From the NCBI GenBank assembly GCA_018335855.1, contig JAGXRM010000012.1, forward strand, positions 1-40,371: a stretch of DNA of 40,371 nt, written 5' to 3'. Below, piece by piece: positions 1 through 40,371 of this stretch (within the stretch, counting starts at the first letter, position 1; each line of letters starts with the position of its first letter). A program made the position numbers and the translations under genes. Origin of the DNA: Clostridiales bacterium (GTDB taxonomy: Bacteria; Bacillota; Dethiobacteria; Dethiobacterales; Dethiobacteraceae). The notes beneath the pieces are model-generated. The model worked only from the letters and a program-made list of their open reading frames with translations, did not search any database and was not told the origin of the DNA.

Positions 1-41
1 CCCGGAACAACAGGTATGGATACCACACAATCCAGATACAT
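1..41 (-). CDS. Transposase, N-terminal fragment at contig edge
   Basis: Reading leftward, an ATG at 41-39 is preceded by a GGAGG ribosome site at a normal distance and opens a frame encoding MYLDCVVSIPVVPG before the window ends. The same start appears in the right-hand copy at 40331. With 13-14 residues no domain can be identified; the assignment rests on its position inside the repeated element, behind a promoter and close to the terminus. The family call (IS1634-like) is a recollection of similar N-termini and is weak. Confidence 0.6.
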   Translation of the reverse strand, partial: MYLDCVVSIPVVP

Positions 42-88
42 AGAAGCCTCCTTTTCAGAGCCTTTTTGAGCGTCACTTTACACTCATA

Positions 89-117
89 ATTATACTATAT
101 ATCCAGTATTTTTGCAA
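89..117 (-). promoter_or_regulatory. IS transposase promoter (left copy)
   Basis: On the minus strand there is a TTGCAA box, a 17-base spacer and a perfect TATAAT. It lies about 48 bases before the transposase ATG and is mirrored exactly in the right-hand copy at 40255-40283. It drives transcription into the element, away from the interior of the window. Confidence 0.6.
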
Positions 118-191
118 TTGTTTTCGCGAGAAAAGTCAGTATTTTCAGTGGTTTTTAATGGCCTAAGAGCTTTTTTTCATGCACGGAGATA

Positions 192-1301
192 TTGAGTGAG
201 AAATATCACAGGAAGTTAAGGCATATACAGGACCTCAGGCAATTGGAAGAGATATTCCAGCATTTAGCACTGGATGGAACCAGAAAGAATGTTGCAACCA
301 CTGTTTTGTGTAGAATCGTAACCAGTATTGAGGAATTGAGAGAAGCAAGGGAAGATAGAACGGTGATTGATGCCGTCCTTGCCCAAGTGAAGGAGCAAAC
401 CATCAGTAGAGCATCGGAGCTACGTGACAGAGATGACTACAATCAAATGAATCGGGTGTTTAGGGCCTCACAGCAAAACTTCTCTAAGTTAAATCAAAAT
501 TACCCTGATGCGAATGTGTCGGATATATTAGACGAGATAAGAAGCATTGTTTCGTTGTATACATCCAGAAAGACTTCAAAATCAGTTGTCAAAGAAATGT
601 ATGCGAGCAGTTATATGAATGCAAAAGGGGTAAATAGGAGAGGAGACGATGACGAAGTGGGCAAACGGCAGCAGGTGTTGAAGTTGTTGCTTGACTATGC
701 TGGCGCGAGGGTTACGGACAATACAATTCCTTATCCCACATATCATCAGGTAGCTGCTTCCCAGTATAACGACGAAGTTTTTCATACCTATCAGGAGTTG
801 GGAGGAATTCTCCAAGCTTATCCGTTAAATATCCGTTCCTGGGACCTTGAAGTGAATGGTGTGGCCGTAGAACTGGATGAGGAACTGCACTTTAATCGGT
901 ATAGGGCAATATCTCTGCAATCTCCATTATACAAGTTGCTCCCCCATTTCGGTTTGCAAGAATACCGCAGCTATTGTGAGTTGTATGAGAATGAGTGCCT
1001 GAGGGCGGGTAGCTATGGTAAGAAATGGGCCAGCCCCAGCACAGAGGTACAGTTCGGTCATGCAGGCCAACCGCGAGACCTTGCAGGCAATGGTTCCCCA
1101 CGCTGGAAGCAAAGGGCTTTCTATGATTTCGTGAAGGATTTGTCTCCGCTTGTCATCAGCGTGCCTGTGGCTAGAATTTCTGTTTGGGATAAAGTTGATG
1201 TTGGTAGAGAAAAAGTATCCGTGGCAAAAATCTTAGATAGTAAAATGTATGATGCGGCAAATGAACTCCTACGCATTGTTCGATTCCGTGCAGGAGTATA
1301 A
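192..1301 (+). pseudogene. IS-truncated gene, DUF7255-like protein of unknown function
   Basis: The open frame starts at a TTG at 192 that lies inside the IS end. The first ten residues are IS-encoded, and native coding resumes at 222, so the original N-terminus is lost. About 360 residues of native sequence remain. The N-terminal half is charged and helical. The C-terminal half has a conserved-looking block with ELDEELHFNRYR (around residues 231-242) and WKQRAFYDFVKDL (around 306-318), which I associate with the DUF7255 family. The acidic and ELDEE-H pattern could be nuclease-like, but that is inference. A GGAG sequence (184-187) sits five bases upstream of the TTG, so the IS may supply a translation start and the fusion could still be expressed. 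No function is assigned. Confidence 0.55.
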
Positions 1302-1304
1302 GCG

Positions 1305-1332
1305 AAAAGCCCCAATGTGTGTTGGGGCTTTT
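1305..1332 (+). terminator. Rho-independent terminator
   Basis: An 11-bp perfect stem (AAAAGCCCCAA / TTGGGGCTTTT) with a six-base loop begins four bases after the stop of the upstream gene, and the right arm ends in a T run. The A-rich left arm would let it work in both directions. Confidence 0.85.
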
Positions 1333-1850
1333 CTGTAAACAAAGTAGGAATATGGAAATATTTGTGGAATTGGAAAAAGAGCAAGGTAACTTGGTCTTCC
1401 CTATGATGCTTTGCTTGATATTTCTTTCATGCACTCATTACACACAATTCTTTATGCTGATGCACATTATCTGCGCTTTGACAGAAAATGCAGGCTGGCT
1501 TATGCTTTCTCAGTATGATCAATGGGATAGAGGTTCCGTCATGTAGTCGAACAAGTAACAGAGGGCCTAAATATGTTTTCTATGATGAATTAGAACCTTA
1601 CTATAAGAGAGGTCAAGCCTAATCATTTACAATCATAAGAGTAGACAACCCGAAGAAGATTATCTTGAGCGGTTTAGAATGTTACGCGATTTCCTGAAAC
1701 CAGAAGATGATATCTTTTATCTCCGTTTTAACCGCTTCTCAGTACGTGATTTTGTTTTTGTATTGCAACCTTCACACATTAAGCTTCGCGAGCGAGTAGG
1801 GTGTCGCCACAGACATCGTGGTCAACTCCTTTCAATATTTTGCAAATAAA
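1333..1850 (+). other. Intergenic stretch with a degenerate coding remnant
   Basis: About 520 bases without an intact gene. At 1628-1849 a frame without a convincing start reads a protein-like sequence including PEEDYLERFRMLRDFLKPED and FYLRFNRFSVRDFVF. Just upstream, around 1570-1622, another frame reads YVFYDELEPYYKRGQA and then stops. The two pieces in different frames look like one decayed gene. I do not recognise the family. Confidence 0.35.
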
Positions 1851-1853
1851 AAT

Positions 1854-1883
1854 GAGGTCTAGGAACCGTAGTCCCTAGACCTC
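1854..1883 (-). terminator. Terminator of the restriction-modification operon
   Basis: A 10-bp stem (GAGGTCTAGG / CCTAGACCTC) around a ten-base loop. Read on the minus strand it is followed by a T-rich tract (ATTTTTATTT), as expected for the end of the leftward operon whose last stop codon is at 1924. Confidence 0.8.
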
Positions 1884-1923
1884 ACTATTGTTATAATATA
1901 TATTCTATTATTCAAACTAAACA

Positions 1924-3108
1924 CTAGTTGCACTCTCGGAGAGAAAGTGGGGAGTCGGAAATTGCGTTTTTACTATATAATAAATCCGCTTCTAGTTGAT
2001 AGAACTTATAACCTCCTCCTCCGGTCCAATTAGCTTCTTTAGATATCCCCCCTGGTTCACCTTGTATAACCTTAACCATTCTAGAAACTGCAAGGTCTAC
2101 GATATGTTTTCCAACTTCGATACCGATGTATTGTCTATTTAGCTTTTGTGCTACTGCTGAGGTAGTACCTGAACCGAGAAATGCATCTAGAACAATATCT
2201 CCTTCATTAGTTGATATTTCTAAAATTCGCTGTATCAGCTGTTCTGGTTTTGGTGTATCAAAAACGGGTTCTTCTGGAAATAACGAGAGCAAATGCTTTT
2301 TTGCCATTTTGTTAGAACCAACTTCATTACAAAGCCAAAGAGTTTCAGGTGTTACCCCTAGTGTTGCCTGAGATAAAAACTTTTTAATTCTAGGAACACC
2401 ATTTCCATCTTTGCCGAACCATATATTATTCTTAGCAATTTCTTGATTCATGCGTTGTTTGTTATATGCCCAACACCTACCGTTAGGCAATCTATGTATC
2501 TTTCCATTCGGAGCAATAAGCTCATAGAATTGGTTACTTACAGCGTGACCTGCTTGAACATTAGCAGATACAGACTGCCAAGGTCCTCTGGGATCATTAT
2601 CGGGATTTTTATATCTGGCCAATATCTCAGGAGTTGCGGGAAGAAGGTTTCTAGATAATTTAAAAGCCTTAGGATTGCGAGCATAAACTAAGATATACTC
2701 ATGATTATTAGAGAAAACTTTACGGTTTTCTCTTGAAGTTCTTTGCTGCCAAATAACTGTTGTAATGAAGTTCTTTCTTCCAAACACCTTATCAGCAGCG
2801 ACCTTAAGGTAATGCACTTCATTATCATCAATCGATATCCACAAGCTTCCATCTTCGCTTAAAAGTTGCTTTAGTTTTAATAGAGTTTTAGATATATTTT
2901 GAAGCCAAATATCATGGTTTGTATCGTCATGATAATGAGTATATTTTTCTTGATTATTGTAGGGAGGATCAATATATATGCATTTGATTTTCCCTAAAAG
3001 CTTATCTTTTAATATGTCTAGAACTAAATGATTGTCTCCCCGAATAAGCATATTTTCCGTATTGGAATCGCCATATGAATGCTCAGTTACATGATTAAGC
3101 TTAGCCAT
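1924..3108 (-). CDS. Site-specific DNA methyltransferase (N6/N4 type, beta order)
   Basis: Transfers a methyl group from S-adenosylmethionine to an exocyclic amine of a base in a specific DNA site, probably adenine N6. The catalytic motif IV DPPYN is at residues 47-51. The SAM-binding motif I FLGSGTT comes late, at 310-316, followed by the IGIE motif. This IV-then-I order is that of beta-class enzymes (N6_N4_Mtase family). The intervening roughly 200 residues would carry the target-recognition region. The length of 394 aa is normal. It is the last gene of a leftward operon, 19 bases after the second methyltransferase, and is followed by a strong terminator. Together with the two upstream genes it forms a restriction-modification system. 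The specificity cannot be read from sequence. Confidence 0.88.
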   Translation of the reverse strand: MAKLNHVTEHSYGDSNTENMLIRGDNHLVLDILKDKLLGKIKCIYIDPPYNNQEKYTHYHDDTNHDIWLQNISKTLLKLKQLLSEDGSLWISIDDNEVHYLKVAADKVFGRKNFITTVIWQQRTSRENRKVFSNNHEYILVYARNPKAFKLSRNLLPATPEILARYKNPDNDPRGPWQSVSANVQAGHAVSNQFYELIAPNGKIHRLPNGRCWAYNKQRMNQEIAKNNIWFGKDGNGVPRIKKFLSQATLGVTPETLWLCNEVGSNKMAKKHLLSLFPEEPVFDTPKPEQLIQRILEISTNEGDIVLDAFLGSGTTSAVAQKLNRQYIGIEVGKHIVDLAVSRMVKVIQGEPGGISKEANWTGGGGYKFYQLEADLLYSKNAISDSPLSLRECN

Positions 3109-3127
3109 CTAATAATCAACTCCAATA

Positions 3128-4450
3128 CTATTTTTTACATACTATTAGTAGTTCTGCTTGTTCTGAAGCTTTAAAGTTTTTGTCTGAGTGATTTAACTTA
3201 CTGTGTGAAAATTGACCAGCTGAAATAATTTCTACCTGTTTAAAATACCTATTTGCCATTAATCCTAACTGTTCAATGGAAAGTAATCTAGGTGTAGATT
3301 TTGATGCCTTATCATATGGTGAATAAGATAAAACTAACGAGGCTCCTAGTTCGCTTACCTTATCAAATAAAACATCAAATGCTTTGGGAGCTTTGCTTTT
3401 AATACAAAACGGAGACTGATGTCTATCTGACCTATATACACCCCTGCTAATCTTACCATTTGCAAATGTTTTTGAAACTGTAGGATTGTCTCGTAAACAT
3501 ATTGTTTCAAGCACATGATAGTACCGACTATAATGATATCTAGTATATGGCGGATCTGCATATACAACCTTAACACTGTGGTTAAAAGAATTTAAAGCAT
3601 CTACATAATCCATTTTGTAGCTAACATGATCAGATTTCGGTATTTCTTGTGTCAAGTATCGCTCTAGCCATACTTCATAATTAGTAAATACATTATGGTT
3701 TCTATCATTTAATATCTTTTTTACTAAACTAATTTTGGGTTTACCGCTAGCATTTCTAGGTTTAATAGGCTGGGCAAATTGTTTCCCCACTGTGTTCACT
3801 ATATCGCTTGCTGTACTTAATGTAGCTGCTAGATAAGTATCTTTAGCATCTTTAGGCAATTTTGAAATCTGCTCTAATAAGGAATCCATCTGAATAGATT
3901 GTAAGTAGGAAAAGTAGAGACCACCAAAGTACCGCCCTACTAGAGCCCCTGAATTAGTTAAGAGGTTATACTGTTGTAAACGCTTAACCGTTTCTTCCAA
4001 AGCATTTAATAGTTCAGTAGAGCAATTTGATATAAAGCCTTGCTCATAACTAATTACTGAACCACTTTCAATTAGCTCACATAATGGGAAATAATTTCCT
4101 GCATAAGCTTGTTTAATAGACTCTAGCTCGTAATAAATCATCGGTTCAAAACACCATTGTAAAGTTTCATAATGTTTAGAAGTCTTACAATGATTAATAA
4201 ATGTGCTTGTTTTATAATTATTTAGAGCAGGCCTTAACAGCGCTGTACATATAACTCTTGAATATTCCTGAATATCTACTGATATTACTTTTCTTCTTTG
4301 AGCTAGGTAGGCTGAGACAGTTCCCGAACCAGCAAATAAATCGCAAATACACCCACGGCTAGGATCCACCATATCAACTGTGTTTTCTATGAAGTCAAGA
4401 AATCTCAGCTTGCTACCCAGGTAGTGGATAGGTCTAAATGGTTTTTGCAT
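3128..4450 (-). CDS. DNA adenine methyltransferase (alpha/D12-like order)
   Basis: A second methyltransferase, unlike its neighbour. The N-terminal YLGSK segment (10-14) and motif I FAGSGT (39-44) bind SAM, and the catalytic DPPY lies at about 299-302, followed by TRYHYSRYYHVLE. The motif I-then-IV order and the YLGSK start resemble D12-class adenine methylases, with a long insert between the motifs that probably holds the recognition domain. Start is ATG with GGAG eight bases upstream. It sits between the nuclease gene (25-base gap) and the other methyltransferase. Two unlike methyltransferases next to one nuclease usually mean an asymmetric recognition site, with each enzyme protecting one strand. 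That reading is inference. Confidence 0.88.
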   Translation of the reverse strand: MQKPFRPIHYLGSKLRFLDFIENTVDMVDPSRGCICDLFAGSGTVSAYLAQRRKVISVDIQEYSRVICTALLRPALNNYKTSTFINHCKTSKHYETLQWCFEPMIYYELESIKQAYAGNYFPLCELIESGSVISYEQGFISNCSTELLNALEETVKRLQQYNLLTNSGALVGRYFGGLYFSYLQSIQMDSLLEQISKLPKDAKDTYLAATLSTASDIVNTVGKQFAQPIKPRNASGKPKISLVKKILNDRNHNVFTNYEVWLERYLTQEIPKSDHVSYKMDYVDALNSFNHSVKVVYADPPYTRYHYSRYYHVLETICLRDNPTVSKTFANGKISRGVYRSDRHQSPFCIKSKAPKAFDVLFDKVSELGASLVLSYSPYDKASKSTPRLLSIEQLGLMANRYFKQVEIISAGQFSHSKLNHSDKNFKASEQAELLIVCKK

Positions 4451-4475
4451 TTTTTTCTCCTACTGGGTTTGGATT

Positions 4476-5594
4476 CTAATCTTTTATTTCCCAAAATGGC
4501 AAATGATCACAATGTTTCCTTAATTCCTTAACTACAGAATGTATTCTTTGCATTCTATCCTGACGACCAGTATAGTTTCTATCTGCAAACCTTTTTATTT
4601 CTGAATAGATAGTATCTGTCGGCATTGCAAGAATATATAGGAACATCCTAGTAGACACACGGATAAAAACTGCAATTGGGCGGCCATTATCAGGATATGT
4701 TTTGCCTGCTGCGGCTTGCAACTCAAATCGATAGTTTTGACTCCTTACTGATACACTTGGTCTAATCTCTATTTCTCCCAGGGTGCCATCTAAATGAACA
4801 TTCCTTAAAAGAATTCTTAGACTATTATCCCCTACTCGTGCACCAAAGAAGTGGGTAAAAGAGAATTTATCAAAATTGGCCTGATTCCATCGGACATCCC
4901 CTCTTGGAATTTCCGCTATAAGGACAGCATCTTCTTCACTAAAGTTCCATGCATCCAAATCATGATCTTCTGCCGATTCCTCAGAAACGAGTTCTACTTC
5001 CTCTTCAGCTTCACATGCATCTTTAACTAATTTTTTCACCTTTCTGTACGTTCTAGAGTTTTCCTTAGCTTTTTCTAAAACTTCAGTATCTTCAAGCTGA
5101 AACAAATTAACATCATTATGTTTCAACCAGTTATTCCAAAAAGATTCAATCTCGTTTATTTCACGGCTTCCAACACTAATAATACTAAAAGCTTCCCAGT
5201 TTCGTCTTAAACCTTTTTCAGTTAAATTAGCAGAGCCAAGTATCAATATTCCACCATCTTTATTTTTAAACCAGCTAAACTTTGGATGAAATAATGATCC
5301 ATTTACTGTATGCATAAATATCAAAACTTCTAAGCCGGGATATAACTGGTTGAGTTCTATTAACCGTATAAGCGTTTTTTCATTTGTGATTTCATCAATA
5401 CCTACTATTAATTTGTAACTACCAGTTGAAACAAGCTTTATAAAAATATCATCTTCCAAAAAAAGCCGAACGCCACCTGCTGTAACAAAAGCATAGACTC
5501 CGCCACCACCACGTGCTTCTTCACAAGCCTTTAATAATGCTTCGTGAAATGAATACGAGTCAGGATATGTTGGATCTTGAATATGTAGACTCAT
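4476..5594 (-). CDS. PLD-family restriction endonuclease, BfiI/NgoFVII-like
   Basis: Probable DNA-cleaving subunit of the adjoining restriction-modification system. The N-terminal domain carries a single phospholipase-D signature: H103-P-K105, then G120-S-A-N123-L-T. In the metal-independent enzyme BfiI one such half-site per chain is completed by dimerisation. An acidic linker (around residues 205-225) leads to a C-terminal domain with IPRGDVRWNQANFDKFSFTH-FFGA, the pattern of the B3-like DNA-binding domain found in NgoFVII/BfiI relatives. The length of 372 aa is close to BfiI. It is the first gene of the leftward operon; the start ATG follows GGTAGGG. A PLD-type repair or toxin nuclease is an alternative, but two adjacent methyltransferases make restriction much more likely. 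Confidence 0.83.
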   Translation of the reverse strand: MSLHIQDPTYPDSYSFHEALLKACEEARGGGGVYAFVTAGGVRLFLEDDIFIKLVSTGSYKLIVGIDEITNEKTLIRLIELNQLYPGLEVLIFMHTVNGSLFHPKFSWFKNKDGGILILGSANLTEKGLRRNWEAFSIISVGSREINEIESFWNNWLKHNDVNLFQLEDTEVLEKAKENSRTYRKVKKLVKDACEAEEEVELVSEESAEDHDLDAWNFSEEDAVLIAEIPRGDVRWNQANFDKFSFTHFFGARVGDNSLRILLRNVHLDGTLGEIEIRPSVSVRSQNYRFELQAAAGKTYPDNGRPIAVFIRVSTRMFLYILAMPTDTIYSEIKRFADRNYTGRQDRMQRIHSVVKELRKHCDHLPFWEIKD

Positions 5595-5764
5595 TTTATC
5601 CCTACCTTTCGTAGCCCAACTATCAATGTATACATTAATTAGACATCACAGGTAGTTTCCCCTTTTTTTATACGTCCTGACAATCGTTAATTGAATTACA
5701 AACATATGTTCTACATAATGTTTAAATTTCCTTCCTAGATGAAAAATATTAAAGGGGGCCAACG

Positions 5765-6088
5765 ATGAGGAGACTGGAGATGCTGAAAGCAAGAGAAATA
5801 CTGCGACTGAAATTCGAAGCAGGATTATCTGTACGTGATATCGGTAACGCCTGCAATTGCGGCAAGAGCACGGTGTCGGATCTGCTTAAAAGGGCTCAAA
5901 AGGCCAAAATAACGTGGCCCATTGAGCTTACGGACAAGCAGTTAATGTCGGCACTATACCCGCCAACAGAAAGCCCGACATCGCATCCTGAGCCCGATAT
6001 GGAGTACACCTTCCACGAGATGAAGAAAAAGAATGTAACCCTTATGCTCCTTTGGGAGGAATACAACCTGAGTTCCCGAAAAGTATAA
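5765..6088 (+). pseudogene. istA: Truncated IS21-family transposase IstA
   Basis: The 107-residue frame has the N-terminal helix-turn-helix of IS21 IstA proteins (LRLKFEAGLSVRDIGNACNC, then GKSTVSDLLKRA) followed by the segment that leads into the catalytic core (TLMLLWEEYN). IstA is normally several hundred residues, but this one stops after LSSRKV with no DDE core, and no istB follows. The ribosome site (AAAGGGGGCC) and ATG are intact, so a short DNA-binding peptide could still be made. Bases 6089-6277 hold no recognisable continuation. It is a decayed element on the edge of the restriction-modification locus. Confidence 0.8.
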
Positions 6089-6277
6089 CGATGAATTCTT
6101 GAAAAAACGCGTAACTATTCAGGGGTAATAATTAAATAAACACAGGAAAGCGCTAGGAAGATTATAAAAAAATGAGTACAAGGAAAAAAGGCACGAAAAA
6201 AGAGAACCTATATCAAGCTTACAGGCTCTTGAGGTTTCTGTTTTATGATAGTGCGGAAAATATTACAGATGTTCCGA

Positions 6278-6751
6278 TTACCCATCGCCGCCGGGGTGTT
6301 CAAAATCAAATGTGGGAAGGATTCCATTAAAAATATCATTAATCGTCACATAAACATTGGCGCCCTGTTTTTTCAGTGTTGAGATAAGGCTGGCAATTTT
6401 CGCGTAATTTTTGGCACCTTCCTCGGAGCGAAAACAACCCGCAACCTATCCGTCCCCACATTGAATCATTCCGCCGCACGAGCATACGGATTCCGGTTTC
6501 TTTTCAATGATTTTAGTGGGGTTCTGGAAAAGCTCAATGGTGCGACCGGGATGACCCCATTGCCCGCCGGGCTTTTTGCCGCTTTGCTGGCGGAGGCTTT
6601 TTGCCTTCGCTTTCCGAAACCCGTCTGTCGATGGCGGCTTGCTGGAATTGGCGCTGTTCTTGCTGAGCATGGCCTTAAATTTATCTCTCTGATCACGCAG
6701 CGCCGCAACTTCATCCGTGAGTCTTTCGATCTCCTTGTGGTCGAGTTTCAT
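6278..6751 (-). pseudogene. Internally deleted IS66-family transposase (TnpC)
   Basis: Reading leftward from the ATG at 6751 (AGGAGG upstream), the first 101 residues are the leucine-zipper/basic N-terminus of IS66 transposases (LRDQRDKFKAMLSKNSANSS, KPPSTD, then a GKKPGGQWGHPG segment and a Cys pair). A TAG at 6448-6446 interrupts the frame. In the same frame the C-terminal tail continues (GCFRSEEGAKNYAKIASLIS, then TLKKQGANVY) to a TAA at 6280-6278. The roughly 300-residue DDE core between them is missing. This is an in-frame deletion derivative with a stop at the junction and cannot encode an active transposase. Confidence 0.85.
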
Positions 6752-6785
6752 GAAAGGCCTCCTGTCTGATACGTTCTTGAAAAAT

Positions 6786-7649
6786 CTACTGTGTTAATGC
6801 CGCCTTAAAATTCTTTGCCAGAGGATAAAGATAAATGTCTTTGATGGGTAAAATGGCATCCTTATGCCCACCGTCACGGCCGCGCCCCGTTGTATTTCCT
6901 ACATGGATCCAATTTGCAGCCCGGTAAGAAATGCCCCGGAAGCGACCTGCTTCCACAAAGGTTTCAAGACAGTAAACAGGGTGACCGTACTTGGATTGCC
7001 AGTCATCCGCAACCCTGCGCACGACCAGCGACAATATGTGGCTTGCCAGATATGCAACCTTGACCCATGGAAAGATTAGAAACCTTGTGTTATTCGTCAT
7101 GTTATTGAGCCCGCGTACCCTTTGTCTTTTGTCCCAGCCGATAAAATCGTCCCTCTCCCGGCACGACCACGCTGCCGACCCAAACAGCAAGCAGGATAGC
7201 GACTGTCCATCACGGCTATATACCATATACTTCATATTCTCACCAATTGTCCGATCAAATCCAAGATAGTGGTATTGGTCTATGTATGATTTGAATGTAG
7301 TTAAATCTCTACCTGAACTCACGTTTTCTATGCGTAAGGGACGCAGCTCCGGCAATTTTCTAATGATAGGCGTCGTGTCATGCTCAATATGTTTGATTAC
7401 GTCAGACCCGCCCCCTGAACGTGATGGCTTCAGTGGTGCAGGAAGTCTTATCCTGTCCGCTTTGTCGAGCTCGCGTAGCAGATCCCTGCATGATATGTCT
7501 TTCAACTTCCCGTTTGGACCCTGCCAGCGCCACATTCGACAAATATGTTGCGATATCTGTGTACGGTTCCATTCAGGGTTCTCCCTGATGACATTCCGAA
7601 TTTGCTCAACTCTATTTTCCGTTATTTCCGGTCTTGTGCGACTCAACAT
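6786..7649 (-). CDS. Stand-alone DruA-like protein (DUF4338)
   Basis: Protein of about 287 aa of the DUF4338/DruA family, named after one subunit of the Druantia anti-phage system; its biochemical activity is not known to me. Family hallmarks are visible: YHYLGF, IGWDKRQR, NNTRFLIFPWVKVAYLASHI, ETFVEAGRFRGISYRAANWI and a GNTTGRGR tail. Start: a frame opens at 7667, but AAAGGAGAA lies just upstream of the ATG at 7649, so that start is preferred. None of the other Druantia genes (druB-druE) is near. The neighbours are IS66 and IS21 remnants, so it may be an IS-associated or transposase-related member rather than a defence subunit. Confidence 0.75.
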   Translation of the reverse strand: MLSRTRPEITENRVEQIRNVIRENPEWNRTQISQHICRMWRWQGPNGKLKDISCRDLLRELDKADRIRLPAPLKPSRSGGGSDVIKHIEHDTTPIIRKLPELRPLRIENVSSGRDLTTFKSYIDQYHYLGFDRTIGENMKYMVYSRDGQSLSCLLFGSAAWSCRERDDFIGWDKRQRVRGLNNMTNNTRFLIFPWVKVAYLASHILSLVVRRVADDWQSKYGHPVYCLETFVEAGRFRGISYRAANWIHVGNTTGRGRDGGHKDAILPIKDIYLYPLAKNFKAALTQ

Positions 7650-7901
7650 TTGTTCTCCTTTGATCAAAATCTTTTAACTGATAATATATTCGACGCAGAC
7701 CGGTTAGAGTTCTGCTTTTGAATGAAATTTTGTTGCAATTAAAATAAAATGTGGGAAATAAGTTGGCTGTGGAGCACAGGACGACTAAATAAAAAAGGAA
7801 CCGATATTCGATTCCTAAATTATTTCTTGCTTTCAGTTGAACTGGTACCCCTGAATAGTTACCATTAATCATGCGTCAGCTCTGTTTATAGCCCTTTTTG
7901 C

Positions 7902-7930
7902 TGGACTTAATCCTTATTACATAGTATAAT
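7902..7930 (+). promoter_or_regulatory. Sigma-A-type promoter for the methyltransferase gene
   Basis: A TGGACT box at 7902-7907, a 17-base spacer and a perfect TATAAT at 7925-7930, about 23 bases before the TTG start codon at 7954. The -35 match is four of six. Confidence 0.5.
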
Positions 7931-7953
7931 AGAGTAGTAAAAGGAGGAATACC

Positions 7954-8679
7954 TTGTTTTACGAAGTCTTGTCTGCCCACTATGACACTGTATTCCCGTT
8001 GGAACCGGGGAAAGTTACGTTTCTTGAGAAAGAGTTTCAGGCAAAGAATGCCCGTCGGATCTTGGATTTAGCATGCGGAACGGGTACCTATACTTTGGAA
8101 CTGGCTAAACTGGGTTTTGAAACATGGGGAACAGACTTGGAGCCTGGGATGATCGAACTGGCCCAACGCAAGGCAACCCTAGAACAATCTGCGGCGAAGT
8201 TTGCTGTTGGTGATATGCGTGAACCGGAAGGTCTGGGGATAAAGTTTGACGGCCTTTTATGTATAGGCAATTCACTGGCCCATCTTCTTGACATCAATGA
8301 TGTCACGCAGGCTCTGCGTGGTATGTATAACGTTTTGCATGTTGGAGGTGTAGCCGTTTTACAGACAGTAAACTTTGACAGGATTCTTGCCGCGGGTGAT
8401 ACACAATTACCTCTGATAGAACGGGAAGGATTGCGCTTTGTTCGGACTTATCGGCCACGCAGTGAAGAGCGTCTGGTCTTTGACTCGGTACTCGAGGTAA
8501 GCGAGCACGGCAAACCCAGGCGCTATGAAAACAGTGTCGAGCTGCGGCCAATTCGTTGCCATGATTTAGAACAGTGGCTACATCAGGCTGGGTTCTCTAC
8601 AGTGAGAACCTACGGAGATTTTAAGTACAGTGAGTTTACAGCGAAATCACAGGCTACGGTGATGATAGCGGAGAAATAG
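7954..8679 (+). CDS. Class I SAM-dependent methyltransferase
   Basis: A small-molecule type SAM methyltransferase of 241 aa with the Rossmann glycine motif LDLACGTGTY near residues 36-45, the acidic ribose-binding segment TDLEPGMIELA around 61-71, and VGDMREPEG further on. The substrate is unknown. The start is TTG at 7954 with AAGGAGG seven bases upstream, and a clear promoter precedes it. It is a single-gene unit ended by a strong hairpin. It sits at the left border of the higher-GC core region, just outside the mobile-element remnants. Confidence 0.85.
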   Translation: MFYEVLSAHYDTVFPLEPGKVTFLEKEFQAKNARRILDLACGTGTYTLELAKLGFETWGTDLEPGMIELAQRKATLEQSAAKFAVGDMREPEGLGIKFDGLLCIGNSLAHLLDINDVTQALRGMYNVLHVGGVAVLQTVNFDRILAAGDTQLPLIEREGLRFVRTYRPRSEERLVFDSVLEVSEHGKPRRYENSVELRPIRCHDLEQWLHQAGFSTVRTYGDFKYSEFTAKSQATVMIAEK

Positions 8680-8687
8680 AAAAAGCG

Positions 8688-8714
8688 AAAGGCACCTTGT
8701 ATACAGGTGCCTTT
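8688..8714 (+). terminator. Rho-independent terminator
   Basis: A perfect 10-bp stem (AAAGGCACCT / AGGTGCCTTT) begins nine bases after the methyltransferase stop, followed by TTTGTTGTA. It faces the end of the leftward symporter remnant at 8731 and may serve both. Confidence 0.85.
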
Positions 8715-8730
8715 GTTGTATTATCCGGCT

Positions 8731-9372
8731 CTATGATGAAACTTTGTTAAATGTTTTCTTCAAGTGCACAACTGAAGGTTTCTGTGTAAAAAGAGAAACA
8801 GTTACGAGGACTATGGCTGCTGCAGGTAGCGAGTAAATAAGCGGGTCAATGTGTGTCCAAGGAAACGGCAGTAAGGTGGCTCTCCCGAAAATGCGGCTTA
8901 CCAGGCCTACAGCGACGGCCTCTTGCTCATGCAGCAAGATATAACCCAGGCCACTGACAATACTGCCGGTAACAGTACTGGCCAAAGCGCCAGCCTTGGT
9001 GGCCGCTGGCCAGAACAGAGTAGCAATGAGTGTGGGTAGGAAGCTGGCGGCGCAAATCCCGAACCAAAAGGCTGTAGCCCGGGCAATTATGCCTGCGGGG
9101 AGGATATATGCTAAAATGATGGCTGCTCCCAGTGATAAAAGTATCCCCAGTTTCGCCCAAAAACGGGTGGATGCGCCGGGAATAAGCCGGTCCACTCCCA
9201 ATGTTTCCACGATATCACGGGCGAAGGCTGCTCCCTGGACATGGAGCAGGGATGAGAGGGTAGAAATCGCAGCGGAGAGCAATGTTAACATGAAAAAGTA
9301 AAGAAACCATGACGGCATAATCTGCAGAGCAAGGCAAACAACTGATAACCATAGATAAATGGTACCCCTCAA
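8731..9372 (-). pseudogene. 5'-truncated sodium:solute symporter (SSS family)
   Basis: About 210 residues matching the C-terminal part of SSS-family permeases, including the conserved helix STLSSLLHVQGAAFARDI (around residues 37-54) and several hydrophobic membrane spans. The family is usually about 500 aa, so roughly the first half is missing. The apparent TTG start has no ribosome site. At about 9365-9371 the sequence passes directly into the remnant of an IS200/IS605 tnpB on the other strand, which marks a deletion junction. A T-box leader in the correct orientation lies 270 bases upstream and may once have controlled this gene. No functional transporter is expected. Confidence 0.8.
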
Positions 9373-9526
9373 GTAAGCTTTGCCATTGTTGCGGCAAAAA
9401 AATAACCAGTTATCTCTTAGATAAAGGACATGGACATGTCAACGATGTGGAACCACCTTAGATCGGGACGTAAACGCCGCCATCAATATAAAGCTTGAAG
9501 GATGCAGAATACTTGGTATTACCTAG
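9371..9526 (+). pseudogene. tnpB: tnpB 3' remnant of an IS200/IS605-type element
   Basis: Only the C-terminal end of the RNA-guided nuclease TnpB is left. The zinc-finger pairs can be read as SKLCHCCGKK and, after a frameshift and a stop, RTWTCQRCGT. The final RuvC motif follows as LDRDVNAAINIKLEGCRI, ending at TAG 9524-9526. The start and most of the gene are gone, cut at the junction with the symporter remnant. The element's right-end hairpin follows downstream. No tnpA is present. Confidence 0.78.
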
Positions 9527-9589
9527 TGTGATAAGAACCGTTGGGCGAACGGGGATAGCTTGGTAATAATATCAGCACTAGCTGATACG

Positions 9590-9633
9590 TCCCAAGAAGC
9601 CCCCACCTCTTATAGGTGGTGGGAGTACGTCAC
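9590..9633 (+). mobile_element. Right end / omega-RNA 3' hairpin of the IS200/IS605-type remnant
   Basis: The segment AGAAGCCCCCACCTCTTATA followed by GGTGGTGGGAG and a CGTCAC tail is the typical subterminal hairpin at the right end of IS605-type elements. There it also forms the 3' end of the TnpB guide RNA. It lies directly against the T-box terminator (from 9638), so the element inserted just downstream of that leader. Bases 9527-9589 would be the rest of the omega-RNA region. Confidence 0.7.
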
Positions 9634-9637
9634 AAAC

Positions 9638-9895
9638 AAAAACTCCCCTGTCCAGAAAGGACGGGGGAGAATCCCGCGGTACCACCTTAGTTGAATGCAA
9701 ACGCATTCCGGCTTTAATCGGGTACGGAAGTTATCGATACCCTATTCATATAACGGTGAAAACCGCCGCCACCTACTCAGTTTCAGTGCGGAGCTCAGGG
9801 GTGAACCTCGATAAACCGTAACCGCCGGGCTTACACCATTCCCGGCTCGCTGAATGTTCGTGTTTTATCCAACTTCCCCATCATTGCCTGTTAAA
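9638..9895 (-). ncRNA. Orphan T-box riboswitch leader
   Basis: On the minus strand the 14-base T-box core AAGGTGGTACCGCG (9688-9675) is followed by an intrinsic terminator (stem CTCCCC-GTCC / GGAC-GGGGAG at 9669-9643, then TTTTT). Upstream, to about 9895, there is stem I-like sequence with GGTGTAAGCCCGG and CCCCTGAGC segments. T-boxes sense uncharged tRNA and control an aminoacyl-tRNA synthetase, biosynthetic or transport gene. Here the next thing downstream is an IS605-type remnant and a truncated symporter, so the controlled gene is lost. The specifier might be TTC (Phe), just before ACCCCTGAG, but this is a weak reading. Confidence 0.88.
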
Positions 9896-9949
9896 CCATG
9901 TATTGTTTATTTTTATTAAAATAACGGTGATAACATGTCAAAAAATGTT

Positions 9950-10240
9950 CTAGTATCTGTTCTGGAAACAGCTGCGACAATATACAGGACGATCGTTGGT
10001 GGGATTGAAGGGAACTTCAGTTTCCACACCGCAGGCCGAACAAGTTACAGTATACATGCGACGCTCCGAGCGTCCACCACCACCACCGTTACCGCGTTGT
10101 TTGCGGGCGGAGCGGCAGGAAGGGCAACGGACGGGTTCATTTTCAAACCCTTTTTCTGCATAAAATTCCTGTTCACCTGTTGTAAATACAAAATCCTCGT
10201 TGCAATCGCGACAGCTTAAAGTCTTGTCCTCAAAAGCCAT
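9950..10240 (-). CDS. Small zinc-ribbon protein
   Basis: A 96-residue protein with six visible CxxC-type cysteine pairs or partial pairs: CRDC (10-13), CPSC near 39-42, CSAC and CRSC in the C-terminal half, joined by a glycine-rich linker (GNGGGGGRSERRMYTVTC). This is the layout of the probable zinc-binding zf-trcl family found across Firmicutes, whose role is unknown; nucleic-acid binding is a guess. The start ATG follows AAAGGAGG at good spacing. It appears monocistronic, lying between the orphan T-box leader and the divergent EamA transporter gene. Confidence 0.8.
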   Translation of the reverse strand: MAFEDKTLSCRDCNEDFVFTTGEQEFYAEKGFENEPVRCPSCRSARKQRGNGGGGGRSERRMYTVTCSACGVETEVPFNPTNDRPVYCRSCFQNRY

Positions 10241-10462
10241 AAAAAAACCTCCTTTGTTTTGGCACCCTGTTCCCCGGACCGTGGCACTGAAATCTAACCA
10301 ACCAACAAAGGAGTATAGATTCCCATTAACCTTTCTGAGAAAACAGTGGTAAATACATTATACACTCTCAGCATAAAAAAATGCAAACAAAAAATCCTCG
10401 ATATTACAGGGATTTCGAGTATAATAGTCCTGTATGGTATTTTTGCGAAACGGGGGAAGAAC

Positions 10463-11365
10463 ATGAACAATCAAATGAAAGGTTTTCTGTTAGTGTTCCT
10501 CTCCGCGGCAGGGTTTGGTTCCATGCCTGTGTTAGCCCGTGTTGCGTACCAGGACGGTGCAAATATGTACGAACTTCTAACCGCGCGTTTTGTTGTGGCC
10601 TGGGCTGTACTGGCTGTTTATCTCTGGATTAAAAAACCCCGCAGGATACTCACGAAAAAAGAACGGGGTGGAGCAATCCTTATGGGGCTTTGCGGCTATT
10701 CAGTCGCATCACTCTGTTTTTTTAGTGCTCTGCAACGTATTTCAGCACCACTTGCGTCCATTTTTCTATATACATATCCTACATTTGTTACCGGCCTCTC
10801 TGCTCTGATCGGTATGGAAAAAATGGACCGTGTAAAGGCCGGAGCTTTGCTCATTTCTTTTTTGGGAATTTTTCTCATACTGGGCTCTTCGTTTTCCTCG
10901 ATTGATATAGGGGGAGTCGCTTTGGCAATTGCAGCGGCTATCCTTTATTCTGCCTATGTATTGCTGGGCAACTGGACTCTCCGTGACGCTCCGCTCACAG
11001 CGGCCACAATGTGGATTTCTCTGGCGGCCGCGTCCGGAATCGGCGGATATGGTTTCCTTTCCGGCCAATTATCATTTCAGTTTGGAATGAACGCCTGGCT
11101 TGCCATAGCCGGACTCGCTATATTTTCCACCGTTGCCGCTATTGTGGCTTTTCTTCGCGGCATTGTCTTGGTGGGAGCATCACGTGCCAGCATTATCAGT
11201 ACATTTGAGCCACTAATTACAGTGGTTCTGGCGGCCGTTTTTCTTTCCGAAGTTCTAGGGGTCGTACAACTCCTGGGGGGATTTTTAATTTTGGCATCTG
11301 CTATTTTAGTCAATAGAACAAAAAAAGAAGATGTTAAAAAAGTAGCTACCAATATATCCATATAA
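10463..11365 (+). CDS. EamA/DMT-superfamily transporter
   Basis: A 300-residue integral membrane protein with about ten hydrophobic segments in two repeated halves, as in EamA drug/metabolite exporters (first span GFLLVFLSAAGFGSMPVLAR, and a repeat ending in EPLITVVLAAVFLSEVLGVV typical of the second EamA unit). The substrate is unknown. The frame extends upstream to a GTG at 10346, but GGGGGAAG precedes the ATG at 10463 and the upstream residues are not membrane-like, so the later start is chosen. It is followed by an independent start for the PcrB-like gene 127 bases downstream. Confidence 0.85.
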   Translation: MNNQMKGFLLVFLSAAGFGSMPVLARVAYQDGANMYELLTARFVVAWAVLAVYLWIKKPRRILTKKERGGAILMGLCGYSVASLCFFSALQRISAPLASIFLYTYPTFVTGLSALIGMEKMDRVKAGALLISFLGIFLILGSSFSSIDIGGVALAIAAAILYSAYVLLGNWTLRDAPLTAATMWISLAAASGIGGYGFLSGQLSFQFGMNAWLAIAGLAIFSTVAAIVAFLRGIVLVGASRASIISTFEPLITVVLAAVFLSEVLGVVQLLGGFLILASAILVNRTKKEDVKKVATNISI

Positions 11366-11492
11366 GAGAAAGACGCTTCACGGAGCAATGCGTTGAGGAG
11401 AATATCAATAGTTTCCTGTACACCATTGTTGAAAACATAAGTGATTTTGGGCTATAATGAGACTAAATCATTTTTATATAGGAAGTGTTTTT

Positions 11493-12230
11493 ATGCATGT
11501 CCGTAGCATTCTGGATGAAATCATCACGCATCGTCCGGCACATCTGACTCTCATTGATCCTGTCAAGCAGTCTCCGGCCAGAGCCAGCGAGATTGCAGAA
11601 AATGCCGATAAGTTCGGAACCGACGGTTTCCTTGTAGGTGGTTCAAGCGGCGTTTATCAGGCAAATCTTTCTGAAACTGTCGATGCTGTTAAACGTGTCA
11701 GTAAAAAGCCGGTTATATTTTTTCCCGGCCAGGATAAAGCGTACAGTCTAAGTTTTGATGCCATGCTTTACCTGTCCCTTTTAAATTCAAGAAACGTAAA
11801 GTACGTAATCCGTTCACAGGCAGAAAGTGCCCTTCTTTTAAAAAAATTAAATGTAGAAGTCCTTTCCACAGGATATATAATCGTCTCTCCAGGCATGCGT
11901 GCCGGGGATGTGGGAGAAGTGGACCTTATCAGACGTGAAGATATCTGGGTTGCCAACGGATATGCAGCCGCCGCCGAAATGTTAGGCTTCAACTATCTTT
12001 ATCTGGAATGTGGCAGCGGGTCTCCCGTTACCGTACCTCCGGAAATGGTGCGAGCAGTGAAAAAAACAGTAGATATGCCTGTGATTGTCGGCGGTGGAAT
12101 CCGGACTGCAGGTGTTGCCAGGCAATTGATTGCAGCCGGTGCCGATATCCTTGTTACCGGTACGGTGGTAGAAAGGCACGAGTATAAGCAGCGGTTGTCT
12201 GAAATTATAACAGCGGTACATTCTGCATGA
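11493..12230 (+). CDS. pcrB: PcrB/GGGP synthase-like prenyltransferase
   Basis: A TIM-barrel protein of 245 aa. The family joins a polyprenyl diphosphate to sn-glycerol-1-phosphate, giving an archaeal-type ether lipid precursor: heptaprenylglyceryl phosphate in Bacillus, geranylgeranylglyceryl phosphate in archaea. Visible hallmarks are LTLIDPVKQ near the N-terminus, VGGSSGVY, YLECGSGSPV and the phosphate-binding VGGGIRTAG plus ILVTGTVVE at the C-terminus. An ATG at 11493 preceded by AGGAAG is preferred over an in-frame ATG at 11457. Its TGA overlaps the ATG of the acyltransferase gene (ATGA at 12227-12230), so the two are probably co-translated. In Bacillus the product is dephosphorylated and acetylated, which fits that neighbour. 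Confidence 0.85.
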   Translation: MHVRSILDEIITHRPAHLTLIDPVKQSPARASEIAENADKFGTDGFLVGGSSGVYQANLSETVDAVKRVSKKPVIFFPGQDKAYSLSFDAMLYLSLLNSRNVKYVIRSQAESALLLKKLNVEVLSTGYIIVSPGMRAGDVGEVDLIRREDIWVANGYAAAAEMLGFNYLYLECGSGSPVTVPPEMVRAVKKTVDMPVIVGGGIRTAGVARQLIAAGADILVTGTVVERHEYKQRLSEIITAVHSA

Positions 12231-12736
12231 GGAACATCACAAAACATTCACTGCCCGGTCCGAAAAACTCCCTATGCTACTGGACTCAACTCGTTTCCCC
12301 GCTACGGGTATACTTTAATTTTTTTGTTATTTATACGTGTCGCATTATTCCATCGTTGCGCTTAAAGAATATGCTATACCGCCTGGTGGGAATTAAAATA
12401 GGTAAAAACGCCCGCGTTGGTCTGATGGCGTTTTTTGACCCGTTCTTTCCCCACTTGATTACCGTGGGCGACAATGCCATCATTGGCTTCCAGACCACCA
12501 TCCTCGCTCATGAATTTCTTATTAACGAATGGGCTACCGGCGAAGTCATCATCGGCCAAGATGTCATGATCGGTGCCAATTCCACTATCCTAGCCGGCGT
12601 GGAAATCGGCGACGGTGCCATCGTCTCCGCCTGCTCCCTGGTTAACCAACATGTACCCCCCAACACATTCGTCTGCGGCGTCCCCGCCAAACCCCGGTTA
12701 GAGGTAGATGATGATGCCAGCTGCGGCGGAGAGTAA
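12227..12736 (+). CDS. Left-handed beta-helix (hexapeptide) acyltransferase
   Basis: A 169-residue acyltransferase of the LbH/maltose O-acetyltransferase group. It has an N-terminal hydrophobic segment (VYFNFFVIYTCRIIPSLRLK), then hexapeptide-repeat coils (VGIKIGKNARVG, ITVGDNAIIGF, VIIGQDVMIGANSTILAGVE, IGDGAIVSA) and the usual tail GVPAKPR. The His in ILAHEF is a plausible catalytic residue. The start overlaps the pcrB stop by four bases. Acetylation of the dephosphorylated heptaprenylglycerol is the obvious hypothesis; a sugar substrate is equally allowed by the fold. Its 3' end overlaps the convergent chromate-transporter gene by 39 bases. Confidence 0.82.
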   Translation: MRNITKHSLPGPKNSLCYWTQLVSPLRVYFNFFVIYTCRIIPSLRLKNMLYRLVGIKIGKNARVGLMAFFDPFFPHLITVGDNAIIGFQTTILAHEFLINEWATGEVIIGQDVMIGANSTILAGVEIGDGAIVSACSLVNQHVPPNTFVCGVPAKPRLEVDDDASCGGE

Positions 12737-13219
12737 CAGGACAACAATGGGGTGGAGGCGGGTTTTGAGTAGTATTATGAACACTACGGTTCCGATAGCG
12801 ATGGAAGTTGGATCGAGTAGGGATGCGCGGCCGACGAAGACGGCGGCCCCGATGATTAGTGCAACAACCGCCGGACGAAGGCCGCTGAAGGCAGCCTTGA
12901 CCCAGTTATTTTCATAAAAACGGGCCAACAGGCTGGCGGCTATAACCATCAGCACCAACGAAGGGGTAACAACGCCAGCTGTGGCCAGCACGGCTCCTAA
13001 GAACCCTCCGGTACGGAAGCCGATAAATGTAGCAGAGTTGATTGCTACCGGGCCCGGCGTCATCTCCGCGACAGCCAGAATATCCACAAACTCCGGTAAG
13101 GTTAACCAGCCGTGATTCTCGATGATTTCTTTTTGAATCAACGGAAGCATCACATAGCCGCCGCCGATACTAAAAAGACCGATTTTAAGAAATGCCAGGT
13201 AAAGTTCGAAGAGAATCAT
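12698..13219 (-). CDS. chrA: Chromate transporter half-protein (CHR domain), second gene
   Basis: A 173-residue membrane protein with one CHR domain: FLKIGLFSIGGGYVMLPLIQ at the N-terminus, then EMTPGPVAINSATFIG and several hydrophobic spans. Short CHR proteins occur as adjacent pairs that assemble into one transporter of chromate (or another oxyanion); actual substrates are often untested. Its ATG overlaps the stop of the first half-gene (13216-13219), which indicates translational coupling. The 3' end overlaps the convergent acyltransferase gene. Confidence 0.85.
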   Translation of the reverse strand: MILFELYLAFLKIGLFSIGGGYVMLPLIQKEIIENHGWLTLPEFVDILAVAEMTPGPVAINSATFIGFRTGGFLGAVLATAGVVTPSLVLMVIAASLLARFYENNWVKAAFSGLRPAVVALIIGAAVFVGRASLLDPTSIAIGTVVFIILLKTRLHPIVVLLLSAAAGIIIYL

Positions 13220-13785
13220 TGTTTTTCCTCCTCCGGTGCGACCTGGCGGCAGGCAAGCCAGTGAAACAGGAGACCGAGCCCTGCGCCTAATAGAATAATA
13301 GCTACGGGATGAAAATCCAGAAACAGGGACAGAAGCAGGAAAGACACCATAAGTATGACGTTGCGGCGACGGGTAAATACCGGTTTGCCTATTTTTATTA
13401 CGGCAGCTGCTATGAGGGCGGCGATGGCCGGCCGGATACCGGCGAAGGCGGCCACAGCCACGGGGTGTTCTGTAAAGCGGGTAAAGAACATCGCTATGGT
13501 GAGGATGACAATAAATGAGGGTAACACCGCGCCTAGGAGCGCGGCAATCGCTCCCGGGAACCCCTGCAGTTTTTGACCGATAAAGACAGCTGAGTTAACA
13601 GCAACAGCTCCGGGAGAGGACTGGGCTACTGCCAGCACGTCAATGAACTCTTCATCATTGAGCCAATCCCGGTTTTCCACCACTTCTCTTTTGATGATAG
13701 GAAGCATGGCATATCCGCCCCCAAAAGTGGTTGCGCCGATTTTGAAAAAAGTTATAAATAACTCCCAATGCGCTTTATTATTCAA
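13216..13785 (-). CDS. chrA: Chromate transporter half-protein (CHR domain), first gene
   Basis: The partner of the downstream CHR gene, 189 aa: ITFFKIGATTFGGGYAMLPI, then AQSSPGAVAVNSAVFIG and multiple membrane spans ending in a VAIILLGAGLGLLFHW helix. The open frame runs back to 13947, but that extension overlaps the divergent cwlD gene. AGGAGG lies nine bases before a TTG at 13785, giving the usual short N-terminus (MNNKAHWELF), so that start is chosen. The two halves probably have opposite membrane orientation and work as a heterodimer. Confidence 0.85.
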   Translation of the reverse strand: MNNKAHWELFITFFKIGATTFGGGYAMLPIIKREVVENRDWLNDEEFIDVLAVAQSSPGAVAVNSAVFIGQKLQGFPGAIAALLGAVLPSFIVILTIAMFFTRFTEHPVAVAAFAGIRPAIAALIAAAVIKIGKPVFTRRRNVILMVSFLLLSLFLDFHPVAIILLGAGLGLLFHWLACRQVAPEEEKQ

Positions 13786-13849
13786 ATGGAAAGGCCTCCT
13801 GTACATATCCCCATCAGAGCGGACATAATTATTATGGGGAGGTATGTGT

Positions 13850-14575
13850 ATGCGCGTTGTCTTTGTTAGTTCACCGGCGCTGATAAAAACAATACGAATA
13901 TCCTGTGTTGCTCTGGTTCTGCTTGGCGCACTCTTCTTTGCCGGCATTTTTACAGCGAACTCCCGGGCTGTAACATCTACGGGGTTGCCTCTGTCCGGGA
14001 TAACAGTAGTAATAGACCCGGGCCACGGAGGATATGATCCCGGCGTTACTCGAGATAATATCGAAGAAAAAAATGTGGTGCTGGGGATTTCTTATGCATT
14101 GCGAGACTACCTCCAGACCGGTGGGGCAAGAGTTGTGATGACCCGTGAATCGGACCGGGATTTACTGGTGCTTCCCACCGCCGGGCCGAAAAAAAAGCAG
14201 GATATGAAGCACCGGTTATTTATTATTCATAGCGCGTCTCCCGATTTAGTCGTTAGTATTCACGCCAACGCTATTTCTGCCCCGCGTTGGCGGGGTGCCC
14301 AGGTTTTTTATAATGCTGACTGTGAGACAGGAAAGCGTTTGGCGGAATTGATTCAGACGGAGCTTGCTAACGTATTAAAAAATACTGACCGGCAGGCGAA
14401 GCCGGGGAATTACCTCATATTAAACGAAGCCGGTGTGCCCGCGGTATTAGTGGAGAGCGGATTTCTCTCCAATCCGGCAGAGCGGGAACTTCTCAGCGAC
14501 GAGGAGTACCAGTCTCAACTGGCCTGGGCTGTTTATCTGGGGATTACACGCTTCCTGAATACTCCATCGTCATGA
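13850..14575 (+). CDS. cwlD: N-acetylmuramoyl-L-alanine amidase CwlD
   Basis: Cleaves the amide between N-acetylmuramic acid and the peptide stem; CwlD does this during spore cortex formation to make muramic delta-lactam. The 241-residue protein has a membrane anchor or signal helix (VALVLLGALFFAGIF) and an Amidase_3 domain with the zinc ligands in DPGHGG and in VSIHAN, and the catalytic Glu in VLVESGFLSNPAE. GGGGAGG is seven bases before the ATG at 13850, which is preferred over the ATG six bases earlier. It is transcribed divergently from the chr pair and ends at a perfect palindromic terminator. It implies a spore-forming host. Confidence 0.88.
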   Translation: MRVVFVSSPALIKTIRISCVALVLLGALFFAGIFTANSRAVTSTGLPLSGITVVIDPGHGGYDPGVTRDNIEEKNVVLGISYALRDYLQTGGARVVMTRESDRDLLVLPTAGPKKKQDMKHRLFIIHSASPDLVVSIHANAISAPRWRGAQVFYNADCETGKRLAELIQTELANVLKNTDRQAKPGNYLILNEAGVPAVLVESGFLSNPAERELLSDEEYQSQLAWAVYLGITRFLNTPSS

Positions 14576-14632
14576 TTGATGCAGCTATATTATAGTATTC
14601 AATTCTCCCCGTGCAAGCAAAATCCTACAATT

Positions 14633-14662
14633 AAAAATAAACTCCCGCGGGAGTTTATTTTT
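14633..14662. terminator. Bidirectional terminator between cwlD and the P-type ATPase
   Basis: A perfect 15-bp palindrome (AAAAATAAACTCCCG / CGGGAGTTTATTTTT) with A and T runs at its outer ends, placed between two convergent genes. It overlaps the last codons of the leftward ATPase gene. Confidence 0.9.
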
Positions 14663-17372
14663 GTTTCGCCATTCGGCGCAGACCTTTTTCCAGCTCTTCT
14701 CCGACAATTACCAGTGAAGCCGCTGCTATAATAGCAATCCAATGCGTTGCGTTAAGCGCCGTTGTACGGAAAATAGCCTGGAGAGGAGGGAGGTAAATCA
14801 CGGAAATATGGGCGGTAAACGCGGCTATTACGCTATAAAAAAGAAATTTATTGGATAGCACCGGAACGCGGAAGACAGAAGTCAACTCCGAACGGGCGTT
14901 AAAAACATGAAACATCTGAAACACCACCATGGTAGTTAATGCCACGGTACGGGCCTGGTCAATGTTTGCCCCGATACGGAGTTGCCAGAGAAATGTTGCC
15001 AAAGTGCCACCCATCATTATAAACCCGACAAAGACCAGCCTACCCATCATGAGCCGGGAGATAATGGGTTCCTTGGGAGAACGGGGTGGCAGATCAAGGA
15101 TACCATCTTCCTTGGGTTCAAAAGCCAACGCTACATCCTGCAGTCCGTTAGTAACCAGGTTGAGCCATAGGATCTGCGCCGGACGGAAGGGGAGTGGCAA
15201 TCCTAACCCCAAGATTAACAGGATTAGCAAAATCACACCGCTGCCGGTGGAAAGCAGGAAAAATGTCGCTTTTCTTAAATTGGAAAACACGACACGCCCT
15301 TCTTCCACAGCAGCAAAAATACTGGCAAAGTTGTCGTCTGTAACAATAATATCAGATGTTTCTTTCGCTACGTCTGTGCCTGACTTGCCCATAGCAACAC
15401 CGATATGGGCGGCTTTCAACGCCGGAGCGTCATTGACACCATCGCCGGTAACAGCCACCACTTCTCCGCGCCGTAGCAATTGCTCTACGATTTGCAGCTT
15501 ATTAAAAGGGGAGACACGGGCGTAAATCGAGACTTTGCCTACCTGTTCGTAAAGTTCATCGTCTGACAAATTATCGATGTCCCGGCCTGTCAGCACAGGA
15601 ATATCGTCGCCATCTGTGATGCCGATTTTTTTAGCAATGGTTACTGCGGTTACCTGATGATCCCCGGTAACCATCAAAACCCGAATTCCCGCCTTTTTAC
15701 ATTTGCGAATCGCCTCCATCGCTTCCTCCCGCGGCGGGTCGAGCAACCCTTGCAGTCCGGCAAAGATAAGTTCTGATTCAACGGTCTCTTTTTCTAATTT
15801 TTCCATGCCAGGGTCAACAGGTTTATACGCCATGGCTAACACACGTAACCCTTCTTCCCCCATTTCCCGGTATAGCTTTAAAACTTCGTCTTTATTCAGG
15901 TCAATTTTATCACCCGTAGCGTTGATTTGAGTATCAGCGCACATTTCCAGTAACCGTTCCGGTGCCCCTTTCACCCAGACCATATTTTTGCCCAGCGCCG
16001 GTGTAGTTGTCAACACTGCCATATAAAAATTCTCAGATTCGAAGGGAATTTCATCCAATTTGGAGAACTCTTTCTTTATGGTTTCACGGTTCAGGCCACC
16101 TTTAAGCGCAGAAACAATTAACGCCGTTTCTGTCGGGTCACCGGCTGCGGAGAATTCGTTATCTTTTTCCACTAAGTCTGATTCATTGGCTAGCAGTCCG
16201 GTGAGCAGGCAACAGCGTAGTGCCACATTTTCTCCGGCAGTTACTTCGCTTGTTTGTTCATTGCCGTCAAAAACTTTACCTGCCGGCGCATACCCCGTAC
16301 CGCTTACTGAAAAGTGTTTGTTCCCGGCGTAAATTCTTTGTACGGTCATTTGATTTTTTGTCAGAGTGCCTGTTTTGTCCGAGGCGATTATACTACAACT
16401 GCCTAGTGTCTCAACCGATGGCAGATGCCGTACAATCGCATTCCTTTCTGCCATACGGCTGACCCCTACGGCCAATGTTAGTGTAAAGACGATGGGAAGC
16501 CCCTCGGGTATTGCTGCTACGGCCAGGGCTATTGCCGTTAAGAGAATTTCAGTTAACTCCCGCCCGGTCAAAAACCCGATAATAAAAGCCACCGCAGAAA
16601 GGGCAACAATAAGGGCACCAATCAGTTTCCCAAGCTTTGCGAATTGCAGCTGCAGCGGTGTTAATAGTTTATCAATTTGTTTTACTTTTTCTGAAATCAT
16701 ACCGATCTGGGTTCTCGCACCGGTGGCATAGACCAATCCCGTCCCGCGACCGGATAGCACCACAGTACCCATGTATGCCAGATTTTTTCTGTCAGCGACG
16801 GCAAGATCCTCTTCTTTTAGTGCCTGCGACATTTTCCGCACACCGGTAGATTCCCCGGTAAGCGGTGACTCGTCTACATCCAGTTGGATGGTGTCCACCA
16901 ACCGCATGTCTGCAGGGGTACGACTTCCTGATGACAGCAAAACCACGTCTCCCGGTACCAACTCCCGGCTGTCAATCTCCACCGTTTTACCGTCCCGTAC
17001 GACCAGGCTTCGTGGCGAAGCCAGTTCTGCCAATGCCCGGATTGCCTGTTCCGCTTTATATTCCTGAGTAAAGCCGATAATTGCATTTACCAGAACGACC
17101 GCCAAAATAACATACGTATCAATAAATTCTCCTAAGGCGGTAGTAACTACGGCGGCAATGAGCAGGATATAAATAAGCGGATCTTTAAATTGATCGAGAA
17201 TAACTTGCCAAAGGCTGATTTTATCAATGTCCTCAATTTCGTTTGGTCCGACACTTTCCAGCTTTTCTGTTACTTGCGACTGTGTCAGGCCGTCGGGGCT
17301 ACTGTTCAACTCTTCAAAAGCCTGCTTGATCTCTAGCTGATACCATAACGGTTCCTGTATCGTCATTATCAT
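14655..17372 (-). CDS. P-type cation-transporting ATPase (type II, SERCA/PMCA-like)
   Basis: A full-length ion pump of 905 aa. It has an N-terminal cation-ATPase domain, TGES (172-175) in the actuator domain, AIPEGLP in membrane helix 4 (288-293), the phosphorylated Asp332 in DKTGTLT, the MVTGD and TGDGVNDAP hinge motifs, and about ten membrane helices. The M4 PEGLP motif is that of calcium pumps. In M6, however, the sequence is NLVTNGLQD (738-746), with Asn742 where SERCA has the calcium-binding Asp, so the transported ion cannot be called with confidence. A start at 17372 or two codons later fits AAAGGAG. It is a single-gene unit transcribed leftward. Confidence 0.88.
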   Translation of the reverse strand: MIMTIQEPLWYQLEIKQAFEELNSSPDGLTQSQVTEKLESVGPNEIEDIDKISLWQVILDQFKDPLIYILLIAAVVTTALGEFIDTYVILAVVLVNAIIGFTQEYKAEQAIRALAELASPRSLVVRDGKTVEIDSRELVPGDVVLLSSGSRTPADMRLVDTIQLDVDESPLTGESTGVRKMSQALKEEDLAVADRKNLAYMGTVVLSGRGTGLVYATGARTQIGMISEKVKQIDKLLTPLQLQFAKLGKLIGALIVALSAVAFIIGFLTGRELTEILLTAIALAVAAIPEGLPIVFTLTLAVGVSRMAERNAIVRHLPSVETLGSCSIIASDKTGTLTKNQMTVQRIYAGNKHFSVSGTGYAPAGKVFDGNEQTSEVTAGENVALRCCLLTGLLANESDLVEKDNEFSAAGDPTETALIVSALKGGLNRETIKKEFSKLDEIPFESENFYMAVLTTTPALGKNMVWVKGAPERLLEMCADTQINATGDKIDLNKDEVLKLYREMGEEGLRVLAMAYKPVDPGMEKLEKETVESELIFAGLQGLLDPPREEAMEAIRKCKKAGIRVLMVTGDHQVTAVTIAKKIGITDGDDIPVLTGRDIDNLSDDELYEQVGKVSIYARVSPFNKLQIVEQLLRRGEVVAVTGDGVNDAPALKAAHIGVAMGKSGTDVAKETSDIIVTDDNFASIFAAVEEGRVVFSNLRKATFFLLSTGSGVILLILLILGLGLPLPFRPAQILWLNLVTNGLQDVALAFEPKEDGILDLPPRSPKEPIISRLMMGRLVFVGFIMMGGTLATFLWQLRIGANIDQARTVALTTMVVFQMFHVFNARSELTSVFRVPVLSNKFLFYSVIAAFTAHISVIYLPPLQAIFRTTALNATHWIAIIAAASLVIVGEELEKGLRRMAKQK

Positions 17373-17523
17373 GACTCCTTTTTCGGGATGGTCAACTTAC
17401 TTCTTCATTTTGCCTTAAAAACAGTTTCTTATAACATTAATTATAGATGAACGTTTATGGAAAGAAAACATTTCCGTTTAAAATTAATCTGACTGTAAGA
17501 AAATACGGAGGGAGGCTTAAAAA

Positions 17524-18879
17524 ATGAACAGTATTATTCAGGCGGGGATTTATCCCCATCCCCCGATCATAGTTCCGGAGGTTGGAGGCGGGGAAGAAAA
17601 GAAGATTAGTGCCACAGCGGCAGCGATGGAAAAACTGGCCGGCCGTGTCAGAGACAGCAATGCTGATACACTGGTCATTATCTCACCGCACGGCACAGTA
17701 TTTCGCGACGCCGTATCTCTTCTTGACCATGAAGAGATACGCGGTTCTTTGGCAAGGTTTGGTGCTCCGTCGGTAGCCCTTCGCTTTTCGGCGGACCGGG
17801 AAGCTGTAGGAGCCATTGGAATAGAAGCGGGGCGGCAGGGGATTCCTACGATGCCCCTTGACATGAAAAGTGCCGCCTCATTCGGGGTCTTACCGGAACT
17901 GGATCACGGCGCTCTTGTCCCGCTGTATTTTTTGGATAAAGCCGGTGTACACCTGCCCATCGTTCACATCACCTTCGGGCTGTTGACGCCGGGGCAATTG
18001 TACAAGTTTGGGATGGCCGTTACCAAAGCGCTGTCGGGCTTACACCGACGTGCTGCCGTTGTGGCCAGCGGAGATCTTTCCCACAGGCTGACCCGCGATG
18101 CTCCGGCTGGCTTCTCTCCGGAGGGAGAAAAATTTGACAGCCGTATCGTCGAGCTGATTGAAACGTATGACGTGCCATCTATTCTTTCTTTGGATAAGAG
18201 CCTTCTTGACAAGGCCGGCGAATGTGGATACCGTTCTTTCCTCATCTGCTTTGGCATGTTGGACGGCTATAGCATCTCCCCGGAAATTCTTTCTTATGAA
18301 GGGCCATTCGGGGTGGGTTATCTGGTTGCTGATCTATCTCCTGACAGGGAATCAGTGAATCAACCCGCCATTTCAGAAAGTGAACATGTGCGTTTAGCAC
18401 GGCAGACACTGGAGTCCTATGTAAAAACAGGTAAAACAGGGGAACTCCCTGCCAACTCAACACTGACCAAACAAAAAGCGGCAACATTTGTTTCGTTAAA
18501 AATTGATGGCCATCTGCGGGGTTGTATTGGCACACTGGAGCCGGTACGGGAAAGTATTGCACAGGAAATTATGGAGAATGCTATTTCCGCCGGCATGCAC
18601 GATCCCCGCTTTCGCCCGGTTACGGAAGAAGAACTTCCTATGCTTACTTATTCTGTTGATGTCCTGTCCGAGGCAGAAGAAGTATCGGGTCCGGCAGACC
18701 TGGACCCTCGTGAATACGGCGTTATCGTTAAAAGTGGCAATCGCAGGGGAGTACTTCTGCCCGACCTGGAAGGGGTCGATACCGTGGAAGAACAACTATC
18801 GATCGCTCTGCAAAAGGCGGGCATTTCACCACAAGAGCCATATAAAATATTCCGCTTTCTAGTGCAGCGCTATTACTAA
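17524..18879 (+). CDS. amrA: MEMO-AMMECR1 fusion (AmmeMemoRadiSam proteins B and A)
   Basis: A two-domain protein of 451 aa. Residues 1 to about 270 are the MEMO domain (class III extradiol-dioxygenase fold) with putative metal ligands His12 (YPHPP), His128 (ELDHGALVP) and His187 (SGDLSH). Residues from about 285 form the AMMECR1 domain, with the signature LRGCIGT (331-337). These two proteins and a radical SAM enzyme form the conserved AmmeMemoRadiSam cassette; its reaction is not established to my knowledge. The radical SAM gene follows after 15 bases, so the cassette is complete. The start has GGAGG upstream. The fused arrangement is common in Clostridia. Confidence 0.9.
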   Translation: MNSIIQAGIYPHPPIIVPEVGGGEEKKISATAAAMEKLAGRVRDSNADTLVIISPHGTVFRDAVSLLDHEEIRGSLARFGAPSVALRFSADREAVGAIGIEAGRQGIPTMPLDMKSAASFGVLPELDHGALVPLYFLDKAGVHLPIVHITFGLLTPGQLYKFGMAVTKALSGLHRRAAVVASGDLSHRLTRDAPAGFSPEGEKFDSRIVELIETYDVPSILSLDKSLLDKAGECGYRSFLICFGMLDGYSISPEILSYEGPFGVGYLVADLSPDRESVNQPAISESEHVRLARQTLESYVKTGKTGELPANSTLTKQKAATFVSLKIDGHLRGCIGTLEPVRESIAQEIMENAISAGMHDPRFRPVTEEELPMLTYSVDVLSEAEEVSGPADLDPREYGVIVKSGNRRGVLLPDLEGVDTVEEQLSIALQKAGISPQEPYKIFRFLVQRYY

Positions 18880-18894
18880 AACCGGAGGAACGCT

Positions 18895-19887
18895 ATGCAT
18901 GAAGCGCGCTATTATCATCAAAAGGATCCCGGCGTACATTGCCACCTTTGCCCCCAGTTTTGCCGGTTAAAAAACGGCGAAAAAGGACTTTGTGGCGTAA
19001 GGGAAGAGTCCAAAGGAAAGCTGTATTCTCTCAATTACGGGATTTGCGCTGCCTTGGCCATGGATCCGGTGGAGAAAAAACCTCTTTACCACTTTTACCC
19101 GGGCCGTGAAATTTTCTCCACAGGGACATTCGGGTGTAATTTAAGTTGCGGCTTTTGCCAAAACTGGCATCTGGCGGGAAAATCTCCTGATACCAATTCG
19201 GTTCGTGTAAGTCCGGCTGAACTGGTGGACATGCTGGAAAAGCAAGGAGCCAAAAATCCCGTCGGAATCGCCTACACCTATTCGGAGCCGGGAATGTGGT
19301 ATGAATATGTGCTTGATACGGCACAAATCGTACGGGACAGAGGATTTAAAAATGTCATGGTAACGAACGGTTTTCTGAACCAGGAACCTTTAAGAGAATT
19401 GCTTCCTCTAATTAACGCCTTTAATATTGACGTTAAGTCTTTTCAGGATGAGTATTACCGCCGGTATTGTGAAGGTCGCCTGGAACCTGTGCTGCGTTAT
19501 GTCGAAACAGCCGTAGCGCAGTCCCACGTGGAAATTACCTATCTGGTTGTCCCCACCCTCAATGACAGTGAGGATGACATTCGTCGCTTTGCCTCTTGGG
19601 TTGCTTCCATGAATCCTGCTATTCCCGTTCACCTTTCACGCTATTTTCCCCAGCACCGCTTCACGTTACCTCCTACTCCTGTTACGGTAATGGAGACATT
19701 ACGGGAAATTGCGCGGGAGACGCTCCACTATGTGTATTTAGGCAATATCCCCGGCAGCGACGCTGCCCACACCGTCTGTCCCGACTGCGGTAAAGATCAG
19801 GTAACCAGAGACGGCTACCGGACGCTAAACCTGCTTAAAGATAAAGCCTGTCCCCATTGCGGACGATATGCAGATTTTATTTTATAA
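18895..19887 (+). CDS. amrS: AmmeMemoRadiSam system radical SAM enzyme
   Basis: A 330-residue radical SAM enzyme related to pyruvate formate-lyase-activating proteins. An N-terminal Cys cluster (CHLCPQFC, CGV) precedes the 4Fe-4S motif C81-x3-C85-x2-C88 (CNLSCGFCQNW). The GIAYTYSEP motif and the NAFNIDVKSF strand belong to the SAM barrel, and a C-terminal zinc ribbon (CPDC and CPHC) ends the protein. It is co-transcribed with the MEMO-AMMECR1 fusion (15-base gap, GGAGG before ATG). The substrate is unknown. Confidence 0.92.
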   Translation: MHEARYYHQKDPGVHCHLCPQFCRLKNGEKGLCGVREESKGKLYSLNYGICAALAMDPVEKKPLYHFYPGREIFSTGTFGCNLSCGFCQNWHLAGKSPDTNSVRVSPAELVDMLEKQGAKNPVGIAYTYSEPGMWYEYVLDTAQIVRDRGFKNVMVTNGFLNQEPLRELLPLINAFNIDVKSFQDEYYRRYCEGRLEPVLRYVETAVAQSHVEITYLVVPTLNDSEDDIRRFASWVASMNPAIPVHLSRYFPQHRFTLPPTPVTVMETLREIARETLHYVYLGNIPGSDAAHTVCPDCGKDQVTRDGYRTLNLLKDKACPHCGRYADFIL

Positions 19888-19960
19888 GATTTTCTAACAT
19901 GAAATCCCCTGTCTGCGGCATACTATTTGGTAGGGAAAAGGACGGAGGAGTCGCTGGCAA

Positions 19961-21301
19961 ATGGAGATTTTACAACAGATTAATAATTTGCTCCATGACT
20001 TTGTGGGTGGCCCGGTGCTGATTATTGCGATTTTATCTACCGGGTTTTACCTGACGTGGCGCAGTAACTTTCTGCAAATAAGACGGTTCCCCCTAGTCCT
20101 TCAGGAAACAATTTTTAGTATTCTCCGGTCCAACACCGGCGCAAAAGGTGAAATCAGCCCGTTTCAGGCGCTTACCACGGCGTTGGCTGCCACCATCGGC
20201 ACCGGCAATATCGCAGGCGTCGCCACAGCCATTACCCTTGGGGGCCCCGGCGCCGTATTTTGGATGTGGTTTTCCGCCTTTTTCGGGATGATGACAAAGT
20301 ATGCCGAAGTAGTGCTAGCCGTTCACTTCAGGCAGACCCGTCAAGATGGTTCTGTCGTAGGCGGACCGATGTATTTCCTGGAACATGGTTTAAACCAAAA
20401 GTTTCTTGCAGTATTATTTGCCATCTTCGGTTCACTGGCAGCCTTTGGTATCGGTAATATGGTTCAGGCCAATTCTGTAGCCGACGCAGTCAGGCAGGCA
20501 TTTAACATTCCGCCCCTTCTGACCGGACTGGTCCTGGCTGTAGCGACCGGGGTAGTTATCCTCGGCGGGATTCGAAGAGTGGCCGCAATCACAGCAAAGC
20601 TCGTTCCTCTTATGGCGGGATTTTACATGGTTGGAGCGTTGATTATTATTTTAACGTCTCTGAATCAGGTGCCCGCTGCATTCGCCACCATCATCGGCAA
20701 CGCCTTTACCGGCCGGGCGGCTATCGGCGGCTTTGCCGGTGCCGGAGTACTTCAAGCTGTTCGGTTCGGTGTGGCCCGCGGTATTTTTACGAATGAAGCT
20801 GGCTTGGGCAGTGCCTCCATTGCCCACGCTGCAGCTCGGACCGATCATCCTGCCAGGCAGGGCCTTTGGGGAATTTTTGAAGTCTTTTTTGACACCCATG
20901 TTGTTTGCACACTGACAGCATTAGCCATTATGGTTACCGGCGTTTGGACCGAGGGTCTGGAAGGTGCTGCACTGACGACGGCCGCGTTCAACGTGGGACT
21001 GCCCGGCCCCGGGGGATATATTGTCGCCATAGGCCTGGTATTCTTCTCATTTTCAACGCTGGTTGCCTGGTCATTCTATGGTGAAAAGTGTTTTGAATAT
21101 CTGGCAGGGACACGATCAGCCCTGCTGTATCGCCTTGTCTGGATTCCGCTGATTCCCATTGGTGCCGTCGGTGGGCTGCGTACCGTTTGGGCGTTAGCCG
21201 ACACATTGAACGGGTTGATGGCTATACCAAACCTCATCGGCTTATGGGGGTTAAGCGGGATTATTATCAAGCTTACCAGGGAGTTCTTCAAAAAACGGTA
21301 A
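19961..21301 (+). CDS. Sodium:alanine/glycine symporter (AGCS family)
   Basis: An integral membrane symporter of 446 aa, the usual AGCS length. The family motif region ATIGTGNIAGVATAITLGGP is near residues 75-95, GGPMYFLEHGL follows, and FTNEAGLGSASIAHAAARTD is the characteristic cytoplasmic loop. It takes up alanine or glycine with sodium. The start ATG has GGAGGAG about ten bases upstream. It follows the radical SAM gene after 73 bases and could be co-transcribed, but no functional link is obvious. No strong terminator is seen in the 126 bases before cdaA. Confidence 0.9.
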   Translation: MEILQQINNLLHDFVGGPVLIIAILSTGFYLTWRSNFLQIRRFPLVLQETIFSILRSNTGAKGEISPFQALTTALAATIGTGNIAGVATAITLGGPGAVFWMWFSAFFGMMTKYAEVVLAVHFRQTRQDGSVVGGPMYFLEHGLNQKFLAVLFAIFGSLAAFGIGNMVQANSVADAVRQAFNIPPLLTGLVLAVATGVVILGGIRRVAAITAKLVPLMAGFYMVGALIIILTSLNQVPAAFATIIGNAFTGRAAIGGFAGAGVLQAVRFGVARGIFTNEAGLGSASIAHAAARTDHPARQGLWGIFEVFFDTHVVCTLTALAIMVTGVWTEGLEGAALTTAAFNVGLPGPGGYIVAIGLVFFSFSTLVAWSFYGEKCFEYLAGTRSALLYRLVWIPLIPIGAVGGLRTVWALADTLNGLMAIPNLIGLWGLSGIIIKLTREFFKKR

Positions 21302-21427
21302 GCTTTTTTTTAATTCTTTAAAAAAGGCCGGTTAAATCTAAGTGTAGCAGGTTTTTCTGTATTGCTTCACGAATAAAATATAAATGCATAAGGCTTGATT
21401 ACAAACATTGAAGAGGAGGTGCGGTTC

Positions 21428-22240
21428 ATGGCTCAATTACTCCAGGTGCTTAACGTGCTTAGCTGGCGCAGCATCCTGGATATTACTATTGTTACGTATG
21501 TATTTTATAAAACAATCATCCTCATCCGTGGCACACGTGCGGAACAGATAGTCAAAGGCTTGGCCGTTCTTCTCATCGCTACGGTCGTTAGCGGTCAAGC
21601 CGGGCTGGTCGTTATCCACTGGCTCCTCAGACAGATTATGACCCTGGGTTTTGTCGCTATCCTTATTGTATTTCATCCGGAATTGCGTCGTGCACTGGAG
21701 TCCCTGGGACGCGGTAAACTTTTTACCCGCACCAGTGCTATCTATGGTGATATTGATGTTGAACAAATGCTGGAAGAACTGATTAAAGCAATCCAGGTAT
21801 TGGTTAAAAAAAGGCTGGGCGCGCTCATTGTCATTGAGCGGGAGACCGGCCTAAAGGAATTGATTCAAACAGGAATCTCCATTGACGGTCAGGTTTCCGC
21901 TGAACTTTTAATTAATATTTTTCTATCCCGCAGCCCGCTTCATGACGGTGCCGTCATCATCCGCGGCAACAGAATCATGGCTGCCGGATGTTACCTCCCC
22001 CTGACCGAAAACCCTAACCTTAGCAAAGAATTAGGTACCAGACACCGCGCTGCTCTGGGAGTATCCGAGCAGTCGGACGCCGTGGCTCTCATCGTTTCAG
22101 AGGAAACCGGCGTCGTTTCCCTGACGACTAACGGTAAGCTTACCCGTTACCTTGATGAAAAGACTCTCAAGCAGATGTTGCTCAGCTTGCTTAAACCCCC
22201 TGTGAATACTCTGAGCTTCAGGCAATGGAGGTCGAACTAA
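21428..22240 (+). CDS. cdaA: Diadenylate cyclase CdaA
   Basis: Makes the second messenger c-di-AMP from two ATP. The 270-residue protein has three N-terminal membrane helices (to about residue 83) and a DAC domain with the catalytic DGA (173-175, in SPLHDGAVII) and RHR (205-207, in GTRHRAALG). The frame opens at 21395, but GAGGAGGTG precedes the ATG at 21428, giving the standard N-terminus. It is the first gene of the cdaA-cdaR-glmM unit, whose order is conserved in Firmicutes and links c-di-AMP to cell-wall precursor synthesis. The stop overlaps the cdaR start. Confidence 0.95.
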   Translation: MAQLLQVLNVLSWRSILDITIVTYVFYKTIILIRGTRAEQIVKGLAVLLIATVVSGQAGLVVIHWLLRQIMTLGFVAILIVFHPELRRALESLGRGKLFTRTSAIYGDIDVEQMLEELIKAIQVLVKKRLGALIVIERETGLKELIQTGISIDGQVSAELLINIFLSRSPLHDGAVIIRGNRIMAAGCYLPLTENPNLSKELGTRHRAALGVSEQSDAVALIVSEETGVVSLTTNGKLTRYLDEKTLKQMLLSLLKPPVNTLSFRQWRSN

Positions 22241-23169
22241 TGATGGAGCGGCTTCTTAAAAACAACAATGTCGTTAAGGTGGTTGCCTTTTTTCTTGCCC
22301 TGACACTCTGGGTATATGTAACGGGAGATGCGCTACGTCCCAGTGAAGACATTACCCGCACCTTTCGTAATGTACCGCTGTCCTGGCTGAATTTAAACGA
22401 TGAACTGGCTATCATGAATATCCCTTCGGAAATTGATGTGGATTTAAGAGGCAGAGCAGACATCCTGGACAATATCACGCCCCAAAACTTAAAAGTGTTT
22501 GTCGATATGAAAAATTTGGGTGAAGGACAGCATCTCCTGACACCTAACGCTGAAGTCCCCCGCGGCGTCAGATTACTTTCCTACCGTCCGCAGCAGGTTA
22601 CCATTGAGTTGGAGGAAATAGAAGCTCCGCAAAAAACGGTGAACCTGGAAATTATCGGAGAATCCAAAGAGGGCCTGGTTATGGGCGAACCACGCATTCT
22701 GCCTAATTCCGTTTTCGTCCGGGGCCCCCGCTCTATCCTTGCCAATGTTTTTCAGGTGAAAGCAGTGGTCAATGTTCATCAGGCTGACGGTGACCGGGTA
22801 CAAGTGGTACCGGTGGTGGCTGTCACCGAAGACGGTCGGGAAGTTAAGGGCGTTGTTGTTAACCCTGCAATGGTTGAAGTACTCATTCCTTTTACCCAAC
22901 CCCAAAAGACGGTGCCAGTCCGCGTGCCGCTGGAAGGTGATCCGGCCGAAGGTTACCAGATTCGCCAGATTGATATTCATCCGGCAACGGTAACCATTCA
23001 GGGGAAAGTAGAATTATTAGATACAATTACCGAAGTGATTACCGCCCCTGTTAACGTCAGCGAGGCTATGGAAACGATTGCAACAGAACTAACATTGATT
23101 GTTCCATCTGGAGTAGAACTTTTGTCCATGGACAAAGTAACTGTGGACGTACTTATTGGCCCTCTGTAA
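22240..23169 (+). CDS. cdaR: CdaR (YbbR-domain) regulator of CdaA
   Basis: A membrane-anchored protein with one N-terminal transmembrane helix (VVKVVAFFLALTLWVYVTG) followed by an extracellular part made of about three repeated YbbR domains (for example LEIIGESKEGLVMGEPRILP, and VRVPLEGDPAEGYQIRQIDI). It interacts with and modulates the diadenylate cyclase. The frame also has an ATG at 22225, but GGAGGT is spaced correctly for the ATG at 22240, which shares its A with the cdaA stop codon. It runs into glmM with a short gap. Confidence 0.92.
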   Translation: MMERLLKNNNVVKVVAFFLALTLWVYVTGDALRPSEDITRTFRNVPLSWLNLNDELAIMNIPSEIDVDLRGRADILDNITPQNLKVFVDMKNLGEGQHLLTPNAEVPRGVRLLSYRPQQVTIELEEIEAPQKTVNLEIIGESKEGLVMGEPRILPNSVFVRGPRSILANVFQVKAVVNVHQADGDRVQVVPVVAVTEDGREVKGVVVNPAMVEVLIPFTQPQKTVPVRVPLEGDPAEGYQIRQIDIHPATVTIQGKVELLDTITEVITAPVNVSEAMETIATELTLIVPSGVELLSMDKVTVDVLIGPL

Positions 23170-23225
23170 GATTGTCAGAACGGCAAAGGTATGCTATACT
23201 AAAGTGGTTTGCGGGAGGACACAAG

Positions 23226-24569
23226 ATGGGTAAACTTTTCGGCACAGATGGAATACGCGGCGTGGCCAACCAGGAATTAACGCCGGAATTGGCTTTTAAA
23301 ATCGGCCGTATCGGCGCCTACGTACTTTCCCGTGCCAGTGGTGTTGCACCAAAGTTTCTGGTTGCCAGGGATACCCGTATTTCCGGCGCTATGTTGGAAG
23401 GTGCCCTTATTGCCGGCCTCACTTCAACCGGCGTCGATGTCTATACTGCGGGTATCATTTCCACCCCGGCCATCGCCTATCTCACCAGGGAACTGGCAGG
23501 CTGCGGCGGTGTGATGATCTCCGCCTCCCACAACGCTTATCCCGACAACGGGATTAAATTCTTTAACAACCAGGGGTTCAAACTGTCTGATGACGTGGAA
23601 GCCGAAATGGAGCGCCTTTACTTCTCAGAGGAAGACGAGATTCCCCGCGCCACTGCCGGCCAGATCGGCCGCGTTCAACCCTTTAGCGACGGCGTCTCCC
23701 GTTACCTGGATTTTTTACTCGCCACCGTACCAATCCGCTTTGATGGCTTTAAAGTCGCACTCGACTGCGCAAACGGTGCCGCCTACCAGTTGGCTCCTCA
23801 GGCATTTCGCTCATTGGGGGCAGAAGTTATCACCATGAATGACCAGCCAGACGGTATCAATATTAACGACAACTGCGGCTCCACCCATCCGGCAGAAGTT
23901 GCCCGCATTGTCGTGGAAACAGGTGCCCACCTTGGCTTTACTTTTGACGGCGATGCCGACAGAGTACTCGCCGTTGATGAGCACGGTCAATTAGTAGACG
24001 GCGATGCGGTCATGGCCATCTGTGCCACGTTCCTCAAAGAGGAAGGCCGCTTAAAAAATAATACACTGGTCGCCACGGTCATGAGTAATATTGGACTGGA
24101 AAAAGCTGCTGCCAAGCAAGGCTTTCAACTCATCCGTACCAAAGTGGGCGACCGCTATGTCCTGGAAACGATGTTGGCTGAAGGGTACAATTTAGGCGGT
24201 GAACAATCCGGCCATATCATCATGCTCGATTACAACACCACAGGAGACGGCCTCTTAACCGCCCTCCAAATCATGCAAACTATGGTCAAAAAAAATCAAT
24301 CCCTTTCAAAACTCGCTTCATTGATGACCCGTTACCCCCAGGTTTTGATTAACTGTACTGTACGTAGCCGGGACGGCTGGGATACTAATACCCGAATACA
24401 ACAGGCTACCGCTGACGTAGAAAAAGCGCTGGCAGGCCAGGGACGAGTGCTTGTGCGCCCCTCAGGAACAGAACCGTTAATCCGGGTGATGCTTGAGGGA
24501 CCGAATGAGGAAGAACTGCATACAATGGCTAATGAGCTTGCCGATGTGATCCGGGAAGAATTGAAATAG
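23226..24569 (+). CDS. glmM: Phosphoglucosamine mutase GlmM
   Basis: Interconverts glucosamine-6-phosphate and glucosamine-1-phosphate on the way to UDP-GlcNAc. The protein has 447 aa with an N-terminal GKLFGTDGIRG, the phosphoserine loop ISASHN with Ser101, the magnesium loop DGDADR, the sugar-binding GGEQSGH and the C-terminal phosphate-binding RPSGTEPLIRVM. GGGAGG is upstream of the ATG at 23226; an in-frame start at 23172 would add 18 unrelated residues and is rejected. It is the third gene of the cda operon and precedes glmS, the enzyme that makes its substrate. Confidence 0.96.
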   Translation: MGKLFGTDGIRGVANQELTPELAFKIGRIGAYVLSRASGVAPKFLVARDTRISGAMLEGALIAGLTSTGVDVYTAGIISTPAIAYLTRELAGCGGVMISASHNAYPDNGIKFFNNQGFKLSDDVEAEMERLYFSEEDEIPRATAGQIGRVQPFSDGVSRYLDFLLATVPIRFDGFKVALDCANGAAYQLAPQAFRSLGAEVITMNDQPDGININDNCGSTHPAEVARIVVETGAHLGFTFDGDADRVLAVDEHGQLVDGDAVMAICATFLKEEGRLKNNTLVATVMSNIGLEKAAAKQGFQLIRTKVGDRYVLETMLAEGYNLGGEQSGHIIMLDYNTTGDGLLTALQIMQTMVKKNQSLSKLASLMTRYPQVLINCTVRSRDGWDTNTRIQQATADVEKALAGQGRVLVRPSGTEPLIRVMLEGPNEEELHTMANELADVIREELK

Positions 24570-24599
24570 GGAGGTGTGCCTGTTTACAACTGAATAGAA

Positions 24600-24734
24600 G
24601 CGCCAGAACACGCGAAGCGTGTTGACGAGGAGGAGGTTTATCGATTTTTCGGCGGATGCCTCCCGGCCGGGCCACGGCCGTAAGGGACTTTACAAAACCG
24701 GCAAGTAATTGCCGGCACAAAAAAGTTTCCGTGG
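24600..24734 (+). ncRNA. glmS ribozyme (glucosamine-6-phosphate-activated, self-cleaving)
   Basis: In the 209-base gap before glmS the conserved core is clear: cleavage site A|GCGCCAGAAC with G1 at 24600, a P2 hairpin (ACACGC / GCGTGT), TTGACGAGGAGGAGGTTTAT, then CGATTTTTCGGCGGATGCCT, then CCCGGC with GCCGTAAGGGAC, and a P4 hairpin (CCGGCAAGTAATTGCCGG). With glucosamine-6-phosphate as cofactor the RNA cuts itself and the downstream mRNA is degraded, giving feedback control of GlmS. Confidence 0.96.
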
Positions 24735-24778
24735 CTTATTAGTGTTCTTATAGAAATAGAAAGAAAGGGGACTTAAAT

Positions 24779-26605
24779 ATGTGTGGTATTGTTGGTTATA
24801 TCGGGGGGCAACAAGCCTACCCAATTTTGATAGAAGGTTTAAGTAAATTAGAATACCGGGGTTACGACTCCGCCGGGGTCGCACTCCTTTGTGAAGATCA
24901 TCTGGAAATGGTCAAATCTGTAGGCCGCCTCCGCGCCCTGGAAGAAAAGGTTGGAGCGACGGATCTGGTCGGTACCATCGGCATCGGTCATACCCGCTGG
25001 GCCACCCACGGGCGCCCCTGTGACGAGAATGCCCATCCTCACAGTGACTGTACCAACGAGTTTGTAGTTATCCACAACGGCATTATTGAGAACTACCAAT
25101 CCCTGCGGGAATGGCTTCAAAGTGAAGGCCACACTTTTCGTTCTGAAACAGATACGGAGGTACTGGCCCATCTCATCGAGCATTTTTACGAAGGTGACTT
25201 AAAAGAAGCCGTCCGCCTTGTGATTGACAAGGTAAAAGGCTCCTACGGCATGGTGGCGATGAGCCGTTACGAGCCGGACCGGCTCATCTGTGCCCGTAAA
25301 GACAGCCCCCTGGTAATCGGTCTGGGCGAAGGGGAAAACTTTATCGCCTCTGACATCCCCGCTTTACTCAAATACACCCGTCAGACCTTTATTCTTAACG
25401 ACGGCGAACTGGCCGATGTAACCCGGGACAGCGTCATCATTGAAAATGGTAATGGCGTGCCTATCGACAAAGAAATCATCCACATCGAGTGGGATGTACT
25501 CGCCGCAGAAAAAGACGGATATGAGCATTTCATGCTCAAGGAGATTCACGAACAACCCAAAGCAATCCGAGATACCCTCCGCAGCCGCATCACCGCAGAC
25601 GGCCTTGTAAACTTAGACGAAGTTAAATTAACAGCGGAGCAGACAAAGAACTTGCTCAAAGTGGTGATGGTTGCCTGCGGCACCGCGTACCACGCCGGTC
25701 TGGTTGGCAAATATGTCTTTGAAAAACTACTCCGTTTACCGGTTGAAGTAGACGTGGCGTCAGAATTCCGTTACCGTGATCCTCTCCTGGGTGAAGATAC
25801 TCTGGTTGTCGTTATCAGCCAATCCGGCGAAACCGCCGATACTCTGGCGGCCCTCCGCCTTGCTAAAGAAAAAGGCAGTCCAGTAGTGGCCGTGACGAAC
25901 GTAGTAGGAAGCACTGTATCCCGCGAAGCAGACCAGGTTATTTACACCTGGGCAGGTCCGGAAATTGCCGTCGCTTCCACCAAGGCATACACCACCCAGC
26001 TAATCGTACTCTATCTCCTAGCACTTCACCTTGGCCAACTTATGGAAGCCATCCCCAACGAAGAGGTAGTCCTTCTCACCCAGGAATTAACCCAACTACC
26101 CTCCCACGTGGATCAGATTCTGCGCCAGGCAAATGAACTCACCGAATTCACCAGTCGTCTCAGCCAGTGGGAAGATACCTTCTTCATCGGCCGCGGCCTG
26201 GATTACGCTGTAGCCCTGGAAGGCTCCCTGAAACTCAAAGAAATCTCCTATATCCACGCCGAAGCCTACGCCGCCGGCGAACTCAAGCACGGCACCCTGG
26301 CGCTGATTACCGAAAACATCCCGGTCATCGCTCTGGCAACCCAACCCCAGCTCTATGAAAAAATGTGGAGCAACATTAAAGAAGTGAAAGCCCGGGACGC
26401 CTACGTCCTAGCCATCGTTATGGAAGGGGACCGGGAAACCGGCAAAGAAGTGGACGCTGTGATTACTATCCCGGCTACAATCCCACTGCTTTCTCCGGTA
26501 CTGTCCGTCATCCCCCTGCAACTGCTGTCCTACTATGCCGCTGTACAGCGTGGTTGTGACGTTGATAAGCCAAGGAATCTGGCAAAAAGCGTAACTGTGG
26601 AATAG
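24779..26605 (+). CDS. glmS: Glutamine:fructose-6-phosphate aminotransferase GlmS
   Basis: Makes glucosamine-6-phosphate from fructose-6-phosphate and glutamine, the first step to UDP-GlcNAc. The 608-residue protein starts MCGIVGYIGG with the nucleophile Cys2 of the glutaminase domain, has HTRWATHG and HNGIIENY, then two SIS sugar-isomerase domains (ISQSGETADTLAALRLAKEK) and the invariant C-terminus DKPRNLAKSVTVE. Its last codons match the conserved stretch bound by TnsD in Tn7 targeting. The leader holds a glmS ribozyme. A sharp drop in GC begins right after the stop. Confidence 0.97.
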   Translation: MCGIVGYIGGQQAYPILIEGLSKLEYRGYDSAGVALLCEDHLEMVKSVGRLRALEEKVGATDLVGTIGIGHTRWATHGRPCDENAHPHSDCTNEFVVIHNGIIENYQSLREWLQSEGHTFRSETDTEVLAHLIEHFYEGDLKEAVRLVIDKVKGSYGMVAMSRYEPDRLICARKDSPLVIGLGEGENFIASDIPALLKYTRQTFILNDGELADVTRDSVIIENGNGVPIDKEIIHIEWDVLAAEKDGYEHFMLKEIHEQPKAIRDTLRSRITADGLVNLDEVKLTAEQTKNLLKVVMVACGTAYHAGLVGKYVFEKLLRLPVEVDVASEFRYRDPLLGEDTLVVVISQSGETADTLAALRLAKEKGSPVVAVTNVVGSTVSREADQVIYTWAGPEIAVASTKAYTTQLIVLYLLALHLGQLMEAIPNEEVVLLTQELTQLPSHVDQILRQANELTEFTSRLSQWEDTFFIGRGLDYAVALEGSLKLKEISYIHAEAYAAGELKHGTLALITENIPVIALATQPQLYEKMWSNIKEVKARDAYVLAIVMEGDRETGKEVDAVITIPATIPLLSPVLSVIPLQLLSYYAAVQRGCDVDKPRNLAKSVTVE

Positions 26606-26630
26606 TTAGCAGGCAGCCAATCAAAAAAAA

Positions 26631-26697
26631 TGATACTTTAAAATAAAGTTTTATCAATTAAAATATAGTTATATCATTTAAAAAAAAGTTCTATCAA
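26631..26697 (+). repeat. Three 20-bp tandem repeats 25 bases after glmS; candidate Tn7-like transposon end
   Basis: Three abutting imperfect copies of a 20-base unit lie at 26638-26657, 26658-26677 and 26678-26697, with consensus TTAAAAtaaAGTTnTATCAa. They are preceded by TGATACT at 26631, exactly 25 bases after the glmS stop, the classical Tn7 insertion distance. A run of A immediately precedes it, which would suit a 5-bp target duplication. Each unit resembles the AAAATA-GTT-C core of TnsB sites. The terminal trinucleotide is TGA rather than the usual TGT, and no tns gene is in view, so the identity is a hypothesis. Confidence 0.55.
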
Positions 26698-26740
26698 AAA
26701 GAGGTACTACTTCACTTGCTGAAGTAGTACCTCTTCTATT
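26696..26740. terminator. Strong hairpin terminator downstream of glmS
   Basis: A perfect 14-bp stem (GAGGTACTACTTCA / TGAAGTAGTACCTC) with a five-base loop, flanked by A and T/pyrimidine runs, so it can act in both directions. It separates glmS and the repeat array from the defence genes. Confidence 0.85.
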
Positions 26741-26814
26741 GCATCATACTATTAAATTAACTTTATTTTCGTTTTAATAAAGGATGTTGAACGTATATAT
26801 AGAAATATGGAAAT

Positions 26815-26852
26815 TAATACCTAATACCTAATACCTAACACCTAACACCTAA
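26815..26852 (+). repeat. Heptanucleotide tandem repeat
   Basis: Five exactly phased 7-base units, TAATACC three times and then TAACACC twice, followed by a partial TAATAAA. It ends about 50 bases before the GTG start of the restriction-nuclease gene, inside its leader or promoter region. A unit length that is not a multiple of three outside the coding region could change promoter spacing if copy number varies; this is conjecture. Confidence 0.85.
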
Positions 26853-26903
26853 TAAATAATTAAAATGGTTCATAAAATCCATGCTTTAAGGAGGGAAGGG
26901 TCA

Positions 26904-28430
26904 GTGTTTAATTTTTTTAGAAGACAATCATATAAAGGTACTAGTATTAAAAATGAAGCCGTAACAATAGAAGAAAATTTACAATGCGAAGTAATTGCAG
27001 TTGAACCCGAGCATCTTGAACCTGAAATGCTGAAGAAAGAATTCACAGATAATTACATAACGCATCATCATTGTCTTAAGACTATCAATGTTGCATTTTC
27101 TATGTATCGGAAATTTTATTTCTATGAAGACATCGAGGATAGTACACTATATAAATTATTTGAATACTTATATTCATTAACTAGTGGTATTGATAGTATA
27201 GCTGAATATGAAAAGTTTATTGCGTCCGAGATTAAGCCGCTTTTCATGAATTTCTTTGGAAGCATTTACAATATCGAAGATAATTGGAATGTATTAGAAT
27301 CATTATATAGGAGCACCAATAATGGAAGTTATATACTAGAATATGCAACCTTTCAAAAATCTATATTAGATTTATACTCAGAAATAGAGGAAGCTCAAAA
27401 CGATATAATTGACCTAACCTTTCTCAGGAACCTCGTATTAGTTAAACTATTTGCTTGTGTTGTTGCACTTAATAGATTGTTTGTTATTTCCCGCAATCAA
27501 GATAAATTATTGAACCATGATGAATTAAATACTATAAGAGTTAATTTGCATGAACAGTTTAACGATGATTATAACATAATATTTGAAAAAATATCGCCTC
27601 TATATAATAAGTTTTATAACAAGGTTTTTGATGACCGCTTTACATGTTCTGATTTAATATGCCTTATCAGAATTATCAATGAAAAAGACCATAAGGGAGC
27701 ATTTCCATTTCTACATGAAGATTGTGACAGAATAATTATGCACCTACGAAAAACACATGACCAACTGGATTATGATATCATCGTTAAAGGATTACTAGAA
27801 TTTATACCTGAATATGATTGGAGCGGTCTTGCAAGAAAATTAGGAGTAGATATGACGGTAACATTTTATGTTTTTTATTCAACACTAATAGAAAAAGCAG
27901 TGCCGCTACTAAGTTTGGATGGATTGTATAAATCAATTTACTGTGATAATGATATAGCAAAAAAGTTTAAAGAATTTTATGAGGAACTCGAATTAATTCA
28001 AGAAAAAGAGCGTTACCTAAAAGGTGATTTTACAAAAGAGCATAATGAACTGGCATTTAATCTGGCTCGTAGTAATATTATAACTGGTGAGGAATTTGAA
28101 CTTTATATTAAATTTATTTTTGAGAAACTAGGTTATAACGTTGAGTTAACCAAAGCGACAGGTGACCAGGGCGCTGATTTAGTTCTCATGAAAGATAACG
28201 TTAAAACAGTTGTGCAAGCAAAATTTTATAATAATAGCGTAGGAAATAAGGCAGTTCAAGAAGTAGTAGCAGCTTTAAAAATTTACGATGCACAAATCGG
28301 AATTGTAGTAACTAATAATCGCTTTACAAAGGCCGCCATAGAACTTGCAGAGGCAAATAATATATATCTTATCGATTGTGACGGACTGGATTCATTGGTA
28401 AAAAGCATTTTAGATTTATCGACTACTTAA
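26904..28430 (+). CDS. Restriction endonuclease with C-terminal Mrr-type domain
   Basis: A 508-residue protein. The last 110 or so residues form a Mrr_cat PD-(D/E)xK nuclease: EEFELYIKFIFEKLGYNVEL, then GDQGADLVL with Asp425, then VVQAKFY with Gln438-x-Lys440, and a TNNRFTKAAIELAEAN strand-helix. The N-terminal 390 residues are helical and not recognised. The frame opens at an ATG (26865), but AAGGAGGG precedes a GTG at 26904 that gives the start MFNFFRRQSY; this is preferred. Mrr-type enzymes often cut modified or foreign DNA without a partner methyltransferase. It sits first in the AT-rich island after glmS and is probably monocistronic. Confidence 0.8.
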   Translation: MFNFFRRQSYKGTSIKNEAVTIEENLQCEVIAVEPEHLEPEMLKKEFTDNYITHHHCLKTINVAFSMYRKFYFYEDIEDSTLYKLFEYLYSLTSGIDSIAEYEKFIASEIKPLFMNFFGSIYNIEDNWNVLESLYRSTNNGSYILEYATFQKSILDLYSEIEEAQNDIIDLTFLRNLVLVKLFACVVALNRLFVISRNQDKLLNHDELNTIRVNLHEQFNDDYNIIFEKISPLYNKFYNKVFDDRFTCSDLICLIRIINEKDHKGAFPFLHEDCDRIIMHLRKTHDQLDYDIIVKGLLEFIPEYDWSGLARKLGVDMTVTFYVFYSTLIEKAVPLLSLDGLYKSIYCDNDIAKKFKEFYEELELIQEKERYLKGDFTKEHNELAFNLARSNIITGEEFELYIKFIFEKLGYNVELTKATGDQGADLVLMKDNVKTVVQAKFYNNSVGNKAVQEVVAALKIYDAQIGIVVTNNRFTKAAIELAEANNIYLIDCDGLDSLVKSILDLSTT

Positions 28431-28576
28431 TCCCTTTACGCTAATGCAAGTATCGTAGTGTATTTTTGTTCTTGAACTTGGCCACATTTGCATTTAGACC
28501 TATACATTAGGCAATTACTTCTTTGTAATCTAAATATTTAACGCATGATATTAATTAAGCTTTAAGAATAATAATG

Positions 28577-28613
28577 AAGGCCTGTTACGAATAGTAAATC
28601 GTACGGGCCTTTT
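28577..28613 (+). terminator. Terminator after the Mrr-type nuclease gene
   Basis: A hairpin with outer stem AAGGCC / GGGCCTT and inner TACGA / TCGTA, followed by TTTT. The 277-base gap around it (28431-28707) holds no other gene. A TATAAT at 28679-28684 may be the -10 box of the gajA promoter. Confidence 0.65.
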
Positions 28614-28707
28614 CGACATTTTTAGATGGATTGGCACAACAAAAAAGGTAATATTTTCAAAGTGTTGAATCCTCTAACTATAATAATAGAAAAGAGGGGT
28701 AAGCCAG

Positions 28708-30426
28708 ATGAGACTTAGCCAGGTAAGAATCGAAAATTATAGAAATTTAAGCGGTTTGTCAATGTCTTTTCACCCACTAGTTACATTTATTGTTGGAGAA
28801 AATAACCTAGGGAAAACAAATATTATTCATATGTTAGATATTTTATTTAATCAAACACGCTTTTATGAAGAAGATTTTTTTGACTCAACAAAGGCAATAG
28901 AAATTGAAATTCAATTTTTGATGTCAGAGATAGAAATTGGGTTATTTGAAGACCTATTCGACCCAGAGGGTGGGCATAGAATAAATATAGTTGCAAAACA
29001 GGAAAACCCTGATGAACCAATTGTATTTCATCATAAAGAGACAGGTACATACATTGAACAGAGTAGAGTTAAATGTATCAATTACGTACGGTATGATTCT
29101 TTAAGAAATCCAAGCCAAGAGCTTAACTTTAATAGTAGAAGAGGTGTTGGTAAAGTATTTGGTCATATTGTAAATGACTATATAAAGAAAAATGATTTGG
29201 ATGGTACTGATTTAATAAATGCAACATCTGTTGATGGCTTATTGGAAGATATTAATAGTAAGCTGTCTAAAATAAAGACACTTAAGGATTTTGAAATTAG
29301 TGCAGTTTTAGAAAGCAAAATAGAAGATATTCTTGCCAAACTAGTTGTACTGCAAGATGATAAAGGCTTTAAACTTGAAAAAGCTGGATATGGTATCCAA
29401 TTTTTATCTCTGTTTCCACTTGTAATACTGGAAAAAATCTTAAGTCTTAATAAAAAAAGATTTGCCAGAAGTTTATTTATTGATGAATCTAATAAAAGTT
29501 ATATGCCGATGCTTCTAGGTTTAGATGAGCCAGAGGTTCATTTACACCCATATATGCAACGAGCCTTAGTGAGGTACTTAATTAAAGTATTAAACAATAA
29601 AGATGAACAATTTAGTGACTTGGTGAAAATACTATATGGAATCGATAATATATCAGGGCAATTACTAATTACAACTCATTCACCAAATATTATTCTCGAT
29701 TCATATAAACATATAAACCATATCTACAAGGATACGGGGTTAAAGGTCAATTGCGGCACAGAGATACATTTGTCAGTAGCCGAAGAAAAACAATTATATA
29801 TGAATATGCCGTATATTAAAGAAGCTTTCTTCTCTAAATGTGTATTTCTTGTAGAAGGACAAAGTGAATTAGGGGCAGTCCCTATATTCGCTGAGAGAGA
29901 ACGTATAAATTTAGATGAATTAGGAATTAGCATTATACAGGCAGGAAGTGGAGATTCTATACCTCCTTTAGTTAGGTTGTTAAACCAATTTGGCATAAAA
30001 AATGTTTCAATAATAGATAAAGATAAGTTTGATGAAAAACCTGAACTATTTAAGGATATTACGAACTTATATCATACCGATGGAATTGACTTCGAGGAAG
30101 AAATATTTAATCACTTTTCGTTAACTGAGTATGTAAAATTTGTAGAAAATACAGAACCTGCACGGAGATGTTTTTTAGCTGGTGATGCTAAAAAACTTAA
30201 TATTGAGATTGATTACAGTCAAGAAACTCTTCATACGCAATTAGACCATGTAGACTCAGCTCTGATAAATCAGCTTAGGGAGTCATTAAAAGCAAAATGT
30301 ATTAGCAATCTCAGGAATAAGAAAAGTATTATATTTGGTAGGATTTTAGCGGAGAGCGTAACTAATATACCCAGTACATACATGCAAGCTCTTAGTAAAG
30401 CCAAGGAGATGGCACAAAATGTTTGA
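28708..30426 (+). CDS. gajA: Gabija nuclease GajA (OLD-family ATPase with TOPRIM domain)
   Basis: First subunit of the Gabija anti-phage system, a DNA-nicking nuclease regulated by nucleotide. The 572-residue protein has an ABC-type ATPase domain with Walker A GENNLGKTN (30-38), Walker B LLGLDEPEVHLH (269-280) and the His switch TTHSPN (322-327). A C-terminal TOPRIM domain carries the catalytic Glu383 (FLVEGQSELGA) and the DxD pair Asp437/Asp439 (IIDKDK). The length matches known GajA proteins. Start is ATG with AGAGGGG upstream. It overlaps gajB by eight bases. Other OLD-family nucleases paired with a UvrD helicase look similar, so the subtype name carries some doubt. Confidence 0.87.
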   Translation: MRLSQVRIENYRNLSGLSMSFHPLVTFIVGENNLGKTNIIHMLDILFNQTRFYEEDFFDSTKAIEIEIQFLMSEIEIGLFEDLFDPEGGHRINIVAKQENPDEPIVFHHKETGTYIEQSRVKCINYVRYDSLRNPSQELNFNSRRGVGKVFGHIVNDYIKKNDLDGTDLINATSVDGLLEDINSKLSKIKTLKDFEISAVLESKIEDILAKLVVLQDDKGFKLEKAGYGIQFLSLFPLVILEKILSLNKKRFARSLFIDESNKSYMPMLLGLDEPEVHLHPYMQRALVRYLIKVLNNKDEQFSDLVKILYGIDNISGQLLITTHSPNIILDSYKHINHIYKDTGLKVNCGTEIHLSVAEEKQLYMNMPYIKEAFFSKCVFLVEGQSELGAVPIFAERERINLDELGISIIQAGSGDSIPPLVRLLNQFGIKNVSIIDKDKFDEKPELFKDITNLYHTDGIDFEEEIFNHFSLTEYVKFVENTEPARRCFLAGDAKKLNIEIDYSQETLHTQLDHVDSALINQLRESLKAKCISNLRNKKSIIFGRILAESVTNIPSTYMQALSKAKEMAQNV

Positions 30427-32209
30427 TAATCAAGAACAAGTAAAAAAGAAAATTGAGGAGTTACATTCTGGTGATATTAAGCAGCTAGAGGCTATTTTTT
30501 CTGAAGCAAAAAAGCTAATTATTGAGGCACCAGCAGGTTACGGAAAAACAAAAACAATGATAAGTACAATTGCATACTTAATAGCATCAAAACAATTACT
30601 TTATCCCAAAAAAGTCCTAGCTTTAACTTTTAGCGTTAATTCAGCAATTAAAATTAAAAATGATATCGCACTTTATTTGCCAAATATGTTAGGGGTAGAT
30701 ATAAATTCTACGATAAAATTAAATGAAAAAGTTTTTATATCTAACTATCACGGATTCTGTAGGCATTTTCTCAAACTATATGGTTACTTAATGCATGAAA
30801 ACCTAGTATCCATAAATTCTCTGTCTTCTGTAGATGATAGTAGCGCCCAACACTTGAACTCATTAGATATTGGACTAAGTCTTGATGAAATAAATCTTTT
30901 AACTAGAATAAGTGAAGCAATTAAGAGCTATGATATTGATATTCTAAATAAAGAATGGCTGGAATATACAAATATAGTTTTGAACAAGTTTATAACTAAT
31001 AATTTCATTACTTATAATGCAATCATTCTTTTAGTCATAAAATGCTTAGTTGAACATCCGACTATCAAAGAGTTTTATCAAAAGTTTTTTCCAATAATTA
31101 TAGTTGATGAATTTCAAGATACTAACGCAATTAGTTGGAGGTTGCTACGGGAATTAACTAATGAGAAGACTCGGCTAATACTTATGGGTGACTCTTTACA
31201 ACGAATATATGGCTTTATCGGAGCAATACCAAGCCTATTAAGTAAAGCACAAAAAATATATGAAGCAGAAAAAATACAGCTTGAAAAAAATTATCGATTT
31301 AAGGACAATCCACAAATGTTATTGCTTGATAAAAATATCAGAGCAAATGCTGAAAATCCATCAAATCCAGAAATTAATGAGTCAGCTAGAATTCCATACA
31401 GGCTGTTCCAAACTCAGATAGAAGAGTCTTCTTGGGTTGCAGAAAAGATATGGGAATTAATTCGCTCAGGTGATAATGTAAGAATAGCTATCTTAGTTCA
31501 ACAACGGAGTAGTAACATTGAAGTAATTATGGATACTTTAAGTTCCAGTGGGGTTGATTATTTTTTTGGACTTTTCAGGGATGATGACAGTGAATATATA
31601 AGATTCCATATGCAGAGTTTACTATTATTTAGAGACATTATAAAAAATAAGGCGACTATTTCTAAAGTCTTATTATCAAAATTTTATAAGATGGTTAAAG
31701 ATGAACTTAAAGACCAGGACTCCCCAACATATAACTCTTTATTAGCATTATTGCAGATTTTTATAAATAAGATTGGTGAATTAGTTTTTCTTACATCCGA
31801 AGAAAAAACTACACTAATCATAGAAACTCTTGAAAATAGAGCGTTAAAGCAAAATATGGAGCATGTTAGCAGCAATGTTTTGATTTCCACCGTTCATGGT
31901 GCCAAAGGGCTTGAATGGGACTATGTTATTCTGCCAGACATGGAGCAGTTTCTTTTCCCGAACTATCCGAGTCTATGTGGAATGTGTCGCTCTCGTTTTA
32001 CAAATCCTTGCGAGTTTATTCTTACGCCATCACTTGAAGATACCTTTCTTGCCGAATTAAGTGTCTTCTATGTAGCAGTAACAAGAGCAAGGAAACAAGT
32101 GTTCTTTTCAGGAAGTAAATATAGATTGGATAGGGATGGCAATGAACAACAAGCAAAGCCGAGTTGTTTAGTTCGGCTACCTGGAATCGTGTTGGATGAA
32201 GAAGAATAA
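30419..32209 (+). CDS. gajB: Gabija helicase-like protein GajB (UvrD/Rep family)
   Basis: Second Gabija subunit, a superfamily 1 helicase-like ATPase thought to sense nucleic acid ends and activate GajA. The 596 residues include Walker A APAGYGKT (37-44), YHGFCRHF (motif Ia region), the Walker B motif VDEFQDTN, MGDSLQRIYGF (motif III), EKNYRF (motif IV) and, near the C-terminus, STVHGAKGLEWDYVILPD and FYVAVTRAR (motifs V and VI). It is about 100 residues longer than the reference GajB and carries a cysteine cluster C520-x2-C523-x7-C531 between motifs V and VI, which might bind a metal. Translation is coupled to gajA by overlap. Confidence 0.87.
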   Translation: MFDNQEQVKKKIEELHSGDIKQLEAIFSEAKKLIIEAPAGYGKTKTMISTIAYLIASKQLLYPKKVLALTFSVNSAIKIKNDIALYLPNMLGVDINSTIKLNEKVFISNYHGFCRHFLKLYGYLMHENLVSINSLSSVDDSSAQHLNSLDIGLSLDEINLLTRISEAIKSYDIDILNKEWLEYTNIVLNKFITNNFITYNAIILLVIKCLVEHPTIKEFYQKFFPIIIVDEFQDTNAISWRLLRELTNEKTRLILMGDSLQRIYGFIGAIPSLLSKAQKIYEAEKIQLEKNYRFKDNPQMLLLDKNIRANAENPSNPEINESARIPYRLFQTQIEESSWVAEKIWELIRSGDNVRIAILVQQRSSNIEVIMDTLSSSGVDYFFGLFRDDDSEYIRFHMQSLLLFRDIIKNKATISKVLLSKFYKMVKDELKDQDSPTYNSLLALLQIFINKIGELVFLTSEEKTTLIIETLENRALKQNMEHVSSNVLISTVHGAKGLEWDYVILPDMEQFLFPNYPSLCGMCRSRFTNPCEFILTPSLEDTFLAELSVFYVAVTRARKQVFFSGSKYRLDRDGNEQQAKPSCLVRLPGIVLDEEE

Positions 32210-32233
32210 CTGCAACTTAAGCGAGGAAAGTGG

Positions 32234-32626
32234 GTGATAGTAATGAGTTTTCCTAGTGAAACATTAAAACCAAAAGATTATTGTACAGCAATTAGCAATC
32301 TTCCATTGCAAATTGGTAAAATAATGGTGATTCATAGTGGGAACTTATATACTTGCGTTGCTAGGTTGGACTGTTTAAGTAGTACACCGAATACAATTGG
32401 ATTAATTCTACATAACGAAGAGTATGGGGACCTTGAGTTTGAATTTAATCAGAATCAGGAGCCGATAATCTATTCTCAACCCAATAAAATATGGCCCGAC
32501 AGAGAAAGTATTTTTATAAATTGCTGGGGGCGTCACTTTCTTCTCTATGTAACACAAGACCAAGTTAAGATAATAATGAACTACTTGGGATGTGTAAAAG
32601 AGTATGTGGCAACTAATAATAAATAG
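32234..32626 (+). CDS. Small protein of unknown function in the Gabija operon
   Basis: I do not recognise this protein of about 130 aa. It has no signal peptide or membrane segment and looks like a compact mixed alpha/beta protein, with strands such as KIMVIHSGNLYTCVARLDC and SIFINCWGRHFLLYVTQD. The gap to gajB is only 24 bases and the strand is the same, and a strong terminator stands 120 bases after its stop, so it is probably the third gene of the operon. Start is GTG at 32234 (GAGG seven bases upstream) or ATG at 32243. It could be an accessory or regulator of Gabija, or a passenger. Confidence 0.6.
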   Translation: MIVMSFPSETLKPKDYCTAISNLPLQIGKIMVIHSGNLYTCVARLDCLSSTPNTIGLILHNEEYGDLEFEFNQNQEPIIYSQPNKIWPDRESIFINCWGRHFLLYVTQDQVKIIMNYLGCVKEYVATNNK

Positions 32627-32748
32627 CTTACTAGAGATGACTTCTTTGAGTTCTCAAAAATTTATTTATGTTCAGGCTCTTGACAGTCCCCTCTTACATG
32701 TTTCATCCTATAACCTGTTAATAGCTTCTAATAATTAGCTTTAAAGGT

Positions 32749-32790
32749 ACAACCATATGGCCACTTGTCAGGTCATATGGTTGTATTTTT
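32749..32790 (+). terminator. Terminator of the Gabija operon
   Basis: A long stem with perfect outer arms (ACAACCATATG / CATATGGTTGT), loop GCCACTTGTCAGGT and the tail ATTTTTT. The rest of the 385-base gap (32627-33011) shows nothing I can name. Confidence 0.85.
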
Positions 32791-33011
32791 TACACTTCAT
32801 TAATTGTGTTTGTGAGACTGAAAGTAATTTATTTGAAGCTAGAAAGTACTCCCAATTAACACGCGCACCATTTTTTGCCTTAGGAACGTTTTTATACAGA
32901 GCTACATGATTTATTAATATACTAATGACAGTTAAAGGGAATACGCAACTTTAAGTGGAATAAATGTTACATCTCACTCAAGATGTAGTAATCTGATGAT
33001 GAAGAATAAGT

Positions 33012-36000
33012 ATGGTGGTGATAAAGTTGAAAATCCCTAAAGTATTAGACAACAAGAAAGACAAAGTAGTTGATGAACTAAGAGCGGAACTAACGAAAGG
33101 CTCTAAGCTATCAGTTATTTCAGCGTATTTTACCATATATGCATATGCTGAGCTTAAAAGGGAGTTAAGTAAGATTGATAATATGCGGTTTATATTTACA
33201 GAACCAACCTTTGTTAAGAAAGACAGAGAGTTGATTCGTGAGTTCTATATAGAGCACACAAATGAAAAAATAGTATCAGGCAATGAGTTTGAAATCAAAT
33301 TAAGGAATGAAATGAAACAAGCTTTCATTGCAAGAGAGTGTGCAGCATGGCTTACGGAAAAAGCAGAGATAAAATCATTAAAGAAATCTAATCCAGCTCA
33401 ACCCAGGTTGGTTTACATAGAAAATAGTGATGAGAATATATCAATAAATGGTACTGTTGATTTCACTTCTGACGGGTTGGGTATTACACCTTCCAACAGA
33501 TTGGACAGCAATATGTGTTTATATGGCAAGGAGTATACCATTGGTTTTTTGCAGGCTTTTAATGAGCTTTGGGATGATGCAACGACTGTAGAAGATGTAA
33601 AACAAAAAGTGCTTGAACAAATGCAAATTCTCTATAAAGAGAATACACCAGAGTTCATTTACTTTGTAACCCTATACAATATTTTTAATGATTACCTTGA
33701 TGAGCTCACAGAGGACAATATTATTAAAAGCAGGACGGGTTTTAAGGAAACTATTATTTGGAACAAGTTATATAAGTTTCAGAAAGACGGAGTAATGGGT
33801 GCAATAGACAAAATAGAGAAATACAATGGATGTATTATTGCTGATAGTGTTGGTTTGGGTAAAACTTTTACTGCTTTGGCTGTGATAAAATACTATGAGC
33901 TTAGGAATGACAGGGTCCTTGTATTAGTACCAAAAAAGCTAAGTGAAAACTGGACTATCTATACACAAAATGACAAGAGAAATATATTTGTGCAGGATAG
34001 ATTTAATTATGACGTACTTAATCATACCGACTTAAGCAGGACATCGGGTATGTCTGGGGTTATCAACCTTTCTACTATAAATTGGTCAAATTATGACCTA
34101 ATAGTCATTGATGAGAGTCATAATTTCAGAAACAACCCGCCTGTAAAGGGCAGAGTAACCAGATACGAAAGGTTAATGAACGATATTATTAAATCAGGTG
34201 TAAAAACAAAGGTTTTAATGCTTTCTGCCACGCCTGTAAATAATCGTATGAATGATATAAAGAATCAGATAGCATTTATTACAGAAGGTACGAATAATGC
34301 TTTTGCGAGAGTAGGACTAAACAATTTAGAGCTAATCTTAAGACAAGCTCAAACTGTATTTAATAAATGGTCTATCCTACCTGATGCCGAAAGGACTACA
34401 GAATCCTTTGTCAACATGATGAATTTAGACTATTTCAAGCTTTTAGATACCGTCACCATTGCACGCTCAAGAAAGCACATTGAGAAGTACTATAATTTGG
34501 ACGAGATAGGTAAGTTCCCAACAAGATTATCTCCAAAAAATATTTACCCAGAGATTGATACTAAAGGGGAATTCCCTCCTATTGGGAATATCAATAAACT
34601 TATTAAGAAGCTTACCCTCTGCGTTTATTCTCCTTTGGGATACGTTTTGCCTGAAAAGCGTTATGCATATGAACAAAAGTATGATATGGAAGTGGGGGTT
34701 AATAATAGCGTCTTCAGGCAGGTGGACCGTGAGCAAAGCTTGGTTGGCTTAATGCGTATCGGTATATTAAAACGTATGGAAAGCTCTATTCATTCTTTCG
34801 CCTTAACAGTTGACAAAGTCCTCTACAAGATAAATAAAACATTGGAAAAAATAGACCAGCACCAGTTTGAGTATGATGCTGAAACAGACATTAATGATAT
34901 AGATATCGACGACCCTGAATTTGACAGTCTGATGTTTGGAAATAATGTCAAGGTTTTATTGCAGGATATGGATTTAATCAAATGGAAGCAAGACCTTCTA
35001 TCTGATAAAGACAAGCTTGAAACCATATACCTTGAAGCAATTAATGTATCCCCTGACAGAGATGCAAAGCTAGTGAAATTAAAAGAACTGATACAGAATA
35101 AAATTCAGCATCCTATTAACCAATACAATCGAAAATTGCTAATTTTTACTGCTTTTGCGGATACTGCGGAATATTTGTATGCCAATATTGCAACTGAACT
35201 GAATAAAGCGGCGGTGTATACAGCATTGGTAACGGGTAGTGGGGAAAACCACTCTACCCTGCCAATAAGTAAAGACCAAAAAAAGAGCATCAGAATATCA
35301 GACCTAAATACTGTTCTGACGCTCTTCTCACCTGTTTCTAAAGAATGTGAAAAGATATTCCCTGAAGCTACGAATTATATTGATGTGATAATTGCTACTG
35401 ACTGTATATCAGAAGGACAGAATCTACAGGACTGCGACTATCTTATCAACTACGATATTCATTGGAATCCCGTGCGCATTATTCAAAGATTTGGTCGTAT
35501 TGACCGCATAGGCTCAAAAAATGAAGTTATACAATTAGTAAACTTCTGGGCTACCAAGGACCTGGATGAGTATATTAATCTACAGCAGCGTGTTCGTGGC
35601 AGGATGGTGCTGTTGGATGTATCTGCAACAGGTGAGGAAAATGTAATCGAGGCCGATGAAAGCAAAGAAATGAAAGACCTTGAGTATCGTAGAAAGCAAC
35701 TAAAAAGGTTACAAGATGAAGTTGTGGATTTGGAAGAAATATCGGGAGGAATCTCTATTACCGACCTTACCTTCAACGACTTCAAGATAGACCTTATGGG
35801 GTACATGAAAGACAACAGAAAATCTTTGGATGAAGCTCCAAACGGTATGTATGCTGTGGTAGAAATAAGTGATAGCCTGCGTGATGAAATTAAGCCTGGG
35901 GTAATCTTTACATTAAGGCAGATAGAAGGCCATGAGCAGATAAAAGAACAAAATGCCCTATTCCCTTATTATATGGTATATGTGACGGATGATGAGGTTA

Positions 36001-36290
36001 GGTTCTCTTTTATTCATTCCAAAAAGATACTGGACTATTATAAAAAGCTTTGCTCTGGTTGCAATGAAATTTGCAGAGAGTTGGTTGACGAGTTTAATAC
36101 GGAGACACAAAATGGCCTTAGCATGAAACGTTATTCTAATTTGCTGGAAACGTCCATTCAAAATCTGGTTGGAAAGAAACAAGAGATAGGCGTGGCCAGC
36201 TTATTCAGTAAGGGCGGGACTACAATGCTGAAGGAACTCTATGAGGGGATAGAGGACTTTGAGCTTGTCACGTTTTTGGTAATGAAATAA
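33012..36290 (+). CDS. PLD-like/SNF2-family helicase of a type III-like defence operon
   Basis: A 1092-residue protein. The N-terminal 200 residues resemble a PLD-like fold (VISAYFTIYAYAELKREL, and GTVDFTSDGLG in place of an HKD motif). A SNF2/superfamily 2 helicase follows: Walker A DSVGLGKT (about 278-285), DESHNFRN (about 366), LSATPVNNR, and motif VI QRFGRIDRIGS (about 824). It probably translocates on DNA as an ATP-driven motor. It leads a tightly packed operon with DUF4391, a type III Mod methyltransferase and Res. Start is ATG 33012 or, with GGTGGT better spaced, TTG 33027. I know this four-gene neighbourhood from other genomes but cannot give it an accepted system name. Confidence 0.82.
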   Translation: MVVIKLKIPKVLDNKKDKVVDELRAELTKGSKLSVISAYFTIYAYAELKRELSKIDNMRFIFTEPTFVKKDRELIREFYIEHTNEKIVSGNEFEIKLRNEMKQAFIARECAAWLTEKAEIKSLKKSNPAQPRLVYIENSDENISINGTVDFTSDGLGITPSNRLDSNMCLYGKEYTIGFLQAFNELWDDATTVEDVKQKVLEQMQILYKENTPEFIYFVTLYNIFNDYLDELTEDNIIKSRTGFKETIIWNKLYKFQKDGVMGAIDKIEKYNGCIIADSVGLGKTFTALAVIKYYELRNDRVLVLVPKKLSENWTIYTQNDKRNIFVQDRFNYDVLNHTDLSRTSGMSGVINLSTINWSNYDLIVIDESHNFRNNPPVKGRVTRYERLMNDIIKSGVKTKVLMLSATPVNNRMNDIKNQIAFITEGTNNAFARVGLNNLELILRQAQTVFNKWSILPDAERTTESFVNMMNLDYFKLLDTVTIARSRKHIEKYYNLDEIGKFPTRLSPKNIYPEIDTKGEFPPIGNINKLIKKLTLCVYSPLGYVLPEKRYAYEQKYDMEVGVNNSVFRQVDREQSLVGLMRIGILKRMESSIHSFALTVDKVLYKINKTLEKIDQHQFEYDAETDINDIDIDDPEFDSLMFGNNVKVLLQDMDLIKWKQDLLSDKDKLETIYLEAINVSPDRDAKLVKLKELIQNKIQHPINQYNRKLLIFTAFADTAEYLYANIATELNKAAVYTALVTGSGENHSTLPISKDQKKSIRISDLNTVLTLFSPVSKECEKIFPEATNYIDVIIATDCISEGQNLQDCDYLINYDIHWNPVRIIQRFGRIDRIGSKNEVIQLVNFWATKDLDEYINLQQRVRGRMVLLDVSATGEENVIEADESKEMKDLEYRRKQLKRLQDEVVDLEEISGGISITDLTFNDFKIDLMGYMKDNRKSLDEAPNGMYAVVEISDSLRDEIKPGVIFTLRQIEGHEQIKEQNALFPYYMVYVTDDEVRFSFIHSKKILDYYKKLCSGCNEICRELVDEFNTETQNGLSMKRYSNLLETSIQNLVGKKQEIGVASLFSKGGTTMLKELYEGIEDFELVTFLVMK

Positions 36291-36304
36291 CAGGGGTGAT
36301 GTAA

Positions 36305-37030
36305 TTGGATGATTATGGGTACTTCAATATCCCACAGTCTTGTGTGGTCAAGAACACTATCTTCAAAAGACTGTTCTATGAAAATACAGATTTAGGCCCT
36401 GCTGATAAGAAACTATTTACTGATGTCATAAACAAGATAACCTGGCTTTACTGCTTAAAACCTGAAACAGTTAATATACAATCCTACAAGGATGATATAC
36501 GGGAGTACGTAGAAATAGAGTTTCTGGAAATTAAGCTTGAAGAAGATAAAAAGACAGACAGAATCGCAGAAATCATCATGAGAACTATACCCTACCCTAT
36601 GGTACTGATATTTGAATTGCATGATAGGGTAAAGCTTAATGTAGCACATCAAAGGATGAGTTTAAACGACAGCAGTAAAAATACTATCGAAGAATTTATA
36701 AGTACCGACTGGATTGATAAAGGTGGCTCACTATTTGATAAATTGGACATTCGAAAAATGAGGTTTACAAACTTTTACGCACTATATAGCGATATAGTTG
36801 ATACCATCAGTATTTATAATGCTTCCAATATACTTCCCGCTAAATCTGATTTAACAGGCGAAGAGGCTAGAGAATTATTAAGCAGTATTGAAGCTATAGA
36901 ACAAGACATAACTTCTTTAAAAGCAAAATTAAAGAAAGAAACACAGTTCAATCGTAAGATGGAAATGAATATTGAGATTAAGAAGCTGGAGAAAGAAATG
37001 ATAAATATCGCAGGAGGAGCTATAAAATGA
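36305..37030 (+). CDS. DUF4391 protein
   Basis: A 241-residue protein of the DUF4391 family, recognised by its start (YGYFNIPQSCVVKNTIFKRL, DKKLFTDVINKITWLYCLKP) and the EYVEIEFLEIKLEE strand. The C-terminal third is a predicted coiled coil (IEQDITSLKAKLKKETQFNR). The function is not established; the family is found with this helicase and Mod/Res genes, so it is probably a structural or regulatory partner. TTG start at 36305 with GGGGTGAT upstream. It is 14 bases after the helicase gene and its stop overlaps the mod start (ATGA, 37027-37030). Confidence 0.85.
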   Translation: MDDYGYFNIPQSCVVKNTIFKRLFYENTDLGPADKKLFTDVINKITWLYCLKPETVNIQSYKDDIREYVEIEFLEIKLEEDKKTDRIAEIIMRTIPYPMVLIFELHDRVKLNVAHQRMSLNDSSKNTIEEFISTDWIDKGGSLFDKLDIRKMRFTNFYALYSDIVDTISIYNASNILPAKSDLTGEEARELLSSIEAIEQDITSLKAKLKKETQFNRKMEMNIEIKKLEKEMINIAGGAIK

Positions 37031-38946
37031 CAGATACTAATCTAAACGGAAAGACCCCTGACATTGCAGAGGAAAACATACAGAGGTTACGACAATTATT
37101 TCCAGATGTATTTACAGAGGCGAAGATTGATTTTGAGAAGTTACAGCAAGTTTTAGGTAATTATATAGAAACTAGTAATGAGAGATACAATTTTACTTGG
37201 AATGGTAAAGCAAAGGCTTTACGCCTAGCACAAACACCATCAATGGGAACATTACGTCCTTGTAAGGAAGAAAGTAAGGATTGGGATACAACACAAAACC
37301 TCTATATTGAGGGGGATAATCTTGAAGTATTAAAGCTATTACAAAAGAGTTATCATGGCAAAGTGAAAATGATTTATATTGACCCACCCTATAATACAGG
37401 TAGGGACTTTGTATATCCTGATAATTTTACTGACAGCATAGGGAACTATAAAGCTATTACAGGTCAAATGGATGCACACGGAAAAAATATAAGTAGCAAT
37501 AGCGAAACAAGTGGTCGCTATCATACAGATTGGTTAAATATGATGTATCCACGATTAAGATTGGCTAGAAATTTACTGAAAGATAACGGTGCGATATTCA
37601 TTTCGATTGATGATAATGAAATTGATAATCTAAAGAAATTATGCAATGAAGTCTATGGTGAGGAAAACTTTATTGCCCAATTTCCTTGGCAGTCAAGGCA
37701 ATCTATTCAAAATGATACTGATATAAGTTATAGTCATGAATATGTTGTAGCGTATGCTAAGAATCGTAGACTTGAAAACAGAAGATTAAAAGAAACAAAT
37801 GCTAATACTTGGTTTAAATTAGATAGTTTCGTATGCTTACCATTACCTTTAGATAAGGAAAAGTTTGAAAACAATGATAATGACCCCCGTGGATTATGGA
37901 AAGCAGACCCTTTTGATGCACCGAATGTAAGACCTAATTTGACATATGTAATTAAAAATCCCAGTACAGGTGAAGAGTATTTGCCTCCAAATGGTCGTTG
38001 TTGGAGAACTGAGCAAAGCTCTTATGAAAAATTATTAGCTGATAATCGTATAGTCTTTGGAAAGACAGGACAATCAAGACCTCAGCTTAAAGTTTTCTAT
38101 GAAGAAAAGAAAATGTTTGGTTCGATAGACAATACTTGGTGGACAGGCGAAAAATGTGGAACATCTACACAAGGTACGAAAGAGATAATGAACATGTTTG
38201 ATGGCAAGGCTCCTTTTGATACACCAAAACCAACTAAACTGTTATCGAAAATTATATCTTTGGTTTCGCTTCCATGTGATGGTGATATAATTTTAGATTT
38301 CTTTTCTGGTTCTGCAACTACCGCTCATGCAACAATGCTTATGAATGTATTAAATGGAGCAGAAGCAAATAGAAGATTCATTATGGTCCAATTACCTGAA
38401 CCTACGGATGAAAAAAGTGAAGCCCACAAAGAAGGCTATATAAATATTTGCGAAATAGGCAAAGAACGCATCCGCAGGGCAGGAGAAAAAATAAGGGAAG
38501 AAAAAGGATTGGATGTACAAAATCTTGATATAGGATTTAAGGTATTAAAGCTGGATAGTAGTAATATTCGTAAATGGCAACCTGACTATAAAAATTTAGA
38601 AACTAGCTTAATGGAATACATTGATAACTATGTAGAGGGTAGAACAGAATTAGATGTTGTATATGAAATTATGGTTAAATATGGTCTTGACCTAACATAT
38701 CCTGTAGATAAATTTGTAATAGCTAATAAAGAAGTTTATTCAATCGGTTTTGGGATGCTTATTATTTGTTTAGCTAATGAAATAACAATCGATATTGCAA
38801 AGGGTATTTTAGAAATTGTAAAAGAGTTAGAACCAGAAACCACAAGAATCGTATTTAAGGATAATGGATTTAAAACAGATAGTAATAAAACCAATATTAA
38901 AGAAATCTTAAAATGCGGCGGCATTGATGAATTTATTACTCTATAG
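37027..38946 (+). CDS. mod: Type III DNA methyltransferase Mod subunit
   Basis: A 639-residue adenine methyltransferase. Motif IV DPPYN lies at 119-123 (YIDPPYNTGRDFVYPDNFTD), FISIDDNE follows, and motif I LDFFSGSATTAHA lies near 422-434, the order and spacing of type III Mod proteins. The region between (around 210-400) should hold target recognition. Mod methylates one strand of an asymmetric site and is also needed for cleavage by Res. It is co-translated with the DUF4391 gene. Because Res is interrupted in this window, Mod may act here as an orphan methyltransferase, possibly with the helicase. Confidence 0.92.
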   Translation: MTDTNLNGKTPDIAEENIQRLRQLFPDVFTEAKIDFEKLQQVLGNYIETSNERYNFTWNGKAKALRLAQTPSMGTLRPCKEESKDWDTTQNLYIEGDNLEVLKLLQKSYHGKVKMIYIDPPYNTGRDFVYPDNFTDSIGNYKAITGQMDAHGKNISSNSETSGRYHTDWLNMMYPRLRLARNLLKDNGAIFISIDDNEIDNLKKLCNEVYGEENFIAQFPWQSRQSIQNDTDISYSHEYVVAYAKNRRLENRRLKETNANTWFKLDSFVCLPLPLDKEKFENNDNDPRGLWKADPFDAPNVRPNLTYVIKNPSTGEEYLPPNGRCWRTEQSSYEKLLADNRIVFGKTGQSRPQLKVFYEEKKMFGSIDNTWWTGEKCGTSTQGTKEIMNMFDGKAPFDTPKPTKLLSKIISLVSLPCDGDIILDFFSGSATTAHATMLMNVLNGAEANRRFIMVQLPEPTDEKSEAHKEGYINICEIGKERIRRAGEKIREEKGLDVQNLDIGFKVLKLDSSNIRKWQPDYKNLETSLMEYIDNYVEGRTELDVVYEIMVKYGLDLTYPVDKFVIANKEVYSIGFGMLIICLANEITIDIAKGILEIVKELEPETTRIVFKDNGFKTDSNKTNIKEILKCGGIDEFITL

Positions 38947-38959
38947 GAGAGATAAATAA

Positions 38960-39697
38960 ATGAATGATATTGTATATCATTATTGCAGTGTAGATACATT
39001 TTGATATATGATTTTAATCAAAAACCCACATATATATCATGTTTTTCTAAACATAGTGATAAATTAAGCCAATGGCGTGGATATGGGAATAATGGAACTG
39101 GAATAGCGATAGGATTTAAAAAAGAAGGTTAAATCCTCTATCAAAAATCTGCTTATTATTGAGGAAGTATTATATAAAAAAAATAAGCAGTTAGTGGCAA
39201 TTCAGGCTGCAGTAAATAAAGCAGTTAGCTATATGCTTGCTATGTTCGAAGGTGATAAATTTAAAAATAGTAATGATTTCAATAGATACTTTGTTGAAGA
39301 GTTTGATGCCTTTTGTGAGGTCGTTTGTGATTACTTGAATCTTTTAAGTTGTTATATTAAAAATCCTGCATTTGCGGAGGAAGAAGAAGTGAGAATCTTT
39401 TATTCCCCAACTTTGTATATAGGTATGGATAAAGCAGATATTGATAGTACCTTTGTGGAAGAAAAAGATATAAATGGTTATGCTCTTCAGCCAGTAAAAT
39501 TTCAAGTAAGGAATAATCAAATTGTAAGCTATACCGACTTGGTTTTTAAGAATTTTATTTCAGAGAACATTATTTCGGAGATTATAATTGGTCCAAGTTC
39601 AAAAGTGACTGAAGATGATATATTTTACTTGTTGCTTTCAAATGAGTATGATGCTAATAGTATTAGAGTGTTAAAATCAGAAGCAACATATAGATAG
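38960..39697 (+). pseudogene. Frameshifted DUF2971 gene between mod and res
   Basis: Three frame segments together read as one DUF2971 protein. From the ATG at 38960: MNDIVYHYCSVDTF and a TGA at 39002. In the next frame from about 39001: YISCFSKHSDKLSQWRGYGN, then GTGIAIGFKKEG and a TAA. In a third segment from about 39143 (NLLIIEEVLYKKNKQ) on through 39697, ending KSEATYR. The family signature YHY...SxxSDxLSQWRGY...GIAIGF is clear. Part of the N-terminal region is deleted and two frameshifts are present. DUF2971 function is unknown. The 39194 GTG could still express the C-terminal 167 residues. Confidence 0.8.
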
Positions 39698-39714
39698 GGG
39701 GGGAGAAGGCCAAT

Positions 39715-40209
39715 ATGAAACTACAATTTAATGCAGATTTAGTACATCAAGCACGAGCAATATCTTCTATTGTTGATATATTCATAGGACAAACACCAAT
39801 GCAGTCTAACTTTACTGTATCAGCCTATACAGGACAAATTGGGATGTACGACAGTGCTAACGGTATTGGTAACAGGCTTGAACTTGATGAAGACGAAATA
39901 TTAGAAAATTTACAAGAAATTCAACTAAGAAATGGTCTTCCACAAACAAAAGCTTTAAAAGTCGGGCAATATGATTTCGATGTGGAAATGGAAACTGGAA
40001 CGGGTAAAACCTATGTGTATCTCCGTACAATATTTGAACTTCATAAAAACTATGGGTTTTCGAAGTTTATTATTGTTGTACCTAGCATTGCGATTAAAGA
40101 AGGTGTTTACAAGTCTTTAGAGATTACAAATGAACATTTTAAAGGTTTATCCTTAACTTCCTGTGATATTTCTCACTCAATATCTCCGTGCATGAAAAAA
40201 AGCTCTTAG
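39715..40209 (+). pseudogene. res: Type III restriction Res subunit, cut by IS insertion
   Basis: N-terminal part of the DEAD/DEAH helicase-nuclease Res. Native sequence runs from the ATG at 39715 (GGGGGG ribosome site) to 40150 and includes the ALKVGQYDFDVEMETGTGKT Walker A region (80-99) and FIIVVPSIAIKEGVYKSLEI (motif Ia). After EHFKGL, at 40151, the IS end begins and adds about 19 foreign residues before a TAG at 40207-40209. Helicase motifs II-VI and the nuclease domain are absent here, so no cleavage activity is expected. The rest of the gene would lie beyond the IS. Confidence 0.9.
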
Positions 40210-40254
40210 GCCATTAAAAACCACTGAAAATACTGACTTTTCTCGCGAAAACAA

Positions 40255-40283
40255 TTGCAAAAATACTGGATATATAGTATAAT
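40255..40283 (+). promoter_or_regulatory. IS transposase promoter (right copy)
   Basis: TTGCAA at 40255-40260, a 17-base spacer and TATAAT at 40278-40283, about 48 bases before the transposase start. Confidence 0.6.
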
Positions 40284-40330
40284 TATGAGTGTAAAGTGAC
40301 GCTCAAAAAGGCTCTGAAAAGGAGGCTTCT

Positions 40331-40371
40331 ATGTATCTGGATTGTGTGGTATCCATACCTGTTGTTCCGGG
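40331..40371 (+). CDS. Transposase, N-terminal fragment at contig edge
   Basis: ATG at 40331 with GGAGG at 40321-40325; the frame encodes MYLDCVVSIPVVPG up to the window end. It is the same as the fragment at the left edge. Too short for a domain call; the position in the element and the promoter support a transposase. Confidence 0.6.
   Translation, partial: MYLDCVVSIPVVP

What the first reader, a model, noticed from the sequence alone, without database searches (positions are those of the whole stretch)
26606..26700. Possible Tn7-like transposon end at attTn7, with a defence island as cargo
The glmS C-terminal codons match the stretch TnsD recognises. Exactly 25 bases after the stop, three abutting 20-bp repeats start behind TGATACT, in a layout like TnsB-binding sites at a Tn7 end. 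A possible partial inverted copy (AACTTTATTTT) is at 26759-26769. GC content falls sharply from this point, and only restriction and anti-phage genes follow. The sequence shows repeats, distance and composition shift; the Tn7 link is inference.
Basis: partly seen in the sequence, partly recalled or inferred. Interest (0 to 1): 0.75.

Follow-up and report, generated by a model that had tools for sequence, protein, structure and literature searches.

The report
Tn7-like transposon carrying a defence island
A mobile element of about 45 kb, related to the transposon Tn7, has inserted at its usual safe site just after the essential gene glmS and carries a set of anti-phage systems; this is a clear new example of something already well described, with one mildly unusual feature, a second TnsD-like targeting protein where relatives have TnsE.

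Summary
The 20-bp repeats are real: three abutting copies 25 bases after the glmS stop. The opposite end is on another contig of the same genome (C44). It has three inverted, spaced copies of the same site, a 23/26 terminal match and AAAAA on both flanks. Beside it lie intact tnsA, tnsB, tnsC and tnsD plus a second tnsD-like gene, with catalytic residues conserved. The two contigs join through an insertion sequence that splits one type III restriction gene and duplicates TTTAT. A same-genus relative has no insertion and keeps the downstream gene order.

The cargo comprises an Mrr-type nuclease, Gabija, a helicase/DUF4391/type III restriction-modification cluster, Wadjet type III and a JAB-E1 operon. 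Tn7-like elements carrying defence cargo, and dual tnsD loci, are already published, so this is a new member of a known kind. The unusual points are that the TnsE slot holds a shortened TnsD paralogue and that the cargo lies between the right end and tnsA.

The parts
24588..24740 (+). glmS ribozyme upstream of glmS (host)
   Evidence: Rfam RF00234, 122 bits, E 2.5e-29
24779..26605 (+). glmS, 608 aa; its last codons (LAKSVTVE) lie in the conserved 3' coding end that Tn7 TnsD is known to bind
   Evidence: ORF; glmS homology and 3' end in relatives; TnsD site from PMC2918618
26606..26630 (.). Spacer between glmS stop and element; last 5 bases AAAAA = candidate target-site duplication (26626-26630)
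   Evidence: Sequence; AAAAA also at the C44 side, C44:29862-29866
26631..26696 (+). Right (glmS-proximal) transposon end: terminal TGATACT and three abutting 20-bp TnsB-type sites (26637, 26657, 26677)
26699..26736 (+). Strong hairpin immediately inside the end; possible replacement glmS terminator
   Evidence: -24.3 kcal/mol, 0 of 200 shuffles as good; similar hairpins at 4 of 5 other glmS-type right ends, Tn7 included; not called a terminator by the pattern scan
26865..28430 (+). Cargo: Mrr-type restriction nuclease, 521 aa
   Evidence: Pfam Mrr_cat E 1.4e-28
28708..30426 (+). Cargo: Gabija GajA
   Evidence: PADLOC PDLC00085 E 6e-192
30419..32209 (+). Cargo: Gabija GajB
   Evidence: PADLOC PDLC00107 E 3e-213
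33012..36290 (+). Cargo: SNF2-type helicase (C3a139-like)
   Evidence: PADLOC PDLC01075 E 1.4e-138
36305..37030 (+). Cargo: DUF4391 protein
   Evidence: Pfam E 9.7e-71
37027..38946 (+). Cargo: type III DNA methyltransferase
   Evidence: PADLOC PDLC03634 E 3.5e-228
39715..40150 (+). Cargo: 5' part of type III restriction enzyme gene, split by an insertion sequence; its 3' part is on C44 (ORF C44:385-2823)
   Evidence: Same HMM PDLC03647: positions 1-144 here, 176-983 on C44; flanking TTTAT duplicated
40151..40371 (.). End of the insertion sequence at which the contig breaks; 4 exact copies of this end in the genome (another at window 1-219)

Best explanation
The feature is the right end of a Tn7-like cut-and-paste transposon inserted at attTn7. 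The element runs from window 26631 to the contig end, through an unassembled insertion sequence, and on to C44:29861: 43.6 kb plus the unseen middle of that insertion sequence. Shown by sequence: both ends, the 5-base AAAAA flanks, intact tnsABCD plus a second TnsD-like gene, and the glmS-proximal position. Inferred from Tn7: TnsD binds the conserved end of glmS and recruits TnsC; TnsB binds the three packed sites at this end and the three spaced sites at the other; TnsA and TnsB excise the element and join it about 25 bases after glmS in one orientation, leaving glmS intact. The element carries anti-phage and anti-plasmid systems as cargo. The second TnsD-like protein sits where relatives have TnsE and is probably a second target selector.
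For: TnsA, TnsC, TnsD and TniQ domains above Pfam cut-offs. TnsB matches Tn7 TnsB 7pik over residues 16-672 with E 5.7e-68, far better than any CAST TnsB. Tn7 catalytic residues are conserved: TnsA E63/D114/K132, TnsB D273/D361/E396, TnsC Walker A and B. Three sites at 20-bp spacing at one end and three at 66- and 75-bp spacing at the other, in inverted orientation, with 23/26 terminal identity and AAAAA on both flanks. The contigs are joined by a split type III restriction gene and the TTTAT duplication, and by synteny with the same-genus genome G001, where glmS is followed by the genes found at C44:40742 onward. Other glmS-adjacent elements of the phylum have the same kind of packed repeats after glmS.
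Against: The element is not on one contig, so the join through the insertion sequence is inferred. The AAAAA flanks lie in poly-A runs, so the exact duplication is ambiguous. The nearest conserved downstream gene lies 10.9 kb beyond the distal end, behind host-like CobN/DUF3793 genes absent from that place in G001, so no base-exact empty site was found. The hairpin lacks a good U tract. No transposition was observed.
Confidence: 0.95

Rival explanations
1. The repeats are a leftover end of a decayed element, and the defence genes are an unrelated island that accumulated after glmS.
For: A decayed case may exist in the same class: in L084 repeats and a TnsB piece follow glmS at a contig end. 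The type III restriction gene here is broken by an insertion sequence.
Against: Both ends match each other, tnsABCD are intact with catalytic residues, and the island lies exactly between the ends.
Confidence: 0.03
2. A CRISPR-associated transposon with TnsD for glmS and a small TniQ for RNA-guided insertion (type I-B1-like).
For: Two TniQ-family genes, one of them glmS-type TnsD; I-B1 elements have this pair (PMC11406308).
Against: None of the element proteins scanned hits a cas family and no CRISPR-like repeat array is present; TnsA and TnsB are separate genes and TnsB is nearest Tn7 TnsB.
Confidence: 0.02
3. A sub-rival on one part only: the second TnsD-like gene is a decaying duplicate without function, and the element has a single targeting route.
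For: Long branch in the tree (1.59 against 0.89 for TnsD) and about 145 residues missing relative to TnsD.
Against: Open frame of 468 aa, zinc-finger Cys/His positions and conserved C-terminal motifs kept, start directly after the tnsD stop.
Confidence: 0.3

Closest known systems
Tn7 (E. coli, plasmid R721 copy, L109)
   Same: Packed TnsB sites at the right end and spaced sites at the left; right end is the glmS-proximal one; hairpin just inside the right end; tnsABCD order; conserved catalytic residues.
   Different: Three rather than four right-end sites; cargo lies between the right end and tnsA instead of beyond the tns operon; no TnsE found, a TnsD paralogue in its slot; about 45 kb against 14 kb; defence rather than resistance cargo.
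Bacillota Tn7-like elements with TnsE (Staphylococcus pLEW6932, L087; also L078, L080 at glmS in genomes of the window's phylum)
   Same: 31-38% identity of TnsB, TnsC and TnsD, 41-47% of TnsA, packed repeats after glmS in L078 and L080.
   Different: In L078 and L080 tnsA lies next to the right end; TnsE follows TnsD in all three.
Defence-carrying Tn7-like transposons surveyed in PMC8649781
   Same: Restriction-modification, Gabija and ImmA-type genes are among the listed cargo.
   Different: Wadjet was listed there only for Pro and Act; this element combines several systems.
Dual TniQ-TnsD Tn7-like loci (PMC10293859)
   Same: Tandem tnsD-type genes; 998 dual loci reported, attributed to in situ duplication.
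   Different: No cas genes here; the second protein is 468 aa, larger than the substantially smaller second protein usual in dual loci.

Membership tests
Tn7-like transposon (Tn7 branch) | TnsB DDE transposase of Tn7 type | tested here: met
   7pik E 5.7e-68; D273, D361, E396 conserved
Tn7-like transposon (Tn7 branch) | TnsA endonuclease with catalytic E/D/K | tested here: met
   Pfam TnsA N and C domains; E63, D114, K132 conserved
Tn7-like transposon (Tn7 branch) | TnsC AAA+ ATPase and TniQ/TnsD selector | tested here: met
Tn7-like transposon (Tn7 branch) | Arrays of inverted TnsB-type sites at both ends | tested here: met
   3 + 3 sites, opposite orientation; TnsB binding itself not tested
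Tn7-like transposon (Tn7 branch) | 5-bp target-site duplication | tested here: inconclusive
   AAAAA on both sides, but inside poly-A runs
attTn7 insertion | Insertion about 20-25 bp after the glmS stop, right end proximal | tested here: met
   25 bases; the glmS-proximal end is the packed one and lies upstream of tns
attTn7 insertion | Site without insertion in a relative | tested here: met
   G001 glmS is followed by genes found at C44:40742 onward; gene-order level only, not base-exact
Tn7 proper | TnsE | tested here: not met
   No hit of two TnsE sequences in the element, while hits in L075, L078, L080, L081, L086; HMM finds none in the genome, but its control did not ring
CRISPR-associated transposon | cas effector genes and CRISPR array in the element | tested here: not met
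Tn7-like transposon (Tn7 branch) | Transposition activity | not testable with these tools
   Needs an assay

The most novel reading that the evidence does not exclude
The TnsD paralogue in the TnsE slot (C44:26888-28294), lacking the zinc-ribbon/HTH insert of its neighbour TnsD, is a second protein-only target selector that replaced TnsE and sends the defence island to mobile plasmids or another fixed site.
Probability: 0.45. Interest if true: 0.45.

Novelty: new member of a known kind. Interest (0 to 1): 0.3.

Why it matters
It shows how a multi-system defence island reached this genome as one mobile unit, with exact ends and a neutral attachment site. The swap of TnsE for a TnsD paralogue gives a concrete, testable case of a protein-only second targeting route. 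The recurring hairpin just inside the right end suggests that these elements bring their own glmS terminator.

Tried and rejected
CRISPR-guided insertion: no cas genes, no array. Right-flank DNA as an empty-site probe: no match in the relatives searched, the intergenic DNA is too diverged; gene order was used instead. The inverted 26759-26769 motif as a fourth site: only the core matches, not pursued. A named close relative of the element by genome-contig scan: only a distant Amphritea locus. A TniQ2 orthologue in 398 genomes of the phylum and in plasmids: only ordinary TnsDs at about 34% identity or less over the core. C44:29862-40741 as a second stacked element: contents are host-like CobN, DUF3793 and FAD genes and no second end was noticed.

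Full report
Observation. The glmS frame ends at 26605; 25 bases later the sequence TGATACT opens three abutting 20-bp copies (26637, 26657 and 26677). The three-in-a-row score of 33/40 is beyond 2000 shuffles of the same region (maximum 26). A 21-base stretch of the repeat occurs, at up to three mismatches, at only two places in the 2.96-Mb genome: here, and inverted at C44:29843-29863. GC drops from about 0.50 to about 0.30-0.35 here.

Opposite end. On C44 three inverted copies lie 66 and 75 bp apart, the outermost end at C44:29861. The first 26 bases of the two ends agree at 23 positions, and AAAAA flanks each end. Packed sites beside glmS and spaced sites at the far end are the layout of the Tn7 right and left ends as described in PMC11406308 and as read from the Tn7 copy in R721 (L109).

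Transposition genes. C44:20502-28294 holds five adjacent or overlapping genes: TnsA (278 aa), TnsB (710), TnsC (553), TnsD (584) and a second TniQ/TnsD protein (468 aa). TnsB resembles Tn7 TnsB along nearly its whole length (7pik, E 5.7e-68). The catalytic residues of TnsA and TnsB and the Walker motifs of TnsC are present. The genes look intact.

One element on two contigs. The window ends inside an insertion sequence of which four exact end copies exist in the genome. The type III restriction gene breaks at 40150 and resumes on C44 after base 290: the parts match positions 1-144 and 176-983 of one model and TTTAT is duplicated at the insertion sequence. In the same-genus genome G001 glmS is followed by the genes that here stand at C44:40742 onward. 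C12 and C44 therefore most likely flank one insertion. The 10.9 kb between the distal end and that gene is host-like (CobN, DUF3793). The element measures 43.6 kb plus the unseen middle of the insertion sequence.

Cargo. From right end to left end: Mrr-type nuclease; Gabija GajA/GajB; helicase, DUF4391 and type III methyltransferase with the split type III nuclease; RDD and TPR proteins; Wadjet type III JetD, JetA, JetB, JetC; a minus-strand set with JAB-E1, an unassigned 185-aa protein, an M78 peptidase, an HTH protein and a sigma factor; then tns. PMC8649781 lists restriction-modification, Gabija and ImmA-type genes as frequent Tn7-like cargo, with median element lengths of 14-29 kb and the longest 140 kb. 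The cargo is ordinary in kind.

Second TnsD-like protein. It is 33% identical to the neighbouring TnsD but lacks about 145 residues that hold a CxC-type zinc-ribbon-like stretch and a helix-turn-helix-like segment (the domain names are my reading of the sequence). In a tree it falls in one supported clade with the element's own TnsD and five others, on a long branch. TnsE sequences hit relatives L075, L078, L080, L081 and L086 but not this element. Dual tnsD loci are known: 998 reported, attributed to duplication and new function (PMC10293859). My reading, an inference, is that it is a second target selector that took the place of TnsE.

Hairpin inside the right end. A 16-bp stem starts a few bases after the last site (-24.3 kcal/mol, no shuffle as good). 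Comparable hairpins with unrelated sequences sit at the same place in Tn7, L078, L080 and L086, but not in L084. Tn7 is reported to insert into the glmS terminator (Gay et al. 1986, seen as a title only), so such hairpins may replace it. This one has a poor U tract and is not called a terminator by the scan; the role is a guess.

Verdict. A Tn7-like transposon at attTn7 with defence cargo: supported at 0.95, new member of a known kind, interest 0.3.

Noticed in passing
26699-26736; also L109 (Tn7), L078, L080, L086: Strong hairpins of unrelated sequence lie directly inside the right end at five of six Tn7-type right ends examined; possibly a replacement glmS terminator.
   Followed up: partly
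C44:14377-18153 (L008/L009), minus strand: Operon of a JAB-E1 fusion, a 185-aa protein without a Pfam match (looks by eye like a ubiquitin-like/E2 protein), an M78 peptidase, an HTH protein and a sigma factor; perhaps an uncharacterised ubiquitin-like defence system.
   Followed up: partly
24588-24740: glmS ribozyme (RF00234) upstream of glmS.
   Followed up: yes
L084 (G095, same class), 9448 onward: glmS followed by TnsB-site-like repeats and a TnsB piece at the contig end: another Tn7-like insertion or remnant at the same site in the class.
   Followed up: partly
L075/L083 (G395 contig C5): Two separate tns operons about 11 kb apart on one contig, i.e. perhaps stacked Tn7-like elements.
   Followed up: no
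40151-40371, 1-219 and C44:1-290: Insertion sequence with CCTTAACTTCCTG ends that breaks several contigs and disrupts the type III restriction gene of the cargo.
   Followed up: partly
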